This document shows positions 1-64,000 of a stretch of 64,000 bases of DNA, one piece after another. Under the pieces are notes generated by a model. The model was not told where the DNA came from, ran no database searches, and saw only the letters and a program-made list of their open reading frames with translations. The position numbers were made by a program, and so were the translations under genes. The first letter of the stretch is position 1; each line of letters starts with the position of its first letter. Where the stretch lies: the NCBI GenBank assembly GCA_003134695.1, contig PLCB01000056.1, forward strand, positions 1 through 64,000, read 5' to 3'. The DNA is from Candidatus Zemynaea palustris (lineage in GTDB: Bacteria > Vulcanimicrobiota > Vulcanimicrobiia > Vulcanimicrobiales > Vulcanimicrobiaceae).

Positions 1-63
1 GCGGCGGTCTTGAAAACCGCTGAACCTTTGCGGGTTCCGTGGGTTCAAATCCCACCCTCTCCT
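1..63 (+). tRNA. tRNA-Ser(UGA), 5' end cut by window start
   Basis: The anticodon arm is GCGGT-CTTGAAA-ACCGC, which presents a TGA anticodon and so reads UCA serine codons. It is followed by a long variable arm (GAACC paired with GGTTC), as expected for a class II tRNA-Ser, then a T arm GTGGG-TTCAAAT-CCCAC and the 3' acceptor strand CCTCTCC. The acceptor 5' strand and the D arm lie before position 1. CCA is not encoded. The base after the acceptor strand is T, where many serine tRNAs have G. Confidence 0.93.
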
Positions 64-129
64 CGTTGCTCGTCAGATGCGGAGGTTGACGTAATGTTTC
101 GAGGACTCACCGTTTTGGCCACGGAGTAG

Positions 130-148
130 GCGCCGCGAATCGCGGCGC
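130..148. other. GC-rich inverted repeat downstream of tRNA-Ser
   Basis: Two 9-base arms (GCGCCGCGA and TCGCGGCGC) are separated by one base, giving a hairpin of about 7 bp with a 5-base loop in practice. No T run follows, so it is not a standard intrinsic terminator. It may end or process the tRNA transcript or belong to the upstream region of the gene at 195. Apart from this hairpin and a possible -10 near 178, nothing else is visible between 64 and 194. Confidence 0.3.
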
Positions 149-177
149 AGTCTCAACTTTGCCGGCCAAAAGCGGGT

Positions 178-183
178 TATAAA
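178..183 (+). promoter_or_regulatory. possible -10 element of a leaderless gene
   Basis: TATAAA ends 11 bases before the ATG at 195, and no Shine-Dalgarno sequence lies between. A transcript starting about 7 bases downstream would have almost no leader. The only -35-like hexamer (TTGCCG at 159-164) sits too close (13-base spacer), so the call is weak. Confidence 0.3.
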
Positions 184-194
184 GAACAGAGTTT

Positions 195-485
195 ATGACG
201 AGAGTTGGCCGCGTCGAGAACCGCATTTCGAAGGTCGAGGGCTTCCGCGTGCGGATCAAGCACCTCGACGGCCTTGACGTGCGTTCGGACCGAGCGGGGA
301 TGCCGCCCTGGCCGTACGATCGTGCCGCGAAAGATGCCTGGACCGTCGCCGATTGGAGGCGCGAACGCTTCGCCCGAGTGTATCCCGGGTTCGAGGTCGA
401 CGTGCTCGATCGGCGGCGCCAGCCGGTCGCCGGTCAGACGCGACTCGGCAGCGTCCGCACCGACTACCTCAATCACCGAGGCTAA
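195..485 (+). CDS. small conserved hypothetical protein (96 aa)
   Basis: A 96-residue soluble, basic protein with no signal peptide or membrane segment. It reads as a compact domain: a VEGFRVRI strand, a DVRSDRAGMPPW stretch, a TVADWRRERF helix and YPGFEVDVLD near the end. I recall short bacterial proteins of unknown function with this series of motifs, but cannot name a family. The ATG at 195 has no Shine-Dalgarno sequence and follows a possible -10, so it may be leaderless. It converges on the minus-strand gene ending at 482, with a 4-base tail overlap. Function is unknown. The residue pattern, not only the open frame, is the reason for calling it real. Confidence 0.6.
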   Translation: MTRVGRVENRISKVEGFRVRIKHLDGLDVRSDRAGMPPWPYDRAAKDAWTVADWRRERFARVYPGFEVDVLDRRRQPVAGQTRLGSVRTDYLNHRG

Positions 486-895
486 GGAGACGCTTCCATC
501 GGATCTTTTCGCGGAAAATGCTGGGCCAGGTGGCGGCCGATTTCCTCGATGCCCGCGACCAGTCCGGCGGTCGGGTCGCCGCGGCGGAAGTGCTCCTGCA
601 CGGTCGACGCGACCGAATCCCAAACTGCTTGACCTACGCGCTTGTGCGCACCGGCGTCTCCGACGATGGCAAACTCGCGTCGCGAGGGGACGACCAAGAA
701 ATGCACGGCGTTGCGTGCCGGCAATTTCGTGAAGCCGTGCCGCCGCAGCGCGTGATGGGCCTTGCGACGCACGTCCCCCCAGAAACGGGGCGCGATCGAG
801 ACGGAGATCGGCGCGTCGGTCGACTGCTCGGCGCGAAGGATCGCTTCTCGGACGCGTTCCTTGTCGACGAATTGATGGAGGCGAGAATTCACCAC
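482..895 (-). CDS. small cytoplasmic TPM-domain protein
   Basis: A 137-residue TPM (YgcG/DUF477) domain without signal peptide or membrane anchor. Typical TPM traits are an N-terminal RVREAILRAEQSTDAPISV segment and the strand FAIVGDAGAH, matching the family pattern of an acidic strand followed by GD.G. The start is GTG at 895, overlapping the stop of the upstream TPM gene by 7 bases, so translation is probably coupled. It is the third gene of lemA-TPM-TPM, an arrangement seen in other bacteria where a membrane TPM protein is followed by a soluble one. The biochemical role is unknown; some plant TPM domains act as phosphatases, but this cannot be transferred from sequence alone. Confidence 0.8.
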   Translation of the reverse strand: MVNSRLHQFVDKERVREAILRAEQSTDAPISVSIAPRFWGDVRRKAHHALRRHGFTKLPARNAVHFLVVPSRREFAIVGDAGAHKRVGQAVWDSVASTVQEHFRRGDPTAGLVAGIEEIGRHLAQHFPRKDPMEASP

Positions 896-1683
896 GATCC
901 GCTCGCTCCGCCACCGCCTGAAAAACCGCCACCACCGGAAAATCCTCCGCCACCGGAAAATCCGCCGCCCGAGAATCCGCCGCCGAAGAATCCGCCTCCG
1001 CCGGAGTGGCCGCGGCCCGATCCGATAAAGACCGTATGGAGCCGCGCGGCCCAGCGTAGCGTGACGACGACCAGCACGAGAACGACCAAGCCGGCGAATA
1101 AGAGTACGAAAATGTCTTGAGCCGTCAAAGGCTCGGAAGCCGATCCTTCGGCCTGCGCCCCTGCGCCGGCGGAGCCGGCTGGTTGCGGCGCCTCGCCCCC
1201 GATGACGCCGAGGATGCCGTCGACTCCAGCGATGACCGCCCGATCGGGCTGCCCCGCGCGGATATCCGGCGTGATCGTGTCGCGGATGATGCGCGCGGCG
1301 GTCGCATCGGGAACCGTCGCCTCGAGTCCGTAGCCGACCTCGATTCTCAGTTTGCGATCGCTCGGAAAGATGAACAGGACCAGCCCGTCATCTAAGCCTT
1401 TGCGACCGACTTTCCAGGCTTTGAAGGCGCGCACGGTCCAGTCTTCCAGCGGCGTCTGCCCAGTCGTCGGCGCCACGTACACCAGCACCTGATGACCCGT
1501 CTTTTTCTCGTAAGAACGCAAACGCGTATTGAGCTGGTCGACCGTCTGCGGCGAGAGGAATCCGGCCGTATCGGTAACCCACTGCGTCGGCGACGCCGGG
1601 ATCGGAACCTCGGCGCACAGAGCCGCGGTCGCGCCAAGGGCGAAGAACGCCACGGCCCCGAGCAGCGCGCGAAGACCGGCCAT
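889..1683 (-). CDS. secreted/membrane TPM-domain protein, YgcG-like
   Basis: A 264-residue protein with, in order, a signal peptide (about residues 1-24, ending in ALCA), a TPM domain (about 30-160, with VTDTAGFLS, LVLFIFPSDRKLRIEVGYGLE and LDDG motifs), a single transmembrane helix near 190-212, and a glycine-rich tail ending GGGGASGSW. This tail is diagnostic of YgcG-type proteins. The domain is expected outside the cytoplasmic membrane. It starts 4 bases after the lemA stop, so the two are surely co-transcribed; LemA and TPM proteins are commonly paired. A role in envelope maintenance is inferred from that pairing only. Confidence 0.9.
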   Translation of the reverse strand: MAGLRALLGAVAFFALGATAALCAEVPIPASPTQWVTDTAGFLSPQTVDQLNTRLRSYEKKTGHQVLVYVAPTTGQTPLEDWTVRAFKAWKVGRKGLDDGLVLFIFPSDRKLRIEVGYGLEATVPDATAARIIRDTITPDIRAGQPDRAVIAGVDGILGVIGGEAPQPAGSAGAGAQAEGSASEPLTAQDIFVLLFAGLVVLVLVVVTLRWAARLHTVFIGSGRGHSGGGGFFGGGFSGGGFSGGGGFSGGGGFSGGGGASGSW

Positions 1684-1687
1684 CCTG

Positions 1688-2287
1688 CTACATCTTCACT
1701 TGCGGCGCATTCTGTGCACCGGGCTGCGACTTGAAGTAGGCCTTCTCGTTGAAGCGATTGCCGAAGAATCCCGCGATCAACACGGTCGGGAACGAGTTGC
1801 GCGTCGTGTTGAATGCTTGGGCGGCTTGGTTATAGCGCATCCGCTCGACGGCGATGCGATTCTCCGTTCCCTCGAGTTGTGCCTGAAGGTCGGCGAAGTT
1901 CTGGCTCGCCTTGAGATCGGGATAGCGCTCGACGACGACGAGAAGACGCGACAGCGCGGAGGAGAGACCGTCCTGCGCGCCGGCAAACTTGTTGAATGCG
2001 GCTTGATCGTTCGGAGCTCCGCCACCAAGATTGAGCTGACCGACCTTCGCTCGCGCCTCCGCGACGGCGACGTACGTGCTCTTTTCAAAATTCGCGGCGC
2101 CCTTTACGGTTTCGACCAGGTTCGGAATGAGGTCCGCGCGTCTCTGATAGACGCTTTCGACTTGGGCCCATTGCGACTGGACGGCCTGGTCGAGCGCGAC
2201 CAAGCGATTGTAGGTCCCTCCTACACTCGCCACGACGATCACCACGATGACGACCAGCCCGCCGAGGACAAACAACCATCGACTCAT
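1688..2287 (-). CDS. lemA: LemA family membrane protein
   Basis: A 199-residue protein of usual LemA length. An N-terminal transmembrane helix (about residues 5-25) is followed by the family signature YNRLVALDQAVQSQWAQVE, then RRADLIPNLVETVKG and a long helical bundle, ending in FNTTRNSFPTVLIAGFFGNR, which is strongly conserved in LemA. It is the first gene of a minus-strand operon with two TPM-domain genes. The upstream 83 bases are shared with the divergent NUDIX gene and should hold both promoters; I see no clear pair of hexamers. LemA function is not settled in the literature known to me. Confidence 0.95.
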   Translation of the reverse strand: MSRWLFVLGGLVVIVVIVVASVGGTYNRLVALDQAVQSQWAQVESVYQRRADLIPNLVETVKGAANFEKSTYVAVAEARAKVGQLNLGGGAPNDQAAFNKFAGAQDGLSSALSRLLVVVERYPDLKASQNFADLQAQLEGTENRIAVERMRYNQAAQAFNTTRNSFPTVLIAGFFGNRFNEKAYFKSQPGAQNAPQVKM

Positions 2288-2370
2288 GGATCAGTTTCTT
2301 ATGAAGAAGCGCGTCCGAACCTGCGGACGGCAAGAAAGGCGAACGCGCCGCGGAAGCCGCTCGGGGAAAC

Positions 2371-2931
2371 GTGTCTGTAATAAGTTCCGGCCGCCGGCGC
2401 CTGCTCGACGAACTCGCCGTCTATCGCCCGGGCGACGAGCGCGAGGGCCTGATGGTCGAGCGCCTCGGCGCCTTCGTCGCCGCGCAGCCGCAGTGTTTCG
2501 AGCGAAGCCTCGCGATCGGGCATCTGACCGGCTCGGCGTGGGTCGTCGATCGCGCGCTCGAACGCGTGTTGCTCACGCATCACCGAAAACTCGGTAAGTG
2601 GCTGCAATTGGGCGGCCACGCCGACGGCGACGCCGATTTGCGCCGCGTGGCCTTGCGCGAGGCGCGCGAGGAGTCGGGCCTAGGCGAGATCGTGCTCGCT
2701 CGCGCGTCGATCTTCGACATCGACGTCCACGAGATTCCGGCTCGACCGAGCGAGCCGGCGCATCTCCACTACGATATCCGCTTCGCGTTCTTCGCCGACG
2801 CGGCAGCGCCGCTCGCTCCTAGCGAGGAATCGCACGAGGTGGCGTGGATTCCCCTAGCGGAGGTAGAGCGCTTGAACATCGACGATTCGCTGCGCCGACT
2901 CGTCCAAAAGACGCCGGCGCTCGCAGCGTGA
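2371..2931 (+). CDS. NUDIX hydrolase
   Basis: A 186-residue NUDIX protein. The Nudix box runs from about residue 76 (GGHADGD) to REAREESGL near 97. The REUXEEXGU half is perfect, while the first box glutamate is alanine, as in other GGHADGD-type members. It should hydrolyse a nucleoside diphosphate linked to another moiety; the substrate cannot be told. The start is GTG at 2371. Its stop overlaps the GTG of the MgtC-like gene, so the two form a small operon. The divergent lemA operon starts 83 bases upstream. Confidence 0.9.
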   Translation: MSVISSGRRRLLDELAVYRPGDEREGLMVERLGAFVAAQPQCFERSLAIGHLTGSAWVVDRALERVLLTHHRKLGKWLQLGGHADGDADLRRVALREAREESGLGEIVLARASIFDIDVHEIPARPSEPAHLHYDIRFAFFADAAAPLAPSEESHEVAWIPLAEVERLNIDDSLRRLVQKTPALAA

Positions 2932-3593
2932 GCTACGTTTGGCCGATCGTCCACCTGATCGCGGCGGCCGTGCTCGGCGGAGTCATCGGTGCGCAACGGC
3001 AGGCGGCGCACAAGCCGGCTGGATTCCGCACGCATCTTTTGGTCGCGGTGGGTTCGTGCGCGTTCATGGAGGTCTCGCGTTTGACGGGCGATTCGCGTAT
3101 CGCCGCGGGCGTGATCACCGGCATCGGCTTCCTCGGCGCCGGCGCGATCGTGCGCGAAGGTTTGATGACCCGCGGTCTGACGACGGCTGCGTCGATCTGG
3201 GCGGTCTCGGCGATCGGACTCGCGCTTGGTTACGGGACCGCCGAATCGTATGCCGTCGCCGCGATGACGACCGCCATCGTCCTCGCGGCCCTGTCGTTTG
3301 CCGATGACAGGCTCGAGCGGATCTATCGCCCGCGCTTCGAGGTCAACGCGTGGATCACGTTCGAGCCGCGGACGATCACTTCCGAGCAAGTCGCGGACGT
3401 GTTCGCGCGGGTATGTCTCGACGTTCAGCGCAGCGCCCGTCTTGAACTTCGCGAAGAAGACGGCGTTGCGCTCGCCACGTGGCTCTTGGTCTTGTATACC
3501 TCCGACCGGGACAAACTGCGGCGCGTCGCGTTGGAGGCGAGCGAGCTCAAAGGCATCCGGCGCGTGGCCCTCAGCGAGATCGCGCCAGCTTAG
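2928..3593 (+). CDS. MgtC/SapB family membrane protein
   Basis: A 221-residue protein. The N-terminal half is a four- to five-helix MgtC/SapB domain with the family motifs LGGVIGAQRQ, KPAGFRTHLLV and GIGFLGAGAIVREG, followed by RGLTTAASIW. The C-terminal part is a soluble ACT-like regulatory domain (about 140-221). MgtC proteins are linked to growth in low magnesium and to inhibition of the ATP synthase in pathogens; in free-living bacteria the role is less clear. I chose GTG 2928 (SYVWPIVH...) because it overlaps the NUDIX stop and directly precedes the first membrane helix; a longer in-frame extension upstream lies inside the NUDIX gene. It converges on serS with a 4-base overlap. Confidence 0.88.
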   Translation: MSYVWPIVHLIAAAVLGGVIGAQRQAAHKPAGFRTHLLVAVGSCAFMEVSRLTGDSRIAAGVITGIGFLGAGAIVREGLMTRGLTTAASIWAVSAIGLALGYGTAESYAVAAMTTAIVLAALSFADDRLERIYRPRFEVNAWITFEPRTITSEQVADVFARVCLDVQRSARLELREEDGVALATWLLVLYTSDRDKLRRVALEASELKGIRRVALSEIAPA

Positions 3594-4873
3594 GCGGGGC
3601 CCGGCGACGCAATCACATCAAAACCGACGAACGGCACGAGTGCCTCCGGGACACGAATGCTGCCGTCCTCCTGCTGATAGTTTTCGAGAATCGCGACCAG
3701 CGTGCGTCCGACGGCGAGGCCCGAACCGTTGAGTGTATGGACCATCTCCGGTTTGGCCTTCGCTTCACGCCGGAAGCGAATCTGCGCGCGGCGCGCCTGA
3801 AAGTCGGTGCAGTTGGAACACGAGCTGATTTCGCGATAGTGATTTTGACCCGGCAGCCAAACCTCGACGTCGTAGGTCTTCGCGGCGTTGAAGCCGACGT
3901 CGGCGCTGCACAGGGCGACCACTCGGTGCGGCAATCCCAACTCGGATAACAGAGACTCCGCGTCGCGCGTCAACGACTCGAGCGCGTCGAACGACTGCGC
4001 CGGCTCGGTCAGCCAGACGAGTTCGACCTTTTCGAACTGGTGCAGCCGGATGAGTCCGCGCGTGTCCTTCCCCGCCGCGCCGGCTTCCTTCCGGAAACAA
4101 GGCGAATACGCCGTGTACTTCAACGGAAGGTTCTCGCCGGGAAGAATCTCGTCGCCGTGCAGCGCGGTCAGGGGCACCTCGGCGGTCGGGATCAGGAATA
4201 GATCCGAGTCCGTGTCGGCGAACATCGCGTCGGCGAATTTCGTGAGCTGCCCGGTCGACCACATCGTCTTGCGGTTGACCAGATACGTCGGCACGATCTC
4301 GGTGTAGCCGCGTTCGATCGCGCGGTTCAAGAAGAAGTCGATGAGTCCGCGCGAGAGTCGCGCACCGGCGCCGCGCAAGACGGCGAACCGGCTGCCGGCG
4401 AGTTTCGCGGCGCGCTCGAAGTCGACGATCCCGAGTGCTTCACCCAATTCCCAATGTGGTTTCGGCGCGAAGCCGAACGCCGGCGGCGGTCCGCTGACGC
4501 GCAGAACGACGTTGTTGTCGGGGCCGGCGCCGTCGGGGACCGAATCGTCAAGAAGGTTCGGGACGTCGGCGAGGATCGCGTCGATCTGCCGCTCGAGTTC
4601 GGGGATCGGCGCGCCGGCCTCGACGATACGCGCATCCAGTGCCGCGATCTGCGGCTTGAGGCGCTGCGCCTCGGCGGTGCGATCGGCGGCCTTGGAGATC
4701 GCCTGCGTCAGCGCGTTCTTTTCGGCTTTGAGTTGTTCGACCGAGGTGATCGCGGCGCGTAATTTCGTATCGAGGCGTACCACCTCGTCGACGAAATCCG
4801 CGCCCGCGGGCCGTCGCGCCGCAGCGCGGCGGACGCGCTCGGGATCGCGGCGCAGCAGCATCAAATCGAGCAT
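3590..4873 (-). CDS. serS: seryl-tRNA synthetase
   Basis: A 427-residue cytoplasmic class II synthetase of normal length that charges tRNA-Ser with serine. The N-terminal tRNA-binding coiled-coil arm covers about residues 28-105. Motif 2 is visible as PCFRKEAGAAGKDTRG (about 258-272) with LHQFEKVE after it, and motif 3 as GSGLAVGRTLVA (about 388-400). The TAEVPLT serine-binding loop is at about 230. The start is ATG 4873. It is transcribed alone, facing away from moeA. No T-box-like leader was recognised in the 84 bases between it and moeA. Confidence 0.98.
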   Translation of the reverse strand: MLDLMLLRRDPERVRRAAARRPAGADFVDEVVRLDTKLRAAITSVEQLKAEKNALTQAISKAADRTAEAQRLKPQIAALDARIVEAGAPIPELERQIDAILADVPNLLDDSVPDGAGPDNNVVLRVSGPPPAFGFAPKPHWELGEALGIVDFERAAKLAGSRFAVLRGAGARLSRGLIDFFLNRAIERGYTEIVPTYLVNRKTMWSTGQLTKFADAMFADTDSDLFLIPTAEVPLTALHGDEILPGENLPLKYTAYSPCFRKEAGAAGKDTRGLIRLHQFEKVELVWLTEPAQSFDALESLTRDAESLLSELGLPHRVVALCSADVGFNAAKTYDVEVWLPGQNHYREISSCSNCTDFQARRAQIRFRREAKAKPEMVHTLNGSGLAVGRTLVAILENYQQEDGSIRVPEALVPFVGFDVIASPGPA

Positions 4874-4957
4874 CGGCTTGTTTCAGTAAACACCCGCAAC
4901 TAGAAACAAAGCGCCGCAGGGGCGCCGGGTCGGTCGGAGGAGAACTTCGGACGGCTT

Positions 4958-6244
4958 ATGCGGGATCAAAGCGCGGTCCTACCTGGCGACGCGCGCGGCG
5001 AACGAAGTTTCGCCGCCGAACGGCTCCTCGCGCCGTCGCAAGCGATCTGCGCGTACTTCGCTCGCGTCGAGATCGCGCCGCCTCCGGTCGAACGCGTCGC
5101 GCTCGGCGCCGCGGCCGGGCGCGTCTTGGCGAGCGACGCGATCGCGGGCGAAGATCATCCCTCGCATGCGCGTTCGACGATGGACGGGTTTGCGATTCTC
5201 AGCGGCGGCGGCGCGCGCCGCACGATCGTCGGTGGAGTTCGAATGGGTAGCGCGGCGCCGCACGCGATCGATGCGAACCAAACGCTGCGCATCCCCACGG
5301 GCGGCGCGCTCCCCGACGGCGCGGACGCGGTGATTCCGATCGAAGACGTCGACCTCGAAGGCGAGACGATCGTGATGCGCGCGAAGGTCGCGGCCGGGGA
5401 GAATCTGACGCAGCGCGCGGCCGACCTGCGCGCGGGCGAGTGCGTCTTGGCGGCCGGCCGCCGCCTCGGCGCACCCGAACTCGGCGTGCTGGCGACGCTC
5501 GGTTGCGCGACGGTCGAGGTGTTCGCGCGCCCGCGCTTCGGGATCATCTCGACCGGTGATGAATTGATCGACGTCGCAGCCACGCCGTCGCTGGGGCAGA
5601 TTCGCGATTCGAATCGCTACGCGATCGGTGCTGCGCTCGCCGCGCTCGGCGCCGAGCCCGTACAGCTCCCGCGCGTCTGCGACGACGCGGACGCGCTGCG
5701 CGACGCGTTGCGTGCCGCGCTCGACGGCTGCGACGCCGTCGTGTTGACCGGCGGTTCCTCGGTCGGCGAACGCGACCTCACGCCACAAATCGTCGCCGAG
5801 CTCGGGCCTCCGGGACCGATCGTTCACGGGGTGCGCGTCAAGCCTGGGAAGCCGACGTTGCTGGGCGCGATCGGAAGCAAACCGGTGATCGGGCTGCCCG
5901 GCAACCCGGCGTCGGCGCTGATGATCTTGGAAGCCGTCGCGCGGCCGATCGTCGCCGCCTGTACCGGCGTGACGAACGATGCGCCGCTGACGATCGATGC
6001 CATCGCTGACAAGCTGTTTCGCGGGCGCGAAGGCTGGACGTGGTTCGTCCCCGCGAAGGTGCGCAACGCCGGCGGGAGACTGTTGGCCGAACCGTTGCCG
6101 CTGCGCTCGTCTCACGTCAGCCTGCTCGCGCGCGCTTGCGGTTACGTGACGCTCGGTGAAACCGCGCCGAACGTCGAGGCCGGCGAAAGCGTGCGTCTTA
6201 CGCTCTTTTCGTCGGGCGGAGCCCCGATCGAGCGCTCGCAGTGA
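4958..6244 (+). CDS. moeA: molybdopterin molybdenumtransferase MoeA
   Basis: A 428-residue protein that inserts molybdate into adenylylated molybdopterin in cofactor synthesis. Family signatures in order are RSTMDGFAI (about 75), PTGGALPDGADAVIPIED (about 115), ISTGDEL (about 205), GGSSVGERD (about 270) and GLPGNPASA (about 315), with a C-terminal MoeA domain IV. An N-terminal extension of about 20 residues precedes the usual start region; the nearest good Shine-Dalgarno (GGAGGA near 4937) is rather far from ATG 4958, so the start is a little uncertain. It begins a nine-gene overlapping array running to hpt. moaC and moaB lie 25 kb downstream. Confidence 0.96.
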   Translation: MRDQSAVLPGDARGERSFAAERLLAPSQAICAYFARVEIAPPPVERVALGAAAGRVLASDAIAGEDHPSHARSTMDGFAILSGGGARRTIVGGVRMGSAAPHAIDANQTLRIPTGGALPDGADAVIPIEDVDLEGETIVMRAKVAAGENLTQRAADLRAGECVLAAGRRLGAPELGVLATLGCATVEVFARPRFGIISTGDELIDVAATPSLGQIRDSNRYAIGAALAALGAEPVQLPRVCDDADALRDALRAALDGCDAVVLTGGSSVGERDLTPQIVAELGPPGPIVHGVRVKPGKPTLLGAIGSKPVIGLPGNPASALMILEAVARPIVAACTGVTNDAPLTIDAIADKLFRGREGWTWFVPAKVRNAGGRLLAEPLPLRSSHVSLLARACGYVTLGETAPNVEAGESVRLTLFSSGGAPIERSQ

Positions 6245-7365
6245 ACCACCGGCCGCCGCGACCGACGCCGGCGGTCGACGCGCTGCCGCTGACACGTCCA
6301 TTTGTCGCGCCCGAAGAATTGGCGCGCCTGGCGGGCCACACGTCGCTCTTGCGTCTCGGCGCGAACGAGAGCGCCTTCGGCCCGCCGCCGCGTGCGCTCG
6401 AAGCGATGCGCGACGCGCTCCCGCGCATCTCGTGGTACGGCGATCCCGAGTCGACCGACTTGCGCGAAGCGCTGGCGGCGCGACATCGCTGCACGCCGGA
6501 GAACGTCGTCGTCGGGGCGGGGATCGACGACTTGCTCGGCATGGCCGTCGGGGCTTATATGTCGCCCGGCGACGTCGCGGTCGCGACGCTCGGCACGTAT
6601 CCGACCTTCGCCTATCACGTTGCGGCCCGCGCCGGCCGGATGGAGACGATCGCCTACGAGTACGATGGGAGCGTCGCACTCGCTTCGCTCTTCGCACGCG
6701 CCGCTTCGGCGCGTGCGCGCATCGTCTATCTTGCCAATCCCGACAACCCGAGCGGTAGTTTCATCGGACGCGCGACGCTCGAGCGCGCGCTCGCGGCCGT
6801 GCCCAGCGATGTGCTCTTCGTGCTCGACGAAGCGTACGGCGACTTCGCAGCCTCGACGCAACTGCTGCCCGACGAGATCGATCCGCGCATCGTTCGCATG
6901 CGGACCTTTTCGAAGGCGTACGGTCTCGCCGGCGCGCGGATCGGTTACGCGCTCGCCGACCGCACGGTGACGGCGACCTTCAATAAGATCCGGATCCAAT
7001 ACAACGTCAACCGGAACGCGCAGATCGGCGCGCTCGCGGCGCTCGAGGAGGAGCCGTTCGTCGCCGCCGTCGTCGCCGAAGTCGCCGACGGCCGCGAAGA
7101 GTACGCCGCGCTCGGACACCGACTCGGCCTCCCGACGCTACCGTCGCTCGCGAACTTCGTCAACTTCGACCTGGGGACGCGCGAACGGGCCGAGGCCGTC
7201 CTCGCGGCCTTGATGCGCGCCGGCGTGTTCGTTCGCAAGCCGGGAGCGCCGCCGATCGATCGCTGCATCCGCGTAACGGTCGGCACCGGCGAAGAGCGTG
7301 CCGCGTTCGCGACGCGGTTGGCCGAGGCGCTCGACGACGTGGGCGCGAAATCGCCGGGTTCGTGA
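6241..7365 (+). CDS. hisC: histidinol-phosphate aminotransferase-like PLP enzyme
   Basis: A 374-residue class I/II aminotransferase. Visible are the NPDNPSG segment (167-172), DEAYGDF (196-202) and the PLP lysine in FSKAYGLAGARIGY (K225, R233). This pattern is that of HisC, which transfers an amino group between histidinol phosphate and 2-oxoglutarate in histidine synthesis. HisC paralogues also act on aromatic amino acids or in cobalamin synthesis, and no other his gene is nearby, so the exact substrate is open. The GTG start overlaps the moeA stop by 4 bases. Confidence 0.9.
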   Translation: MNHRPPRPTPAVDALPLTRPFVAPEELARLAGHTSLLRLGANESAFGPPPRALEAMRDALPRISWYGDPESTDLREALAARHRCTPENVVVGAGIDDLLGMAVGAYMSPGDVAVATLGTYPTFAYHVAARAGRMETIAYEYDGSVALASLFARAASARARIVYLANPDNPSGSFIGRATLERALAAVPSDVLFVLDEAYGDFAASTQLLPDEIDPRIVRMRTFSKAYGLAGARIGYALADRTVTATFNKIRIQYNVNRNAQIGALAALEEEPFVAAVVAEVADGREEYAALGHRLGLPTLPSLANFVNFDLGTRERAEAVLAALMRAGVFVRKPGAPPIDRCIRVTVGTGEERAAFATRLAEALDDVGAKSPGS

Positions 7366-8087
7366 AATACGCCGTCCTCTCGGACATCCACGGCAACCTC
7401 GAATCGCTGAGCGCCGTCTTGGCGAAGCTCTCACCCGGCGACGGGCTGCTGTGCCTCGGCGACATCGTCGGCTACGGCCCGAACCCGAATGAGTGCGTCG
7501 CGCTGATTCGCGAGCGCGCGACGGCCTGCGTCCTCGGCAACCACGACGTCGCCGCCGTCGACGGTCATGGATTGAACTTTTTCAATCCATTCGCGCTGGA
7601 AGCGATGTTGTGGACCCAAAAGGTCCTGACGGCCGAGAATCGTGCCTGGCTCGACAGCCTGGGCTACGAACTGCGCGTCCCCGACTACCTCATGGTGCAC
7701 GGCGCGCCCGTCAACTATTTCGTGTATATCATGGACAAGACCGGCGCCGGGCTAGCCTTTCACGCCACCGACGCGCCGCTAATCTTCGTAGGGCACACGC
7801 ACATCGCCGAATACTATGCCCTCGATCCCGATGGGAGGATCGACCACCGGCACATGCAGTTCGGCGGAAAGTTGGAGCTGCAAGACGGGAAGCGGTATCT
7901 GATCAACGTCGGCAGCGTCGGTCAGCCGCGAGACCTCAATCCCGACGCGTCGTTTGCGGTCTACGACGCCGCGGCGAAGACCGTCGTCTGGGAGCGCGTC
8001 GCGTACCCCATCGCGCGCGTGCAGGAGAAGATCGAAGAGGTCCACCTTCCCGAGGCGCTGGCGACGCGGTTGAGCGTCGGCAGATAA
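7362..8087 (+). CDS. calcineurin-like metallophosphoesterase (YfcE/MJ0936 type)
   Basis: A 241-residue two-metal phosphoesterase. All five blocks are present: SDIHGN (7-12), GDIVGYGPNP (about 33), GNHD (about 59), VHGAP (about 110) and GHTH (about 145). Family members are phosphodiesterases or phosphatases with broad specificity, sometimes on nucleotides; the substrate here is unknown. GTG 7362 overlaps the hisC stop by 4 bases. No signal peptide, so cytoplasmic. Confidence 0.92.
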   Translation: MKYAVLSDIHGNLESLSAVLAKLSPGDGLLCLGDIVGYGPNPNECVALIRERATACVLGNHDVAAVDGHGLNFFNPFALEAMLWTQKVLTAENRAWLDSLGYELRVPDYLMVHGAPVNYFVYIMDKTGAGLAFHATDAPLIFVGHTHIAEYYALDPDGRIDHRHMQFGGKLELQDGKRYLINVGSVGQPRDLNPDASFAVYDAAAKTVVWERVAYPIARVQEKIEEVHLPEALATRLSVGR

Positions 8088-8117
8088 ATGCGGCCCGCAC
8101 GGCCAAGTAACGGCGCC

Positions 8118-9092
8118 ATGAGAATTGTGTCGGCCGGCCTGCTCGCCTTGGCGTTGCTGTTGTCGCTGCTTCCCGCACCTTCGGCGCGGGCCGCGACGCC
8201 CGCTCCCAAGCCACCCGTCAATGCCGCGAAGGACCGCAACGATTACGCCAACGCGCTGTTCACGGCGCCGCTCTCCCTGGGTCTCAAGCATTTCTACGGT
8301 CGCTCGTTCAAAGAAGCTCAGGCCGACTTCGAACGCGCGCTTGGGGTCATCCCCGACAATACGCTCGCGATTTTCTTCCTCAACGCGACCGCGGCGCAAC
8401 AGACCGGCGAGTTAGACGTCCTGACCAATATCGAGGAAGATGCCGTCGGCGGCGCGCCGAAAAACTACGTCAATCACATCCGTCTGGGCATCACCTACAT
8501 GTTCGTGGCCGTGCGCGATCGGACGCTGGACGCGCGAGAAGAATTGAACAACGCGATCAATCTCAACCCGGACGGGCAGGCCGCACACGTGGGCATGGGC
8601 GTGCTTCGTTACAACGAACGTTCCGCTAATCGCGCGAAGACCGAGATGCTCGCGGCGCTGAAGGCCGATCCCAACAACGTCTTGGCGCGCGAATATCTCG
8701 CCGAGATCTACCAGATCGACCTGCGCGATCCGCAGCGCGGGATGGCGTACGCGATCGACGTCCCCAACCTCGTCCCCGGCTACGCCGACATCGAATTTCA
8801 TATCGGCTCGATCTTGCACGATCTCAAACAACCCGACGCGGCGATCGCCGCGCTGCGCCGCGGCATCGATCTCGATACGGGCGGCGTCGGCGAGGCCGGT
8901 CAGCACGGCTACACGCTGATCGCACGCATCGACATCGAACAGCGCAAGTTTCCCGACGCCGAAAAGATGCTCAACACCGCGATCCAAAAGAACGCTGATG
9001 CGATCTTCGCCAAGAAGCTTTTGGACAAGCTTAAGAACGGCGACTATGGAACGCCGGCCCCCATTCCGGCGGCGACGGCGAAGCGTTCGTGA
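8118..9092 (+). CDS. secreted tetratricopeptide-repeat protein
   Basis: A 324-residue protein with a signal peptide (MRIVSAGLLALALLLSLL, cleaved near ARA at about 25) and four to six TPR-like helical pairs, for example FKEAQADFERALGVIPDN, DAREELNNAINLNPDG, RAKTEMLAALKADPNN and DAAIAALRRGIDLDTG. It is probably a periplasmic or lipid-attached scaffold. ATG 8118 was chosen because the signal peptide begins there; an in-frame ATG at 8088 would add ten residues. The stop overlaps the thioesterase start. No catalytic motif was seen. Confidence 0.85.
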   Translation: MRIVSAGLLALALLLSLLPAPSARAATPAPKPPVNAAKDRNDYANALFTAPLSLGLKHFYGRSFKEAQADFERALGVIPDNTLAIFFLNATAAQQTGELDVLTNIEEDAVGGAPKNYVNHIRLGITYMFVAVRDRTLDAREELNNAINLNPDGQAAHVGMGVLRYNERSANRAKTEMLAALKADPNNVLAREYLAEIYQIDLRDPQRGMAYAIDVPNLVPGYADIEFHIGSILHDLKQPDAAIAALRRGIDLDTGGVGEAGQHGYTLIARIDIEQRKFPDAEKMLNTAIQKNADAIFAKKLLDKLKNGDYGTPAPIPAATAKRS

Positions 9093-9529
9093 GCCTCGAG
9101 TCCGCGACGCCCGTCGACGACGGTCATTGTTTTGCGTGCGGACAGAAATCAGAGATCGGGTTGCGGATGCGCTTCGAGACGCTGGCCGACGGCTCGGTGC
9201 AGAGTGGCCTGACGCTCGACCAGCCGTATCAAGGCTGGCGCGGGATCGCGCACGGCGGGATCGTCGCGATGCTGCTGGACGAGGCGATGGCCTATGCGGC
9301 GGGGTCGCGCGGGTATCTGGGGATGACGGGCGAGCTGAAGATGCGTTTTCGCAAGGCGGTGCCGATCGGCAAACCGTTGCTGGTTCGCGGCAGCGTCTCG
9401 TGGCAGCGGCGCGGCGTGCTGGGACTCTCCGCCGCCGTCGCCCTCGAAGACGGTTCCGAGTTGGCGACCGGAGAGGGCAGCTTCGTCGTGAAGGGTGAGC
9501 TTGCGCCGGGCCGCCGGCTCGGCGAGTAG
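9089..9529 (+). CDS. hotdog-fold thioesterase (PaaI/YbgC-like)
   Basis: A 146-residue single hotdog domain with the hallmark YQGWRGIAHGGIVAMLLDEAM (about 45-66), where HGG.....DE is the active-site helix region, and LKMRFRKAVPIGKPLLVRG. An N-terminal CFACG knuckle (about residues 12-17) is seen in many PaaI-like proteins. It probably hydrolyses an acyl-CoA; the acyl group is unknown. GTG 9089 overlaps the previous stop by 4 bases. Confidence 0.87.
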   Translation: MSLESATPVDDGHCFACGQKSEIGLRMRFETLADGSVQSGLTLDQPYQGWRGIAHGGIVAMLLDEAMAYAAGSRGYLGMTGELKMRFRKAVPIGKPLLVRGSVSWQRRGVLGLSAAVALEDGSELATGEGSFVVKGELAPGRRLGE

Positions 9530-9533
9530 CTGA

Positions 9534-9989
9534 GTGGCGAAGGCTGCCGAGCCGCGCGTCGAAAACCGGCGCGCGCGCTTCGAGTACGAGTTCTTCGAGC
9601 GGTTCGAAGCGGGGATCGTCTTGACCGGGACCGAGATCAAGAGCGTCCGGACCGGACAGATCAGCATCAACGAAGCGTATGCGCGGGTTCGCGACGGCGA
9701 GCTATGGCTCTACGGGATGCACATCCCTCCTTATAAAGAAGGCAGTTTCTCGAACGTCGAGCCGACCCGCCCTCGCAAGTTGCTCCTGCACCGCAAAGAG
9801 ATCGCGCGGCTCGGCAAAGCCGCCGGTGAGAAAGGCTACACGGTCGTCCCGACGCGGCTCTACTTCAAAGGCGGGCGGGCGAAGATCGATTTGGCGCTGG
9901 CGCGCGGAAAGAAACTCTGGGACAAGCGCCGCGCGACCAAAGACCGCGAAGCGGCGCGCGAAATCGCCAGAGAGCTACGATCACGATGA
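9534..9989 (+). CDS. smpB: SsrA-binding protein SmpB
   Basis: A 151-residue protein of normal SmpB length that binds tmRNA and brings it to stalled ribosomes. Signatures: FEAGIVLTGTEIKSVRTGQISINEAYARV, HIPPYKEGSF, RKLLLHRKEI, GYTVVPTRLYFKGGRAKIDLALARGKKLWDKR and a basic C-terminal tail. The start is GTG 9534, four bases after the thioesterase stop. The tail overlaps tilS by 4 bases. The ssrA RNA gene itself was not found in this window. Confidence 0.98.
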   Translation: MAKAAEPRVENRRARFEYEFFERFEAGIVLTGTEIKSVRTGQISINEAYARVRDGELWLYGMHIPPYKEGSFSNVEPTRPRKLLLHRKEIARLGKAAGEKGYTVVPTRLYFKGGRAKIDLALARGKKLWDKRRATKDREAAREIARELRSR

Positions 9990-10855
9990 GACGCGCGCAC
10001 CCGGAACGCGCTCTGGAAAAGGCCGTCACGGAAGCGGTCGCAGCGTCTGCGGGTGAGACGTTGCTCGCCGCGGTCTCGGGCGGCCCGGACTCCGCGGCGC
10101 TCGCTGCCTTGCTCGCGCATCACGCGGCGGAACGCGGCGCTCGCGTCGTCCTCGCGCACGTCAACCACGGGACTCGGTCGAGTGCCGCGCGCGACGAGGC
10201 CGTCGTCCTCTCACTCGCCTCGCTCCTCGGCGTTCGCGCGCTCGTGCGCGCGCTCGGCCCCGGGGAGACGTCGGAGGCGCGCTTGCGCAGCGCGCGCTAT
10301 GCGCAACTCGTCGACGCCGCTCGCGAGAACGGCGCGCGCCGCGTCTTCACGGCGCATCACGCCGAGGATCAAACCGAGACGGTGCTCATGGCGCTCTTCC
10401 GTGGCACCGGCCCGGCCGGTTTGGCCGGAATGCCGGCCGAGCGCCGGCTCGCCGGCGGCGTTCGGCTGATCCGGCCGCTCCTGTGGGCGACCCACGCCGA
10501 GCTGGTCGCCTATTGTCGCCGGCGCCGGCTGCCCTACGCGCTCGATCCGAGCAACGACGACCTCGCCTATCGGCGCAACGCCCTGCGAGCGGCGCTGGGC
10601 GACCTGCGCCGATCATTTCCCGGGCTCGACGCGGCGGTCGCTCGCTGCGCCGCGATCGCGCGTGACGAGGCCTCCGGCGACGAGCGCGGCGCGCTGCGCC
10701 GCCGCCTGCGCGAGGAGCTGGTCGCCGCGACGGGGCAGGTCCGGGACATGACCTACGAACGACTCGACGCCGTCGCTCGCGCCCTCGAGAAGGGGCGGCC
10801 CGGGCGGCACTTCGTCCGGCCGGGCCTCGAAGTGACGATCCGGGGGTCCTCGTGA
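9986..10855 (+). CDS. tilS: tRNA(Ile)-lysidine synthase, short form
   Basis: A 289-residue ATP pyrophosphatase that converts the C34 of tRNA-Ile(CAU) to lysidine. The PP-loop SGGPDSAAL is at about 31-39, with LAHVNHGTR and FTAHHAEDQTETVLMALFRG following, as in TilS. It ends shortly after the RRSFPGLD segment and lacks the long C-terminal substrate-binding domain of the E. coli enzyme, so it is a short form like those of some thermophiles. It overlaps smpB and hpt by 4 bases each. tilS-hpt-ftsH is a widely conserved order. Confidence 0.95.
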   Translation: MRRAHPERALEKAVTEAVAASAGETLLAAVSGGPDSAALAALLAHHAAERGARVVLAHVNHGTRSSAARDEAVVLSLASLLGVRALVRALGPGETSEARLRSARYAQLVDAARENGARRVFTAHHAEDQTETVLMALFRGTGPAGLAGMPAERRLAGGVRLIRPLLWATHAELVAYCRRRRLPYALDPSNDDLAYRRNALRAALGDLRRSFPGLDAAVARCAAIARDEASGDERGALRRRLREELVAATGQVRDMTYERLDAVARALEKGRPGRHFVRPGLEVTIRGSS

Positions 10856-11418
10856 GGACCGCAGTCACGCCGGAGGGTGTGGCGGCGATCGTCTTCACGG
10901 CCGATGAGATAGCTGCGGCGACCACCCGCCTCGCCGGCGACATCGCCCGCGACTACCGCAGCGAACCCGTGCTGCTCGTCGGCGTGTTGAAAGGAGCGTT
11001 GTTCTTTACGGCCGATCTCGCTCGCGCACTCCCAGACACCCTCGACGTCAGCATCGACTTCCTGGCCGTCACCAGCTATGGCAATCGGAGCGCTTCGAGC
11101 GGCGAGGTCCGTTTACTGAAAGATATGAGCGAAAGCATCGAAGGCAAGCACGTCTTGATCATCGAGGACATCGTCGACAACGGTTTGACGCTTTCGTATC
11201 TGCAGGACCTGATCGGGCGCCGCCGTCCCGCCTCGCTGCGCTCGTGCGTGCTGCTCGACAAGCCCTATCGGCGGCGCGTGGACGTGAAGATCGACTATCT
11301 GGGATTGACCTGCCCCGACACCTTCATCGTAGGTTATGGGTTGGATTACCAAGAAAAATATCGCAATCTCCCCTACCTGGCGCGCTTGGAGCCATGGGTT
11401 TTCCAAGAACCGGCATGA
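10852..11418 (+). CDS. hpt: hypoxanthine phosphoribosyltransferase
   Basis: A 188-residue purine salvage enzyme that makes IMP/GMP from hypoxanthine/guanine and PRPP. The PRPP loop is HVLIIEDIVDNGLTLSYL (about 100-117), preceded by VGVLKGALFFTADLAR and VTSYGNRSASSGEV (flexible loop). Near the end FIVGYGLDYQEKYRNLPY is the base-binding segment typical of Hpt. GTG start overlapping tilS. The tilS-hpt-ftsH order supports the call. Confidence 0.97.
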   Translation: MRTAVTPEGVAAIVFTADEIAAATTRLAGDIARDYRSEPVLLVGVLKGALFFTADLARALPDTLDVSIDFLAVTSYGNRSASSGEVRLLKDMSESIEGKHVLIIEDIVDNGLTLSYLQDLIGRRRPASLRSCVLLDKPYRRRVDVKIDYLGLTCPDTFIVGYGLDYQEKYRNLPYLARLEPWVFQEPA

Positions 11419-11439
11419 GGGAATAGGGAATTCAATAGT

Positions 11440-13356
<1,917 letters not shown>

Positions 13357-13376
13357 GCGGGTACACTCTCCCTGTC

Positions 13377-14717
13377 ATGAGGCGAGGAAGGCTCTCGATT
13401 CTCGCTGCCGTGCTCGGGGCCGTCACCGGCTCGATGAGTTCGGCTGCGGCATTGCCCAATCTCGGTTCGAACGTCAGCGTGCGCCAACTTGCGACCGGGA
13501 CGACCGCGATCGTGCAAACGCTCGGCGGGCCGCCGGTCGCGGCAGTCGAGTTGTGGTATCGAGCGCCGTCGACGGGTTTCGGAACGAAACCCGTTCCGTC
13601 GCTCGCGCGCCTGGCGGCCCAGGTCGTTGCGGCTTCGAAACCGCTCGTCGGCTCCGCTCTCGGCGAGTTGGTGAAGAATTCCGGCGGTCGCCTAGGCATC
13701 AGTGTCTACGGCGACTCGATCGAGATCGCGGCCGTCGTGCCGGCGAACGCGGCGCGCGACGTCGTGAGATCGATGACGAGGGCCTATTTCGCGCCGGTCA
13801 TGACTGACGTCGGTTTCAGGATCGCGCAAAGCGACGTGGCGCAAGAGGCCTTGTTCGAAAGCTTCAACCCGGCGACGGTTGCGCGGGACGCGGTCTTCTC
13901 GTCGCTGTTCGCGAGCGGTCCGCAGCACTATCCCGCGCTCGGCTCGGTGCGCGACATCTCGACGATCACGCTGGCCGACGCGCGCAACTACGCGACGCGG
14001 GCATTTCGTGCGCAGAATGCCGTGCTCGTGGTGAGCGGCGCGGTCCCGCAGTCGATCGCCGCAGCCGCCGCGACCGGCCGATCGGCTGAAAGTGCGCTCG
14101 CGACCGGGGAAGACCATGCGACGCGCCAGATCGCGACCGCTCCGGAAGCCGTCGCAAAGACGTTCGACGAACCGACGGGAGGATACGGTTGGGTCGGGCC
14201 GCCGATCTCGAGCGAACGCGAGGCGACGGCGCTGGATTTCATCGCCGACTATCTGTTCAACAGCGAAAGCGGCTACGTGACGCGCGCGCTGAGCGAGGGG
14301 AACCCCGATGCGCTCGTGGTCGGTCAGTTCATCACGTTGTACGATCCGGGCGTGATGTTCGTCGGATTCTCGGGGAAGCAACTCGACGTCGTCCGAGCCA
14401 AAGTCGACGACGGGCTCGCGCTGATGAAAAAGCCGTTGCCCGCAGCGACCTTTCCCAGAGCCTTGGCCGCCTTTGAGTACCACCTGCTGCACGATTTGCA
14501 AACGCCGGTCGAGATGGCCGACAACTTCGGTTGGTATGCGGTCGAGGGAAATCCCGAATACGCTCCGGGCGCCAATGGTTCGTCGGGCCGTTATTTTCAA
14601 GCGATCGGATCGCTGACGCCGGATTTTGTCGCCGCGGTCGCGGAAAAATATCTCGGCCGGCCGCCGGTGATGGCAACGTTGCTGCCCGCCGCGAAGAAAG
14701 CGACCGAAGCGAAGTGA
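13377..14717 (+). CDS. secreted M16-fold protein without zinc motif
   Basis: A 446-residue protein with a signal peptide (ending about residue 25, SSAAA) and two M16 (insulinase/pitrilysin) halves. Recognisable M16 features are the opening LATGTTAIVQTLGGPPVAAVELWYRAPS and the later SERTATALDF-like SEREATALDFIADYLFN segment of the C-terminal half. The catalytic HxxEH is absent: the expected region reads SLARLAAQVVAA. It is therefore probably a non-catalytic subunit or chaperone-like partner. It sits between ftsH and a second M16-fold gene, with which it overlaps by one base (TGATG). Confidence 0.85.
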   Translation: MRRGRLSILAAVLGAVTGSMSSAAALPNLGSNVSVRQLATGTTAIVQTLGGPPVAAVELWYRAPSTGFGTKPVPSLARLAAQVVAASKPLVGSALGELVKNSGGRLGISVYGDSIEIAAVVPANAARDVVRSMTRAYFAPVMTDVGFRIAQSDVAQEALFESFNPATVARDAVFSSLFASGPQHYPALGSVRDISTITLADARNYATRAFRAQNAVLVVSGAVPQSIAAAAATGRSAESALATGEDHATRQIATAPEAVAKTFDEPTGGYGWVGPPISSEREATALDFIADYLFNSESGYVTRALSEGNPDALVVGQFITLYDPGVMFVGFSGKQLDVVRAKVDDGLALMKKPLPAATFPRALAAFEYHLLHDLQTPVEMADNFGWYAVEGNPEYAPGANGSSGRYFQAIGSLTPDFVAAVAEKYLGRPPVMATLLPAAKKATEAK

Positions 14718-16045
14718 TGCGTCCCGCGCGCATGGCGCATCTCGCGTTGGTCGCCGCCTTCGTACTGACGGGCGCCGCGCCGGCGCCCAAACCCGTCGCT
14801 TCGCCTGCCGAAGCGCTGCGTTTCCCGAAGGCGAGCCTGACGGATCTCGGTTCGATGAAACTGCAGGCCGAGAGCGACGGCGACGCTCGCCTGAGCGGCG
14901 TCCAAGTATTTTTCGGTGCGGGCTTGGATCGCCAGACGACGGCCCAAAGCGGTGTCGCGGCGCTCGCTGCGGAGTGCATCGCGCGGACGCCGGTTGACGA
15001 TGCTCCCTTGCGCGACGCGATCGCCGCTCGCGGCGGTACCTTGGAGTACACGATCGACGCGCGAGCGGCTCGGTATTATCTGGAGGCTCGCTCTGAAGAT
15101 CTCCCTGCGATCCTTGGATTGTTTGCGCGTGCCCTCGCCGCGCCTGATTTTTCCGCTGGGACGCTCGCCGTAGCGCGCCGCGCCCTGAGTGCTCGAGTCA
15201 CCGAAATCGAAAGCGACCCGCGTTCGGTCGGGGTCGAGATGTTCCGCCGCTCGTACTATGCCGCCGGCGCCGGTTTGCCGACCTTCGGGACGACGGCGTC
15301 GCTCGCTTCGCTCGGTGCGAATGACGTCGCGGCGTTCTACGGTACGCAATACCGGCGCGGCGGCGTCAGCGTGAGCGCCGTCGGGCGCGGCACGCCGGAG
15401 ATCACCGCGGCGATTCGTGAGCTCGGCGACGCGGTGCCTGCCGGGACGCTCGCGCCGGTCGCAAGCAAGGCCCGGCCGATCCCCGAGAACGCGCCGCGCA
15501 TCATCGCTCGCCGCGACATCGGCGCACCTCTGGTCGTCGTCGGGTTCGCGGCGCCGTCACCGGGCAGCAAGGATTTCGGGGCGATGCTGGTCCTCGAGTC
15601 GCTGCTCGCCAACTCGTTCGAACGGACCAGCGCCACCACGCTCGGGAGCGTGCAGCGTTCGGTCGGCGCATCCTATCTCTATGACGGGTCGCCGGCCGGC
15701 GTGGTCGTGTACGTCAACGGCGGTCGCGTCGATCCGACGGTCGTGATCCGCGAGCTGTTCATCGTCTCGAAATCACTCGGGACGCATCCGCTTGGGGCAG
15801 ACTCGCTGCGCCACTTCAAGACAGCCGCCGAAGGAGCGTTCGTGACCGACGCCATCTCGCTCTCGGATCGCTCGTACTTCCTCGGAACGCTTCGCGCGCA
15901 GGGCCTCGGCGCCGACGCGATCAACGCCGCGCTGGCCTCGATCGAGGGCACGACCGCCGCCGACATTCAGCGCGTCTCCAAGAAGTATTTGCAGCGCTAC
16001 ATCGTCGCGCTCGTCTTGCCGCGCGCGGCACCCGAAGGCTCATAG
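14717..16045 (+). CDS. second secreted M16-fold protein without zinc motif
   Basis: A 442-residue protein with an N-terminal hydrophobic signal (AHLALVAAFVLTGAAPA). The M16 fold is supported by VFFGAGLDRQ...SGVAALAAE, LRDAIAARGGTLEYTIDARAARYYLEARSEDLPAILGLFARAL, and ESLLANSFERTS in the second half. As in its neighbour, no HxxEH (or inverted HxxEH) is found; the equivalent helix reads VAALAAECIAR. In most M16 pairs one partner keeps the zinc site, but here neither does. ATG 14717 overlaps the previous stop; GTG 14714 would be an alternative. Confidence 0.85.
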   Translation: MRPARMAHLALVAAFVLTGAAPAPKPVASPAEALRFPKASLTDLGSMKLQAESDGDARLSGVQVFFGAGLDRQTTAQSGVAALAAECIARTPVDDAPLRDAIAARGGTLEYTIDARAARYYLEARSEDLPAILGLFARALAAPDFSAGTLAVARRALSARVTEIESDPRSVGVEMFRRSYYAAGAGLPTFGTTASLASLGANDVAAFYGTQYRRGGVSVSAVGRGTPEITAAIRELGDAVPAGTLAPVASKARPIPENAPRIIARRDIGAPLVVVGFAAPSPGSKDFGAMLVLESLLANSFERTSATTLGSVQRSVGASYLYDGSPAGVVVYVNGGRVDPTVVIRELFIVSKSLGTHPLGADSLRHFKTAAEGAFVTDAISLSDRSYFLGTLRAQGLGADAINAALASIEGTTAADIQRVSKKYLQRYIVALVLPRAAPEGS

Positions 16046-16068
16046 CACCCGAGCCGGGAGCGCTCAGG

Positions 16069-17181
16069 GTGGCGCTCGTCCACGATTACCTCAATCAGCG
16101 AGGCGGCGCCGAGCGCGTCTTCGCGCATATCGCCCGCGCCTATCCCGACGCGCCGATTTACACCGCGCTCTTCGATCCAAAGGCGACCGGCGATCTGGTC
16201 GATGCGGCACGCGTCCGAACCTCGGCGCTGCAACGCCTCCCGTTCGCGCGGCGCGGTTTCCGTTGGCTGGCCCCGTTCTATCCGGCGGCCTTCGAAGGGT
16301 TCGACCTCTCCGCATACGATTTGATCGTCAGTTCGACGACCGCCTGGGCGAAGGGCGTGCGTTTTCGATACGACGCCGTCCACGTCTGCTATATCAACAC
16401 GGTGAGCCGCTTCGCATTCGCGTACGATCAGTACGTCGGTGGCCTCGGTGCGGCGCGGCTCGCGCGTCCGCTCGTTTCACGTTTGGTCGATTGGGACGCG
16501 CGCGCGGCGGCCCGGCCGACGGCGTACATCGCCAACTCGCGCAACGTCGCCGAACGCGTGCACCGTTACTATGGGCGCAACGCACGCGTGTTGCATTGCC
16601 CGGTCGACCTCGACCGTTTCAACGTCGGCGGCGGGCTGGGCGGCTACTTCTTGGTGGTCTCACGACTGCTGCCGTACAAGCGTGTCGACATCGCCATCGC
16701 CGGCTGCGCGCTCGCGAACGTGGAACTCAAAATCGTCGGTGTCGGACCCGCCGAAAAAGCACTGAAACGTGCCGCCGTCGGGACGCGCACCGAGTTTCTC
16801 GGCGCGCTGTCCGATGAGGAATTGCGCACCGTCGTCGGCCGCGCGCGCGCGGTGATCGTGACCGCGGAAGAAGATTACGGTCTGGTCGCGCTCGAGGCGA
16901 ACGCGTCGGGGCGCCCCGTATTTGCGTATGGCGCGGGCGGTGCGCTCGAGACGATCGTCCCCGGCGTTACCGGCGAGCATTTCTTCGAGCAGAGTCCCGC
17001 CGCGCTCGCGGCCGTCGTCGCCGAGTACGACCCGCGTCGTTACGATCCGGCGATTTTGCGCGCCCACGCCATGACGTTTTCCCCGGCGCGCTTTATCGAG
17101 CGCTTACGCGCGCTCGTCGACGAGGCCGTCCGCGCCGGACCTACCGTGCGCGACTTCGCGCAAGAGCGCGAGCATCCGTAA
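16069..17181 (+). CDS. glycosyltransferase family 4 (mannosyltransferase-like)
   Basis: A 370-residue GT-B glycosyltransferase. The N-terminus ALVHDYLNQRGGAERVF matches a well-known GT4 subfamily involved in polysaccharide or glycolipid mannosylation. The donor-binding half has FLVVSRLLPYKRVDIAI (about 195), GVGPAEKALK, and the EX7E region EEDYGLVALEANASGRPV (about 265). Start is GTG 16069 after the second M16 gene. The 3' end overlaps the minus-strand glycosyltransferase by 78 bases, which is long for converging genes. Acceptor and donor are unknown. Confidence 0.92.
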   Translation: MALVHDYLNQRGGAERVFAHIARAYPDAPIYTALFDPKATGDLVDAARVRTSALQRLPFARRGFRWLAPFYPAAFEGFDLSAYDLIVSSTTAWAKGVRFRYDAVHVCYINTVSRFAFAYDQYVGGLGAARLARPLVSRLVDWDARAAARPTAYIANSRNVAERVHRYYGRNARVLHCPVDLDRFNVGGGLGGYFLVVSRLLPYKRVDIAIAGCALANVELKIVGVGPAEKALKRAAVGTRTEFLGALSDEELRTVVGRARAVIVTAEEDYGLVALEANASGRPVFAYGAGGALETIVPGVTGEHFFEQSPAALAAVVAEYDPRRYDPAILRAHAMTFSPARFIERLRALVDEAVRAGPTVRDFAQEREHP

Positions 17182-18177
17182 CGCCGGTTGCAGGCGATCG
17201 GTCGTAGCGGTGCGCCTGAGACCCGCATCGCGCAAGGATGCCGCGTGAGCCGGATCGTCGAGCACGCGGCGAATCGCGCGGCTCCACGCCTCGACGTCGG
17301 CCGGAGGCAAGAGCTCGGCGCCGTCGCCCGTCGCCTCGGGGAGGGCGGCGGCATTCGCGGCCAACACCGGCGCTCCGCACGCCATCGCCTCGACCGCGAC
17401 GAGCCCGAAGCCTTCGGCGCTGGACGGGACGGCAACGATCGCGGCGTTGCGATAGAGCGCGCGTAGCAGCGCGTCGTCGACGTCGATTACCTGCGTCGCG
17501 AGCGCTAGCCCTTTCGCGAAACGTTCGTCCTCGGGATTCAAGCCGCCGACGACCGCGAGTGTTTCGGCCGGCGCGCGAAGCGCGCGCGAGGCCGCGGCCA
17601 GCAGCGTTCGTGCGTTCTTGCGCTGTTCGCGCGCGCCGACCAGCAACACGTAACGCTTGCCGGCCAAGGCCGCCGGAACGTTCGGATCGTCGCCCGGCGT
17701 AAAAAACGGATCGGCCGCGGGATGGATCACGGCGATGCCGGCGGGATCGATGCCCAGCGCGCGGGCGAGGCGCTCGCGGCTCCAGTTCGAGATCGTGCTG
17801 ATCCTCGTCGCCTCGCGGGCCGCCTGGCGGATCGGCGCTTGCTCGCGCCAGCGTGCGATCGCGTCGCGATGCGGTTCGTCGAACGCGAATGCGTCGTTGA
17901 TCGTCACCAGGGTAGGCGCGGCACTGCGAAAGCGCATGCCGTTCCAGGGATACCACACGACGTCGTAGGCGTCGCGGCGCGCCGCCTGGGACGGCCGTTG
18001 CAGCAGCAACTCGCCGAATTCCGCCGCGAGCGCCGCGTCGTCGCCGCGACGAACCGAGATCAGCTCGAGCGCTACCTCTCCGCTCGCGCGGGCCGCCGCG
18101 ATGACGGTACGCGCGACGCGACCCATTCCGCGCCGGTCGCGCGCGAAGTTGCCGGCGTCGATGCCGAGTCGTAGCAT
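17104..18177 (-). CDS. glycosyltransferase family 1/4
   Basis: A 357-residue GT-B enzyme. LRLGIDAGNFARDRRGMGRVARTVI is a standard N-terminus of GT4 enzymes such as those in O-antigen clusters. RYVLLVGAREQRKNARTLL (about 180) and PSSAEGFGLVAVEAMACGAPVLAAN (about 263) are the nucleotide-sugar-binding and EX7E regions. I chose ATG 18177; the preceding TTG 18180 would add one residue. It starts 3 bases after the stop of the CPBP gene and so lies in a minus-strand operon with it, rsmA and the 3D-domain gene. The sugar is unknown. Confidence 0.91.
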   Translation of the reverse strand: MLRLGIDAGNFARDRRGMGRVARTVIAAARASGEVALELISVRRGDDAALAAEFGELLLQRPSQAARRDAYDVVWYPWNGMRFRSAAPTLVTINDAFAFDEPHRDAIARWREQAPIRQAAREATRISTISNWSRERLARALGIDPAGIAVIHPAADPFFTPGDDPNVPAALAGKRYVLLVGAREQRKNARTLLAAASRALRAPAETLAVVGGLNPEDERFAKGLALATQVIDVDDALLRALYRNAAIVAVPSSAEGFGLVAVEAMACGAPVLAANAAALPEATGDGAELLPPADVEAWSRAIRRVLDDPAHAASLRDAGLRRTATTDRLQPALRMLALLREVAHGRSGADGLVDERA

Positions 18178-18180
18178 CAA

Positions 18181-18936
18181 TCAGGGCTTGACGTGAAAGA
18201 CGAAGTACGCCGTCAACGGGATGGCGTTGAACGTCGCATGCGTGATCACGCTCGACCAATAGTTGCGCGACCAAGCGTAGACGAACGCGAGGACGATTCC
18301 GCCGGCCGCGAGCGGAATCGAAACCGTAAGCAGTTGTGGGAGCGAGGCGCTGTGGACGAGACCGAAGATCGCACCGCTGAGCACGCACGCGACCGCGACC
18401 GGCGCGTAACGCGCGAACGAATTGAACAGAAAAACGCGAAAGCCTAATTCCTCGAGCATCGGCGCGAACACGACGGCGATCGCGATAAAGAGATACATCT
18501 CAGCCGGCGTCTTGATTTGCTTGAGCAAGGCGATCGCCGCTTCGGTGTCGTGGCGATGCGTCAGCTGGAGCATCAGAGCGCCGGTGAGATCGACCGCGAG
18601 GGTCATCAGGGCCGCGCCGAACAAGCCGATGCCGATCTCGCGCCAGCCGGGTGCCCGGATTCCAAGGTCGCGGAGCGACCGTTTGGCGACGGCCGGAAGG
18701 AACGTCAAGAGATACGCGCCCACCGGGATGTAGATGACCAGCTCGCCGATCAGCTCGGTCATCACCGTGACGCGACGCGGATGGTGCACGTCGATGTGAC
18801 CCGTTTGGATCGAAACTGCTAGGTAGACGAAGATGGCCAGGATCGCGACGGCGACCGCTCCGATGGCGAATCCCACCGTCCCGGCGATGCTGAAGGCGCC
18901 CCGCGGCCACGACATCGTCGGGGAAGACGTTGACAT
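18181..18936 (-). CDS. CPBP family intramembrane glutamic endopeptidase
   Basis: A 251-residue protein with about seven to eight membrane helices. The Abi/CPBP motifs are all there: motif 1 EELGFR (about 175-180), motif 2 FGLVH (about 203-207) and motif 3 HATFN (about 238-242). Members are intramembrane proteases (Rce1-like) acting in prenyl-protein processing, bacteriocin immunity or unknown tasks. It lies between rsmA and a glycosyltransferase on the same strand. No bacteriocin gene was seen nearby, so the substrate is unknown. Confidence 0.92.
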   Translation of the reverse strand: MSTSSPTMSWPRGAFSIAGTVGFAIGAVAVAILAIFVYLAVSIQTGHIDVHHPRRVTVMTELIGELVIYIPVGAYLLTFLPAVAKRSLRDLGIRAPGWREIGIGLFGAALMTLAVDLTGALMLQLTHRHDTEAAIALLKQIKTPAEMYLFIAIAVVFAPMLEELGFRVFLFNSFARYAPVAVACVLSGAIFGLVHSASLPQLLTVSIPLAAGGIVLAFVYAWSRNYWSSVITHATFNAIPLTAYFVFHVKP

Positions 18937-18971
18937 GCCAGCAGCCGGTTGACGCTTTGAAAGCGCAACTC

Positions 18972-19790
18972 CTATGTTCTTAGAGTTTCATCTTCCAATC
19001 GGTCAGCCAGCGCGGCGAAGGCGGCGAGGTCGAGCTGTTCGCCACGAATCTCCGAGTCGAGGCCGAGCTGCGAGAGCGCGGCCTGCGCGCGTTCGCGCGG
19101 GATCCCGAGCGCGAGCGCAAGGCTGTTCGACAGGGTCTTGCGCCGGTATGCGAACGCGCCTCGCACGACGCGGAAGAACGTGTCGCGATTTCGGCAGACG
19201 ACCGCCGGCTCGTCGCGCCGCTCCATTACGACGACCGCGCTGTCGACCTTCGGGCGCGGCCAGAAGGCGTTCGGGCCAAGCGTGAACGCGCGCCGCACGC
19301 GCATCGCGAATTGGACCACGACGCTCAAGCTTCCGTACGCCGGTGTCGCCGGGTGCGCCATGAAGCGATCGGCGACGTCCCGCTGCACCATCACCACGAT
19401 GCGCTGCGGAGGATTGGAAGCTCCCAGCCAGCGCAACACCAACGGCGTCGCGATGTTATACGGGAGATTGCCGGCGGCGGTCCAGACCGCGCGGCCGGTC
19501 GCTCCGTCGAAATCGTACGTCAGCGCGTCGGTTGCGACGATCTCCGCCCCCGAGAGATCCGATCGATCGCGCAGGATCTCAACGAGGGCCGGATCGATTT
19601 CGAGTGCGGTGAGCCGAGCGCCGCTTTCGAGCAGCGCGCGCGTCAACGTTCCCGTGCCGGCTCCGATCTCGAACGCACAAGTCTCCGGCTCGGTCACGCA
19701 AAGCGCGGCGATCCGTCGCGCCGCTGCGTAGTCCATGAGAAAATGCTGGCCGAGTCGTTTCTTGGGGCGCAGCCCGCGCGCGGCCAGCAG
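18972..19790 (-). CDS. rsmA: 16S rRNA dimethyladenosine transferase RsmA (KsgA), non-canonical start
   Basis: Dimethylates the two adjacent adenines of the 3' terminal hairpin of 16S rRNA. SAM-binding motifs are FEIGAGTGTLTRALLE, LEIDPALVEIL, and the catalytic loop GNLPYNIATPLVLRWL; NAFWPRPKVDSAVV is also a family hallmark. The first ATG (19736) would cut the essential N-terminal motif: the in-frame codons just upstream encode RPKKRLGQHFL, conserved in KsgA. That frame stays open to a stop at 19878 but contains no ATG, GTG or TTG. I placed the start at the first of two CTG codons (19790, giving 272 residues); ATA 19823, overlapping the upstream stop, or ATT 19829 are alternatives. The yabE-like gene is directly upstream, as in Firmicutes. 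Confidence 0.9.
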   Translation of the reverse strand: MLAARGLRPKKRLGQHFLMDYAAARRIAALCVTEPETCAFEIGAGTGTLTRALLESGARLTALEIDPALVEILRDRSDLSGAEIVATDALTYDFDGATGRAVWTAAGNLPYNIATPLVLRWLGASNPPQRIVVMVQRDVADRFMAHPATPAYGSLSVVVQFAMRVRRAFTLGPNAFWPRPKVDSAVVVMERRDEPAVVCRNRDTFFRVVRGAFAYRRKTLSNSLALALGIPRERAQAALSQLGLDSEIRGEQLDLAAFAALADRLEDETLRT

Positions 19791-19819
19791 CGCGCGAGGG
19801 TGAAGCTTTCCGGTTGGAT

Positions 19820-20851
19820 CTATCGCAATACGTAGACCGTGATTTTGCGACGGCCGAAGGCCCGCGCCGCGGCCAGGCTATTGAAACCGAGATCGATGCG
19901 CCGCCCTTTGATCGCGCCGCCCGTGTCGCCGGCGAGTGCGCGCCCATAACCCGGAACGTAGAGTTTCGTTCCGAGCGGAATGAAACGCGGATCGACGGCG
20001 ACGACGCCGTGTCCGGCCGGAAGGCCGAGCGCCGTGATGCCGCTGCAACCGTAGCAGCCGGCGACATACGCCGTCGCGATCATCTGCACCGCGTTACCTG
20101 CGACGTGTGCCACCTCGACAATTTGGTTGCGTACATAATCGCCGAAATCCAATCGCGCGATGCCGACGCCGACGATTTTCGGGCGCGCTTTGCGCAGGAG
20201 GCGCGTCGCGATCGTCGTGCGTAGCGGCCTGTCATCGCCGCGTTGCACGAAGCGTACGATCGTTTCGCGCCGGCCCGATCGCCCTGGGTTGATCACGCGG
20301 CTCACGCCGCGCTCGAGCGAAGCGAGTTTGCGTCGCACGACCGGTTGTGGAATCGTCTTGACAAAGCGAGCGACCCAGGTCTTGACGCGCACGACGCGCA
20401 CGACGGTGTTCGGCAGCAAAGGCGAGTCGAGCGACGGGGTGATCTCATCGCTTGGTCCCAGCTTGACGTGCAACGAGGCCAGCAGATCTTCGATCGTGGC
20501 CGAGGAGCTGCGCACTTCACGCTGTTTGTCGCCGACGAATACAATAACCGGAACTGCGGGGCGGTATTCGACGTGCATGCCGTCGTGGACCGCCGAATCG
20601 AGCGGAACGGAGACGTAGTCGTCGTCGCCGACGGCGAGCCTGTGTTCCTTGAAAAACCCTAAGACGGTCGACGCGCGTGTCGGATAGGCCGATTCGTTGC
20701 CGTCCTGGGCCAGCCATACGGAAGTCGCCGGCGCTGAAAGGGTTGAGGTAACGTCTTCAGCGCTCGCTCGGGCACCCGTACCAAGCAGCAGCCCTAAGGC
20801 TAGCAGGCTCGTTGCGACAAACGTCACGGGCTTCTGATTATGACCGATCAA
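19820..20851 (-). CDS. G5/3D-domain cell-wall protein, YabE/Rpf-like
   Basis: A 343-residue exported protein. After a signal segment (about residues 8-30) come DUF348-type ubiquitin-like repeats (STVLGFFKEHRLAVGDDDYV; DLLASLHVKLGPSDEI), a G5 domain (about 175-235, ...GRSGRRETIVRFVQRGD) and a C-terminal 3D domain with three catalytic-type aspartates: GVVAVDPRFIPLGTKLYVPGYG, LAGDTGGAIKG and RIDLGF. The 3D domain is a double-psi barrel found in lytic transglycosylases, so a role in peptidoglycan remodelling is likely. TTG 20851 was chosen because AAAGGAG lies 5 bases upstream; the ATG at 20914 sits in the loop of a hairpin and lacks a ribosome site. rsmA follows. Confidence 0.87.
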   Translation of the reverse strand: MIGHNQKPVTFVATSLLALGLLLGTGARASAEDVTSTLSAPATSVWLAQDGNESAYPTRASTVLGFFKEHRLAVGDDDYVSVPLDSAVHDGMHVEYRPAVPVIVFVGDKQREVRSSSATIEDLLASLHVKLGPSDEITPSLDSPLLPNTVVRVVRVKTWVARFVKTIPQPVVRRKLASLERGVSRVINPGRSGRRETIVRFVQRGDDRPLRTTIATRLLRKARPKIVGVGIARLDFGDYVRNQIVEVAHVAGNAVQMIATAYVAGCYGCSGITALGLPAGHGVVAVDPRFIPLGTKLYVPGYGRALAGDTGGAIKGRRIDLGFNSLAAARAFGRRKITVYVLR

Positions 20852-21036
20852 CACAGCTCCTTTCTGGATTTCCAGCACGTCGCGCGCCGTAACTTCGTTG
20901 GCGGTGCGGCGCATACGCGCCGTTCAGTGAGGTAGCGGGTTGAGAACTTCTAGCGAGGAAGCAAACCCAGGGCTCCATGGCCTCCGTGGGGGCGAGGCCT
21001 CGGGCACCTTAGCATAGGGGTTTCGAGGCTGTCAAC
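20852..21036 (-). other. GC-rich structured leader of the 3D-domain gene
   Basis: About 185 bases separate the translation start from the divergent glycosyltransferase region. The stretch has a perfect hairpin (20908-20921, GGCGC-ATAC-GCGCC on the plus strand) and further GC-rich pairings near 20960-21010. Genes of this cell-wall family are often preceded by c-di-AMP (ydaO/yuaA) riboswitches, but I could not match that consensus with confidence. No convincing -35/-10 pair with correct spacing was found. Confidence 0.3.
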
Positions 21037-21060
21037 TTGACAAGTCGAAAAGGAAGGAGA

Positions 21061-22245
21061 TTGGCACCCACGACTAATGCGAAGACTTCTCAAATGAAAA
21101 GATTGCGCATCGGGCTCTTCACCGAATGTTATCGCCCGATTCAGAACGGTATCGTCGCGTCGATCGATGCGCTCGCGCTGGCGCTTCGCTCGCATGGTCA
21201 CGACGTCATCTGCGTTACGCCAAGCATGCCGGGCTGTCGCGAAGCGCAAGAAGGCGTCCTGCGCATTCCGTCGTTGCCGCTGCCGACGCGAACCGCCTAT
21301 CGTCTGACGATTCCGATGTTGGCGAACGAACGCGTCACGCGCGCGCTGCAACATCTTTCGATCGTGCACACGCATTCGGCGTTCGTCACCGGTTGGATGG
21401 GCGCGCGCGTCGCGCGGCGCTTCCGCGTTCCGCATGTTTTCACGTATCACACGCAACTGGAAGAGTACGCTCATTACTTTCCGTTTGAGTCGCGTTTGAC
21501 GCGCAACGCGGCGGCCGGCTTGACGCGGGGCCACTGCAATTCGGCCGACGTCGTGATCGTCCCGACGCGCGCCATGGAGCAACACCTGCGCGAGCTCGGC
21601 GTGCGCTCGCGGGTCGAGGTGGTCCCCTCCGGGATCGACCTCGGCTTCTTCGCCGGAGGCCGGTGGCGCGAGGATCTGCGCCGCGCCCTGGGGGTCCCAG
21701 CCGGGGGGAAGATGATCGTCGCGGTCGGCCGGCTCGGCCGTGAGAAGAATGTCGAACTCGCCCTCGAGGCGTTCGCGCGGCTCGGTCTCCCCGAGGCTCG
21801 CCTCGTGCTGGTCGGCGACGGCCCGCATCGCGAGGCGCTCGAGCGCGCTGCGCACCGTCTGCACGTCGCCGACCGAACCAACTTCGCCGGCGAATACTCG
21901 CGCGAGGCGCTCCCCGACGTCTACGCTTCGGCCGACGCGCTCGCGTTCACCAGCCGCAGCGAAACGCAGGGGCTGGTCCTGGTCGAGGCGCTCGCCGCCG
22001 GGCTTCCGGTCGTCGCGGTCGACACGCCGCAGACTCGCGACGTCCTGGGAGGCGCGGGGACGATCGTCGCGTCCGAGCCCGAGGCCATCGCGGCGGAGCT
22101 CCGGAGAATTCTCGCCGAAGGCGGTCGGCGCTCGGCCGCCGCCACCGAGGCGGCCTCGCGCTTCGATGCCGTGGGGATCGGGAGCCGCATTCTGGCGGTG
22201 TACGCTTCCCTCATCGACCAGCCTCGGATCGCCGCCGCCGGCTGA
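21061..22245 (+). CDS. glycosyltransferase family 4
   Basis: A 394-residue GT-B enzyme with a classical N-terminus KRLRIGLFTECYRPIQNGIV and THSAFVTGWMGARVAR, as in diacylglycerol or phosphatidylinositol glycosyltransferases. VVPSGIDLGFF, IVAVGRLGREKNVELALEA and the EX7E-like TSRSETQGLVLVEALAAGLPVV complete the fold. A likely role is transfer of a hexose to a membrane lipid; specificity is not visible. TTG 21061 follows an AAGGAAGGAG purine run; ATG 21094 would remove 11 residues and coincides with the family's usual start, so the N-terminus is uncertain. It is divergent from the 3D-domain gene. Confidence 0.92.
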   Translation: MAPTTNAKTSQMKRLRIGLFTECYRPIQNGIVASIDALALALRSHGHDVICVTPSMPGCREAQEGVLRIPSLPLPTRTAYRLTIPMLANERVTRALQHLSIVHTHSAFVTGWMGARVARRFRVPHVFTYHTQLEEYAHYFPFESRLTRNAAAGLTRGHCNSADVVIVPTRAMEQHLRELGVRSRVEVVPSGIDLGFFAGGRWREDLRRALGVPAGGKMIVAVGRLGREKNVELALEAFARLGLPEARLVLVGDGPHREALERAAHRLHVADRTNFAGEYSREALPDVYASADALAFTSRSETQGLVLVEALAAGLPVVAVDTPQTRDVLGGAGTIVASEPEAIAAELRRILAEGGRRSAAATEAASRFDAVGIGSRILAVYASLIDQPRIAAAG

Positions 22246-22247
22246 GA

Positions 22248-22277
22248 TTGACATCGAACATACGTTCGATGTAAAAT
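22248..22277 (+). promoter_or_regulatory. strong sigma-70-type promoter
   Basis: A perfect -35 TTGACA (22248-22253) and a -10 TAAAAT (22272-22277) are separated by 18 bases. It starts just behind the glycosyltransferase stop and lies 12 bases before the ATG at 22290, so the transcript would have a leader of only about six bases. The spacer is filled by a LexA box. Confidence 0.85.
22255..22268. promoter_or_regulatory. LexA/DinR (SOS) operator
   Basis: CGAACATACGTTCG matches the Gram-positive LexA consensus CGAACRNRYGTTYG at every position and is flanked by AT/AT, extending the dyad to ATCGAAC-ATAC-GTTCGAT. It sits between the -35 and -10 hexamers of a strong promoter, the classical place for repression. 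Binding by LexA is inferred; lexA itself is not in the window. Confidence 0.85.
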
Positions 22278-22289
22278 AGGGGTACCAGC

Positions 22290-22727
22290 ATGGTAGCTAT
22301 GAACGCACGACGCCGAGGAACCCCGCTCACGATCGTGACCGCAGGCTTCGCGGCCGACGAGCGCCACGGCATTTGCTACGCAACCGTCGGAGGCGGCGGA
22401 CGCGAGACTCTCGTCAGGGTCGAGTTCGCATGCCGGCCGCTTCCGGTGTTGCGCGGCCGCGACGTCGCCTACTACGCGCTCGACGCACTAGCCGGCGAAT
22501 TGCTTCGGCGCGGCACTGGGCGCGTCGAGATTCACGTCGATGACGAATACCTGCCCGAAGATCTCAAGCAGCGGCGCGCACTTCCAAGCCCGCTGACCGT
22601 GCCCTACGTCGCGCTGCGCTGCCGGCTGAATCGCTTCGATCAAGCGACGGTGCGCCGAGCCGACGGCGTTGCGCGCGATCTCACGGCGCGCGCTCAGGCC
22701 GAAGTTTTCCTTAACGTCGCAGCCTAG
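22290..22727 (+). CDS. unknown protein under SOS-type control, possible RNase H-like fold
   Basis: A 145-residue soluble protein that I do not recognise. Order of elements: strand LTIVTAGFAADE, strand GICYATVG, VRVEFACRPLP, helix DVAYYALDALAGELLRRG, strand GRVEIHVDDEYLPEDL, then PYVALRCRLNRFDQATVRRAD. The sequence strand-strand-helix-VDD-strand recalls RNase H-like domains, with the VDD at the place of the third catalytic acid, but the first Asp and the Glu are not in place, so catalysis is doubtful. It is driven by a promoter with an embedded LexA box and followed by a DNA glycosylase gene. A role in DNA damage response is inferred from this. ATG 22299 is an alternative start. Confidence 0.75.
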   Translation: MVAMNARRRGTPLTIVTAGFAADERHGICYATVGGGGRETLVRVEFACRPLPVLRGRDVAYYALDALAGELLRRGTGRVEIHVDDEYLPEDLKQRRALPSPLTVPYVALRCRLNRFDQATVRRADGVARDLTARAQAEVFLNVAA

Positions 22728-22752
22728 ACTCAGGCGTCTGCGGCGCGCCGAA

Positions 22753-23322
22753 TTGCCCGCCGAGACGGTCGCGCTGGCGCGCTTCTTGCTCGGAACAATT
22801 CTGGTGCGCGACGAGCCGCGCGGCCGGACCGTCGCTCGCATCGTCGAGACCGAAGCGTATCTGCCGGAGGTCGACGCGGCATCTCATGCTTATCGCGGTC
22901 TGACCAAGCGCAACCGCTCGATGTTTCTGCGACGCGGTCACGCCTACGTCTACTTCATTTATGGTACGTGGCATTGTCTGAACGTAACGAGCGAGGGTGA
23001 AGGGACGGGGGCGGCCGTCTTGCTGCGGGCCGCCGAACCGCTCGAGGGGATCGCGAGGATGCGGCGCCGGCGCAAGGTGGCGAAGCTCGCCGATCTCGCG
23101 CGCGGCCCCGGCCGTCTCGCGGCCGCGTTCGGGCTCGACCGGCGCCAGGATGGGCTCGACCTCTGCGCGCCCGGTTCGGAACTCTGGCTCGCGGCCGGCG
23201 CGCCGCCGCCGGCCCTCGGCGAAAGCATTCGCATCGGTTTATCGAGCGACGCACATCGGGTGTTGCGTTTCTTCGAGCGCGGCAGCGCGTTCGTTTCGGG
23301 AGCCCGGCATCTGAACGCCTGA
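22753..23322 (+). CDS. mpg: alkyladenine DNA glycosylase (AAG/Mpg family)
   Basis: A 189-residue base-excision repair enzyme removing 3-methyladenine and other alkylated or deaminated purines. Motifs: LARFLLGTILVR, RIVETEAYLPEVDAASHAYRG (Glu and Tyr of the active site), RNRSMFLRRGHAYVYFIYG, HCLNVTSEGEGTGAAVLLRAAEP, and LARGPGRLAAAFG. There is no ATG/GTG in the proper region; TTG 22753 gives the usual family N-terminus, while TTG 22669 would overlap the upstream gene by 59 bases. It follows the SOS-box gene by 25 bases and is probably co-transcribed with it. Confidence 0.92.
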   Translation: MPAETVALARFLLGTILVRDEPRGRTVARIVETEAYLPEVDAASHAYRGLTKRNRSMFLRRGHAYVYFIYGTWHCLNVTSEGEGTGAAVLLRAAEPLEGIARMRRRRKVAKLADLARGPGRLAAAFGLDRRQDGLDLCAPGSELWLAAGAPPPALGESIRIGLSSDAHRVLRFFERGSAFVSGARHLNA

Positions 23323-23339
23323 CGGCGAACGCGGGAGGC

Positions 23340-24074
23340 GTGCGGCTTCAGAAATATCTCGCGCATGCTGGCGTGGCCTCGCGGCGCAAGGCGGAAGAAT
23401 TGATCGCGGCCGGGCGCGTCCGCGTGAACGGGCGCGTCGTGCGCGAACTCGGGACCAGCGTCGCGGACGGCGATCGCGTTCAGGTCGCGGGCCGAGCCGT
23501 CGAGGTGCCGGCGCAACATCGCTACGTCGTATTGCACAAACCTGACAAGGTAATGACGACGATGCGCGACCCCGAGGGACGCCGCACCGTCGCCGATTTG
23601 GTGCCGCGCGAGTTGGGCCGCATCGTCCCGGTCGGCCGGCTCGATTACGACACGTCGGGCGTGTTGCTGATGACCGACGACGGCGAGCTGGCGCACGTGC
23701 TCATGCACCCACGCTTCGGCGTCGAAAAGACGTATCGCGCCGTCGTGCGCGGCAAACTCGCTCCCGACGACGTCAAGAAGTTCTTAGAGGGCGTGCGACT
23801 CGAAGAGGGCAGTGCCCGGCCGGCGAAAGTGCGCGTGGTGAGAGCCAGTTCACGTGCTTCAGAGATCGACATCACGATTCATGAGGGGCGCAATCGCCAG
23901 GTGCGCCGCATGTTTGAAGCGACCGAACATCCCGTGAGCTCGCTCGTGCGCTTGCGCTTCGGGCCGATCGCGCTCGGCAGCCTCGCGCCCGGCCACTGGC
24001 GCGAGGCGACGGAGAAAGAAATCGCCGCCCTGCGCGTGCTCGCGCACGCGGCGCAGAGCGAGAATCGGACGTGA
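23340..24074 (+). CDS. 16S/23S rRNA pseudouridine synthase, RsuA/RluB family
   Basis: A 244-residue protein with an N-terminal S4 RNA-binding domain ([21 protein letters not shown], about 1-60) and a pseudouridine synthase domain. The catalytic Asp is in [18 protein letters not shown] (about 100-117), preceded by DPEGRRTV and followed by [27 protein letters not shown] near 185 is a family signature. It probably modifies 23S rRNA helix 89 (RluB role), but RsuA cannot be excluded. Start GTG 23340. It overlaps aroH by 4 bases. Confidence 0.93.
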
Positions 24075-24451
24075 CCGTTCGCGGGATTCGAGGGGCGACG
24101 ACGGTCGGTGAAGATACGCCCGAAGCGATCCTCGATGCGACGGAGGAGCTCGTGAAAGAGATCGTCGCCGCCAACGGGATCCGCTCGGAGGACGTCGCTT
24201 CGGCGCTGTTTACCGTTACGCCGGATCTCCACGCCGAATTTCCGGCGGCGGCGGCGCGACGGATGGGTTGGACGATGGTCCCCCTTCTGAATTTTACCGA
24301 AATCGGCGTGCCGGGACGGCTCGAACGCTGCATCCGGGTCCTCTTGCACGTAAACACGGACCGCGCGCAGAACGAGATGGTCCACGTCTATCTACGCGAC
24401 GCCGTCTCGCTGCGCCCCGACCTCGTCTCAAGGAGCACCACCCCCCAATGA
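24071..24451 (+). CDS. aroH: chorismate mutase, AroH type
   Basis: A 126-residue monofunctional chorismate mutase of the trimeric Bacillus AroH class, turning chorismate into prephenate. Signatures: [22 protein letters not shown] (active-site Arg7 region), [21 protein letters not shown], and [10 protein letters not shown] (Arg90 region). The start is GTG 24071. It directly precedes the DAHP synthase and prephenate dehydrogenase genes, so the three steps around chorismate are grouped. Confidence 0.95.
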
Positions 24452-25491
24452 TCATCGTGATGCGTCCGCATGCGTCGGACGAGGAAATCGAGGCCGTCAC
24501 CGCGCTCATCGCCGCGATGCGGCTTGCCTCGCACGTGAGCCGCGGCAGCGAACGCACGATCGTGGGCGTCGTCGGGGTTTCGGAAGACAAAGAGACGCTG
24601 CTCGCGCAATTCGCGCAACTCGACGGCGTCGAATCGGTCGTCCCGATCTCGCGCTCGTACAAACTCGTCAGCCGCGAAGCGCGCAGCGAGCGGACGGTCG
24701 TGCGTTTGAAGAACGGCGCGGCGTTCGGCAGCCGAGAACTGGCAGTCTGCGCCGGACCGTGCAGTGTCGAGTCGCGCGAGCAGATCGACGCGACGGCCGT
24801 CGCGGTCGTACGTGCCGGTGCGAATCTCTTGCGCGGTGGCGCGTTCAAACCGCGCACCTCGCCCTATGCGTTTCAAGGTCTCGGCGAAGAGGGTCTCAAG
24901 TATCTTCGTGAGGCGGCCGATCGAACCGGGCTCGCGGTGGTCACCGAAGTCCTCGACACGCGCGACGTCGCGCTCGTCGCGCGCTACGCCGACATGCTTC
25001 AGATCGGCGCACGCAACATGCAGAACTTCGGATTGTTGCGCGAAGTCGGCGCGGCGCGCAAGCCCGTGCTCTTGAAACGCGGACTCTCCGCGACGATCGA
25101 AGAGTGGCTGATGGCGGCCGAATACGTCTACGCGGCCGGCAGTCACGACATCGTCCTGTGCGAACGCGGAATTCGTTCGTTCGATCCGCAGACGCGCAAC
25201 CTGCTCGATCTCGCCGCCGTCCCGGTGTTGCTCTCGCTGACGCACTTGCCGGTCATCGTCGATCCCTCGCACGGCACGGGCGTGCGCAGCCTCGTGATGC
25301 CGATGAGTTTCGCCGCGGTCGCCGCCGGCGCCGACGGCCTCTTGGTCGAGGTGCATCCCAATCCGGCCGCCGCGTTCTCCGACGGACCGCAATCGCTCAC
25401 GTTGCAAAACTTTTCCGATTTGATGGCGCGCTTGGCGCCGATCGCCGACGCGGTCGGACGTTCGCTCCCGGCGCCGGCGCTTGCCGCCTGA
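24448..25491 (+). CDS. aroF: 3-deoxy-7-phosphoheptulonate synthase with N-terminal regulatory domain
   Basis: A 347-residue DAHP synthase, first step of the shikimate pathway. An N-terminal ferredoxin-like regulatory domain (about 1-70) is followed by the type I beta barrel: [11 protein letters not shown] (about 100), [45 protein letters not shown] and DPSHGTG. This is the Thermotoga/Bacillus-type layout in which tyrosine or prephenate/chorismate inhibits. I chose ATG 24448, which overlaps the aroH stop and follows AAGGAG at 24430; a longer frame upstream lies inside aroH. Confidence 0.96.
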
Positions 25492-26338
25492 AGCGATCGG
25501 GGTCGTCGGGACCGGGCTGATCGGCGCGTCGATCGGCTTGCGGGCGCGCGCGCAGGGTGACCGCGTCGTGGGTTGGGACGCCGACCCGCAGCATGCCGCG
25601 CTCGCGCTCGAGCGCGGCGCACTCGACGCCGTTGCGCCGGATGAAGCGGCCGCACTGCGGGACGCGCAGGTTATCGTCTTGGCGGCGCCGTTGAAAGCGA
25701 CGGTCGCGAGCCTCGAACGACTCGCCGCCGATCCTCCCAAAGCAGCGCTGATCGTCGACGTCGCCTCGGTCAAGCTGCCGGTCGTGCACGCTGCGGCGGC
25801 GCTCGCCGCCTTCGTCGCGACGCATCCCATCGCCGGCTCGGAGCGCAGCGGACCCGGCGCAGCTCGCGCCGATCTGTTCGAAGGCCGTGCCTGGACCTAC
25901 GATCCGAATGCGAGCGACGAAGCGCTCGAGCGCGCGCGAACGTTCATCGCGCGGATGGGCGCTCGCCCCATCCCGGTTCCATCGGTCGCGCACGACCGGC
26001 TCGCGGCCTTGACGTCGCACCTCCCGCAGGTGCTGGCCGTCGCATTGGCCGGTCAGTTGGCGGCTAGGCTGGGGGACGAGGGCGTCCTCGAACTCTGTGG
26101 GAGCGGGATGCGGTCGATGACGCGCCTAGGCGCGTCGTCGTGGGCGATGTGGGAAGGAGTTCTCAGCGCGAACGCGCCCGCGGTCGCGCAGGAAGTCCGG
26201 GAACTCTCCACCATACTGTCGGGCATCGCCGACGAACTCGACGCCGATCGGACGCACTTGCTCCGTTCCCGTTTCGCGACGGCAGCGGCGGCGGCCGGTA
26301 GCTTGGCCGAGAACGAGAAGTCGCCGCACAGCGTTTGA
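25481..26338 (+). CDS. tyrA: prephenate/arogenate dehydrogenase
   Basis: A 285-residue NAD(P)-dependent dehydrogenase making the tyrosine precursor from prephenate. The Rossmann motif [20 protein letters not shown] is at about 7-25. [38 protein letters not shown] and [13 protein letters not shown] are conserved in TyrA. The TTG 25481 start overlaps aroF by 11 bases. No C-terminal ACT domain is present, so feedback control probably acts on AroF. Confidence 0.94.
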
Positions 26339-26347
26339 AGAGGTACC

Positions 26348-27649
26348 ATGAAACGAACCGCGCCCATAGCATTGCTCTGCGTCCTCGCCATCTTGGCTCC
26401 GACGGCGGCGGCGCTCGCAGCCGATGCGAGCACGAACTATTACACGCCGCCCAAGCTGCTCAGGCGCGGCACGAGCACTGCGGCGATTAACGGCGCGGGA
26501 ACCGTCATGGTCAAAGTCCTCGTCAACAAGGACGGAACGTTCAAGGTTCAGGGCATTCTGAGTTCGACCAACCACGGCGACGACAAAGCGGCGCTCGAGA
26601 TCGCGAGCAGTTCGACGTACCGCCCGGCGAAAAAAGGCAACAAACCGCAGACCGCGTTTTACGATTTCCGCCTGAGCTTCACGTCGAGCGGCGCCGCCAC
26701 CGAAGTCGATCAGTCCGAACTCGGGCAGATCGACCGGATGATCCACGTCGGCAACTTCAGCGGCGCGAAGACCAAGGTCGAAGCCTATCTGCAAGCGCAT
26801 CCCGGCGATGCGCGCGCCGAGGTCGATCTCGGGTTGGCCGATTCGTTTCTCAACGACTTCGAAGGAGCGGCGGCGGCGTTCGACAAGGGCGGCCCGATTC
26901 CGCAAAATTACCGTGCGGTCGCCGGCAAGTCATATGCCGAAGCCGCAGTCACGTTCGCGAAAGCCAAGGATGGAAAATCCGCCGTCGCTGCGGGACGCAA
27001 AGCCGTCGATCTCGTGCCGAGTTTCGGCACGTACAACGCACTGGGCTACGCGGAGTTTGCGGCGGCGGATTATACCGCGTCGGCTGCCGATCTGGAGAAG
27101 GCTCGCGGTTTGGCGGTGACGGAGAAAGTCTCCGATCAGACGCGAGCGCTCGTCGATACGAATCTCACGGCGGCTTACGTCGACGCCGGCAACATCGACG
27201 CGGCGCGGAAGGTCGGCGCCGAGGCGAAGCAGCTGGATCCTTCGGCCGCGAAACAGGTCGACGTCATTTTGACGAATTATTTCGGAAACCAAGCGCGCGA
27301 TCTGTTCGCGGTCAAGAAATTCGCCGAAGCGGCCGCCGTCTTCGAACAGGGCGCGACGGCGGTGCCGGCTTCGGCGTCGTTTCTGTACGCGCAAGCGGCG
27401 AAGGCCTATCTCTTCGCCGACCATCCCGACAACCTCAAGGCCAAGGCCGACGCCGATCAGGCGATCGCCCTCGATCCGGCCAACGGCCTCGCGTACTATG
27501 CGGCCGCTATCTCCCTGGCCAATCAAGGGAAGACCAAAGACGCTTTAGATTTGTTAAAGAAGGCGGACGACGCAGCCAAGAAGGCCGGCGACGCGGACCT
27601 TTCGGCCCAAGTCCAGACAGCGATGAAACGGCTCAGCGGCGCTAAGTGA
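26348..27649 (+). CDS. exported protein with TonB_C-like domain and TPR repeats
   Basis: A 433-residue protein with a signal peptide (cut near ALAA, about residue 25). Residues about 35-120 (GAGTVMVKVLVNKDGTFKVQGILSSTNHGDDKAALEIASSSTYRPAKKG) follow the TonB C-terminal pattern: V.V.V..DG.....v.SS....D.AAL......y.PA. The remaining 300 residues are alanine/lysine-rich TPR-like helices (FSGAKTKVEAYLQAHPGD; KADADQAIALDPANG). It stands 10 bases after tyrA and upstream of exbB-exbD-exbD-tonB. A periplasmic function connected with TonB-type energy transfer is inferred from domain and position. Confidence 0.82.
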   Translation: MKRTAPIALLCVLAILAPTAAALAADASTNYYTPPKLLRRGTSTAAINGAGTVMVKVLVNKDGTFKVQGILSSTNHGDDKAALEIASSSTYRPAKKGNKPQTAFYDFRLSFTSSGAATEVDQSELGQIDRMIHVGNFSGAKTKVEAYLQAHPGDARAEVDLGLADSFLNDFEGAAAAFDKGGPIPQNYRAVAGKSYAEAAVTFAKAKDGKSAVAAGRKAVDLVPSFGTYNALGYAEFAAADYTASAADLEKARGLAVTEKVSDQTRALVDTNLTAAYVDAGNIDAARKVGAEAKQLDPSAAKQVDVILTNYFGNQARDLFAVKKFAEAAAVFEQGATAVPASASFLYAQAAKAYLFADHPDNLKAKADADQAIALDPANGLAYYAAAISLANQGKTKDALDLLKKADDAAKKAGDADLSAQVQTAMKRLSGAK

Positions 27650-27783
27650 GGCTGGGAGCGCCCTCTTTCTCCCGAGCGAGGAATACCCCCGAAGCGGGGA
27701 AAATAGCCTGACCTCGCGACGGGACTCGGCGTCGCTTTCTTCTGTTCAAGAACAACGCAGGACCATTGGAGGCGGCGCAGAGA

Positions 27784-28476
27784 GTGGAATATTTTAGCGG
27801 TTTCCTAAGCTTCATCCAACGGGGCGGACCGGCTATGATCGGTTTGCTCGTCTGCTCGATCATGGCGGTCGCCATCGTCATCGAGCGACTCGTGTTTTTC
27901 GCCCAGCAGCACGGTGACAGCAAGGAATTGCTGCGCCAGCTCGGCGGCAAGATCGCGCAAGACGACATCGCGGGCGCCATCAAAGTCTGCCGGCAGAACA
28001 AGGGCATGCTCCCTAAGATCCTCGAGTTCGGCTTGCTGCGCGGCAACAAAAACCGGGCCGACATCACAGACGCCCTCTCGATAGCGTTGATGGAGCATCT
28101 GAACACTCTGGAGCGGAATTTGGGCATCATCGGCACCATCGCGGTCATCGCGCCGTTCGTGGGCCTCTTCGGGACCGTGCTCGGCATCATCCGGGCCTTC
28201 GACGACATCGCCCTCAAGGGCAACTCGACCCCGGCGGTCGTTGCGGCGGGCGTCAGCGAAGCGTTGATCACGACCGCGGCCGGTCTGTTCGTGGCCGTCA
28301 TCGCGGTTATCTTTTTCAACTACTTCCGGACCCGCATCAAGGGCTACAATCAGGAGATGATCGTCGCCGCCAACCAACTGGCGGAAATGTTGCACTTCCA
28401 CAACGTCGGCGAGCCGATCCCGACCGATTTGTACAAACCCGTCGGGGGAAAGCCCGCGCCGGCCGGCGCGCCGTAA
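27784..28476 (+). CDS. exbB: ExbB/TolQ/MotA proton-channel protein
   Basis: A 230-residue membrane protein of the TonB-ExbB-ExbD or Tol-Pal energising complex. It has three helices: MIGLLVCSIMAVAIVIERLVFF, IGTIAVIAPFVGLFGTVLGIIRAF and ALITTAAGLFVAVIAVIFFNYF. The GLFGTVLGI and EALITTAAGLFVAV motifs are the conserved pore segments. GTG 27784 is preferred because GGAGG at 27768-27772 precedes it; an in-frame TTG at 27766 would overlap that ribosome site. Two exbD genes and tonB follow directly. The 134 bases upstream hold a GC-rich hairpin-like stretch but no clear terminator. Confidence 0.93.
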   Translation: MEYFSGFLSFIQRGGPAMIGLLVCSIMAVAIVIERLVFFAQQHGDSKELLRQLGGKIAQDDIAGAIKVCRQNKGMLPKILEFGLLRGNKNRADITDALSIALMEHLNTLERNLGIIGTIAVIAPFVGLFGTVLGIIRAFDDIALKGNSTPAVVAAGVSEALITTAAGLFVAVIAVIFFNYFRTRIKGYNQEMIVAANQLAEMLHFHNVGEPIPTDLYKPVGGKPAPAGAP

Positions 28477-28482
28477 CCGTCC

Positions 28483-28893
28483 GTGTCGCTTCTCGCGGCC
28501 AAGCAAGAAGAAGAGGTCATGGCGGAGATCAACATCACGCCGTTCACCGACGTGCTCTTGGTCTTGCTCATCATCTTCATGATTCTGGCCGCCCTGATCA
28601 CGCCGCCGGGCTTCGAGAAGTCGCTCAACAAGAGCACCAATCCGGCGACGTCGCAGCCCAATCCGAAACACGAGATCGACGTCGAGGTCAACGATAAGGG
28701 CATCATCTTCGTCGACGGTAAGAAAACCGACGTATCCGGTATCTACTTCGTCATGAGTCAGACCGAGCAGAAGCGCGGCAAGCTTCACGTAGCGATCACC
28801 GCCGACGCGAAGGCACCGTATGGCATCATCATTCGCATCCTCGACGCCGCGCGGGTGGCCGGCCTGGAAGACGTCGGCTTCGTGACAGCATGA
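28483..28893 (+). CDS. exbD: ExbD/TolR biopolymer transport protein (copy 1)
   Basis: A 136-residue protein with one membrane helix. MAEINITPFTDVLLVLLIIFMILAALI contains the conserved NITPFTDVLLVLLIIFM signature with the essential Asp in the membrane. The periplasmic part (about 45-136) has the ExbD fold, including VEVNDKGIIFVDGK and ADAKAPYGIIIRILDAARVAGLEDVGFVT. GTG 28483 follows exbB by 6 bases. Its stop overlaps the start of a 41-residue frame. Confidence 0.95.
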   Translation: MSLLAAKQEEEVMAEINITPFTDVLLVLLIIFMILAALITPPGFEKSLNKSTNPATSQPNPKHEIDVEVNDKGIIFVDGKKTDVSGIYFVMSQTEQKRGKLHVAITADAKAPYGIIIRILDAARVAGLEDVGFVTA

Positions 28894-29015
28894 GCAGCGC
28901 TCGCCTTTTCCGTCGACTCATCGTCGCTCGGCCGCTTAAATGGGTTCAGACCATTCTGCGCGGCCTCGCTCCTCGATTCGACGAAAAATTCGTCGCGCTG
29001 AGAGATATTCTGTAA
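28890..29015 (+). CDS. 41-residue microprotein between two exbD genes
   Basis: A 41-residue open frame starting with ATG that overlaps the first exbD stop (ATGA) and ending with TAA immediately before the ATG of the second exbD. It thus fills the 122-base gap exactly, which is how real genes are arranged in this genome. The product is basic and amphipathic: MSSARLFRRLIVARPLKW at the start, then VQTILRGLAPRFDEKF. It may lie along the inner membrane. I do not recognise it. An alternative view is that it serves only as a translated spacer that couples the two exbD genes. Confidence 0.55.
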   Translation: MSSARLFRRLIVARPLKWVQTILRGLAPRFDEKFVALRDIL

Positions 29016-29429
29016 ATGGCCGTCTCGACGAATCAGGGCGAAGATGAGGTGATGGCGACGATCAACATCACGCCCTTCACGGACGTGCTGCTGGTCCTCC
29101 TCATCATCTTCATCATCCTCGCGGCGGTCACCAAAGAGCCGCGCCTGCCCGACGCCAAGAACACCGACAAGGTCAAGGCGTCACAGATCGTCGTGATCAT
29201 CGATGAAAAGAACAACATCCAGATCGGCTCCAGGACGGTGTCGATCCAAGAGGCCGGCCCGGCGTTCAAACTGCTGCAAGAGCAAACCAACCACGTCTAC
29301 AAGAGCGTCATCATCAAAGCCGATCCCAGGGCGAATTACGGGACCGTTCTTCAGGTCATGGACGCCGCCAAGAATGAAGACTTGACCGATTTCGGGCTCG
29401 CCAACCACATCGAAGGTCAAAAAACGTAA
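29016..29429 (+). CDS. exbD: ExbD/TolR biopolymer transport protein (copy 2)
   Basis: A 137-residue paralogue of the preceding ExbD. MATINITPFTDVLLVLLIIFIILAAVT carries the same membrane signature, including the proton-path Asp. The periplasmic part differs clearly from copy 1 (VVIIDEKNNIQIGSRTVSIQEAG; IIKADPRANYGTVLQVMDAAKNEDLTDFGLA). Two different ExbDs with one ExbB suggest a heteromeric ExbD pair or two alternative complexes. It overlaps tonB by one base. Confidence 0.95.
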   Translation: MAVSTNQGEDEVMATINITPFTDVLLVLLIIFIILAAVTKEPRLPDAKNTDKVKASQIVVIIDEKNNIQIGSRTVSIQEAGPAFKLLQEQTNHVYKSVIIKADPRANYGTVLQVMDAAKNEDLTDFGLANHIEGQKT

Positions 29430-30190
29430 TGAGCGGTCAGCCCCCGGTGTCGCCGATTCCGGTTCAACCGGCCGCGAAAGTGCGCTCTTTCCTCGGGTGG
29501 GCGTTCATTATTTCCGTCGTGGCGCACTTCGTCTTTGGCGGCCTCATGCCGTACAAGCCGTATATCACAAGCGATAAGGAAACCGAAAAAGTCTCGGTCA
29601 CCAAGAAGACCAAGATCATCGTTCCGACGCCGCCGCCCACTCCGACTCCGCCGCCGCCGACCCCGCCGCCCAAACAGACGCCGCCGCCGGTCACTTCGAC
29701 CGTGCCGCCGCAGCAACCGAAACTCAAGCTCAACGTGCCGAAGTCGATGAGCAAGGGCGACAATAGCTCCTCCGCCGAGCACACCTACGTTCAGCCGAAG
29801 GAAGGTAGCGAGCAAGGTGTCCCGCAGGGAACCGTCGCTTCCGCGCCGCCGGCTCCGACGTCGGGCCCCGCCACGGCACCGCCTGCGCCGACGCCGACCC
29901 CGCCGCACTGCGCGCTGCCGCACAAGGATGCAACGACGACGCGCCCGGTCGAGCCCGACTACCCCGACTTAGCTCGCCAGCAGGGCGCGGTCGGAACCGT
30001 TCAGGTGAAGGTTTCGCTGAGCCCGACGGGTAGCGTGGTCAGCACGAGCGTCTATAAGTCGTCCGGCAACGCGCTACTCGACAAGGCCGCGTTGTCCGCG
30101 GCGCGCGCGAGCTCGTACGCGCCGGAGGTCGAGGACTGCGCGCCCGTCGCGGGGACATATCTGTTCCGCGCCGACTTTAATTCGCAATAA
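29429..30190 (+). CDS. tonB: TonB-type energy transducer
   Basis: A 253-residue protein: short cytoplasmic N-terminus, one membrane helix (about 23-42, SFLGWAFIISVVAHFVFGG with the SxxxH-like His), a long Pro/Thr-rich span (about 65-100 and 130-165), and a C-terminal TonB domain (RPVEPDYPDLARQQGAVGTVQVKV...SSGNALLDKAALSAARASSYAPEVEDC). Two cysteines (HCALP and EDCAP) frame the TonB domain and may pair. It should couple the ExbBD proton channel to outer membrane transporters, which supports a diderm cell. None of those transporters is in the window. Confidence 0.94.
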   Translation: MSGQPPVSPIPVQPAAKVRSFLGWAFIISVVAHFVFGGLMPYKPYITSDKETEKVSVTKKTKIIVPTPPPTPTPPPPTPPPKQTPPPVTSTVPPQQPKLKLNVPKSMSKGDNSSSAEHTYVQPKEGSEQGVPQGTVASAPPAPTSGPATAPPAPTPTPPHCALPHKDATTTRPVEPDYPDLARQQGAVGTVQVKVSLSPTGSVVSTSVYKSSGNALLDKAALSAARASSYAPEVEDCAPVAGTYLFRADFNSQ

Positions 30191-30191
30191 T

Positions 30192-30231
30192 CCTCGCTTC
30201 TCGCCATGACGAAAAATGGCTCGCGAGGAGG
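30192..30231 (+). promoter_or_regulatory. hairpin overlapping the uppP ribosome site
   Basis: GCCAT (30203-30207) pairs with ATGGC (30216-30220) around an A-rich loop, and CCTCGC (30192-30197) pairs with GCGAGG (30223-30228) outside it. The Shine-Dalgarno GGAGG (30227-30231) of uppP partly lies in the closing stem, and a run of six T overlaps the TTG start. It could reduce uppP translation or act as a weak terminator after tonB. Confidence 0.45.
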
Positions 30232-30240
30232 TTCTAGTTT

Positions 30241-31086
30241 TTGACGTTTCTGCAGGCTATGCTGCTTGCGATCTTGCAGGGCGTCAGCGAATTGTTTCCG
30301 GTCTCGAGCCTCGGCCACACGGTGTTGTTGCCGGCGCTGCTTGGCTGGCATATCCAGCGCAGCGATCCGACGTTTCTCGCGTTCGTGGTCGCGCTGCACT
30401 TCGGTACGGCCCTTGCGCTCTTGGTGTTCTATCGACGCGATTGGATGCGGATCGTTCTCGGGCTCGCGCGCAGTCTCGTACGCGGCCGCATCGAGGATGC
30501 TGACGCGCGTTTGGGCTGGTTGCTCGTCGCCGGGACCGTGCCGCTCGCGCTCGCCGGCGTGTTTCTGGAAGGGCCGGTTCGAAGTCTGTTCGGGTCGCCG
30601 GCGCTAGTCGCCGCGTTCTTGGTCGTCAACGCGTTCGTGATGTTCGCCGGCGAACGCTTGAAGCGCGTCTCCACGCTTGTGGCGGCACGGCCTTTGGCGA
30701 AGCTTCCGTTTGGGAACGGCGCGCTGATCGGCGCTTCGCAAGCCCTCGCGCTCTTGCCCGGAATTTCGCGCTCGGGCGCGTCGATCGTCGCGGGCTTGCT
30801 TTCCGACATGACGCACGATGATGCGGCGCGCTTCTCGTTCTTACTCGCGACGCCGGCGATCTTCGCCGCGTCGGTTTTGGAGTTCCCGAGGCTGCTCGCG
30901 CCGGCCGCGCACGCCGTCCTGCTCGAGTCGCTCCTCGGCGGGATCCTGGCCGGCCTGACCGCGTACGCCTCGGTTGCCTTCTTGACGCGTTACTTTCATA
31001 CGAATGATTTACGACCGTTCGGCTGGTATTGCTTGACGTTTGGAACGGTTTGCTTCACCCTAGCGATAATGAAGGTCATCACATGA
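30241..31086 (+). CDS. uppP: undecaprenyl-diphosphatase UppP (BacA)
   Basis: A 281-residue polytopic membrane enzyme that dephosphorylates undecaprenyl pyrophosphate so that the lipid carrier can be reused for peptidoglycan and polysaccharide synthesis. Both catalytic motifs are visible: ILQGVSELFPVSSLGH (about 11-26, with the Glu and Ser of the family) and LLPGISRSGASIVAGLL (about 173-189). The start is TTG 30241. It ends in an ATGA overlap with a small membrane protein gene. Confidence 0.97.
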   Translation: MTFLQAMLLAILQGVSELFPVSSLGHTVLLPALLGWHIQRSDPTFLAFVVALHFGTALALLVFYRRDWMRIVLGLARSLVRGRIEDADARLGWLLVAGTVPLALAGVFLEGPVRSLFGSPALVAAFLVVNAFVMFAGERLKRVSTLVAARPLAKLPFGNGALIGASQALALLPGISRSGASIVAGLLSDMTHDDAARFSFLLATPAIFAASVLEFPRLLAPAAHAVLLESLLGGILAGLTAYASVAFLTRYFHTNDLRPFGWYCLTFGTVCFTLAIMKVIT

Positions 31087-31268
31087 GGGCTCTGGCCGTC
31101 GTCATCGCGCTCGTCTGCTTCGCGCTCGCCGTCCTGTACTGGAACGGCGCGCTCCAGCTGGCGGTGTCGCATCCGGGCCCGCACCACACGCACGCGATCG
31201 TCCTGGCGATCGTCGGCGTCCTCGCACTGGTATGGCTACGCTTTCAAAGCGGCGCATCAAGCCGCTAG
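31083..31268 (+). CDS. small two-helix membrane protein (61 aa)
   Basis: A 61-residue product with two hydrophobic helices, LAVVIALVCFALAVLYW (about 3-19) and AIVLAIVGVLALVWLRF (about 39-55), joined by a histidine-rich loop SHPGPHHTHA. ATG 31083 overlaps the uppP stop, and its 3' end overlaps moaC by 37 bases. Function unknown. The position right after uppP suggests translational coupling. The clustered histidines could bind a metal, but this is only a possibility. Confidence 0.7.
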   Translation: MRALAVVIALVCFALAVLYWNGALQLAVSHPGPHHTHAIVLAIVGVLALVWLRFQSGASSR

Positions 31269-31738
31269 CGAAGCCGAGCCACATCCGGCCGGACGGGAAT
31301 CTCGTCATGGTCGATGTCGGCTCGAAGGCGTCGACCCTGCGCTTCGCGCACGCGCGGGCACTCGTGCGCATGGCGCCGGCGACCGAAGCGGCGCTTCGTA
31401 AAGCAACGCTGCCCAAGGGCGACGCGTTCGTCGCCGCTCAGCTCGCCGGAATCATGGCGGCGAAGCAGACCGCGCAGCTCATCCCGCTCACCCATCCGCT
31501 TGGGCTGTCCCAAGTTTCGGTCGACTTCGCGTGGGCCGCAAAGGGTCTGTTGCAGATCGACGCCACCGCTCAGACGACCGGTCAAACCGGCGTCGAGATG
31601 GAAGCGATGACCGCCGCCGCGGTTGCGGCGCTGACGATTTACGACATGACCAAAGCGCTCGAACGCGGCATCGCGATCGAATCGCTGCACTTGATCGAGA
31701 AACGCGGCGGCAAGAGCGGCCGATGGCGCGCCGAGTAA
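31232..31738 (+). CDS. moaC: cyclic pyranopterin monophosphate synthase MoaC
   Basis: A 168-residue enzyme of molybdenum cofactor synthesis that works after MoaA to make cPMP. Conserved: MVDVGSKASTLRFAHARALVRM, GIMAAKQTAQLIPLTHPLGLSQVSVDF (the PLCHPL-type motif with Thr for Cys), GQTGVEMEAMTAAAVAALTIYDMTKALERG, and LIEKRGGKSG at the end. The start ATG 31232 lies inside the previous small gene; a shorter N-terminus is possible. Confidence 0.97.
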   Translation: MATLSKRRIKPLAKPSHIRPDGNLVMVDVGSKASTLRFAHARALVRMAPATEAALRKATLPKGDAFVAAQLAGIMAAKQTAQLIPLTHPLGLSQVSVDFAWAAKGLLQIDATAQTTGQTGVEMEAMTAAAVAALTIYDMTKALERGIAIESLHLIEKRGGKSGRWRAE

Positions 31739-31741
31739 CGC

Positions 31742-32224
31742 ATGGCATATCGCACGGCCGTCGTGATCTCGTCCGATCGCGCCGCGGCGGGGACGCGTCC
31801 CGACGCCTGCATCCCGGCGATCCGCGAGGCGCTCGGCGAAGCGTTTTCGATCGAGCGTACGCGCATCGTCCCCGACGAACCCGCGATCTTGCAGGCTGAA
31901 TTGATCGAGTTGTGCGACCGCGAAGGGATGCAGTTGATCGTGACCAGCGGTGGTACGGGTCTCGCACCGCGCGACCGAACGCCCCAAGCGACGGCGGCGA
32001 TCGTTGACTACGAAGTTCCCGGCATCGGCGAAGCGATGCGCGCCGCCTCGCTCGCGATCGTCAAGACCGCGATGCTCTCGCGCGCTCTCGCCGGCGTTCG
32101 CGGCTCGACCTTGATCGTCAACTTGCCGGGTAGTCCGAAAGCGGTGCGAGAGACGCTCGCCGTCATTGTGCCGGCCTTGCCGCACGCGCTCGACCTGCTC
32201 ACCGGAAACATCGCAGAAGGATGA
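31742..32224 (+). CDS. MoaB/Mog family molybdopterin adenylyltransferase
   Basis: A 160-residue protein of the MogA/MoaB fold that adenylylates molybdopterin before MoeA acts. Motifs: VVISSDRAAAGTRPDACIPAIREAL, VTSGGTGLAPRDRTPQAT (nucleotide/pterin loop), VPGIGEAMR and STLIVNLPGSPKAVRETL. MoaB and Mog cannot be separated safely by reading. It lies three bases behind moaC and overlaps folC by 4 bases. Confidence 0.95.
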   Translation: MAYRTAVVISSDRAAAGTRPDACIPAIREALGEAFSIERTRIVPDEPAILQAELIELCDREGMQLIVTSGGTGLAPRDRTPQATAAIVDYEVPGIGEAMRAASLAIVKTAMLSRALAGVRGSTLIVNLPGSPKAVRETLAVIVPALPHALDLLTGNIAEG

Positions 32225-33540
32225 CGTACCAAGAGGCGACCGAGTACGTCCTCGGCACGATCAACGAAAGCATCTCGCGCCGCTACCCGCGACGTCTCGA
32301 GCGGATGGCCACGTTGCTGCGGCATCTCGGCGAGCCGCAGTTGCGGTACCGGACCCTGCACGTCGGCGGCACGAGCGGCAAAGGCTCGACTGCGACGATG
32401 CTCGCCGCGGCGTTGACCGCCTCGGGAAAGCGAACGGGGCTGCACACCAAACCGCATCTCACCTCGATGACGGAACGTGCGCGCATCGACGGGCGGGCGC
32501 TCTCCGAAGAAGAGTTCGCCGGCGTGCTGGAATCGATGCGCCCGGCAATCGAAGCGACGGCGGGCGAGATGGGGCGGCCGTCGTACTACGAGACCCTGCT
32601 CGCGCTCGCGTTTGTTGCCTTCGAGGTCGCGAAGGTCGACGTCGCCGTGATCGAGGTCGGCGTCGGCGGTACGCTCGACGGGACGAACCTCGTCGCGCCG
32701 GATGTTTCGATCATCACCAACATCGGCCTCGACCATACCGATATCTTGGGCGAGACGCTCGAGGAGATCGCGCGCGACAAGGCCGGCATCGCCAAGCCCG
32801 GCGTTCCCCTCGTTAGCGATGCGCGCGAGCCAGGGCGCGCCGTGATTCAACGCGTCTGCGCGCAAGTCGGCGCGCCGTTCTTCGGCGTCGCCGATCACGC
32901 GAAGATCGATCCGCGTCCGGGCGAGCGCTACGGCCAATCGTTCGCGGTCCGAACCGACGAAGCGACCTACGAACTCTCGCTGCCGGTGCTCGGACGCTTT
33001 CAGCAACGCAACGCCGCGACCGCGCTGCTCGCGCTGGAGCGGTTACGGCCCGAGTCCCGACCCAGCATCGAAGACGTGGAACGCGCCTTTGCGGGGTTGG
33101 TCATCCCCGGACGCATGGAATTCTTTCCGGCGTTCCCAGGCATCATTTTCGACGTCGCGCACAATCCCGACAAAGCCGAGAATCTCGCCCAGGCTCTCGC
33201 CGAAACGTTTCCCGATCGGCGCTTCGCGTTCGTCGTAGCGCTTTCGGAGATGAAGGACGCGGTCGGCGTACTGCGCCCGTTCTTCGAGTTGTCCGCTTCC
33301 TTCGTCTTTACTTCGTTCGAAGCGCCGGGCCGGACGGCGGCGAGTCCGCAGCGGTTGCTCAACATCGCGCAGCAGGAAGGGATCTCGGCGCGGGCGATCG
33401 CCGATCCGGTCGAGGCCTTGGGTGTCGCGCGGCGCAACGCCGACGCTTCGCACGTCGTCGTCGTGACGGGCTCGACCTTCGTGGTCGCGACGCTTCGCGA
33501 CTGGTGGTTGACCAATGTCGGCGAGCGTTCGCGGAGTTAG
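32221..33540 (+). CDS. folC: dihydrofolate/folylpolyglutamate synthase FolC
   Basis: A 439-residue Mur-ligase-like enzyme that adds glutamate to dihydropteroate and to folates. The P-loop is VGGTSGKGSTATMLAAAL (about 43-60). EVGVGGTLDGTNLV, TNIGLDHTDILGETLEEIARDKAGI and FDVAHNPDKAENLAQAL are family signatures. Full length. It opens a folC-folP-folB-folK run; the end overlaps folP by 26 bases. Confidence 0.97.
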   Translation: MTYQEATEYVLGTINESISRRYPRRLERMATLLRHLGEPQLRYRTLHVGGTSGKGSTATMLAAALTASGKRTGLHTKPHLTSMTERARIDGRALSEEEFAGVLESMRPAIEATAGEMGRPSYYETLLALAFVAFEVAKVDVAVIEVGVGGTLDGTNLVAPDVSIITNIGLDHTDILGETLEEIARDKAGIAKPGVPLVSDAREPGRAVIQRVCAQVGAPFFGVADHAKIDPRPGERYGQSFAVRTDEATYELSLPVLGRFQQRNAATALLALERLRPESRPSIEDVERAFAGLVIPGRMEFFPAFPGIIFDVAHNPDKAENLAQALAETFPDRRFAFVVALSEMKDAVGVLRPFFELSASFVFTSFEAPGRTAASPQRLLNIAQQEGISARAIADPVEALGVARRNADASHVVVVTGSTFVVATLRDWWLTNVGERSRS

Positions 33541-34378
33541 CCCGCTTGAGATTCGCGATGTTCGCTTCGTCTGGGGCGAGCGCACGTATCTCATGGGCAT
33601 CATCAACGCGACGCCCGACTCGTTTTCCGGCGACGGGAAACCGCACAGCGAGGACGCGATCGCGCACGCGCTCGAGCAACGGGCGGCGGGCGCCGACATG
33701 CTCGACATCGGCGCCGAGTCGACGCGTCCCGGACACGAACCGATCGACCGCGAAGAAGAACTACGCCGCCTGATTCCGGTCGTGCGGGCAGTGCGCGAAC
33801 GCGCGCCCGGCGCGGCGATCTCCGTCGACACGTTCAAAGCCGACGTTTTTCGCGCCGCAGTTCGTGCCGGCGGAGATATGCTCAACTCGATTTGGGGACT
33901 CGACGACGCACTGCTGGCGGCGGTGGTGGAATGCGACGTCGCGGTCGCGATCATGCACAACAAACGCGTCGCCATCTACGAAGGCGACGTGGTCGACGAG
34001 GTTCTCCGCTACCTCGACGATCAAGCGCAGCGGGCCGTGCGAGCCGGCGTCCGCCCGGAACGCGTGATCCTCGATCCGGGAATCGGATTCGGAAAACTTC
34101 CCGAACACAATCTGGCCGTACTCGGGGCACTCGGCCGCGTGGCCGGGCTCGGCTTTCCGACGCTGCTCGGGGCGTCGCGAAAATCGACGATCGGCAAACT
34201 GACGGGCAAACCCGCCGAGCAGCGCGCCTTCGGCACGGCAGCGACGATTGCATTGGCCGTCGCGGCCGGCATCGACATCGTGAGAGTGCACGACGTCGCC
34301 GAGATGCGCGACGTCGTCGCGGTCGCCGACGCGATCGTGCGCGGTTGGCGACCCTCGGATTGGAGCGAGCGCCTGTGA
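33515..34378 (+). CDS. folP: dihydropteroate synthase FolP
   Basis: A 287-residue TIM-barrel enzyme joining pABA to the pterin pyrophosphate; target of sulfonamides. Conserved: MGIINATPDSFSGDGK, ADMLDIGAESTRPG, ISVDTFKADVFRAA, ILDPGIGFGK, LLGASRKSTIG and IVRVHDVAEM. The usual NDISG segment reads NSIWGLDD, an odd replacement in the loop after beta strand 4. ATG 33515 overlaps folC; a GTG a few codons later is possible. Confidence 0.95.
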   Translation: MSASVRGVSPLEIRDVRFVWGERTYLMGIINATPDSFSGDGKPHSEDAIAHALEQRAAGADMLDIGAESTRPGHEPIDREEELRRLIPVVRAVRERAPGAAISVDTFKADVFRAAVRAGGDMLNSIWGLDDALLAAVVECDVAVAIMHNKRVAIYEGDVVDEVLRYLDDQAQRAVRAGVRPERVILDPGIGFGKLPEHNLAVLGALGRVAGLGFPTLLGASRKSTIGKLTGKPAEQRAFGTAATIALAVAAGIDIVRVHDVAEMRDVVAVADAIVRGWRPSDWSERL

Positions 34379-34731
34379 GCGGCGACCGCATTTCGCTGCA
34401 CGGCATCCGTGCCTACGGCCGCCATGGGGCGGTCCCCGGCGAACGGGAGATGGCCCAGCCGCTCGACATCGACCTCGAGATCGAGATCGATCTGTCGCGG
34501 CCGCGCGCGAGCGACGCGCTCGCCGATACGCTCGACTACAGCAAGGTGCACGAGACGGTGACCAGTATCGTGCGCGATCGTTCGTTTGTCTTGCTCGAGC
34601 GCCTCGGCGATGAAATCGTTCGGGCGCTCCTCGCCGACGAGCGCGTCCGCTCGGCTAGCGTCACGATCTCGAAACCGAATCTTCTCTCCGGAGCGACTCC
34701 CTCCGTTACCCTGCGCGGCAAACGCGACTAA
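34375..34731 (+). CDS. folB: dihydroneopterin aldolase FolB
   Basis: A 118-residue enzyme converting dihydroneopterin to 6-hydroxymethyl-dihydropterin. Signatures: ISLHGIRAYGRHGAVPGEREMAQPLDIDLEIEID (catalytic Glu and Tyr region), DTLDYSKVHETV and FVLLERLGDEI, with a terminal VTISKPN segment. Start GTG 34375 overlaps the folP stop by 4 bases; a longer in-frame stretch upstream lies within folP and was not used. Confidence 0.95.
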   Translation: MSGDRISLHGIRAYGRHGAVPGEREMAQPLDIDLEIEIDLSRPRASDALADTLDYSKVHETVTSIVRDRSFVLLERLGDEIVRALLADERVRSASVTISKPNLLSGATPSVTLRGKRD

Positions 34732-34734
34732 GGT

Positions 34735-35205
34735 ATGGCGCTCGCGCGCATCGGTCTCGGTTCGAACGTCGGCGACGCCGCCGCGAACGTTCGGCGGGCG
34801 ATCGACGCGCTGGGCGCGCTCGGCACGGTCGCGGCGTGTTCCAGCCTGTATCGGAGCGAACCGTGGGGGCCGCCGGACCAACCCGATTTCGTGAACGCCG
34901 CGGCGCTTCTTCAAACGGCGCTCGAGCCGCGAGCGCTGCTCGCCGCGCTCAAAGCGATCGAGCACGTCATGGGACGCGTCGAGACCGAGCGCTGGGGACC
35001 GCGGCTCATCGACCTCGACATCCTGGCGTACGACGACTTGGAGATGCGCGAGCCGGGCCTGACGATTCCGCACGAGCGGCTGTTCGAACGCGCCTTCGCG
35101 CTCGCGCCGCTCGCCGAAATCGATCCCGCCTTTCAGGCGGCGAACGATCGCTTGCCGGCGGAGGCCCGCGCGAGCGTGTGTCGGATAGCAGCTGGGGGCG
35201 GATAG
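34735..35205 (+). CDS. folK: 6-hydroxymethyl-dihydropterin pyrophosphokinase FolK
   Basis: A 156-residue enzyme phosphorylating the pterin before FolP. Conserved: RIGLGSNVGDAAANVRRAIDAL, CSSLYRSEPWGPPDQPDFVNAAALL, ERWGPRLIDLDILAYDDL (RxGPRxxDxDIL motif) and LTIPHERLFERAFALAPLAEI. With folC, folP and folB it gives most of the folate branch; folE was not found here. Confidence 0.97.
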   Translation: MALARIGLGSNVGDAAANVRRAIDALGALGTVAACSSLYRSEPWGPPDQPDFVNAAALLQTALEPRALLAALKAIEHVMGRVETERWGPRLIDLDILAYDDLEMREPGLTIPHERLFERAFALAPLAEIDPAFQAANDRLPAEARASVCRIAAGGG

Positions 35206-35235
35206 GGTCCCCGGCGGCTCGAACGGCAAAATGCT

Positions 35236-35670
35236 GTGGACTGGGAACTGACCCTCGAGCGCGCGAAGCGGGCCGCGGAATTTTGCGCAGCCGCCGGCTT
35301 GGCACGCTTTCGCGTCGAGGAGGACGGAATCGAGATCGAAGTGCGGCGCAGCCCTCGGCCCGTACGTCCGCCGACGGCCGTTCCCGCCGCCGAGCCGAGC
35401 GCGGTGCCCTCGCCGAACGGCGCTCCGTCTCGCGAAACGCGGGCCGCCGCCGTCGTGAAGGCCGAGTTTGTCGGCGTCGTGCGGCTGGCGCGACCCGCCG
35501 TCATGGAAGGGACCGTCGTCGGCGGCGACCGCGAACTCGCCTACGTCGAGTCGCTCGGCATTCGCAACCCGATTCGGTCGAGCGGCCCGGGCCGCGTCGT
35601 CGCCGTCCATGTGAGTGACGGCCAGCCGGTCGAGTTCGGGCAGCCCCTGTTTTCCATCGAATCTGCATGA
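35236..35670 (+). CDS. AccB-like biotin carrier protein that has lost the biotinyl-lysine
   Basis: A 144-residue protein in the accB position directly before accC (4-base overlap). It has the AccB layout: a helical N-terminus (WELTLERAKRAAEFCAAAGL), a Pro/Ala linker (about 38-68) and a C-terminal barrel that ends VSDGQPVEFGQPLFSIE, nearly identical to normal BCCP. At the hairpin where BCCP has EAMKLMN, this protein reads ESLGIRN (105-111), so Gly108 replaces the lysine that carries biotin. It cannot be biotinylated there. A regulatory or structural role is possible; a true AccB must exist elsewhere if the enzyme is active. GTG 35236 start. Confidence 0.9.
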   Translation: MDWELTLERAKRAAEFCAAAGLARFRVEEDGIEIEVRRSPRPVRPPTAVPAAEPSAVPSPNGAPSRETRAAAVVKAEFVGVVRLARPAVMEGTVVGGDRELAYVESLGIRNPIRSSGPGRVVAVHVSDGQPVEFGQPLFSIESA

Positions 35671-37025
35671 TGTTGCGCAAGATCCTGATCGCGAATCGCG
35701 GCGAGATTGCGCTGCGTGTCAATCGTGCGGCGCACGAGCTCGGAATCGAGACGGTCGCGATCTTCTCGGAGGCGGATCGCGAATCGCTGCACGTGCGTTA
35801 CGCCGACGAGGCCTTTTGTGTCGGGCCGGGGCCCGTGGCGCGCTCCTATCTGAACATTCCGAACATCATCTCCGCAGCGCTGATTTCGGGCGCCGACGCG
35901 ATCCATCCCGGCTACGGCTTTCTCGCCGAGAACGCGCGCTTTGCCGAGATTTGCGCCGATCATGGATTGACGTTCATCGGTCCCACGCCGGACGTCATCG
36001 CAAAGATGGGAGACAAGGCGACCGCAAGAGCGCTGATGCACGACGCGAGAATTCCGACGACACCGGGCACCGGGATCTTAGCCGACGCGGCGGCCGCGGT
36101 TCACGCCGCGCGCAAATTGAAATACCCGGTCTTGCTCAAAGCAACTGCCGGCGGCGGCGGGAAGGGGATGCGCGTCGTCTTCGACGCAACCGAAGTCGAC
36201 CACGCGTTTGCGACGGCGCAGGCCGAGGCCGAAGCCAACTTCAAAGACGGCCGGCTCTATATGGAAAAGTTGATCGAACGGCCCCGGCACATCGAGGTGC
36301 AAGTGCTCGGCGACACGCTCGGCAACGTCGTCCACGTGGGCGAGCGCGACTGTTCGGTGCAGAAACCGTCGCACCAAAAACTGATCGAGGAGGCGCCGGC
36401 GACGGGGCTTTCGCGGGCGACTCGCGAGCGGCTGCACGAGATTGCGCTAGCCGCCGCGCGTGCGGTGCACTACACTAGCGCGGGAACCCTTGAGTTTCTG
36501 GTTTCCGGCGGCGACGTCTTCTTCATGGAAATGAACACGCGCATACAGGTCGAGCATCCGATCAGCGAGGTCGTCTACGGCGTCGACTTGGTGCGCGAAC
36601 AGATTCGCGTCGCCTCCGGCGAACGGCTCGCGTTCTCGCAGAAGGATCTCTCACCGCGCGGTCACGCCATCGAATGCCGCATCAACGCCGAAGACCCGAG
36701 CCAAAACTTCGCGCCGGCGGCGGGGACACTCACGCACGTGGCCCTTCCCGGCGGCTTCGGCATCCGGGTCGACTCGCACGTGTACACGGGTCTGCAGATT
36801 TCGCCGTACTACGATTCGCTGCTCGCGAAGGTGATCGCCCACGGAGCGACGCGCGAAGAGACGATCGCGCGCATGGCGTGCGCGTTGGCCGAGACCCGCA
36901 TCGAGGGCGTCAAGACCACGCTGGACATTTGCCGCTCGATCATGCGCGACGAGCGCTTCCTGGCCGGGGGCGTCTCGATCGAGTTCCTGCCGGATCTCAC
37001 GGCAATGGCGCCGCTCGGAACGTGA
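35667..37025 (+). CDS. accC: acetyl-CoA carboxylase biotin carboxylase subunit
   Basis: A 452-residue ATP-grasp enzyme that carboxylates biotin on its carrier in fatty acid synthesis. Intact signatures: RKILIANRGEIALRV, PGYGFLAENARFAEIC, KATAGGGGKGMRVV, GERDCSVQKPSHQKLIEEAP, FMEMNTRIQVEHPISEVVYGVDLV and GHAIECRINAEDP. It overlaps the degenerate carrier gene and nusB by 4 bases each. Other members of the family (pyruvate or propionyl carboxylases) are fused or longer; size and accB-like neighbour favour AccC. Confidence 0.96.
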   Translation: MMLRKILIANRGEIALRVNRAAHELGIETVAIFSEADRESLHVRYADEAFCVGPGPVARSYLNIPNIISAALISGADAIHPGYGFLAENARFAEICADHGLTFIGPTPDVIAKMGDKATARALMHDARIPTTPGTGILADAAAAVHAARKLKYPVLLKATAGGGGKGMRVVFDATEVDHAFATAQAEAEANFKDGRLYMEKLIERPRHIEVQVLGDTLGNVVHVGERDCSVQKPSHQKLIEEAPATGLSRATRERLHEIALAAARAVHYTSAGTLEFLVSGGDVFFMEMNTRIQVEHPISEVVYGVDLVREQIRVASGERLAFSQKDLSPRGHAIECRINAEDPSQNFAPAAGTLTHVALPGGFGIRVDSHVYTGLQISPYYDSLLAKVIAHGATREETIARMACALAETRIEGVKTTLDICRSIMRDERFLAGGVSIEFLPDLTAMAPLGT

Positions 37026-37411
37026 CCCGGCGTCAGGCGCGCGAACTCGCACTGCAGACTTTGTTCAGCATCGACATCGGAAAGCACGACCCGCAAGCGG
37101 CGCTCGACGACGCACTGACGCGCCCGGGAGCCGGCGACGAGCGCACGTTCGTGCGAGATCTCGTTCTGGGGACGCTCGATCATGCCGCGCAGTCCGACGA
37201 GATCGTCACGCCGCTCTTGCAGGATTGGACCCTCGATCGCATCCCAACCGTCGATCGTCTGATCCTGCGCATGGCGGTGTACGAGATGCAGCATTGCCCC
37301 GAGACGCCGCGCGTCGTCGCCATCAACGAAGCGATCGAGCTCGCAAAGAAGTTCTCAACCGAAGATTCCGGCCGCTTCGTCAACGGCGTCCTCTCCAACG
37401 TGGCCGCATGA
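37022..37411 (+). CDS. nusB: transcription antitermination factor NusB
   Basis: A 129-residue all-helical RNA-binding protein that acts in rRNA antitermination. Signatures: RRQARELALQTLFSIDIG at the start, WTLDRIPTVDRLILRMAVYEM, and INEAIELAKKFSTEDSGRFVNGVLSNV at the end. GTG 37022 overlaps accC. The accC-nusB neighbourhood is common in Gram-positive bacteria. Confidence 0.97.
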   Translation: MTRRQARELALQTLFSIDIGKHDPQAALDDALTRPGAGDERTFVRDLVLGTLDHAAQSDEIVTPLLQDWTLDRIPTVDRLILRMAVYEMQHCPETPRVVAINEAIELAKKFSTEDSGRFVNGVLSNVAA

Positions 37412-39687
37412 GCAAGATCACCGCACGCCGCCGCCGGCCCAAACGCCTGCGGCTCTTCGGACGCATCGTCTTCGGATTCTTCGCGACGATCTTCGTCCTG
37501 ATCTTGTGCGCCGCCGGGACGGTCGCGGGCTTGGTCTATACCTACTCGCGCAACCTCCCCGACATCAACAAGATGGCCGACTTCCAGCCCTCTCGCTCCA
37601 CGCGCGTCTATGCGCGTGACGGGACGTTGCTGGCCACGCTTTATCGCGAGAACCGGGTCTGGGTGCCGATTTCGCAAGTGCCGCAGATCGTGCGTGACAG
37701 TTTCGTCGCGACCGAAGATCGGAATTACTACCGCCACCGCGGAATCGACGTGTACGGCATCATTCGCGCCGCATACGCCGACTATCATCACGACCAATTC
37801 CAAGGCGCGTCGACGATCACCCAACAATTGGCGCGCAAACTCTTTCTCTCCGACGAAGTTTCGCTCTCGCGCAAGGTACAAGAGGCGCTGCTGGCGATCG
37901 AGATCGAGCGCTACTACACCAAGGACGAGATTCTCGAACGCTACCTGAACCTGATGTACTTCGGGTCGGGCGCGTACGGCATCCAGGCGGCCGCGCACAC
38001 GTACTTTGGCACCGACGTTCGTCACCTCATGCTCGGTCAGGCGGCGATGCTCGCCGGGATGCTCGCCGCACCCTCGGACTACTCGCCCTACGTGAGCCTG
38101 CGCCGCGCGCACGAGCGGCAACGACACGTACTGGACCGGATGGTCTCGAGCGGCTACGTCTCGCTCTCGGAGGCGGAATGGGCGGCGAACATGCCGCTAC
38201 GTCTGATCGGCGAGCGTCCCGGGGGTTTGCTGTCGTTCCGATATCCCTACTTCACGACGTACGCGAACCTCATGCTCGTGCGCCAGTTCGGAACGCAAGC
38301 GACCTACGAAGCCGGTCTCGAGGTCGACACGACGCTCGATCCCCGCTTACAACAGATCGCCGAAGAAGCCGTCAACTGGGGCGTCGCTTCGGCGCGAATG
38401 GAAGGGATCAACGCCCATCAAGCGGCGCTCGTCGCGATCCGCCCGTCGACGGGCGAGATCTTGGCGATGGTTGGTGGCGCCGGCGGCTTTTCGCTCAAGA
38501 ATCAATTCAATCGCGCCTGGCAGGCGCAGCGGCAGCCGGGTTCTTCGTTCAAGCCCTACGTCTATACCGCGGCGATCGACACCGGAATGCCGCCGACGAC
38601 GCTCGTCGACGACGCGCCCGTTCAATATCCGATGGGCGACGGGACGTGGTGGCGACCGCAGGATGACGACGGGCGCTACATGGGCTCCATCACGCTGCGC
38701 ACGGCCCTCGCGCAGTCGCGCAACATCGTCGCCGTCAAACTCGCGCAGATGGTCGGCGTCGACCGCGTGATCGAGTACGCCCACCGCATGGGCGTGCAGG
38801 CCACGCTCGACCCCAACCTCTCGCTCGCGCTCGGCAGCTCCGTCGTCTCCCCGCTCGATATGGCTTCGGGTTTTGCAACCATCGCCGACCAAGGCATCCA
38901 CGTCGAGCCGACGTCGATCCGCTTGGTGAAGGATTCGCTCGGATCGGTCATCTTCGACAATCGTTTCCCGCAAGAGATCGAGGTTTTCAGCGCGGGGACC
39001 GCCTACGTGGTGACGTCGATGATGGAGAGCGTGATTACGGAGGGCACGGGCTACCCGAATGCGGAGATCGGCCGGCCGGCGGCGGGAAAGACGGGGACGA
39101 CCTCAGATTACCGCGACGCTTGGTTCGTCGGCTTCACGCCGGATCTGGTCACCGCCGTATGGCTCGGCAACGACAATTACGAACGAATGAACGAATCATA
39201 TGGCGGAAACATCCCGGCGCGCACGTGGGCGCGCTTCATGAAAGCCGCACTGGCCAAGGTACCCAAGCACGACTTCATCTATCCGGCGAGCGAGGTGAAG
39301 AAGCTCGCGTACTGCGGTCAGCCTGGACGCTACGAATATTTCTTGGCGAGCACTCCGACGGGCTCGTGCGCGAGCGGCAGCTATTATTCGCGGCGCCGCG
39401 CCGACGCGGGTGGGGCGCAGCCGGTAGCCGTCCAGAAGGCGCCCGCGACGCGAATCGAACGTGCGCTGCCGTTGCGCGCGAACGCGGGTGAGATCGCGGG
39501 CGGCACGGCGCCGCGCAGTTCTCCGAGCCCCGTTAACGTTCAGCCGATCTTGCCACCGGCCTCGGCGCCGCCCACGTCATCCGCCGATTCAGCGACGGCC
39601 GGGCCGCATCAGAACGTTATCGAAGCGCCTCCTCCGCCGGCGCCGCTGCTGACCCCGCCGCCGTATGCGGGGCCTGGGCCGCGATGA
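37408..39687 (+). CDS. class A penicillin-binding protein (PBP1A type)
   Basis: A 759-residue peptidoglycan synthase with both transglycosylase and transpeptidase. A membrane helix (about 20-45) is followed by the GT51 domain: FVATEDRNYYRHRGIDVYGI (catalytic Glu) and QGASTITQQLARKLFL. The transpeptidase has the active serine in QPGSSFKPYVYT (about 379), SRN (about 436) and KTGTTSDYRDAWFVGFTPD (about 560). The last 90 residues are Pro/Ala-rich and not part of the core. ATG 37408 overlaps nusB by 4 bases. Confidence 0.95.
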   Translation: MSKITARRRRPKRLRLFGRIVFGFFATIFVLILCAAGTVAGLVYTYSRNLPDINKMADFQPSRSTRVYARDGTLLATLYRENRVWVPISQVPQIVRDSFVATEDRNYYRHRGIDVYGIIRAAYADYHHDQFQGASTITQQLARKLFLSDEVSLSRKVQEALLAIEIERYYTKDEILERYLNLMYFGSGAYGIQAAAHTYFGTDVRHLMLGQAAMLAGMLAAPSDYSPYVSLRRAHERQRHVLDRMVSSGYVSLSEAEWAANMPLRLIGERPGGLLSFRYPYFTTYANLMLVRQFGTQATYEAGLEVDTTLDPRLQQIAEEAVNWGVASARMEGINAHQAALVAIRPSTGEILAMVGGAGGFSLKNQFNRAWQAQRQPGSSFKPYVYTAAIDTGMPPTTLVDDAPVQYPMGDGTWWRPQDDDGRYMGSITLRTALAQSRNIVAVKLAQMVGVDRVIEYAHRMGVQATLDPNLSLALGSSVVSPLDMASGFATIADQGIHVEPTSIRLVKDSLGSVIFDNRFPQEIEVFSAGTAYVVTSMMESVITEGTGYPNAEIGRPAAGKTGTTSDYRDAWFVGFTPDLVTAVWLGNDNYERMNESYGGNIPARTWARFMKAALAKVPKHDFIYPASEVKKLAYCGQPGRYEYFLASTPTGSCASGSYYSRRRADAGGAQPVAVQKAPATRIERALPLRANAGEIAGGTAPRSSPSPVNVQPILPPASAPPTSSADSATAGPHQNVIEAPPPPAPLLTPPPYAGPGPR

Positions 39688-41099
39688 ATCCTGCGCCGGC
39701 GCCCAAGGTTTGGGGAGTCCGCGAACTCATCAATTACGTGGAGCGTACGCTCACCCGCGATCCGCGCATGACGGATCTGGGCGTTCGCGGCGAGGTGACG
39801 GGGCTCTCGCGCTCGTCCAGCGGCCACGTCTATTTCGATCTGAAAGAGCCGAGCGGTGCGATCTTAAAATGCTTCGTGCGCAACGGGTTTGCCGCGGACT
39901 TGCCGGCTCTTGAAAACGGCATCGAAGCGATCGCCTTCGGATCCGTTAGCGTTTATGCCGACCGTAGCCAAGTCCAGTTGCAAGTGACGCACGCGCAGCT
40001 GGTCGGGGCCGGCCGCTTGGCCGCGATGTACGAGCGGATCAAGCGCCGTCTTGAGGCGGAGGGCCTGTTCGATCCGGCTCGGAAGCGGGCGTTGCCGCGC
40101 TACCCGTTTTCAGTGGCGCTCGTGTCGTCGTCTGAGGCCGAAGGCGCGCGCGATTTCCGGAGACTGCTGCGCGATAAAGCTCCGTACGTGCGCGTCACCT
40201 TGTTTCCCACCATCGTTCAGGGCCCTACGGCGGCCGAATCGATCGCGCGCATGGTGACGTTTGCGGGCAGATCCGATGCGCAAGTCGTCGTCATCGCGCG
40301 CGGGGGCGGCTCCGACGAGGACCGGATCCCCTTTAACGACGAGCTCGTCGCACGCGCGATCGTGAATTCGCCTCTGCCGGTTGTGACGGCCATCGGGCAC
40401 CAGGGCGATCACCACATCGCCGACGACGTCGCCGATCGCGAGGCGGCAACTCCAAGCAACGCGGTCGACATCTTGGCGGCGAACTTCGTCGCCTTGCCCG
40501 CCTTCCTCCAGGGCGCTCGAGAAAGAGTACGAGCTCTCGTGCAGCAAGGCATTACGCACCGGCGCGAAAAGCTGCGCCGCATCGTCTCTTCACCATACCT
40601 CCAGCGCTTCGGGCGAGCAACGGACACCCTGGCGCAACGCGTCGACCAACTTCACAAGAACCTCACGTTGCACGAGCGAGAGGTACTGCGCCGAAAGCAC
40701 GCGCAGTTCTACGGGTTGGAACGGCGGCTGCTCGGGTTCGATCCGCGCGCTCGTCTGGCGACCCGCGCCGAGCGCTTGAGCGGTTTGGACGGCCGCCTGA
40801 CCGCGGCTGCCCGCCGTCACCTCGAAACGCTCCGTCGCGCCGCGCGCGACCGTGAGAGCCGGGTTACAACGATCGCCCGAGCGCGATTGGAGGGTCGAGG
40901 TCAGCGGTTGGCGTTGCTTGCGGTCCAACTCGAGGGCAAGAACCCGGACACGATTCTGCAACAAGGCTACGCTATCGTTCGACACGAGGGCAGAGTCGTG
41001 CGCGACGCCGCCCAGCTCGCCGCCGGTGCGGCGATTGAGGCCCAGCTCGCGCGTGGGTTGCTGCGCGCAAAGGTCGAAGAAACGATGCAAGATGGCTGA
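39684..41099 (+). CDS. xseA: exodeoxyribonuclease VII large subunit
   Basis: A 471-residue nuclease subunit degrading single-stranded DNA. N-terminal OB fold (VRELINYVERTLTRDPRMTDLGVRGEVTGLSRSSSGHVYFDLK), then the catalytic region: VIARGGGSDEDRIPFNDELVARAI, PVVTAIGHQGDHHIADDVADREAATPSNAVD, and a long coiled-coil C-terminus ending ILQQGYAIVRHEGRVV. All expected parts are present. It overlaps PBP1A by 4 bases and xseB by 8. Confidence 0.97.
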   Translation: MNPAPAPKVWGVRELINYVERTLTRDPRMTDLGVRGEVTGLSRSSSGHVYFDLKEPSGAILKCFVRNGFAADLPALENGIEAIAFGSVSVYADRSQVQLQVTHAQLVGAGRLAAMYERIKRRLEAEGLFDPARKRALPRYPFSVALVSSSEAEGARDFRRLLRDKAPYVRVTLFPTIVQGPTAAESIARMVTFAGRSDAQVVVIARGGGSDEDRIPFNDELVARAIVNSPLPVVTAIGHQGDHHIADDVADREAATPSNAVDILAANFVALPAFLQGARERVRALVQQGITHRREKLRRIVSSPYLQRFGRATDTLAQRVDQLHKNLTLHEREVLRRKHAQFYGLERRLLGFDPRARLATRAERLSGLDGRLTAAARRHLETLRRAARDRESRVTTIARARLEGRGQRLALLAVQLEGKNPDTILQQGYAIVRHEGRVVRDAAQLAAGAAIEAQLARGLLRAKVEETMQDG

Positions 41100-41328
41100 A
41101 CAAGTGACGGGCGAATTCGAAAAGGCGATCGAGCGCCTCGATCAGATCGTCAAGGATTTGGAGAGCGGGGCGATTGGTTTGGACAAGTCCGTCGAACTCT
41201 TTCGCGAAGGCCGCGATCTCGCGCGTAAGTGTGACGAACTGCTCAAGACGGCGCAGGCTGCGGTTGACGGTGCCGGCGGCGACGGCGGAGTTCCTCCGGC
41301 AGCACCCGCCGGAAAACTTCCTTTCTAA
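41092..41328 (+). CDS. xseB: exodeoxyribonuclease VII small subunit
   Basis: A 78-residue helical hairpin protein. FEKAIERLDQIVKDLESGAIGLDKSVELFREGRDLARKCDELL is the XseB signature. ATG 41092 lies inside the xseA end, so the two subunits are translationally coupled. The last 20 residues are glycine/proline-rich and longer than in E. coli. Confidence 0.97.
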   Translation: MAEQVTGEFEKAIERLDQIVKDLESGAIGLDKSVELFREGRDLARKCDELLKTAQAAVDGAGGDGGVPPAAPAGKLPF

Positions 41329-41333
41329 TCTCC

Positions 41334-42116
41334 ATGGCGCACGCGCAACGCTTGGATGAAGCGGTGGCCGAACGCGCCGGCGTGACTCGTGCGCGAGCGC
41401 GTTCGCTCATCATCGCCGGACGCGTCCGCGTCGACGGCCGGCCGATGACCAAGCCCGGTGCCAGCGTTTCCCGCGATGCCGGCCTCGACGTCGAGCGGCC
41501 GCGCCCGTACGTCAGTCGCGGCGGCGAGAAATTGGAAGGCGCGCTCGACGCGTTTGCTCTCAACGTGACCGGCGTTCGGGCGCTCGACGTCGGCGCTTCC
41601 ACCGGCGGCTTCACCGATTGTTTGCTCGCGCGCGGCGCGGCCCACGTTACGGCGGTCGACGTCGGCTACGGTCAACTCGCGCTCCAGCTGCGCGACGATC
41701 CGCGCGTCGCCGTTCTCGAACGCACGAACTTTCGACTCTTGCCCGACGGCGCGCTCGCGCCGCCTTTCGATTTCGTGACGATCGACGCGTCGTTCATCTC
41801 GGTCGTGACGATGATCGCGCGCGCGCAGGCGTTTCTCGCGCCGGGCGGCGCGATCGTCGCGCTCGTCAAGCCGCAGTTCGAAGCCGGTCCTTCGCGGCTG
41901 GGCGGCGGCGGCGTGGTGCGCGATCCAGCGGTGCGCGCCACGATCGTGCGCGAAGTACGCGACGCGATTGCGAAGCTCGATTTGGTCGTCGTCGGCGCGA
42001 TGCGCTCGCCGCTGCGCGGTCCGGCCGGCAACGTCGAGGTGTTTTTCCGAATCGAACGCACGGGGAAGCCGGTTGACGACGCGACCCTTGCGTCGGTCGC
42101 CGGAGCCTCCGCATGA
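41334..42116 (+). CDS. tlyA: TlyA family rRNA 2'-O-methyltransferase
   Basis: A 260-residue protein with an N-terminal S4 domain (RLDEAVAERAGVTRARARSLIIAGRVRVDG) and an FtsJ-like methyltransferase domain (VSRGGEKLEGALDAF, ALDVGASTGGFTDCLLARGA, VKPQFEAGP). TlyA methylates 16S and 23S rRNA cytidines in mycobacteria; some members were called haemolysins, which is a historical name. The xseB-tlyA-nadK-recN order is typical for Gram-positive bacteria and relatives. Confidence 0.95.
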   Translation: MAHAQRLDEAVAERAGVTRARARSLIIAGRVRVDGRPMTKPGASVSRDAGLDVERPRPYVSRGGEKLEGALDAFALNVTGVRALDVGASTGGFTDCLLARGAAHVTAVDVGYGQLALQLRDDPRVAVLERTNFRLLPDGALAPPFDFVTIDASFISVVTMIARAQAFLAPGGAIVALVKPQFEAGPSRLGGGGVVRDPAVRATIVREVRDAIAKLDLVVVGAMRSPLRGPAGNVEVFFRIERTGKPVDDATLASVAGASA

Positions 42117-42991
42117 GCGCCGAACTGGTTCGTCCCAAAGTCGGGACGGTCGCGCTCTACGTCGACATGGAGCGCGATCGCGCGCGTTCCGCCGCCGGCG
42201 CGGTTGCCCAAGCGCTGCTGGCATCCGGCTATAAGATCGCGCTCTGCGACGACCAAAACGTTTCGCTCGCGCTCGCTTCCGAGGGTGCGACCGTCGACCA
42301 AGCCGTGCTGCTGGTGACGATCGGAGGCGACGGCACGCTCCTGCGTGCCGCGCAAATCGCCGTACCGCGCGGCATCCCGCTGTTCGGCGTCAACACCGGG
42401 CGACTCGGCTTCTTGACCGAGATCGACTGGCGAGCCGGTGCGATTCCCGAGATCCCCGCGATGTTGCGCGACGGCTTCATCGTCGACGAGCGCAGCGCCC
42501 TCGAAGCACGCGTCCACGGCCGAGCGTATCTGGCGCTCAACGATATCGTCGTGCGGCGAACTGACGCTCACATGACGCCGTTTGGAATCTACGTCGACGG
42601 ATCGCAGGCGGCGCACGTCCCCGCCGACGGCGTGATCGTCGCGACGCCGACCGGCTCGACCGCATACCTGCTCTCGTCGGGTGGGCCGATTCTGGCGCCC
42701 AACGTCGCCGCCTTCGGCGTGATCGCGCTCCTGCCGCACACGCTCTTCACACGGCCGCTCGTCGTCCCGGACTCGTCGACGATCACCTTGACGTGCGATT
42801 CAGAAGTTCAGGGCGTCGCGCTCGAGGCAGACGGGCGCACCGTCGACCAGCTTCACGGCGGCGACGAGGTCACCGTTACGCGCTATTCGCGTCCGGTTTG
42901 CTTTGCGCGCCGTAAGCCGCTCGATTTCTTCTCGCTGCTGGAAGACAAGCTACGCTGGAACGCACCGATCAAGGAACGCGAGGGGACGTGA
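42113..42991 (+). CDS. nadK: NAD kinase
   Basis: A 292-residue enzyme phosphorylating NAD to NADP. Signatures: VTIGGDGTLLRAAQ (GGDG ATP-site motif), GVNTGRLGFLTEID, LNDIVVRR, VIVATPTGSTAYLLSSGGPIL and ALEADGRT. Full length. Overlaps tlyA and recN by 4 bases each. Confidence 0.97.
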   Translation: MSAELVRPKVGTVALYVDMERDRARSAAGAVAQALLASGYKIALCDDQNVSLALASEGATVDQAVLLVTIGGDGTLLRAAQIAVPRGIPLFGVNTGRLGFLTEIDWRAGAIPEIPAMLRDGFIVDERSALEARVHGRAYLALNDIVVRRTDAHMTPFGIYVDGSQAAHVPADGVIVATPTGSTAYLLSSGGPILAPNVAAFGVIALLPHTLFTRPLVVPDSSTITLTCDSEVQGVALEADGRTVDQLHGGDEVTVTRYSRPVCFARRKPLDFFSLLEDKLRWNAPIKEREGT

Positions 42992-44715
42992 GACTCGGGC
43001 GGCTCGAGATCGAAGATTTCGGGTTGATCGCGCGCGCATCGGTCGAATTCGCCGAAGGGCTCACGTCGTTTACCGGAGAGACGGGGTCGGGGAAAACGAT
43101 GCTCGTGGGCGCGCTCGCGTTCGTGCTCGGCGAGCGTTCCTCGCCTGACGTCGTGCGCGGCGGCGCCGCACGCGCGCGCGTCACGCTCGAAATCGACGCC
43201 GACGACGCGCTGCGCGAACGTCTCGCTTTGGAGGGATTCGAATCAGAACCGGGCGAGCCGGCGATCTTCGTGCGCGAGGTTCAAGCGAGCGGAAAATCTT
43301 CCGCGCGCATCAACGGGCGGCCGGCGACCGCAGCGCAATTGCGCGAGGCTGGAGAGTGGTTCGTCGATCTGGTGGGCCAGCACGAACAGCAGCGGTTGCT
43401 CGCGCACGGCTACCAATTGGAGCTGCTGGATCGCTTCGCCGGAGAAGCGGCAAGCGGCGAGCGCGTCGCGCTCGGCACAGCGTACGCACGCGCCGGGACG
43501 CTCGCTCGCGAGCTGGCCGAGCTGCGCGAGTCGGTCGGGCGTGGGCTCGCGGATCTCGAGTTCGCACGCTTTGCGGTCGCCGAGATCGACGACGCGAAAT
43601 TGGAACTTGGCGAAGATGTTCGCTTACGAGAGCGGCGTGATTTCCTTGCGAACGCGGAGCGCATCGCGGGTGCGTTAGCTCAAGCGCATGAGGCTCTCAG
43701 CGGGGGCGGCTCGCCTCTAAACGCAGGTTCGGCCGGGGAGGCGCTCGGTGCGGCGGCGACGGCGCTTGCCGGCGTCGCGCGGTATGGCGACGAGTTGGCG
43801 CGCTTGGCGGAGGTGGTCGCTGCGTTGCAGAGCGACGCGACGGACGCCGCGATCGCCATCTCGCGCGCCGCCGAAGCGACGGAATTCGACGCGAGTGAAT
43901 TCGATTCGATCGGCGAGCGCTTGGATCTGCTCGAGCGGCTGAAGAAGAAATACGGCGGTTCCCTCGAGGCCGTGGGGCAGTCGCGTGCGCAGTTTGCCGC
44001 CGGTGTCGAGCGGTACGCCTCGCGCGACGAACGGCAAGCCGAAGTTGAATCGTCCTTGGCTGCGGCTCGCGCCGACCTAGAACGTCACGCGAAGTCACTG
44101 AGCGATCTGCGCGCGAGAGCGGCGCGCCGCTTGGAGCGCGCGGTCGCCGAGGAGTTGAGGGAGCTTGCGATGCCCGCGGCGCGCTTCGAAGTGGCCCTCG
44201 AGCGCGCCGAGGAGATCGGACCGCAAGGCCACGAGCGCGTCGAATTCGCGCTCGCACCGAATCCGGGCGAACCGCTGCGCCCGCTGGTGCGCGCCGCTTC
44301 CGGCGGCGAACTCTCGCGCGTCTTGCTCGCGCTCGTCGTCGTCCTTGCCGACAAACGCGAGCGAACGGCCCTGGTGTTCGACGAGATCGACGCCGGCGTC
44401 GGCGGCGCGACGGCGCGCGCCGTCGGCCGGCGGCTTGGCGCGCTCGCGCGCAACGCACAGGTTGTGTGCGTCACGCACCTCGCGCAGATTGCGTCGTGGG
44501 CCGACCGGCATTACGCGCTGCGCAAGCGCGAGCGTGCCGGCGCGACGACGATCGAGGTCGTCGAGCTGAGCGACCGTAGCGCCGTCCTGGACGAACTTGC
44601 GCGCATGATGGGCGGTAAAGTCCACGACGTCGCCGTCGAACATGCCGAGACGCTTCTGCGCGACGCCCATAAAGGGAAAGCCGGACGGCTCGCGAGTAAC
44701 GTCCTGCAATCATGA
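42988..44715 (+). CDS. recN: DNA repair protein RecN
   Basis: A 575-residue SMC-like ATPase acting in double-strand break repair. N-terminal Walker A FTGETGSGKTMLVGAL (about 28-43), a Q-loop stretch VGQHEQQRLLAHGYQLELLDRFAG, a coiled-coil middle, and C-terminal ABC signature AASGGELSRVLLALVVVLAD with Walker B LVFDEIDAGVGG. Full length. recN is a SOS gene in many bacteria, but here it is the fourth of an overlapping run and no LexA box was seen in front of it. Confidence 0.97.
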   Translation: MRLGRLEIEDFGLIARASVEFAEGLTSFTGETGSGKTMLVGALAFVLGERSSPDVVRGGAARARVTLEIDADDALRERLALEGFESEPGEPAIFVREVQASGKSSARINGRPATAAQLREAGEWFVDLVGQHEQQRLLAHGYQLELLDRFAGEAASGERVALGTAYARAGTLARELAELRESVGRGLADLEFARFAVAEIDDAKLELGEDVRLRERRDFLANAERIAGALAQAHEALSGGGSPLNAGSAGEALGAAATALAGVARYGDELARLAEVVAALQSDATDAAIAISRAAEATEFDASEFDSIGERLDLLERLKKKYGGSLEAVGQSRAQFAAGVERYASRDERQAEVESSLAAARADLERHAKSLSDLRARAARRLERAVAEELRELAMPAARFEVALERAEEIGPQGHERVEFALAPNPGEPLRPLVRAASGGELSRVLLALVVVLADKRERTALVFDEIDAGVGGATARAVGRRLGALARNAQVVCVTHLAQIASWADRHYALRKRERAGATTIEVVELSDRSAVLDELARMMGGKVHDVAVEHAETLLRDAHKGKAGRLASNVLQS

Positions 44716-45752
44716 AGGCGACGATCTATCACGGGCCGCACGACATTCGCGTCGAGACGGTTCCCGATCCCGAGTTGCGCGAACCGACTGACGCGATCGT
44801 TCGCGTGACGCGCGCCGCCGTTTGCGGATCCGATCTCTGGTTCTATCGAGGCATCGCGAAGTTCACCCCGGGTTCGCGAACCGGGCACGAGTTCGTTGGA
44901 ATCGTAGAGGCGGTCGGTAACGACGTGCGGACCGTGAAGCCGGGCGACGCCGTCATCGCGCCGTTCGTGGCGAGCGATGGGACGTGCGAGTATTGCCTTG
45001 CCGGCCTGCAGACCTCGTGCGTCCACGGAAGTTTTTGGGGAGACGAACAGAACGGCGGCCAGGCCGAAGCGGTTCGCGTCCCCTACGCCGACGGGACGCT
45101 CGTGCGCATGCCCGACGCGGTCGCGCACGACCGGCGTAAGCACGATGCCGCGGTCACGTTAAGCGACGTCATGGGTACCGGTCATCACGGGGTGATCGGG
45201 GCGGGAGCGAAGCGCGGTGGAACGATCGTGATCGTCGGGGACGGCGCCGTTGGGCTGTGCGCGGTTCTCTCGGCTGCGAAGGAAATCGGCGTCGAGCGTG
45301 TGATTGCCGTCGGGCACAATGAACGCCGGCTCGCGCTCGCGCGCAATTTCGGGGCGACCGATATCTTCAATTCGCACGAACCCGGCGTCGGCGAAGCGAT
45401 CAACCAGTTGACGCGTGGCGGCGCACCGAGCGTCGTCGAGGCGGTCGGCAACCAGGAGAGCATGGATCTCGCCGTCGAGGTCGCGCGTCCGGGCGGCAGC
45501 GTGAGTTTCGTGGGCGTTCCCCACAACGTCAAGCAAGCGCCCCTGCGTCCGATCTTTCTCAAGAACCTTGCGCTGCGCGGTGCATTGGCGCCGGTGCGCG
45601 AGTATCTCCCGCGGCTCATCGCGAGCCTCGAAGCCGGCCGGATCGACCCGCTGCCGGTGCTGGATCTGAACCTTCCGATCGAGCGCGTCGCCGACGGCTA
45701 TGCTGCGATGGACGAACGTCGCGCGATCAAGGTCTTACTCGAAGTTAGCTAA
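44712..45752 (+). CDS. zinc-dependent alcohol dehydrogenase (MDR family)
   Basis: A 346-residue medium-chain dehydrogenase. Catalytic zinc ligands are suggested by VCGSDLWFYRG and GHEFVG; the structural-zinc lobe reads DGTCEYCLAGLQTSC, with only three of the usual four cysteines (the first is Asp). The Rossmann motif is VGDGAVGLCAVLSAAKEIG, NAD(P)-binding. Substrate unknown. It overlaps recN by 4 bases and is the last gene of the long plus-strand array, converging on pyk. Confidence 0.92.
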   Translation: MKATIYHGPHDIRVETVPDPELREPTDAIVRVTRAAVCGSDLWFYRGIAKFTPGSRTGHEFVGIVEAVGNDVRTVKPGDAVIAPFVASDGTCEYCLAGLQTSCVHGSFWGDEQNGGQAEAVRVPYADGTLVRMPDAVAHDRRKHDAAVTLSDVMGTGHHGVIGAGAKRGGTIVIVGDGAVGLCAVLSAAKEIGVERVIAVGHNERRLALARNFGATDIFNSHEPGVGEAINQLTRGGAPSVVEAVGNQESMDLAVEVARPGGSVSFVGVPHNVKQAPLRPIFLKNLALRGALAPVREYLPRLIASLEAGRIDPLPVLDLNLPIERVADGYAAMDERRAIKVLLEVS

Positions 45753-45753
45753 C

Positions 45754-47187
45754 CTACGGCAGCGCGTGGATCTTCAGGACGTTGGTGCCGCCTTCGCCGA
45801 CCGGCATCCCGGACGTGATCGCGATGACCTCGCCGCTCTTGGCGAGGTTTTCTCGTAACGTGTGCGCCTGGAAGAGTTCGATCCCGGTTTCAAAGTTCGG
45901 GTAGGCCTCGATCACGAGCGCCTCGACGCCCCAGGTCAGGGCCAGGCGGCGCGCGACCTGGGGCTCGGGCGTCATCGCTACGACGCGTGCGCGCGGGCGA
46001 AACGACGCGATGTGTCGCGCGGTGTTCCCGGTCGTCGTTCCGGTGACGATGAGCGCGAGGGCCAATTCCTCCGCGACCCGGGTCGTCGCGCCCGCGATCG
46101 AGGTTTCGATCGTCACCTCGCCCGCCGTGACGCGCCGCGCCCATAATTCCTCGTGCGGATACGCCGCCTCGACCTGTTGCGCGATCGTCGCCATCACGCG
46201 CACGGCTTCGAGCGGATAGGCGCCGCGCGCGGTCTCGCCGGAGAGCATCACGGCGTCGCTGCCGTCGAGGATCGCGTTGGCGACGTCGTTGGCCTCGGCG
46301 CGCGTCGGGCGCGCGTTCGTAATCATCGACTCGAGCATCTGCGTCGCGGTGATGACGGGCTTCGAAGCGCGGTTGGCGCGCGCGATCAGATCCTTTTGCA
46401 CGAGCGGAACCTGTTCGAGCGGAATCTCGATGCCGAGGTCGCCGCGCGCGACCATGATTCCGTCGGCGGCCTCGACGATCGCGTCGATGTTGCCCAGCGC
46501 TTCGTGTTTCTCGATCTTCGCGATCACTGGAACTTTCTGCCCACGCTCGGCGATGAACGACTTGACGCGCACGACGTCGTCGGCGCTGCGGACGAATGAG
46601 ATCGCCACCCAATCGACGCCCGCGCGTAACCCGAATTCGAGATATGCGAGGTCTGCCTCGGTCACCGTCTCGATGCGGAGCGATCCGTCGGGGTAATTGA
46701 TTCCTTGCGTGGCGCGCAGCGCGCCGCCGGTTTCGACGACGGTGTCGATGCGATCGAGCGTCTTGGCCGTGATGCGTAGCGCGATCGCGCCGTCGGCGAG
46801 ATAGAGCAGTTTACCGATCTCGACATCTTGCGGCAACCCGGAGTAACTCACCGAGACGGCTTGCGCGCTTCCCCGGATCGGTCCGGTCAGTAGAGCAAAC
46901 GGCTGGCCGACGCCCAGCTGCACGCTGTCCAGGCCGGCGGCGAGCGGTCCGGTGCGCACTTTGGGTCCCGGCAGATCTTGGAGGACCGCGACGTGGACCT
47001 TCAATTCGGATGAGACGTTCCGCACAGCCTCGATGGTCGCGGCGTGTTCGGCGTGGGTTCCGTGCGAGAAGTTAAGCCGCGCCACGTTTGTACCGGCGGC
47101 GACCATGGCCCGCAACACTCTGGGATCGCGCGACGCGGGCCCGATCGTCGCAACGATCTTTGTGCGCTTGCGCGCGATCTCAATCAT
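45754..47187 (-). CDS. pyk: pyruvate kinase
   Basis: A 477-residue glycolytic enzyme. Signatures: TKIVATIGPASRDPRVLRAMVAAG, ARLNFSHG, AKIEKHEALGNIDAIVEAADGIMVARGDLG (catalytic Lys and metal site), QKDLIARANRASKPVITATQML and SGETARGAYPLEAVRVM. The C-terminal allosteric domain is complete. I chose ATG 47187; a GTG at 47199 would add four residues. It is transcribed alone and ends one base from the stop of the dehydrogenase gene. Confidence 0.97.
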   Translation of the reverse strand: MIEIARKRTKIVATIGPASRDPRVLRAMVAAGTNVARLNFSHGTHAEHAATIEAVRNVSSELKVHVAVLQDLPGPKVRTGPLAAGLDSVQLGVGQPFALLTGPIRGSAQAVSVSYSGLPQDVEIGKLLYLADGAIALRITAKTLDRIDTVVETGGALRATQGINYPDGSLRIETVTEADLAYLEFGLRAGVDWVAISFVRSADDVVRVKSFIAERGQKVPVIAKIEKHEALGNIDAIVEAADGIMVARGDLGIEIPLEQVPLVQKDLIARANRASKPVITATQMLESMITNARPTRAEANDVANAILDGSDAVMLSGETARGAYPLEAVRVMATIAQQVEAAYPHEELWARRVTAGEVTIETSIAGATTRVAEELALALIVTGTTTGNTARHIASFRPRARVVAMTPEPQVARRLALTWGVEALVIEAYPNFETGIELFQAHTLRENLAKSGEVIAITSGMPVGEGGTNVLKIHALP

Positions 47188-47246
47188 GATGAAGGCCACG
47201 CGTTCGGACGAAGTGCTGCGGGCCCCCTGCGCGAAGAGGGGCGTTC

Positions 47247-48728
47247 ATGCGCTCGCTCATCCGACGCACGTTCACTCCGGTGCGTCGGCGTTGGACTGCG
47301 GCGTATGCCTCGTCGCTCTTCTTGCACGCTCTCTTGGTGCTGTTCTTCGGCGTGCACGTCGTGTTGACGGGCGCCATCTCCGGCAGCGCGAGCAGCGAGT
47401 CGCAGTTGATGACGGTGACGACGGAGGCCGGCGCTCCGGCGCCCAACCGCGTCCCGGTTACGCCCGCCCCAGCCCCGTCGGCTCCGCCGCCGACGCCCGC
47501 CGCCGTGCGCCCGGTCCCGCAGCCGCCGGTGCCGCCGCAGCCTCGGCGGGCCCATCGGCCGCCGCCGCCGACGCGACCCCGCACCGCCCGCGCGGCGCCG
47601 CACCGGGCCGAGCTCTCCAAGAACGCCAAGAACGCGCCGGCCCAGCAGCCGCGGATCGCCGCCCTCGCCCCGGTGAGCAAGTCGCTGCCGACCTTCGAGC
47701 CGAGCCCGGCGCCGACAAGCCCGCCGACGCTCACGCCGATCCAAACGCCGGCTCCGGTTCTGATCCCGACGCCGCCTCCCAGCACGGCGCCGACCGTTCA
47801 ACCGACGTCGCCGCCGACCGCGCCCCCAACGATCTCGCCGACGCTCCCGCCGACGGCGCCGCCGACCGCGCGCCCCGCCACGGCGCCGCCGACCGCGCGC
47901 CCCGCGACGGCGCCTCCGAGCGCCGCGCCCTCAACCGCGCGGCCTGCGACGGCCGAGCCCCTGAAGCCGCATCCGGCGTCGGTCGCGAGTTCCGCACCTT
48001 CGACCATTCAGCCGGTCGCCGGGGTCGCGCCGGCGACGCCCGCGGCCGTCGCATCGCTCGCGAAGGGGCCGACACAGACGGCAGCCCCTAGGGCCGTCCA
48101 GCCCGCCGGGACCGCGACGGCGGGCCCGGTCGCGAGCCCGGGAGCTGCGGCCAAGCCGGGGCCGCAGGCCGGCAACGCCCCGGCCCCCGCTCCGGGCCCC
48201 GGCGCCGGAGCCAGCCCGGGTCCGGGGCCCAGCCCCGGCGTCCCGAATGCGCCGCAGGTCGCGCTGAACCCCAAGCCCGGATCTGGCCTGAGCAACAATG
48301 TACTCGAAAATCTCAACGCGCGGCTCGGCAACTTGCTGCCGGGCGGCAACCCGGTCACCTATTCGGAGAAGCACTACACCAACGACCTCAACGACGCGAT
48401 CGCCGCCGTGAAGGCCGAGTACTATAAGAGAGCGGCACCGCCGCAGGGGGTCTTGGACAAAGCGCAGGCGCGGATTTTTCTCAAGCGGACGATGACGCAT
48501 GCGGACCAAGTGACCTACATCCTGAGCCGCCGCAAGATCTTCGGTTTCGAGATCTGCACGGCTTGGACGGTCGTTCTCCATCCCGAAGGCGGCGGCAGCC
48601 CCGACGGCTATTACTCGTTCGGGCCGTGCGCGAAACCGTCCGACTTTACGCCGGCTTACGCCGACCAGCTGCCGACCATCTCGCCGCACCCGTCTCCGTC
48701 GCCGGCACGGCAGCCCTCCCACTTGTAG
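47247..48728 (+). CDS. proline-rich TonB/TolA-like membrane protein with unknown C-terminal domain
   Basis: A 493-residue protein. A short basic cytoplasmic N-terminus is followed by one membrane helix (about 19-42, AAYASSLFLHALLVLFFGVHVVL, with a His inside as in TonB), about 300 residues of Pro/Ala/Thr-rich repeats, and a C-terminal globular part (about 345-480). That part contains NNVLENLNARLGNLLPGG, LNDAIAAVKAEYYKR, RIFLKRTMTHADQVTYILSRRKIFGFEICTAW and two cysteines. It does not look like TonB_C. The layout suggests a protein that spans the periplasm. It stands alone, with no ExbBD beside it. Confidence 0.8.
   Translation: MRSLIRRTFTPVRRRWTAAYASSLFLHALLVLFFGVHVVLTGAISGSASSESQLMTVTTEAGAPAPNRVPVTPAPAPSAPPPTPAAVRPVPQPPVPPQPRRAHRPPPPTRPRTARAAPHRAELSKNAKNAPAQQPRIAALAPVSKSLPTFEPSPAPTSPPTLTPIQTPAPVLIPTPPPSTAPTVQPTSPPTAPPTISPTLPPTAPPTARPATAPPTARPATAPPSAAPSTARPATAEPLKPHPASVASSAPSTIQPVAGVAPATPAAVASLAKGPTQTAAPRAVQPAGTATAGPVASPGAAAKPGPQAGNAPAPAPGPGAGASPGPGPSPGVPNAPQVALNPKPGSGLSNNVLENLNARLGNLLPGGNPVTYSEKHYTNDLNDAIAAVKAEYYKRAAPPQGVLDKAQARIFLKRTMTHADQVTYILSRRKIFGFEICTAWTVVLHPEGGGSPDGYYSFGPCAKPSDFTPAYADQLPTISPHPSPSPARQPSHL
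47853..47906. repeat. 27-base tandem repeat inside the proline-rich region
   Basis: Two units of 27 bases (47853-47879 and 47880-47906) differ by a single base and encode TAPPTARPA twice. A third, degenerate unit follows. Such repeats expand and contract by slippage, so the length of the periplasmic linker may vary between strains. Confidence 0.8.
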
Positions 48729-48771
48729 CGCGCCGCGCCGCGTGCTATGCTATGCGGCGGTAGTTAGAAAG

Positions 48772-48792
48772 AGCGTGGGCACGTCCCGCGCT
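48772..48792 (+). terminator. hairpin in the rimP leader, terminator- or attenuator-like
   Basis: AGCGTGGG (48772-48779) pairs with CCCGCGCT (48785-48792), one G-U pair included, around the loop CACGT; the following bases TCGTTGTTGT are T-rich. It lies between the proline-rich gene and rimP, so it may end the upstream transcript or attenuate the rimP operon. The remaining bases of this gap contain a repeated CTATG near 48744 but no clear promoter. Confidence 0.45.
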
Positions 48793-48825
48793 TCGTTGTT
48801 GTAAGAGGGGAAAGGTATCACGGGT

Positions 48826-49317
48826 TTGGTCGAGACGTTCGAACGCGCGGCGACGGCACTGCCGAACGACGCCGAATTCCGCGACATCGAAGTCGTCGCG
48901 CATCTCGCGCACCGGGCCGGTCGTGCCACGGCATTGACGCTGATCGTCGATCGCGCCGGCGGCGTCGACTTGCACGTGTGCGAGAGAATCGCCAAGCGTT
49001 TGAACGTGGAACTCGATCGCGAAACGGAACCGTATACGCTCGAAGTAGAATCCCCGGGCCTCGAACGCCCGCTGTTCCAACGCGCCGACTACGAGCGCTT
49101 TCGAGCGCGACCGGCGCGCATTGTCACGACCGTTGCGCTGCGCGGTCAGAAAACGCATCGTGGAACCCTCGGCGGCGTGCGCGGTCAAGCCGTGATCCTG
49201 CAACAGAGCGACGGCGAATGTCTGATTCCCTTTGAGATGATCAAGACCGCAAATCTCGAGTTCGACCCTCGCGAAGATCTCCGTCGCGAAAAACGCGAAA
49301 GAAAAGAAAAAGAATGA
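48826..49317 (+). CDS. rimP: ribosome maturation factor RimP
   Basis: A 163-residue 30S assembly factor. RimP traits: VVAHLAHRAGRATALTLIVDRAGGVDLHVCERIAKRLNVELD and YTLEVESPGLERPLFQRADYERF, with a C-terminal SH3-like part (GTLGGVRGQAVILQ). The start is TTG 48826, with GAGGGGAAAGG about ten bases upstream. It is the first gene of rimP-nusA-ylxR-infB-rbfA-nrnA-truB-ribF and overlaps nusA by 4 bases. Confidence 0.95.
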   Translation: MVETFERAATALPNDAEFRDIEVVAHLAHRAGRATALTLIVDRAGGVDLHVCERIAKRLNVELDRETEPYTLEVESPGLERPLFQRADYERFRARPARIVTTVALRGQKTHRGTLGGVRGQAVILQQSDGECLIPFEMIKTANLEFDPREDLRREKRERKEKE

Positions 49318-50552
49318 AGACTGCAAAGACGTCACCCGACGAACCGACCCTACGCGAATCCCTGCGCGTCCTCGAGGGCGAGCGCTCGATTCCGCGCGAG
49401 ATGTTGCTCGAAGCGCTCGAAGCGGCGCTGATTTCCGCCTACAAGCGCAATTACGGCAGCGAGGCCAACGTCGTGATCAACATGGATCGCGACACCGGCG
49501 AATACAAGATCTATCATCGCCGGGCCGTCGTCGAGAACGTCGAAGATCCGAAGATCGAGATCTCGCAGAAGGAAGCCGGACGGAAGTACGAACCGGGTGA
49601 CTATTACGACGAAGAGGTCACGCCGAAGAGTTTTGGGCGGATTGCGGCGCAGACGGCAAAGCAAGTCATCGTTCAGCGCATTCGCGAAGCGGAGCGCGAC
49701 ACAATCTTCAACGAGTACAGCCAAAAGCTGCACGACATCGTCAACGGGACGGTGCAACGTTACGAACAGCGCAACATGTATGTCGACCTCGGCCGCACCG
49801 AAGCGCTTCTGCCGCTCTCGGAACAAGTGCCGCGCGAGAACTACCGAATCAACGACCGCATCAACGCCTTCGTGCTCGACGTGCGCAAGACCAATAAGGG
49901 TCCGCAGATCATCCTCTCGCGTGCGGCGGAAGGCTTGGTGCAACGCTTGCTCGAGCGCGAGGTTCCCGAGATCAACGACAACATCGTCGAGATCATGGCG
50001 ATCGCGCGCGAACCCGGCAGCCGCTCCAAAGTCGCGGTCCATTCGCATCGCCTCGAAGTCGACGCGGTCGGCGCCTGTCTCGGTCCGAAGTCGAGCCGCA
50101 TCGCCGCGGTCTCCGACGAATTGCGCGGCGAGAAAATCGACATCATCCGCTGGTCGCCCGACCCGGTAACGTTCATCAACAACGCGCTCGCACCGGCAAA
50201 GGTGCTTGGCGTGGAATTGTTCGAGGACGAAGGCGTCGGACTCGTCACGGTCCCCGACTATCAGCTTTCGCTTGCGATTGGGCGCGAAGGACAGAACGTT
50301 CGTCTGGCCGCGCGGCTGACGGGTTGGCGCCTCGATATTACGAGCGAATCCGAAGCGGAGGAGACGCGGGCCCGCTATCTCGCCGAGCGCGAAGAACGCG
50401 CGCGTGTCGCGGAACCGGAAGCCGTCGAAGAAGAGACGGCGGAACAAGGCGTTGCGACGACGGAGATCGATCCAGAGCTCATTCGCAAACTCGAAGAGTT
50501 CAAACGGACGATGTTCGAGCAGAGCCGCTCCCAAGAGCAAGGCGAGGAATAG
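49314..50552 (+). CDS. nusA: transcription termination/antitermination factor NusA
   Basis: A 412-residue protein of the short NusA type. N-terminal RNA polymerase-binding domain (EMLLEALEAALISAYKRNYG), S1 domain (about 135-200, VNGTVQRYEQRNMYVDLG), and two KH domains (ALAPAKVLGVELFEDEGVGLVTVPDYQLSLAIGREGQNVRLAARLTGW). The acidic C-terminus ends EQGEE and stops with TAG at 50550-50552. No AR repeats as in E. coli. The frame continues directly into ylxR without a canonical start. Confidence 0.97.
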   Translation: MKTAKTSPDEPTLRESLRVLEGERSIPREMLLEALEAALISAYKRNYGSEANVVINMDRDTGEYKIYHRRAVVENVEDPKIEISQKEAGRKYEPGDYYDEEVTPKSFGRIAAQTAKQVIVQRIREAERDTIFNEYSQKLHDIVNGTVQRYEQRNMYVDLGRTEALLPLSEQVPRENYRINDRINAFVLDVRKTNKGPQIILSRAAEGLVQRLLEREVPEINDNIVEIMAIAREPGSRSKVAVHSHRLEVDAVGACLGPKSSRIAAVSDELRGEKIDIIRWSPDPVTFINNALAPAKVLGVELFEDEGVGLVTVPDYQLSLAIGREGQNVRLAARLTGWRLDITSESEAEETRARYLAEREERARVAEPEAVEEETAEQGVATTEIDPELIRKLEEFKRTMFEQSRSQEQGEE

Positions 50553-50801
50553 ATTTCGGCGGAGCCGCTTCGCACGTGTGTCGGATGCCGGCTGCGTTTC
50601 CCGCAGCCGGCGCTCGTTCGCTTCGTGCGCCGCGTGGGAGGTTGGGAGCCCGACGCCGCTCGGCATCGGTCCGCCGGGCGCGGCGCATACCTATGCTCGC
50701 AAGCCTGTATCGCGCGGGTCGCCAAGAACAAACGCTACCCCGGGCTTGCGGCAGCCGCCGCCGGCGTCGCTTTTCGCGGCCCGGCCGGCGGTGTAATATA
50801 A
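50553..50801 (+). CDS. ylxR: YlxR family RNA-binding protein, probable ATT start
   Basis: An 82-residue protein read from codons that follow the nusA TAG in the same frame. It is clearly YlxR: RTCVGCRLRFPQPALVRFVR, then AGRGAYLCSQACIARV and a basic KNKRYPG tail, with the GRGAY signature of the family. YlxR is expected between nusA and infB, exactly here. No ATG, GTG or TTG occurs before the essential CVGC motif. ATT 50553 is the best start: GAGG at 50544-50547 lies 5 bases before it. Readthrough of TAG to give a NusA-YlxR fusion is the alternative. YlxR binds RNA and was linked to rnpB regulation in Bacillus. Confidence 0.85.
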   Translation: MSAEPLRTCVGCRLRFPQPALVRFVRRVGGWEPDAARHRSAGRGAYLCSQACIARVAKNKRYPGLAAAAAGVAFRGPAGGVI

Positions 50802-50897
50802 GGGGGCCTCGATATGGGGCCGGAGCAACAGCATGAAGTAAGAGGGCAGACCGCAGTGCAGCCGTTGACGCGGCGCACGGGTCATGAGAAGGACGCA

Positions 50898-53666
<2,769 letters not shown>

Positions 53667-54032
53667 GTGAAGAGAGAGCGGCAGGTTCGGATCGACCACG
53701 AATTGCAGCGCGAGCTAGCGCGCCTGATCTCGCGCGAGCTGAGCGACCCGCGGCTCGGGTTCGTGACGGTGACCCGTGTGGAGGTCACGCAAGACCTCAA
53801 TACCGCCAAGGTGTTCGTCTCGATTATCGGTGACCGTCACGTCGCGGGACAGTCGATGGAGGCGCTGGAATCGGCGAAGAAGTTCTTGCGCGGCGAATTG
53901 GGCCGAGCCGTGAAGTTGCGCCACACGCCCGAATTGGTCTTCGTCGAAGATCGAACGACCGAGCGGGCGATCGCGCTCAGCAAAGTCCTGGCGGAGAGCG
54001 CTGCAAAGGCGGGTACCGATGCTGCAGAGTGA
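53667..54032 (+). CDS. rbfA: ribosome-binding factor A
   Basis: A 121-residue KH-like protein needed for 30S maturation. Signatures: RIDHELQRELARLISRELSDPRLGFVTVTRVEVTQDLNTAKVFVSI and FLRGELGRAVKLRHTPELVFVEDRT. GTG 53667 directly follows the infB stop. It overlaps nrnA by 14 bases. Confidence 0.97.
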   Translation: MKRERQVRIDHELQRELARLISRELSDPRLGFVTVTRVEVTQDLNTAKVFVSIIGDRHVAGQSMEALESAKKFLRGELGRAVKLRHTPELVFVEDRTTERAIALSKVLAESAAKAGTDAAE

Positions 54033-54999
54033 GCTGCGCAATTCGACGACTGAAGAGGTCGTCCAAGAACTTCGCGCGCGGTCGGTCTTTGTGATGGTCA
54101 GCCACGTCAAGCCAGACGGTGATACCCTGGGGGCGGGGCTCGCACTTGGACTCGCGCTGCACTCCCTTGGAAAACGCGTCCACTACTTTCAGCAAGATCC
54201 GGTGCCGCGCAATCTGCGCTTCCTGCCCGATGCCGACAAAGTCACGCGAGATGTTCCGGCCGACTTGCCGGCCGACGCGCTCTGGGTGTTTTGCGACATG
54301 GCCGACAGCTCGCGCGCCGGCGAGTTCCTTCCGCAGCTCGAGCGCCGCAACATGCTCGACATCGATCACCATCTGGCCAATGCACGTTTCGGTGGTTTGA
54401 ATTACGTCATCGATACCGAATGCTCGACCGGCACCTGCGTGCTGCGCATCCTGCGTGGTCTCGGAACCCAGATCACGCCCGAGATCGCGACCTGCCTCTT
54501 GACGACGATCATGACCGACACCGGCGGTTTCATGCACGCGAATACGACCGCTGAAGTCTTGCGTCTCTCCGCCGAGTTGATCGAGCGTGGCGCCGACCGT
54601 GAAACGATCACCACCGAAATCTACGCCAACAAGCGTCTGGCCGCGCTCAAGGTGCTCGGCGCCGCCTTGGAACGGCTGCACCTCGAAAAGGACGGACGCT
54701 ACTGCTGGTCGGTCGTCGACGACGCGATGCTCGCCGCCGCCGGTGCCGACGGCGAAGACACCGAGGAGATCGTTCAGCATCTGCGCGAGATCGAAGGCGT
54801 CGAGGTTGCGGCCCTTTTCAAAGCCTACGACGGCGACTTGCGCATCAGCCTGCGTAGCAACGGTCGCATCAACGTGCAGAAGGCCGCCGGGCGACTCGGC
54901 GGCGGAGGCCATTTCCGCGCATCGGGGCTGACGTATCACGGCAGCCTCGAGAACGCGATCGACGCTATGCGCGCCGCGCTCGTAGCCGAAGGTCTCTAG
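54019..54999 (+). CDS. nrnA: DHH/DHHA1 phosphoesterase, NrnA type (nanoRNase/pAp phosphatase)
   Basis: A 326-residue enzyme that degrades short RNAs and 3'-phosphoadenosine phosphate. DHH domain: SHVKPDGDTLGAGLALGLAL, FCDMADSSRAGEF, MLDIDHHLANARFG and LTTIMTDTGGFMHANTTAEVLR; DHHA1 domain at the end: AAGRLGGGGHFRASG. Position between rbfA and truB is classical. The stop codon is part of a 28-base palindrome. Confidence 0.95.
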   Translation: MLQSELRNSTTEEVVQELRARSVFVMVSHVKPDGDTLGAGLALGLALHSLGKRVHYFQQDPVPRNLRFLPDADKVTRDVPADLPADALWVFCDMADSSRAGEFLPQLERRNMLDIDHHLANARFGGLNYVIDTECSTGTCVLRILRGLGTQITPEIATCLLTTIMTDTGGFMHANTTAEVLRLSAELIERGADRETITTEIYANKRLAALKVLGAALERLHLEKDGRYCWSVVDDAMLAAAGADGEDTEEIVQHLREIEGVEVAALFKAYDGDLRISLRSNGRINVQKAAGRLGGGGHFRASGLTYHGSLENAIDAMRAALVAEGL

Positions 55000-55021
55000 T
55001 GTCCCGGCCGGGACACTAGAG
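54994..55021. repeat. 28-base perfect palindrome over the nrnA stop codon
   Basis: Each half is 14 bases; the left half begins CTCTAGTGTCCCGG and the right half is its exact reverse complement, with no loop between. The nrnA stop TAG (54997-54999) lies in the left arm. In RNA it would form a 12-bp stem with a tight loop 13 bases before the truB start. No T run follows, so it is not a typical terminator; it may be an operator or a translational barrier. Confidence 0.9.
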
Positions 55022-55034
55022 TATTCCGGATCCG

Positions 55035-55904
55035 ATGCTCGGATTCGTGAACGTCTTCAAGCCGTCGGGACCGACGTCGACCCAAGTCGGCACGCGCGTC
55101 CGGCACATCTTCGCGCGCCATTTCGGCGAGCGTCTGCCGATCGGTCATTTGGGGACGCTCGATCCCGACGCGGCGGGCGTTCTGCCCCTGGCGCTCGGAA
55201 AGGCGACGCGGCTCATTCCGCTGGTCGAGGATCGACGCAAATCCTATGTCTTTACGCTGTCACTCGGTCACGCGACCGACACGGGCGACGCGAGCGGCGC
55301 GACGATCCGCGAGACGCCGGTACCGGCCGACGCGAAAGCGCTGCTGGAGAAGGTGTTGCCGCTCTTCATCGGCGCGCTCGAACAGGTCCCGCCGATGTAT
55401 AGCGCGGTCCATCATGGCGGAAGACGGCTCTACGAGATCGCGCGCGAGGGCCTGGTCGTCGATCGGGTGTCGCGCAAGATCACGATCTACGGTTTGACGC
55501 TGCTGGGCTATGAAGAAGGGCTCGCACGGCTCGCTTGTGCCTGCTCCGAAGGGACGTACGTGCGCACGTTGTGCGAAGATCTCGGCGACGCGATCGGCTG
55601 CGCCGCGCACATGGGGGCGCTCTTGCGCGACGCGGTCGGACCGTTCGTCCTTTACGAGAGCCTGACGCTCGACCAAATCGCAGCCGCTCCGCTGGATGCG
55701 ATCGTCCCGCCGGAACGCGTGATCCCGTTACCGACGATCGTTCTCGACGGGCGCGGCGCCGCCGATTTTCGGGCGGGCCGTCTGGTTCCGCTGCCGACCG
55801 GCGCGGTCGCCAAACATGTTTTCGTTCGCGACAACTCGCGAGTGCTGGTCGGCGTCGGCGAAGCGGTCGGCGCCCTGCTGGCCCCGCGGAAGGTCTTCTT
55901 GTGA
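55035..55904 (+). CDS. truB: tRNA pseudouridine-55 synthase TruB
   Basis: A 289-residue enzyme. Signatures: FVNVFKPSGPTSTQVGTRVR, GHLGTLDPDAAGVLPLALGKATRL (catalytic Asp), KSYVFTLSLGHATDTGDASG, QVPPMYSAVHHGGRRLYEIAREG and CSEGTYVRTLCEDLG. A small PUA-like C-terminal part (about 235-289) is present. No strong Shine-Dalgarno sequence precedes ATG 55035, where the upstream palindrome might matter. Overlaps ribF by 4 bases. Confidence 0.97.
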   Translation: MLGFVNVFKPSGPTSTQVGTRVRHIFARHFGERLPIGHLGTLDPDAAGVLPLALGKATRLIPLVEDRRKSYVFTLSLGHATDTGDASGATIRETPVPADAKALLEKVLPLFIGALEQVPPMYSAVHHGGRRLYEIAREGLVVDRVSRKITIYGLTLLGYEEGLARLACACSEGTYVRTLCEDLGDAIGCAAHMGALLRDAVGPFVLYESLTLDQIAAAPLDAIVPPERVIPLPTIVLDGRGAADFRAGRLVPLPTGAVAKHVFVRDNSRVLVGVGEAVGALLAPRKVFL

Positions 55905-56827
55905 GGATCTACCGGCAGCTCGAGGCGAGCGGCGACACGCGGCCACTGGTGCTCGCGATCGGTTTTTTCGACGGCTTGCATCGCGGCCACCGCGAGATCG
56001 TCAAAGCCGTGTTGCGGCTGCGCCGGCCGGGCTATCGCGCGGCGGCGCTGACGTTTCGGAACCACCCCGCGACGCACTTGCGTCCCGAGCATGTCCCCGC
56101 GCTGCTCACCACGTTGGAGGAGCGCGTCAACTTGCTCGCGTCGACCGGCGTCGACGAGCTCTATCTCGTGCCGTTTGACGATCGCATCGCGAGCATCGAA
56201 GCGCGAGCCTTTCTCGAAGACGTGCTCGTCGGAAAACTCGGAATTCGTGCGCTCGTCTTCGGCGACGATTTTCGATTCGGTGCCCATCGTGGCGGCGACG
56301 CGCGCTTGGCAGAAGACGTCTTGCGCGCGCTCGGCGTCGCGGTGCACGCGGTAGCGCCGCTTCTCGATGAAGGCGATCCGGTTTCGAGCACGCGCATCCG
56401 CGCGGCGCTGGGGTGCGGAGATTTCGAAACCGTGAACCGGCTGTTGGGCGAACCGTACGCGTTGCGCGGCCGCGTGGTTCTCGGGCACGGGCGCGGCCAC
56501 GCTCTCGGATTCCCAACCGCCAACCTCGACGTCGCGGCGGAGAAGACGCTGCCGCGCGACGGCGTCTATCGCGCCACGGCGCGCGTCGACGGTCGCGACC
56601 ATCAGAGCCTAGTCTCGATCGGCGACAACCCGACCTTCGGCGGCGGCCCGAAAACGGTCGAGGCTTGGTTGCTCGACTTCAGCCGGTCGATGTACGGCGA
56701 GGAACTCGCCTTGCGCGATTTCCACTTCATCCGCGAGCAGCGGACGTTTTCGAACGTCGAGGAGCTGGTCGCGCAGATGCAGGAGGATGCAACTCACGTG
56801 CACTTCCCGGCGTTCAGTTTAACGTGA
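55901..56827 (+). CDS. ribF: bifunctional riboflavin kinase/FAD synthetase
   Basis: A 308-residue enzyme making FMN and FAD. N-terminal nucleotidyltransferase: LAIGFFDGLHRGHREI, FGDDFRFGAHRGGD and VSSTRIRAAL; C-terminal riboflavin kinase: GRVVLGHGRGHALGFPTANL, GVYRATARVDG and IGDNPTFGG. GTG 55901 overlaps truB by 4 bases; an earlier in-frame stretch lies inside truB. Confidence 0.97.
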   Translation: MRIYRQLEASGDTRPLVLAIGFFDGLHRGHREIVKAVLRLRRPGYRAAALTFRNHPATHLRPEHVPALLTTLEERVNLLASTGVDELYLVPFDDRIASIEARAFLEDVLVGKLGIRALVFGDDFRFGAHRGGDARLAEDVLRALGVAVHAVAPLLDEGDPVSSTRIRAALGCGDFETVNRLLGEPYALRGRVVLGHGRGHALGFPTANLDVAAEKTLPRDGVYRATARVDGRDHQSLVSIGDNPTFGGGPKTVEAWLLDFSRSMYGEELALRDFHFIREQRTFSNVEELVAQMQEDATHVHFPAFSLT

Positions 56828-57336
56828 GAACGAGATCGGCTTTGACTGGAAGAGTGCTCTCGACGGCGGCGCTCTCGGCTGCGCTCTTGACGGCGGGTAC
56901 CCTTGCGCTCGCCGGCGTTCCGCAGGCGGGCCAGCCTGCGCCGGCGTTCTCTTTACCAAAGGCCGCCGGCAACGGCAACGTTACGATGGCGTCGCTCAGA
57001 CGGAAGCCCGTTTATCTCAATTTTTTCGCGAACTGGTGCGCTCCGTGCAACGAGGAGGCGCCGTCCATCGTCGAGCTCTACAAGAAATATCGCGGGCGCG
57101 GCTTGGTGACGGTCGGCGTCGACGAGCTCGAATCCTCGAAGAGAGCGCTCGAGTTCGCGAACAAGTATCACTACCCTTTTGCGGTCGTCGTCGACGACGG
57201 CAAGATGGGGAATGATTATGGCGTCCTGGGGATGCCAGTGCACGTATTCATCGATCGCTCGGGCAAGATTAGCACCTATCGGCTCGGCGAGATGTCGCCG
57301 GCCGAAATCGAAGCGGCCATCAAGAAAATCCTCTAG
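56824..57336 (+). CDS. exported TlpA/ResA-type thioredoxin
   Basis: A 170-residue thiol-disulfide protein with an N-terminal membrane/signal helix (about 8-30, STAALSAALLTAGTLALAG). The thioredoxin fold has the active site FFANWCAPCNEEAPSI (about 68-83), GVDELESSK, and cis-Pro region GMPVHVFIDRSGKI. It should act outside the membrane, reducing or isomerising disulfides, for example in cytochrome c maturation. GTG 56824 overlaps ribF, the last of the operon. Confidence 0.93.
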   Translation: MRTRSALTGRVLSTAALSAALLTAGTLALAGVPQAGQPAPAFSLPKAAGNGNVTMASLRRKPVYLNFFANWCAPCNEEAPSIVELYKKYRGRGLVTVGVDELESSKRALEFANKYHYPFAVVVDDGKMGNDYGVLGMPVHVFIDRSGKISTYRLGEMSPAEIEAAIKKIL

Positions 57337-57401
57337 CCGCGGGGCAAGGAGCGGACAGGCCCTGTTTTGAAGTGGAGCAGTACCACCGGGGAGGATGCTC
57401 G

Positions 57402-57908
57402 ATGTATAGACATTCGTTTGTGTTTGCTTGTTCCGTTTTTTTGCTAATCGGCGCGACTTCGGCGTCACTGATGGCCGACGCGCCGCAGAAGCTGCCGCCG
57501 GGGATGACGCCGGCGATTTTCAAAATGATCATGACGCCGGGACCCAAACATCCGGCGGGCCTACCGCCCGACGTCAAGCCATACCTCGGCTGCATCCCGA
57601 CGATGGGCTACCATTATGCACGCCCGCAAGATTGGCCATTCGGACCGATCTATGGCTGGTATAAGGGGAAGCCGACCTTCACCGAGGTCATGGTCGACGC
57701 CAAACTGTTCAAGGCCGGGAAGAGTTGGAACGAAGTGTTAAAGCCGCTGCCCGGCTATAAAATCGATCATGTCGACATTTGGTACGAAGCTCACGGTCAC
57801 CCCGCCTACGAGATTCCGCACTACGACATTCACGCATGGTACATACCTCGCTCGGAGTACATGTACTTCTGCAACAACACGTCGGGCAAGAGACCGGCAT
57901 TTCTGTAA
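57402..57908 (+). CDS. exported protein of unknown function, His/Tyr-rich
   Basis: A 168-residue protein with a signal peptide (MYRHSFVFACSVFLLIGATS) and a single domain rich in His, Tyr and Trp: IPTMGYHYARPQDWPFGPIYGWYKGKP, then IWYEAHGHPAYEIPHYDIHAWYIP. It recalls a small family of secreted proteins (DUF5602/TTHB210-like) with a conserved MGYH...GPIYG segment, but this is from memory and uncertain. The histidines suggest metal binding. ATG 57402 follows GGGGAGG at 57389-57395 by six bases. The base composition is somewhat lower in GC than the neighbours. Confidence 0.75.
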   Translation: MYRHSFVFACSVFLLIGATSASLMADAPQKLPPGMTPAIFKMIMTPGPKHPAGLPPDVKPYLGCIPTMGYHYARPQDWPFGPIYGWYKGKPTFTEVMVDAKLFKAGKSWNEVLKPLPGYKIDHVDIWYEAHGHPAYEIPHYDIHAWYIPRSEYMYFCNNTSGKRPAFL

Positions 57909-58008
57909 CAAGATCCAGCACCGCGCGCAAAAAGATTTTGTAGCAAGCGACGTGATGCGGGTCACTCGGCCCTGACGGCCGGGTATCCTTCTTGCCGACA
58001 AAGAGAAT

Positions 58009-59436
58009 GTGGAAAACTGGCCGCAAACGCCCGGTTCTGCGGGCCGCGGCCCGGGAGTCGCACTGGACGATCGCGCCAAGATCGGAATAGGCCAGGGCGG
58101 CGTTCTTATTGCGACCGCGGGATTGGTTTTACTTGCGACCGCCTTTGCGGCGCGCTATGGCGCGATTGCGGGGCCCAACGTCCAGCCGTTTCTGCCGATT
58201 TCCGCGACCATCTGGGCGCTGGCCGAAGCCCTCACCGCGTTCTTGCTTTTCGCACGGTTTTGGGCCACCGGGCGGCTCGGTTTTGGAATCATAGGCGTAG
58301 CGTACGCGTTGTGCTCCATGCTCACCGCGCCGTACCTTACCTTTTTTCCGCAGGTCTTTCAAACGGGACGCCAATCGCTCGGCGACCAGCAGATTTCAAT
58401 CTACCTGTGGAGCGCGTGGCACGTCTTATTCCCGTTGCTCGTGGCGCTCGGCATGATGGTGGAGGGGCGGTCGAGAGGCCAGATCGTCCGAGCGCGTGGT
58501 TTAATGGCGGCTCTCATGCTCGCGGGCAGCGCGGTGCTGGCGGCCTTGATTTCCGGACTGGCGTACGCCGGCCGCAACGCGTTGCCGCCCGTAATCGGTG
58601 CGGGCCGCCTCTTACCGAGCTTTACGCATGTCGGGGCGCCGGCGCTTGCGCTCGCCAACGGGTTGGCTTGCATTTACGTCTGGAGGCTCGTTCGGCCGGT
58701 GAGTACGCTGCAGGCTGCACTCGTGGTCGCCCTGCTCACCTCCGCGTGCGATGCGTTCCTGAATGCCTTTTCGGCCAGCCGCTATTCGTACGCGTGGTAT
58801 GTCGGAAAAGCCGAGTCGATACTAACCGCGAGCGTCGTGTTGTTCATGCTCTTGATCGAACTCGTGATCTTATATCGCCGCCTGAGAGAATCCGCGTCGG
58901 TCGATGCCCTCACCGGACTTGCCAATCGCCGCACCTTCGACGAGCAGTTCGGTTGGACTCTCGGCAATACGCGAAGGCGCGCCGCCAACATCGCGCTCTT
59001 GATGATCGACATCGACCACTTTAAGAAACTCAACGACCGGTTCGGCCATTCCGCCGGCGACGAATACTTGCGGGCGGTCGGCGCGGTCCTCCGGTCCTCG
59101 TTGGCGCGAGCTCAAGACCTGGTAGCCCGTTATGGGGGCGAGGAATTCGTCGTCGTTCTGCCCGATACGCCACTCGAGGGAGTGCGAGTGGTCGCCGAAA
59201 AAATCCGGGCCGGCATCGCTGCCCTCGACGTCTGCCACAGTAGCACCGCGCTCGAGAAGATCACCATCTCGATCGGCGGTGCTTTTTCCACCTCGTCGGC
59301 TCTCGACGCGCGCGCGCTCTTCGATGCAGCCGATTGGGCAATGTACGATGCTAAGCAACGTGGGCGCGATCGCGTGGTGCTTCGCGAGCTGCGCGACGAG
59401 CATATGCGCGTCCCGGCGTTGCTGCAGCACGGCTAA
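58009..59436 (+). CDS. membrane diguanylate cyclase (seven-helix sensor + GGDEF)
   Basis: A 475-residue protein with about eight hydrophobic helices (about 30-290), resembling MASE4-type sensor domains, and a C-terminal GGDEF domain (about 315-465). The active site is RYGGEEFVVVLP (about 373-384), and the product-inhibition I-site RAQD lies five residues before it. DALTGLANRR and DHFKKLNDRFGHSAGDEYL are also canonical. It should make cyclic di-GMP in response to a membrane or ligand signal. GTG 58009 start. The 100 bases upstream contain a small GGCC hairpin but no c-di-GMP riboswitch that I could recognise. Confidence 0.92.
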   Translation: MENWPQTPGSAGRGPGVALDDRAKIGIGQGGVLIATAGLVLLATAFAARYGAIAGPNVQPFLPISATIWALAEALTAFLLFARFWATGRLGFGIIGVAYALCSMLTAPYLTFFPQVFQTGRQSLGDQQISIYLWSAWHVLFPLLVALGMMVEGRSRGQIVRARGLMAALMLAGSAVLAALISGLAYAGRNALPPVIGAGRLLPSFTHVGAPALALANGLACIYVWRLVRPVSTLQAALVVALLTSACDAFLNAFSASRYSYAWYVGKAESILTASVVLFMLLIELVILYRRLRESASVDALTGLANRRTFDEQFGWTLGNTRRRAANIALLMIDIDHFKKLNDRFGHSAGDEYLRAVGAVLRSSLARAQDLVARYGGEEFVVVLPDTPLEGVRVVAEKIRAGIAALDVCHSSTALEKITISIGGAFSTSSALDARALFDAADWAMYDAKQRGRDRVVLRELRDEHMRVPALLQHG

Positions 59437-59441
59437 AAGAA

Positions 59442-61391
59442 CTAGGCGGCGATGACGTCGATCATCTCGCCGCGCAGCTCGACCTTCGCTTGGCCGCCTT
59501 CCTTGATGTCGCCGCGCAGGATCGCGCTCGACAGCGGGTTGGTGACGAAGCGCGCGATGGTGCGGGCGACGTAGCGGGCGCCGCTCCCGGCGGCGATGCT
59601 TTCCTTTGCCAAGAACTCGCGGGCGGCGTCGGTCAGCGAAATCGTCACGCGCAGCGCGCCCAAACGGCTGGCGACGGCATGCATCTGTAACTCGACGATC
59701 GCCTCGATCTCGGGCATGCCGAGCGGGTTGAAGTGAACGACGTCGTCGATGCGGTTGAGCAATTCCGGCCTCAGGTAAATCTCCAGCTCGCTCGAGTCGG
59801 CGTTACTGGTCAAGATCAGGATCGCGTGACGAAAATCGATCGTACGACCTTTGGCGTCGGTCACGCGACCGTCGTCGAGAATCTGCAACAGCACCGCCGC
59901 GACGTCCGCGTGTGCCTTTTCGAGCTCGTCGAAGAGCACGACGCAGTACGGCCGCCGCCGGACCGGTTCGGTCAATTGGCCCGCTTCGTCGTGGCCCGCG
60001 TATCCCGGAGGTGCGCCGAGCAGGCGCGAGACGGTGTGCGCTTCCGTGTATTCGCTGAGATCGATGCGCACCAGCGCGTCCTCGCTGCCGAACAACTCGC
60101 CCGCCAGGGCGCGCGCGAGTTCGGTCTTACCGACGCCGCTCGGCCCGACAAACAAAAACCCGCCGAGCGGCTTGCGCGGATCTTTCAAGCCGGCACGCCC
60201 GCGCCGAATCGCCTGCGCGACGAGGCGAATCGCTTCGTCTTGCCCCACGATGCGCGCGCCGAGCGTCGTCTCCAGTTGCAGAAGATTGCGCGTCTGCGCT
60301 TCGTCGAGCGATCCCTGAGGTATGCCGGTCCACTTGGAAACGATCGCGGAGATGTCGTCGACTTCGACCGCAAAACCACGGCGCAGCGCGACCGACGCGG
60401 CCGCTTCGTCGACCAGATCGATGGCCTTGTCCGGCAAGAAGCGGTCGACGATGTAACGCGCGGAGAGCTGCGCGGCAGCGTCGAGTGAGGCGTCGTCGAT
60501 CGAGACGCCGTGGTGCGTCGCATAGCGGTCGCGCAAGCCTTTGAGAATGTTGATGGTCTGCTCGATCGTCGGCTCGCTCACCATCACGGGCTGGAAGCGC
60601 CGCTCGAGGGCTGAATCGGCTTCGATGTGCTTGCGATACTCTTCGAACGTCGTCGCCCCGATGCACTGCAGCTCGCCCCGCGCTAGTTCGGGCTTGATCA
60701 TCGACGAAAGGTCGAGCGAACCCTCGGCCGCGCCGGCACCGACCAGCGTGTGCAACTCGTCAATAAAGAGAACGATCTCGCGCGCGGCGCGCCGAATCTC
60801 GTCGAGGATTCTCTTGACGCGCGCCTCGAACTCGCCGCGATACTTGGTTCCGGCGACGAGCGGGCCAAGCGAAAGCGAGAGGACACGCTTGTCGCGCAGC
60901 GGGGCCGGAACGTCGCCACGCGCGATTCGCTGAGCGAGCCCTTCCACCACCGCCGTCTTTCCGACGCCGGGATCGCCGACGAGAACCGGATTGTTCTTGC
61001 TGCGCCGCGAGAGAATCGCGATCACGCGCTCGATCTCGTCCTCGCGGCCGATCACGGGATCGAGCTCGCCGGCGCGCGCCGCCGCCGTCAAGTCCCGCGA
61101 ATATGCCGAGAGGGTCGGCGTGCCGCTCCGCAGGCGCTTCGCCCACTCGCGCGGATCGGCCGACGACAGTTCACGCTCGCCGCTGCCACGTTGCAGGCGA
61201 TCGAGTGCATACGTCGTGCCGACCGCGAGTGCGACCGCGGCCAGCGCCGAGCCGATCAGCGTTAGCGGCGCCGTGCGCCGCCGGCGCGCACACGAATCGC
61301 AGACCTCGGCCTCGACCCATGCCCCCGACCGCAAGGCTAGGTCGCGCACCGTTGCCGGGCGCAGTCCACAACTCGCGCAGATCGTCGTCAT
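59442..61391 (-). CDS. membrane-anchored zinc-ribbon Hsp100 (Clp/ClpE-like) ATPase without ClpP loop
   Basis: A 649-residue double AAA+ protein. Order: zinc ribbon with C5, C8, C31, C34; one membrane helix (about 41-63); AAA1 with Walker A GDPGVGKT (139-146) and [13 protein letters not shown]2 with GPSGVGKT (416-423) and LFDELEKAH. There is no Clp-N repeat domain and no long middle coiled coil. Between TSN and RPELLNRID of AAA2 only about ten residues remain (530-540), where ClpA/C/E/X carry the loop with the (I/L/V)GF tripeptide that docks on ClpP. So it is more likely an unfoldase or disaggregase than a protease partner. ATG 61391 was chosen; the frame extends upstream but would run into the ferredoxin gene. 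Confidence 0.9.
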
Positions 61392-61563
61392 CCTCACCCT
61401 TCGTACCGAGCGGCCAGAGAGCCGGTTGCACCGGCGCTCTAAGACCTTTGTCGGCAGCGGCGTGTCTTCGCGCCAGGGCCAGCGGCGTCCCATCGGAGGA
61501 CCGCCGAGGCGACGTCCCCAATACGCCTTCCTCCGCGACTGAAGGGGCAGCTCGACTTTTCTC

Positions 61564-61818
61564 ATGGCGTACATCATCACCGAACCGTGCATCGGAACGC
61601 GAGACAAATCGTGCGTCGACGTTTGCCCGGTCGATTGCATCCACGGCTCGCCCGAAGACGAAGAAAAGAAGGGGATGCTGTACATCGATCCCGAGGTGTG
61701 TATCGATTGCGGCGCCTGCGTCTCGGCTTGTCCGGTCGAGGCGATTTATGCCGACTCCGACGTGCCGGATAAGTGGAAGAACTACACCGAGATCAACGCC
61801 GAGTTCTTCAAGAAGTAG
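61564..61818 (+). CDS. ferredoxin with [3Fe-4S]/[4Fe-4S] or two [4Fe-4S] clusters
   Basis: An 84-residue ferredoxin. First site: PCIGTRDKSCVDVCPVDC (spacing Cx7Cx3C...), second site: CIDCGACVSACPVEAI. The wide spacing in the first site is typical of 7Fe ferredoxins of Thermus/mycobacterial type. It carries electrons between soluble enzymes. It faces away from the Hsp100 gene, with 172 bases between; no clear promoter was identified there. A methyltransferase gene follows after 12 bases. Confidence 0.95.
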   Translation: MAYIITEPCIGTRDKSCVDVCPVDCIHGSPEDEEKKGMLYIDPEVCIDCGACVSACPVEAIYADSDVPDKWKNYTEINAEFFKK

Positions 61819-61830
61819 TGTAGGCGCTCG

Positions 61831-62511
61831 ATGAGCGCGCGCGTGGACGCCGCCGAGCTGATGGACGACCCGAGCGTCGATCCGCAACTGCTCGCTGGAA
61901 ATTTCAGCGACATCGAACGCGCGAATCGCTGGTTCGGGGGCCTGGCCCCGGTCATGCGCGAGGTTTTCAGCCGGCAAGCCGAACGCGTGCTGGACGTCGG
62001 CTGCGGCAGTGCGGACGTCGCGCGCGCGCTGGTACGAGAGGCGCGCCGGCGCGGACGCCGGATCGACGTCGTTTGCCTCGACCACAGCGAGAAGGTCCTG
62101 GCGATCGCGCGGGCGCGAACCGGCGACGAACCGTCGATCCGGTTTGCCTGCGCCGACGCGACGGCGCTTCCGTTTCCGGACGCGTCGTTCGCCGTCGTCA
62201 CCTGCAATCTCACGTTGCACCATTTCGAACCGAGCGAAGCCGCGGCCGCGCTGCGCGAGATGCGGCGCGTCGCGCGGCTCACGCCGCTGGTATGCGATCT
62301 GCGGCGCTCGGCGTTGGCGCTCGTGGCGACCAAGATCTTCGTTACGCTTTTCGCACACAACCGGCTCACCCGACACGACGCGCCGCTCTCGGCGCGGCGC
62401 GCCTACACGACCGATGAGGCGCTGAACCTCGCGCGCGAGGCGGGCTGGGACGCGCCGCACGTCCGGCGTTATCCGTTCGCACGAATGATGCTGAGCGACG
62501 ACCATGCCTGA
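61831..62511 (+). CDS. SAM-dependent methyltransferase (class I)
   Basis: A 226-residue methyltransferase. Motif I is VLDVGCGSADVARALV (about 53-68), motif II VVCLDHSEKVLAIA, and motif IV-like FAVVTCNLTLHHFEPSEAAAALREM. The N-terminal ELMDDPSVDPQLLAGNFSDIERANRWFGG is a recognisable lead-in of methyltransferases found beside type III polyketide synthases. It overlaps the flavoprotein gene by 8 bases. The acceptor is unknown. Confidence 0.9.
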   Translation: MSARVDAAELMDDPSVDPQLLAGNFSDIERANRWFGGLAPVMREVFSRQAERVLDVGCGSADVARALVREARRRGRRIDVVCLDHSEKVLAIARARTGDEPSIRFACADATALPFPDASFAVVTCNLTLHHFEPSEAAAALREMRRVARLTPLVCDLRRSALALVATKIFVTLFAHNRLTRHDAPLSARRAYTTDEALNLAREAGWDAPHVRRYPFARMMLSDDHA

Positions 62512-63679
62512 CGTCGTCGTCGTCGGCGGCGGACCGGCCGGCGCATCCTGCGCGCTGAACCTCGCGCGCCGCGGCGTCGACGTGACGATCGTCGAACGCG
62601 CGCGTTTCCCGCGCCGCAAGGTTTGCGGCGAGTATCTCAACGCTGGAGCGATGGCCGCCCTCGACGAACTCGGCGTCGGGGCAAGCGTTCGCGAACGCGC
62701 CCGACGACTCACCGGCGTACGGCTCGTCACGCCGAAGATCGATCCCGTCGAGTTGCGCTTTCCCTCGCCCGCCTTTGCGCTGGCGCGCGCGACGCTCGAC
62801 GACCGGCTGCTCGATGCCGCGCTGGCGGCGGGAGCGATGCTCGTGCACGCGCGCGTCGAAGACCTGCTCTACGAAGGCCGGCGCGTCGCCGGCGTTGCGG
62901 CGCGCGGCGACGACGGAGCGTCGGCGAAATTGCGCGCGCGATTCGTCGTCGGCGCCGACGGAAGCGGTTCGCTCGTCGCGCGCAAACTCGATCTCGTCCG
63001 AGCCTCGCGAGGTGCGCGACGTTTCGCGCTCGGCGGCCACTACCTCGGTTTCGACGACCTCGGCGGATTCGTCGAGATGCACGTCGATCGCGGTACGTAC
63101 TTTGCGCTGAACCCGCTTCCCGGCGCTCTGACCAACGTGATGGTCGTCGTGCGCGAAAAGCAACTCGCCACGTGGTCGCAGGCCGTTGACGAAGGCGTGC
63201 GCGGTGCGGCTGCGACGCTCGGGGGAGGCCGGCGTTCGTTCGACGGCGCCGAACGCGTCGGCGCGCGGGCCACGATCGGGCCGCTCGAGTTCGGGGTCCG
63301 CGCGGTAACCCAGCCGGGCGCGCTCTTGGTGGGGGACGCCGCCGGCTTTCTCAACCCTTTCACCGGGCAGGGCGTGTTCCTCGCATTGCGAGGCGGCATC
63401 GACGCCGCCGTCGCGATCGACGACGTGTTGACCGGGCGCGCGAGCGAGGAGGTCGCGTTCGCCGGTTATGCGGCGCAGCGCACACGCGATTTCGAGCGAC
63501 GCCGGAAACTCGCGCGAGTCGTCGATCTGCTGGTCGACGTCCCGTTCCTCGCGCGACGCGCGTCGGCTCGCTTGCGTCGCTTTCCGGAATTGGGCGAGCA
63601 CCTCATGAACGCCCTGAGCGGCGGCGTTGCGTCACAGCGCGCGCCTTCGCCGGCCCTGCTAGCGCGGCTCATCGTATGA
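62504..63679 (+). CDS. FAD-dependent oxidoreductase, geranylgeranyl reductase/monooxygenase type
   Basis: A 391-residue flavoprotein. N-terminal FAD motif DVVVVGGGPAGASCALNLARRG (about 3-24) with ERARFPRRKVCGEYLN, middle RFVVGADGSGSLVARKL, and LLVGDAAGFLNPFTGQGVFLALRGG (about 276-300), all hallmarks of the PHBH/geranylgeranyl reductase superfamily. It could hydroxylate an aromatic ring or reduce an isoprenoid; the neighbours (methyltransferase, SRPBCC) favour polyketide or quinone-like tailoring. It overlaps both neighbours. Confidence 0.92.
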   Translation: MPDVVVVGGGPAGASCALNLARRGVDVTIVERARFPRRKVCGEYLNAGAMAALDELGVGASVRERARRLTGVRLVTPKIDPVELRFPSPAFALARATLDDRLLDAALAAGAMLVHARVEDLLYEGRRVAGVAARGDDGASAKLRARFVVGADGSGSLVARKLDLVRASRGARRFALGGHYLGFDDLGGFVEMHVDRGTYFALNPLPGALTNVMVVVREKQLATWSQAVDEGVRGAAATLGGGRRSFDGAERVGARATIGPLEFGVRAVTQPGALLVGDAAGFLNPFTGQGVFLALRGGIDAAVAIDDVLTGRASEEVAFAGYAAQRTRDFERRRKLARVVDLLVDVPFLARRASARLRRFPELGEHLMNALSGGVASQRAPSPALLARLIV

Positions 63680-64000
63680 CGACGACCACGACGTCGATCG
63701 TCATCGCAGCCTCGCCACAAACGATCTATTCGTTCGCGGCGGCAACCGAGCGCTGGCCCGAGTTCTTGCCGCATTATCGTTACGTCCGCGTCGTCGAGCG
63801 CAACGGCGAATCGCGCGTCGTCGAGATGTCGGCGTGGCGCGGCTTCATCCCGATTGAATGGACCGCGCGTCAAGTCAACGATCCGGTTCGACCACATATC
63901 GCGTTTCATCACGTAAAAGGGTGGACGCGCGGAATGGACGTCGAATGGCGTTTTGAGCCGGTCGAAAGGGGGACGCGCGTCACGATCGAGCATCGTCTGC
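63676..64000 (+). CDS. SRPBCC (polyketide cyclase/START-like) protein, 3' end cut
   Basis: The first 108 residues of a hydrophobic-pocket protein. IVIAASPQTIYSFAAATERWPEFLPHYRYVRVVE is the classical coenzyme Q-binding/polyketide cyclase N-terminus, followed by WTARQVNDPVRPHIAFHH and WRFEPVERGTRVTIEH. ATG 63676 overlaps the flavoprotein stop. The window ends before the last helix. Role: binding of a lipid, quinone or polyketide intermediate, inferred from fold and neighbours. Confidence 0.88.
   Translation, partial: MTTTTTSIVIAASPQTIYSFAAATERWPEFLPHYRYVRVVERNGESRVVEMSAWRGFIPIEWTARQVNDPVRPHIAFHHVKGWTRGMDVEWRFEPVERGTRVTIEHRL

Follow-up and report, generated by a model that had tools for sequence, protein, structure and literature searches.

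Introduction

SOS regulons commonly hold small, lineage-specific, one-gene effectors, and glycosylases for alkylation repair are usually constitutive or under Ada control. In Gram-positive bacteria and actinobacteria, LexA acts on an operator with the core CGAAC-N4-GTTCG that lies over the promoter, with lexA itself and dnaE2 among the targets; the B. subtilis form of the consensus is CGAACRNRYGTTYC. In clostridia, the operator has been searched for in the form GAACnnnnGTTC (PMC4234289). Among the SOS members of Bacteroidetes are splB-like genes (PMC8565304). In the open-access literature we found no paper that links LexA and SOS to Eremiobacterota or that links LexA to Vulcanimicrobiota or WPS-2, and none that describes an SOS-controlled inactive RNase H-like protein; one match concerns DinG helicases.

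Here we analyze a locus in a 64,000-nt stretch of DNA from Candidatus Zemynaea palustris (the window). The predicted regulon to which it would belong resembles the Gram-positive/actinobacterial LexA regulon in its operator, in the position of the operator over the promoter, and in its targets lexA and dnaE2. It differs in belonging to the phylum Vulcanimicrobiota and in including genes for a pseudo-RNase HI, an alkyladenine DNA glycosylase (AAG), and an AlkB-type protein. We consider it probable that a LexA-repressed promoter drives an SOS-inducible unit at this locus, the first product of which is an RNase HI-fold protein that acts by binding, with AAG co-induced in this genome.

Results

A LexA-type palindrome fills the promoter spacer

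The locus comprises the following features.

21037-22245, + strand: glycosyltransferase family 4 gene (Pfam), ending 8 nt before the box
22248-22253, + strand: -35 element TTGACA (from the sequence; TTGAC stands 4-8 nt 5' of the box in 67/70 orthologous loci)
22251-22272, unstranded: predicted LexA operator, a perfect palindrome with 9-bp arms, ACATCGAAC-ATAC-GTTCGATGT, filling the promoter spacer
22272-22277, + strand: -10 element TAAAAT (in 69/70 loci a TAnnnT begins at a distance of 15-19 nt from the box's first base)
22290-22727, + strand: gene 1, encoding a 145-aa class-specific protein with a predicted RNase HI fold that apparently lacks the canonical catalytic carboxylates, a pseudo-RNase HI (AlphaFold2, Foldseek, profile alignment, residue counts); start ATG at 22290, stop at 22725-22727
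22669-23322, + strand: methylpurine-DNA glycosylase of the AAG/MPG family (Pfam PF02245, NCBIfam NF002003)
23340-24074, + strand: RNA pseudouridine synthase gene, rluB-like (Pfam), 17 nt downstream of AAG

TTGACA and TAAAAT are separated by 18 nt (22254-22271), and the promoter with a LexA-type palindrome in its spacer, as described in the original prediction, is confirmed from the sequence. The accompanying claim that a 14-base sequence in the spacer fits the Gram-positive LexA operator at every position holds or fails with the consensus used: all 12 bases that the mycobacterial-type consensus TCGAACN4GTTCGA specifies are present in the box, but the last base of the B. subtilis form is not. 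The box is also longer than claimed, the core of the palindrome being the 16-mer TCGAACATACGTTCGA at 22254-22269. The loose pattern GAACN4GTTY has 3 matches in the window versus 4.9 expected, which is not significant. Across the 2.7-Mb genome the core CGAACN4GTTCG is enriched, with 17 occurrences versus 2 for the reversed control. Since the box and promoter sit at its end, the glycosyltransferase gene is thought to lie outside the unit. It is a conserved neighbor, present 5' of the box wherever the orthologous loci extend far enough in that direction, except in L017, where it was not detected.

The box is conserved before homologues of gene 1

The original prediction had proposed a search for the same box before homologues of the 22290 gene in related genomes. 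This search, the main check on which it could have failed, was carried out, and the prediction passed. The exact core CGAAC-N4-GTTCG is present in the promoter at 70 of the 71 orthologous loci with upstream sequence, which represent three families in the same class of Vulcanimicrobiota (Ca. Eremiobacterota), a class of little-known soil bacteria, and include proteins as distant as about 27% identity; in the remainder of the 483 kb that these loci make up, the core is absent (0 found). Among the 70 aligned boxes the half-sites CGAAC and GTTCG are 99-100% conserved, and columns upstream of the promoter mostly 30-50%. This conservation is far beyond chance, and its extent across orthologous loci rules out a chance palindrome. 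The sole exception, in a near-complete genome of one contig (L041, genome G008), has a 1-base change in a half-site (TCGCAC); elsewhere in its genus the boxes are perfect. At some loci (L031, L038, L053, L054, and L055) so little sequence separates the -10 element from the start codon that the transcript would have no leader, or almost none.

Gene 1 orthologues occur in 72/98 relatives. A profile search detects the gene in 105 of 149 genomes of the phylum, all within the three families; among these 149 genomes there is no match in other classes, and four genomes of the same class with completeness of at least 90% are also unmatched. One second match (L083, genome G011) was excluded as non-orthologous, as no RNase H-like protein could be read there on either strand. 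In a contig scan, made with a closer alignment since the broad one was too diverse, the named records are Vulcanimicrobiota / Ca. Eremiobacterota. A contig titled Rhodospirillales (L117, JANYGA010000284.1) also carries this class-specific gene, and its title looks misassigned.

The same motif precedes lexA and other genes

A single LexA in the genome scores above the curated cut-off (TIGR00498, 231 bits). Its sequence shows an AG motif, the serine of SGDSM, and the lysine of TVK, which in this family are the cleavage site and the catalytic residues. Locating lexA had been part of the original proposal, and the gene carries the same kind of box upstream: TCGAACRTAYGTTTGC or a close variant precedes lexA in 30/30 lexA genes examined. 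The lexA box (G000:C41:155748, L039, and 29 relatives) is consistently asymmetric, with a right half GTTTG, unlike the GTTCG of the target genes, and perhaps allows weaker autorepression.

Perfect or near-perfect boxes in this genome also stand before dnaE2, an AlkB-type gene, a radical SAM gene, a ribonucleotide reductase gene, and ftsY followed by recA. The radical SAM gene, called Rv2578c-type though it scores below the cut-off of that model, has directly before it a perfect box identical to the 16-mer of the window (G000:C4:71034, L001:5035). This box is kept in 15/16 in-class genes examined and in 0/5 from other classes; the gene is comparable to the SOS-controlled splB-like genes of Bacteroidetes. 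A second alkylation-repair gene under the motif encodes an AlkB-type 2OG-Fe(II) dioxygenase (G000:C32:11718, L005:4218), where the box is kept in 5/30 genes, namely in this genome and in four close homologues, and is absent from more distant AlkB homologues. In most relatives dnaE2 has no box directly before it, and in many an ImuB-like reading frame ends just upstream. The sequence TCGAACAGGAGTTCGA (G000:C42:134570, L003) lies about 25 nt before the probable start of ftsY, and recA follows 1 kb downstream, facing the same way; ftsY and recA may form a unit controlled by LexA. At G000:C15:41532 (L002) a ribonucleotide reductase gene with an intein that carries a LAGLIDADG endonuclease domain has a box about 30-50 nt upstream.

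The motif is thus an SOS motif, to which LexA would bind and through which damage would induce the genes. The box is conserved before homologues of gene 1, a LexA is present, and the lexA promoter and other SOS genes share the motif; on these grounds there is strong support for the predicted control of gene 1 by LexA, and this part of the original prediction is borne out at the level of sequence.

Gene 1 encodes a protein with a predicted RNase HI fold

As a single sequence, the gene 1 protein has no match in Pfam (where the RNase_H and RVT_3 family models give nothing significant), NCBIfam, or the PDB, and comparison with PHROGs and PADLOC yields marginal single-member matches only. A phage or plasmid origin was discarded, no relatives being present among viral contigs or plasmids.

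The predicted structure is recognizable by its fold. An AlphaFold2 model computed from 27 sequences has a pLDDT of 88.7 and a pTM of 0.84, and its elements follow the order bbb-a-b-a-a-b-a, which is that of RNase HI (b1-b2-b3-aA-b4-aB-aD-b5-aE). Foldseek matches the model to RNase HI chains (prob 1.00, E 6e-7, best TM 0.71) and also returns viral RNases H. The best natural PDB profile matches from the gene 1 alignment are to RNase HI as well, and are weak (E 0.085 and 0.46); RVT_3 matches two of 25 family members (best E 0.001). Conversely, the gene 1 family profile finds the canonical RNase HI of three relatives (E about 4-6e-4), and hhalign aligns it with the class's own RNase HI at P 7e-5, with a local probability of 63%. 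The protein therefore resembles RNase HI (RnhA; Halobacterium 4e19, M. tuberculosis Rv2228c 3hst, E. coli) in modeled fold, element order, and length, with profile similarity detectable over helix A to strand 5. The first gene had originally been left unrecognized, which holds for family searches with the single sequence but not for the predicted fold; likewise, the description of its product as a new SOS protein stands by virtue of the conserved LexA box, except that the newcomer looks like an apparently non-catalytic RNase HI.

Two canonical carboxylates appear to be missing from the gene 1 family

Residues of the gene 1 family were equated with those of RNase HI by profile alignment (the hhalign comparison of 63% local probability) and by the order of secondary structure elements. 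The equivalents of D10 and E48 (window residues 18 and 60) are acidic in none of 70 sequences (fraction 0.00); residue 19, beside the D10 equivalent, is acidic in one. The D70 equivalent (residue 84) is acidic in 43% of the 70 sequences, and that of the fourth carboxylate, D134, is ambiguous in the alignment. Acidic residues are found at other positions: D85 is acidic (D/E) in 70/70 and D/E91 in 97%, both of which the predicted element order puts on, or at, the helix that follows strand 4, and 79% have an acid at positions 130 and 138. Y106 and C111 are invariant, and D85, F46, Y61, and L113 nearly so; conservation of Y106 and C111 suggests that structure is being constrained, and not that they form an evident binding surface. 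The family is basic, with a median pI of 9.4.

Compared with RNase HI, the gene 1 protein thus differs in lacking the D10 and E48 carboxylates in essentially all members, in the unconserved D70 position, in the absence of the DGG...GNPG motif with invariant Y106 and C111 instead, and in its predicted SOS control. A separate, intact RNase HI with DGG, AEW, DSE, and AD motifs is encoded elsewhere in the genome, so gene 1 specifies an additional protein. To judge from these alignments, it is apparently non-catalytic as an RNase HI.

AAG adjoins gene 1 in most loci of two families

The second gene had been assigned to the AAG-type glycosylases, and both family models agree: its product matches PF02245 with E 1.6e-57 (194 bits, cut-off 27) and the NCBIfam equivalog NF002003 with 186 bits (cut-off 182). 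It is an ordinary member of the AAG/MPG 3-methyladenine DNA glycosylases that differs from them in its predicted place in a LexA-controlled unit. The reading frame opens at TTG 22669 within gene 1; a start at TTG 22753, just past the gene 1 stop, is likelier. Transcription possibly reads through into the rluB-like gene. That gene does not belong to the conserved unit: in most relatives it is separated from AAG by other DNA.

AAG stands next to gene 1 in 54/61 loci of two families (f1 and f2), the remainder being seven f1 loci in which no AAG was detected, and in 0/11 loci of the third (f3). There, at 11/11 loci, gene 1 is alone under the box, and where f3 loci were read out, the gene that follows lies on the opposite strand. 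AAG was therefore either gained by the unit in one branch or lost in the other. Because the box and gene 1 persist in f3 without AAG, the core of the unit would be the LexA-controlled pseudo-RNase HI, with SOS control of AAG depending on lineage. The original suggestion that base excision is under SOS control is upheld by operon position in this genome, where co-induction is likely, and in most f1 and f2 loci; it does not extend to the conserved core.

Discussion

These observations fit a mechanism in which LexA dimers would bind the palindrome between the -35 and -10 elements and block RNA polymerase, until DNA damage triggers RecA-assisted self-cleavage of LexA and the promoter is freed. The protein then made would be small and basic, descended from or at least folded like RNase HI, and devoid of the D10 and E48 carboxylates. 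With these lost and the D70 position unconserved, it most likely binds rather than cuts, and a pseudo-RNase HI that binds without cutting is the best reading of the model and alignments. It could serve as a nucleic-acid binding factor at sites of damage, such as RNA-DNA hybrids, flaps, or stalled forks, or as an adaptor for a repair protein. The reading frames overlap or stand at most 25 nt apart, from which we infer an operon; in this lineage it includes AAG, and excision of alkylated bases would be co-induced. A broader proposal, that a non-catalytic RNase HI-fold protein is a core SOS effector of the entire class and binds RNA-DNA hybrids or other damage intermediates uncut, is tentative, and we would put it somewhat below even chances. 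We know of no described example of an SOS function performed by a non-cutting RNase HI-fold protein.

Among other explanations, we regard as somewhat unlikely that gene 1 encodes a lineage-specific checkpoint protein or regulator in the manner of SulA, YneA, or DivS, acting on a protein partner (the cell division machinery, a polymerase, or RecA) with the RNase H fold as a mere scaffold. Gene 1 shares with these effectors its small size, its restriction to a lineage, and its place directly under a LexA box; such effectors are common in SOS regulons, in f3 no other gene accompanies gene 1 under the box, and conservation is strongest at residues that are mainly hydrophobic or structural. However, the basic pI and the RNase H fold, which set it apart from SulA, YneA, and DivS, point to nucleic acid, and neither sequence relation nor family similarity to any known division inhibitor was found. 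Less probable still is an active nuclease with a rearranged site, in which D85 and D/E91 would work with D130/E138 in an SOS-induced enzyme that cleaves hybrids or flaps. The conserved acids at these four positions would suit such an enzyme, RNase H-fold nucleases differ widely in sequence, and in E. coli loss of rnhA and SOS induction are linked; but no member has an acid at the D10 or E48 position by the alignments used, D85 and D/E91 are placed by the predicted order on or at a helix, and the genome already has an intact RNase HI.

The frequent adjacency of AAG in f1 and f2 could also mean that the gene 1 protein is a dedicated partner of the glycosylase, for instance by helping it to reach lesions in transcribed or hybrid DNA. 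Every f3 locus keeps the LexA box without AAG directly beside it, as do loci of f1 in which AAG was not detected, and we think this quite improbable; as a core function it is rejected for f3. Finally, the same core could serve another repressor, yet the box fits known LexA operators and, within the same genomes, recurs before lexA, dnaE2, and further damage genes, which makes a regulator other than LexA a very remote prospect. Binding by a pseudo-RNase HI under LexA control remains our preferred reading.

Among the targets examined, gene 1 keeps its LexA box as consistently as lexA does, yet it is nameless and has neither a family model nor a known function. A computed LexA motif and a partial regulon are now given for Vulcanimicrobiota. 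As the phylum is now represented in culture by Vulcanimicrobium alpinum (PMC9758169), the SOS prediction can be tested. A gene 1 protein that binds but does not cut would connect R-loops or hybrids directly to the SOS response.

Follow-up and report, generated by a model that had tools for sequence, protein, structure and literature searches.

The window analysed here, a stretch of 64,000 nucleotides from Candidatus Zemynaea palustris, carries a set of Ton-motor genes that Pfam orders as exbB-exbD-exbD-tonB (table 1). A short open reading frame lies between the two exbD genes, and both of its neighbours are ExbD. The initial annotation described it as a 41-residue frame that fills the exbD1-exbD2 gap exactly, and this is the case: the frame opens in an ATGA and closes with a TAA directly before the next ATG. 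Its translation is MSSARLFRRLIVARPLKWVQTILRGLAPRFDEKFVALRDIL, followed by a stop. No Pfam family matches the frame, Rfam returned nothing above the gathering score for positions 28400-29500, and a search for the 41-aa peptide in 99 genomes of the family gave, beyond its own copy, chance-level matches only.

Table 1. Genes and features around the exbD1-exbD2 junction, in positions of the window.
Feature	Position	Strand	Remarks
exbB	27766..28476	+	Pfam PF01618, E 2.2e-32; TTG start at 27766, or GTG at 27784 (the gene caller's alternative)
exbD1	28483..28893	+	136 aa, GTG start; Pfam PF02472, E 1.7e-23
41-codon frame	28890..29015	+	ATGA shared with the exbD1 stop; TAA abutting the exbD2 ATG; putative bridging (spacer) cistron
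Repeat copy (palindromic, interspersed)	28893..29003	+	Model span 1-109; E 7e-26 with R1, this copy being itself among the five used to build R1; R2 also matches
Repeat hairpin	28895..29000	+	-44.9 kcal/mol, z -3.8 against shuffles; covariation
exbD2	29016..29429	+	137 aa; Pfam PF02472, E 2.1e-22; weak upstream Shine-Dalgarno match (-2.9)
tonB	29429..30190	+	Pfam PF03544, E 2.8e-18; TAATG, 1-nt overlap with exbD2

The joins at both ends of the frame do resemble those of real genes, as had been remarked. When genes were called by codon usage over about 262 kb of the genome (G000), the -4 overlap was the most frequent join, with 47/176 codirectional pairs. Among 40 gaps of 55-300 nt in the same material, one is filled exactly by a frame, namely the one studied here, and shuffled gaps lead one to expect 0.67-1.47. 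A filler frame is thus at chance level in this genome, and the observation of the frame alone proves nothing.

ExbD1 was detected in 92/99 genomes of the family, and about 60 exbD1-exbD2 junctions were readable. Their spacers range from -1 to 43 nt, and one relative has 76 nt without such a frame. A long spacer crossed by a frame occurs, among these junctions, only in G000 (122 nt) and in its congener (76 nt); a scan of related loci in the named genomes gave this single congener, UBA5184 (G098). The idea that the same small frame would recur at constant length between the exbD genes of relatives is therefore not borne out, since it is confined to one genus with two known species. The congener's frame, MSAGLFRQLIVARPDKKSLALESYVA, has 26 codons between an ATGA start and a TAATG end. 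It is separated from the frame in G000 by in-frame indels of 3 nt and 45 nt and by two single bases close to the end; its C-terminal half is frameshifted and it lacks 45 nt. Despite the 3-nt and 45-nt deletions, it still reaches the ATG of exbD2, and in both species the ends of the frame lie within reinitiation distance of the two neighbours (a -4 overlap and a 0-nt join in G000, -4 and -1 overlaps in the congener).

In the 14 codons common to both species, 7/9 differences are in third positions (one-sided binomial P 0.008, for a block picked post hoc), and outside this block the comparison has no coding pattern. We set this excess aside because the block was picked post hoc and the structure of the spacer DNA, described below, constrains the same bases. 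An apparent frameshift in the congener's exbD1 is not a mutation and stems from a run of N in its assembly. Such runs, flanked by repeated sequence, interrupt its exbB, exbD1 and exbD2 (L059:2209-2284 in exbD1) and resemble scaffolding gaps.

In a tree of ExbB, ExbD1 and ExbD2, the two species stand together (support 99) and are joined by G027, G029 and G004 (SH-aLRT 89). In these representatives of the nearest other genera, exbD1 and exbD2 overlap by 1 nt (TAATG). Given that the nearest neighbours in the tree all have this arrangement, the ancestral state was most likely a 1-nt overlap, and the spacer most likely arose by an insertion that split a coupled pair.

The spacer DNA has further matches in its own genome (E 4e-12, 1e-11, 8e-8 and 1e-3). 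It belongs to a repeat of about 107 nt with about 10 copies there (9-10 by covariance model). A first model, R1, was built from five copies, with the exbD copy included and that of the congener left out. R1 finds nine copies in G000 and seven in the congener, among them the congener's shortened exbD copy (E 1.2e-9). It also detects the repeat in further genera and in the sister family, and has no match in eight genomes from another family of the class. A second model, R2, finds copies in 76/99 genomes of the family, with at least 55 in G051. Judged by these matches, it is close to certain that the 41-codon frame originated from the repeat. We found no published description of the repeat in the literature searched.

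When aligned, the copies share a single long hairpin, and substitutions between copies affect both sides of its stem. Over 56 distinct copies, pairing is kept in 88.5% of cells (59.3% when shuffled), and 28/29 pairs display double-sided changes, which amount to 410 cells against 121 in shuffles and at most 83 in slid registers. In genome G062, five copies of about 150 nt are almost identical to one another, with unrelated flanks and (C)TAG on either side (L219, L235, L248, L249 and L250); on comparison of their surroundings, these copies suggest that the element has been mobile. The full-length version in G062, about 150 nt, has long perfect inverted ends, and (C)TAG may be either a target duplication or the ends of the element. 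With many dispersed, short, non-autonomous copies and a palindromic fold with inverted ends, the repeat is a MITE-like palindromic interspersed repeat.

Some copies are shared by position. Three occupy matching positions in the two species, where they are strongly alike. One copy adjoins the 5' end of a 16S rRNA-like sequence in both species and is conserved with its flanks (L215:959-1067 on C42 in G000; L247:832-940 in the congener). In G001, G002 and G004, adjacent copies in inverted orientation, one base apart, are frequent (L268:1393-1607, L282:1501-1715, L327:1003-1220); in G001, for example, such a pair occupies C4:10128-10234 and 10236-10342.

Open frames abound in the repeat: 64% of the forward frames of its copies are open, compared with 40% after shuffling. 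Copies in intergenic positions yield peptides much like the one between the exbD genes, such as VAAGLFRRLIVAASVTM... close to a STAS-domain gene and ...ALFRRNFVAPRLNG... following a leucyl-tRNA synthetase-like gene (both gene names were read from the sequence). The initial annotation had called the product basic and amphipathic, and had raised the prospect of a microprotein of the Ton motor. The composition is as described; it is, however, a property of the GC-rich repeat and does not point to a peptide of the motor.

We gathered 184 distinct copies with their flanks and scored their positions with a simple gene caller. Just one of the 184 was scored as lying within a gene, codirectional genes flank 115, and others are located directly 3' of genes, many of them between convergent genes. 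The repeat inserts at stop codons. That is, the stop of the gene end facing a copy is at one of two fixed offsets from the core in 102/192 cases, either at -6 to +3 nt (37/192) or, for a longer type, at +24 to +29 nt (65/192). TAG stops are in excess at the copies (116/192, against 56/~154 in a sample from the window's own genome).

A single bridging case could be luck, given that copies carry open frames anyway, and we therefore looked across copies. By machine count, among codirectional gaps no longer than 170 nt, a frame bridges 14/37, against 3.7 for phase-shifted versions of the same sequences; the count becomes 15/37 once the exbD junction of the congener, missed by the caller owing to a run of N, is added. 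The count was repeated at the same gap size with the end window widened slightly and with the congener and a second rplW/rplB case omitted; of the 35 junctions in this set, a frame bridges 14 (Monte Carlo P 0.00175 against their own phase-shifted versions, in a test devised after the first cases were known and on junctions of which some may share ancestry). Short-type copies at a stop codon are bridged in 6/13 cases (P 0.012). Bridging is less frequent in element-free gaps of 85-170 nt, at 15/132 as opposed to 15/37 with the element (Fisher P 1.5e-4). In gaps of at most 130 nt, the element is oriented with transcription 13:2 (P 0.007). By Pfam on the flanking proteins, the bridged junctions include rplW/rplB (in several genera), tuf/rpsJ, atpD/atpC, hsp20/lon and cheC/cheA. 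The gap between an hldE-like and an lpxB-like gene holds a copy common to both species, with a very similar element (L210:1501-1608, L234:1501-1611); in G000 this gap of 112 nt has no bridging frame, and the copy in G098 abuts a scaffold gap and was left unscored.

The rplW/rplB junction carries the element in five genera (30 genomes read there, plus G001). All five frames begin at -4 (ATGA or GTGA) and stay open across the element. Their end lies at -1, 0 or +1 relative to the rplB start in three cases and 11 nt past its estimated position in the other two. In-phase differences among four of these frames amount to 0.25, 0.30 and 0.24 at codon positions 1, 2 and 3. Since the codon positions change equally, the peptide is not under visible selection, and the purifying selection that a working microprotein would lead one to expect has no counterpart in these homologous frames.

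These results suggest an account of the exbD junction, to which we attach a probability of about 0.6: the insertion split a coupled pair, and the frame was kept since it carries ribosomes across. Before the insertion, exbD1 and exbD2 would have shared one base (TAATG), probably with translational coupling between them. A short mobile palindromic repeat would then have inserted at their junction in the ancestor of the genus. Its left end would supply the TGA that stops exbD1 and make the ATGA for a restart; reading would then continue through the hairpin until the TAA at the ATG of exbD2. Ribosomes finishing exbD1 would thus restart on the 41-codon frame and arrive at the start of exbD2, and coupling would outlive the insertion. 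The 41-aa peptide itself would be a by-product without conserved sequence.

This account draws on what is reported for native gene pairs in E. coli and Haloferax, where reinitiation is nearly lost past about 20 nt (PMC10666635). Because it falls off over so short a distance, an untranslated insert of 122 nt should uncouple exbD2. Genes for subunits of a single complex are, in the same study, enriched in short overlaps (PMC10666635). The excess of bridging frames suggests that the frame keeps the downstream gene translated, and not that it makes a working protein of the motor. We infer that the frame is translated and that coupling is the target of selection. The frame may well be translated; that it has been retained as a translational bridge, taken by itself, we consider slightly better than an even bet.

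The most serious competitor is neutral. In that case the repeat inserted between the genes, its open frame is an accident and exbD2 initiates on its own. Filler frames at chance level in G000 fit this, as do the 52/54 copies with at least one open forward frame. Shine-Dalgarno signals bear on the matter too. Nearly all exbD2 genes of the family that lie at least 11 nt from exbD1 have a Shine-Dalgarno match, while overlapping ones and those of the genus itself lack one (loci L030-L097). In G000, however, the strength of the signal is independent of gene spacing and does not separate coupled from spaced genes, so that the missing exbD2 signal lends only weak support to coupling; weak signals like that of exbD2 are common at spaced genes of this genome. 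The neutral explanation does not account for bridging frames that exceed both phase-shifted variants and element-free gaps, nor for the biased orientation of the element in tight gaps, and we regard it as unlikely, though well within reach.

It is improbable that the RNA hairpin itself has a role between exbD1 and exbD2, for example in stabilising or processing the mRNA and so setting the ExbD ratio, with the frame incidental. The strong covariation of the hairpin would agree with such a role, as would the copies directly 3' of genes or between convergent genes and the three highly similar copies held in place in both species. Against this, the exbD copy of the congener no longer has the inner hairpin and yet retains the frame, and the excess of bridging frames would be left unexplained. 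A functional microprotein of the Ton motor is very improbable: the post hoc third-position excess in 14 codons is what it has in its favour, and it is opposed by the repeat origin, the similar-looking peptides of intergenic copies, the restriction to two species, the frameshifted C-terminal half, the lack of a family match and the unbiased codon positions of the analogous rplW/rplB frames.

The bridging account has partial parallels in known systems. The ERIC / RU repeats of enterobacteria, intergenic repeat units of 103-168 bp, are similar in size, MITE-like, present in many intergenic regions and endowed with open frames able to join annotated loci (PMC2759123). They differ in sequence and phylum, and the reported cases are ORF fusions within gene loci (PMC2759123), whereas the spacer frames described here link two operon genes at ATGA/TAATG junctions. 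Rickettsia palindromic elements (RPEs) are likewise palindromic, about 150 bp long and furnished with an open frame that fits the host reading frame, but they lie inside genes and lengthen proteins in frame (PMC10969869). We considered membership in this class and rejected it, as in-frame insertion within protein genes defines it, and here just one of 184 copies was scored inside a gene and copies sit at stop codons. The Chunjie MITE of Geobacter uraniireducens is likewise a MITE inserted into an operon, reportedly with no disturbance of the operon's structure, according to a title cited in a review (PMC10969869); that review makes no mention of a bridging frame. Finally, termination-reinitiation is described at -4/-1 overlaps (PMC10666635), and the exbD frame has these junctions at both ends. 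The difference is that two genes overlap directly there, while here a third, repeat-derived frame would hand the ribosome on.

We tentatively extend this reading, at somewhat less than even odds, to the whole family of mobile palindromic repeats in Eremiobacterota, which might be transparent to translation: copies would insert at stop codons, their ends would supply or restore stop/start overlaps, their open-frame bodies would act as spacer cistrons, and S10 ribosomal, ATP synthase and Ton-motor operons would thereby survive the insertions. If true, this would be a concrete way for transposable elements to occupy coupled operons and leave them intact, and would also generate short frames that resemble real small genes yet are not microproteins. 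For the annotation of small ORFs it is a warning that exact, gene-like joins are no evidence that a peptide is functional. The many parallel insertions, among them those in ribosomal-protein and ATP-synthase operons, would also offer natural experiments on how strict translational coupling between neighbouring genes is.
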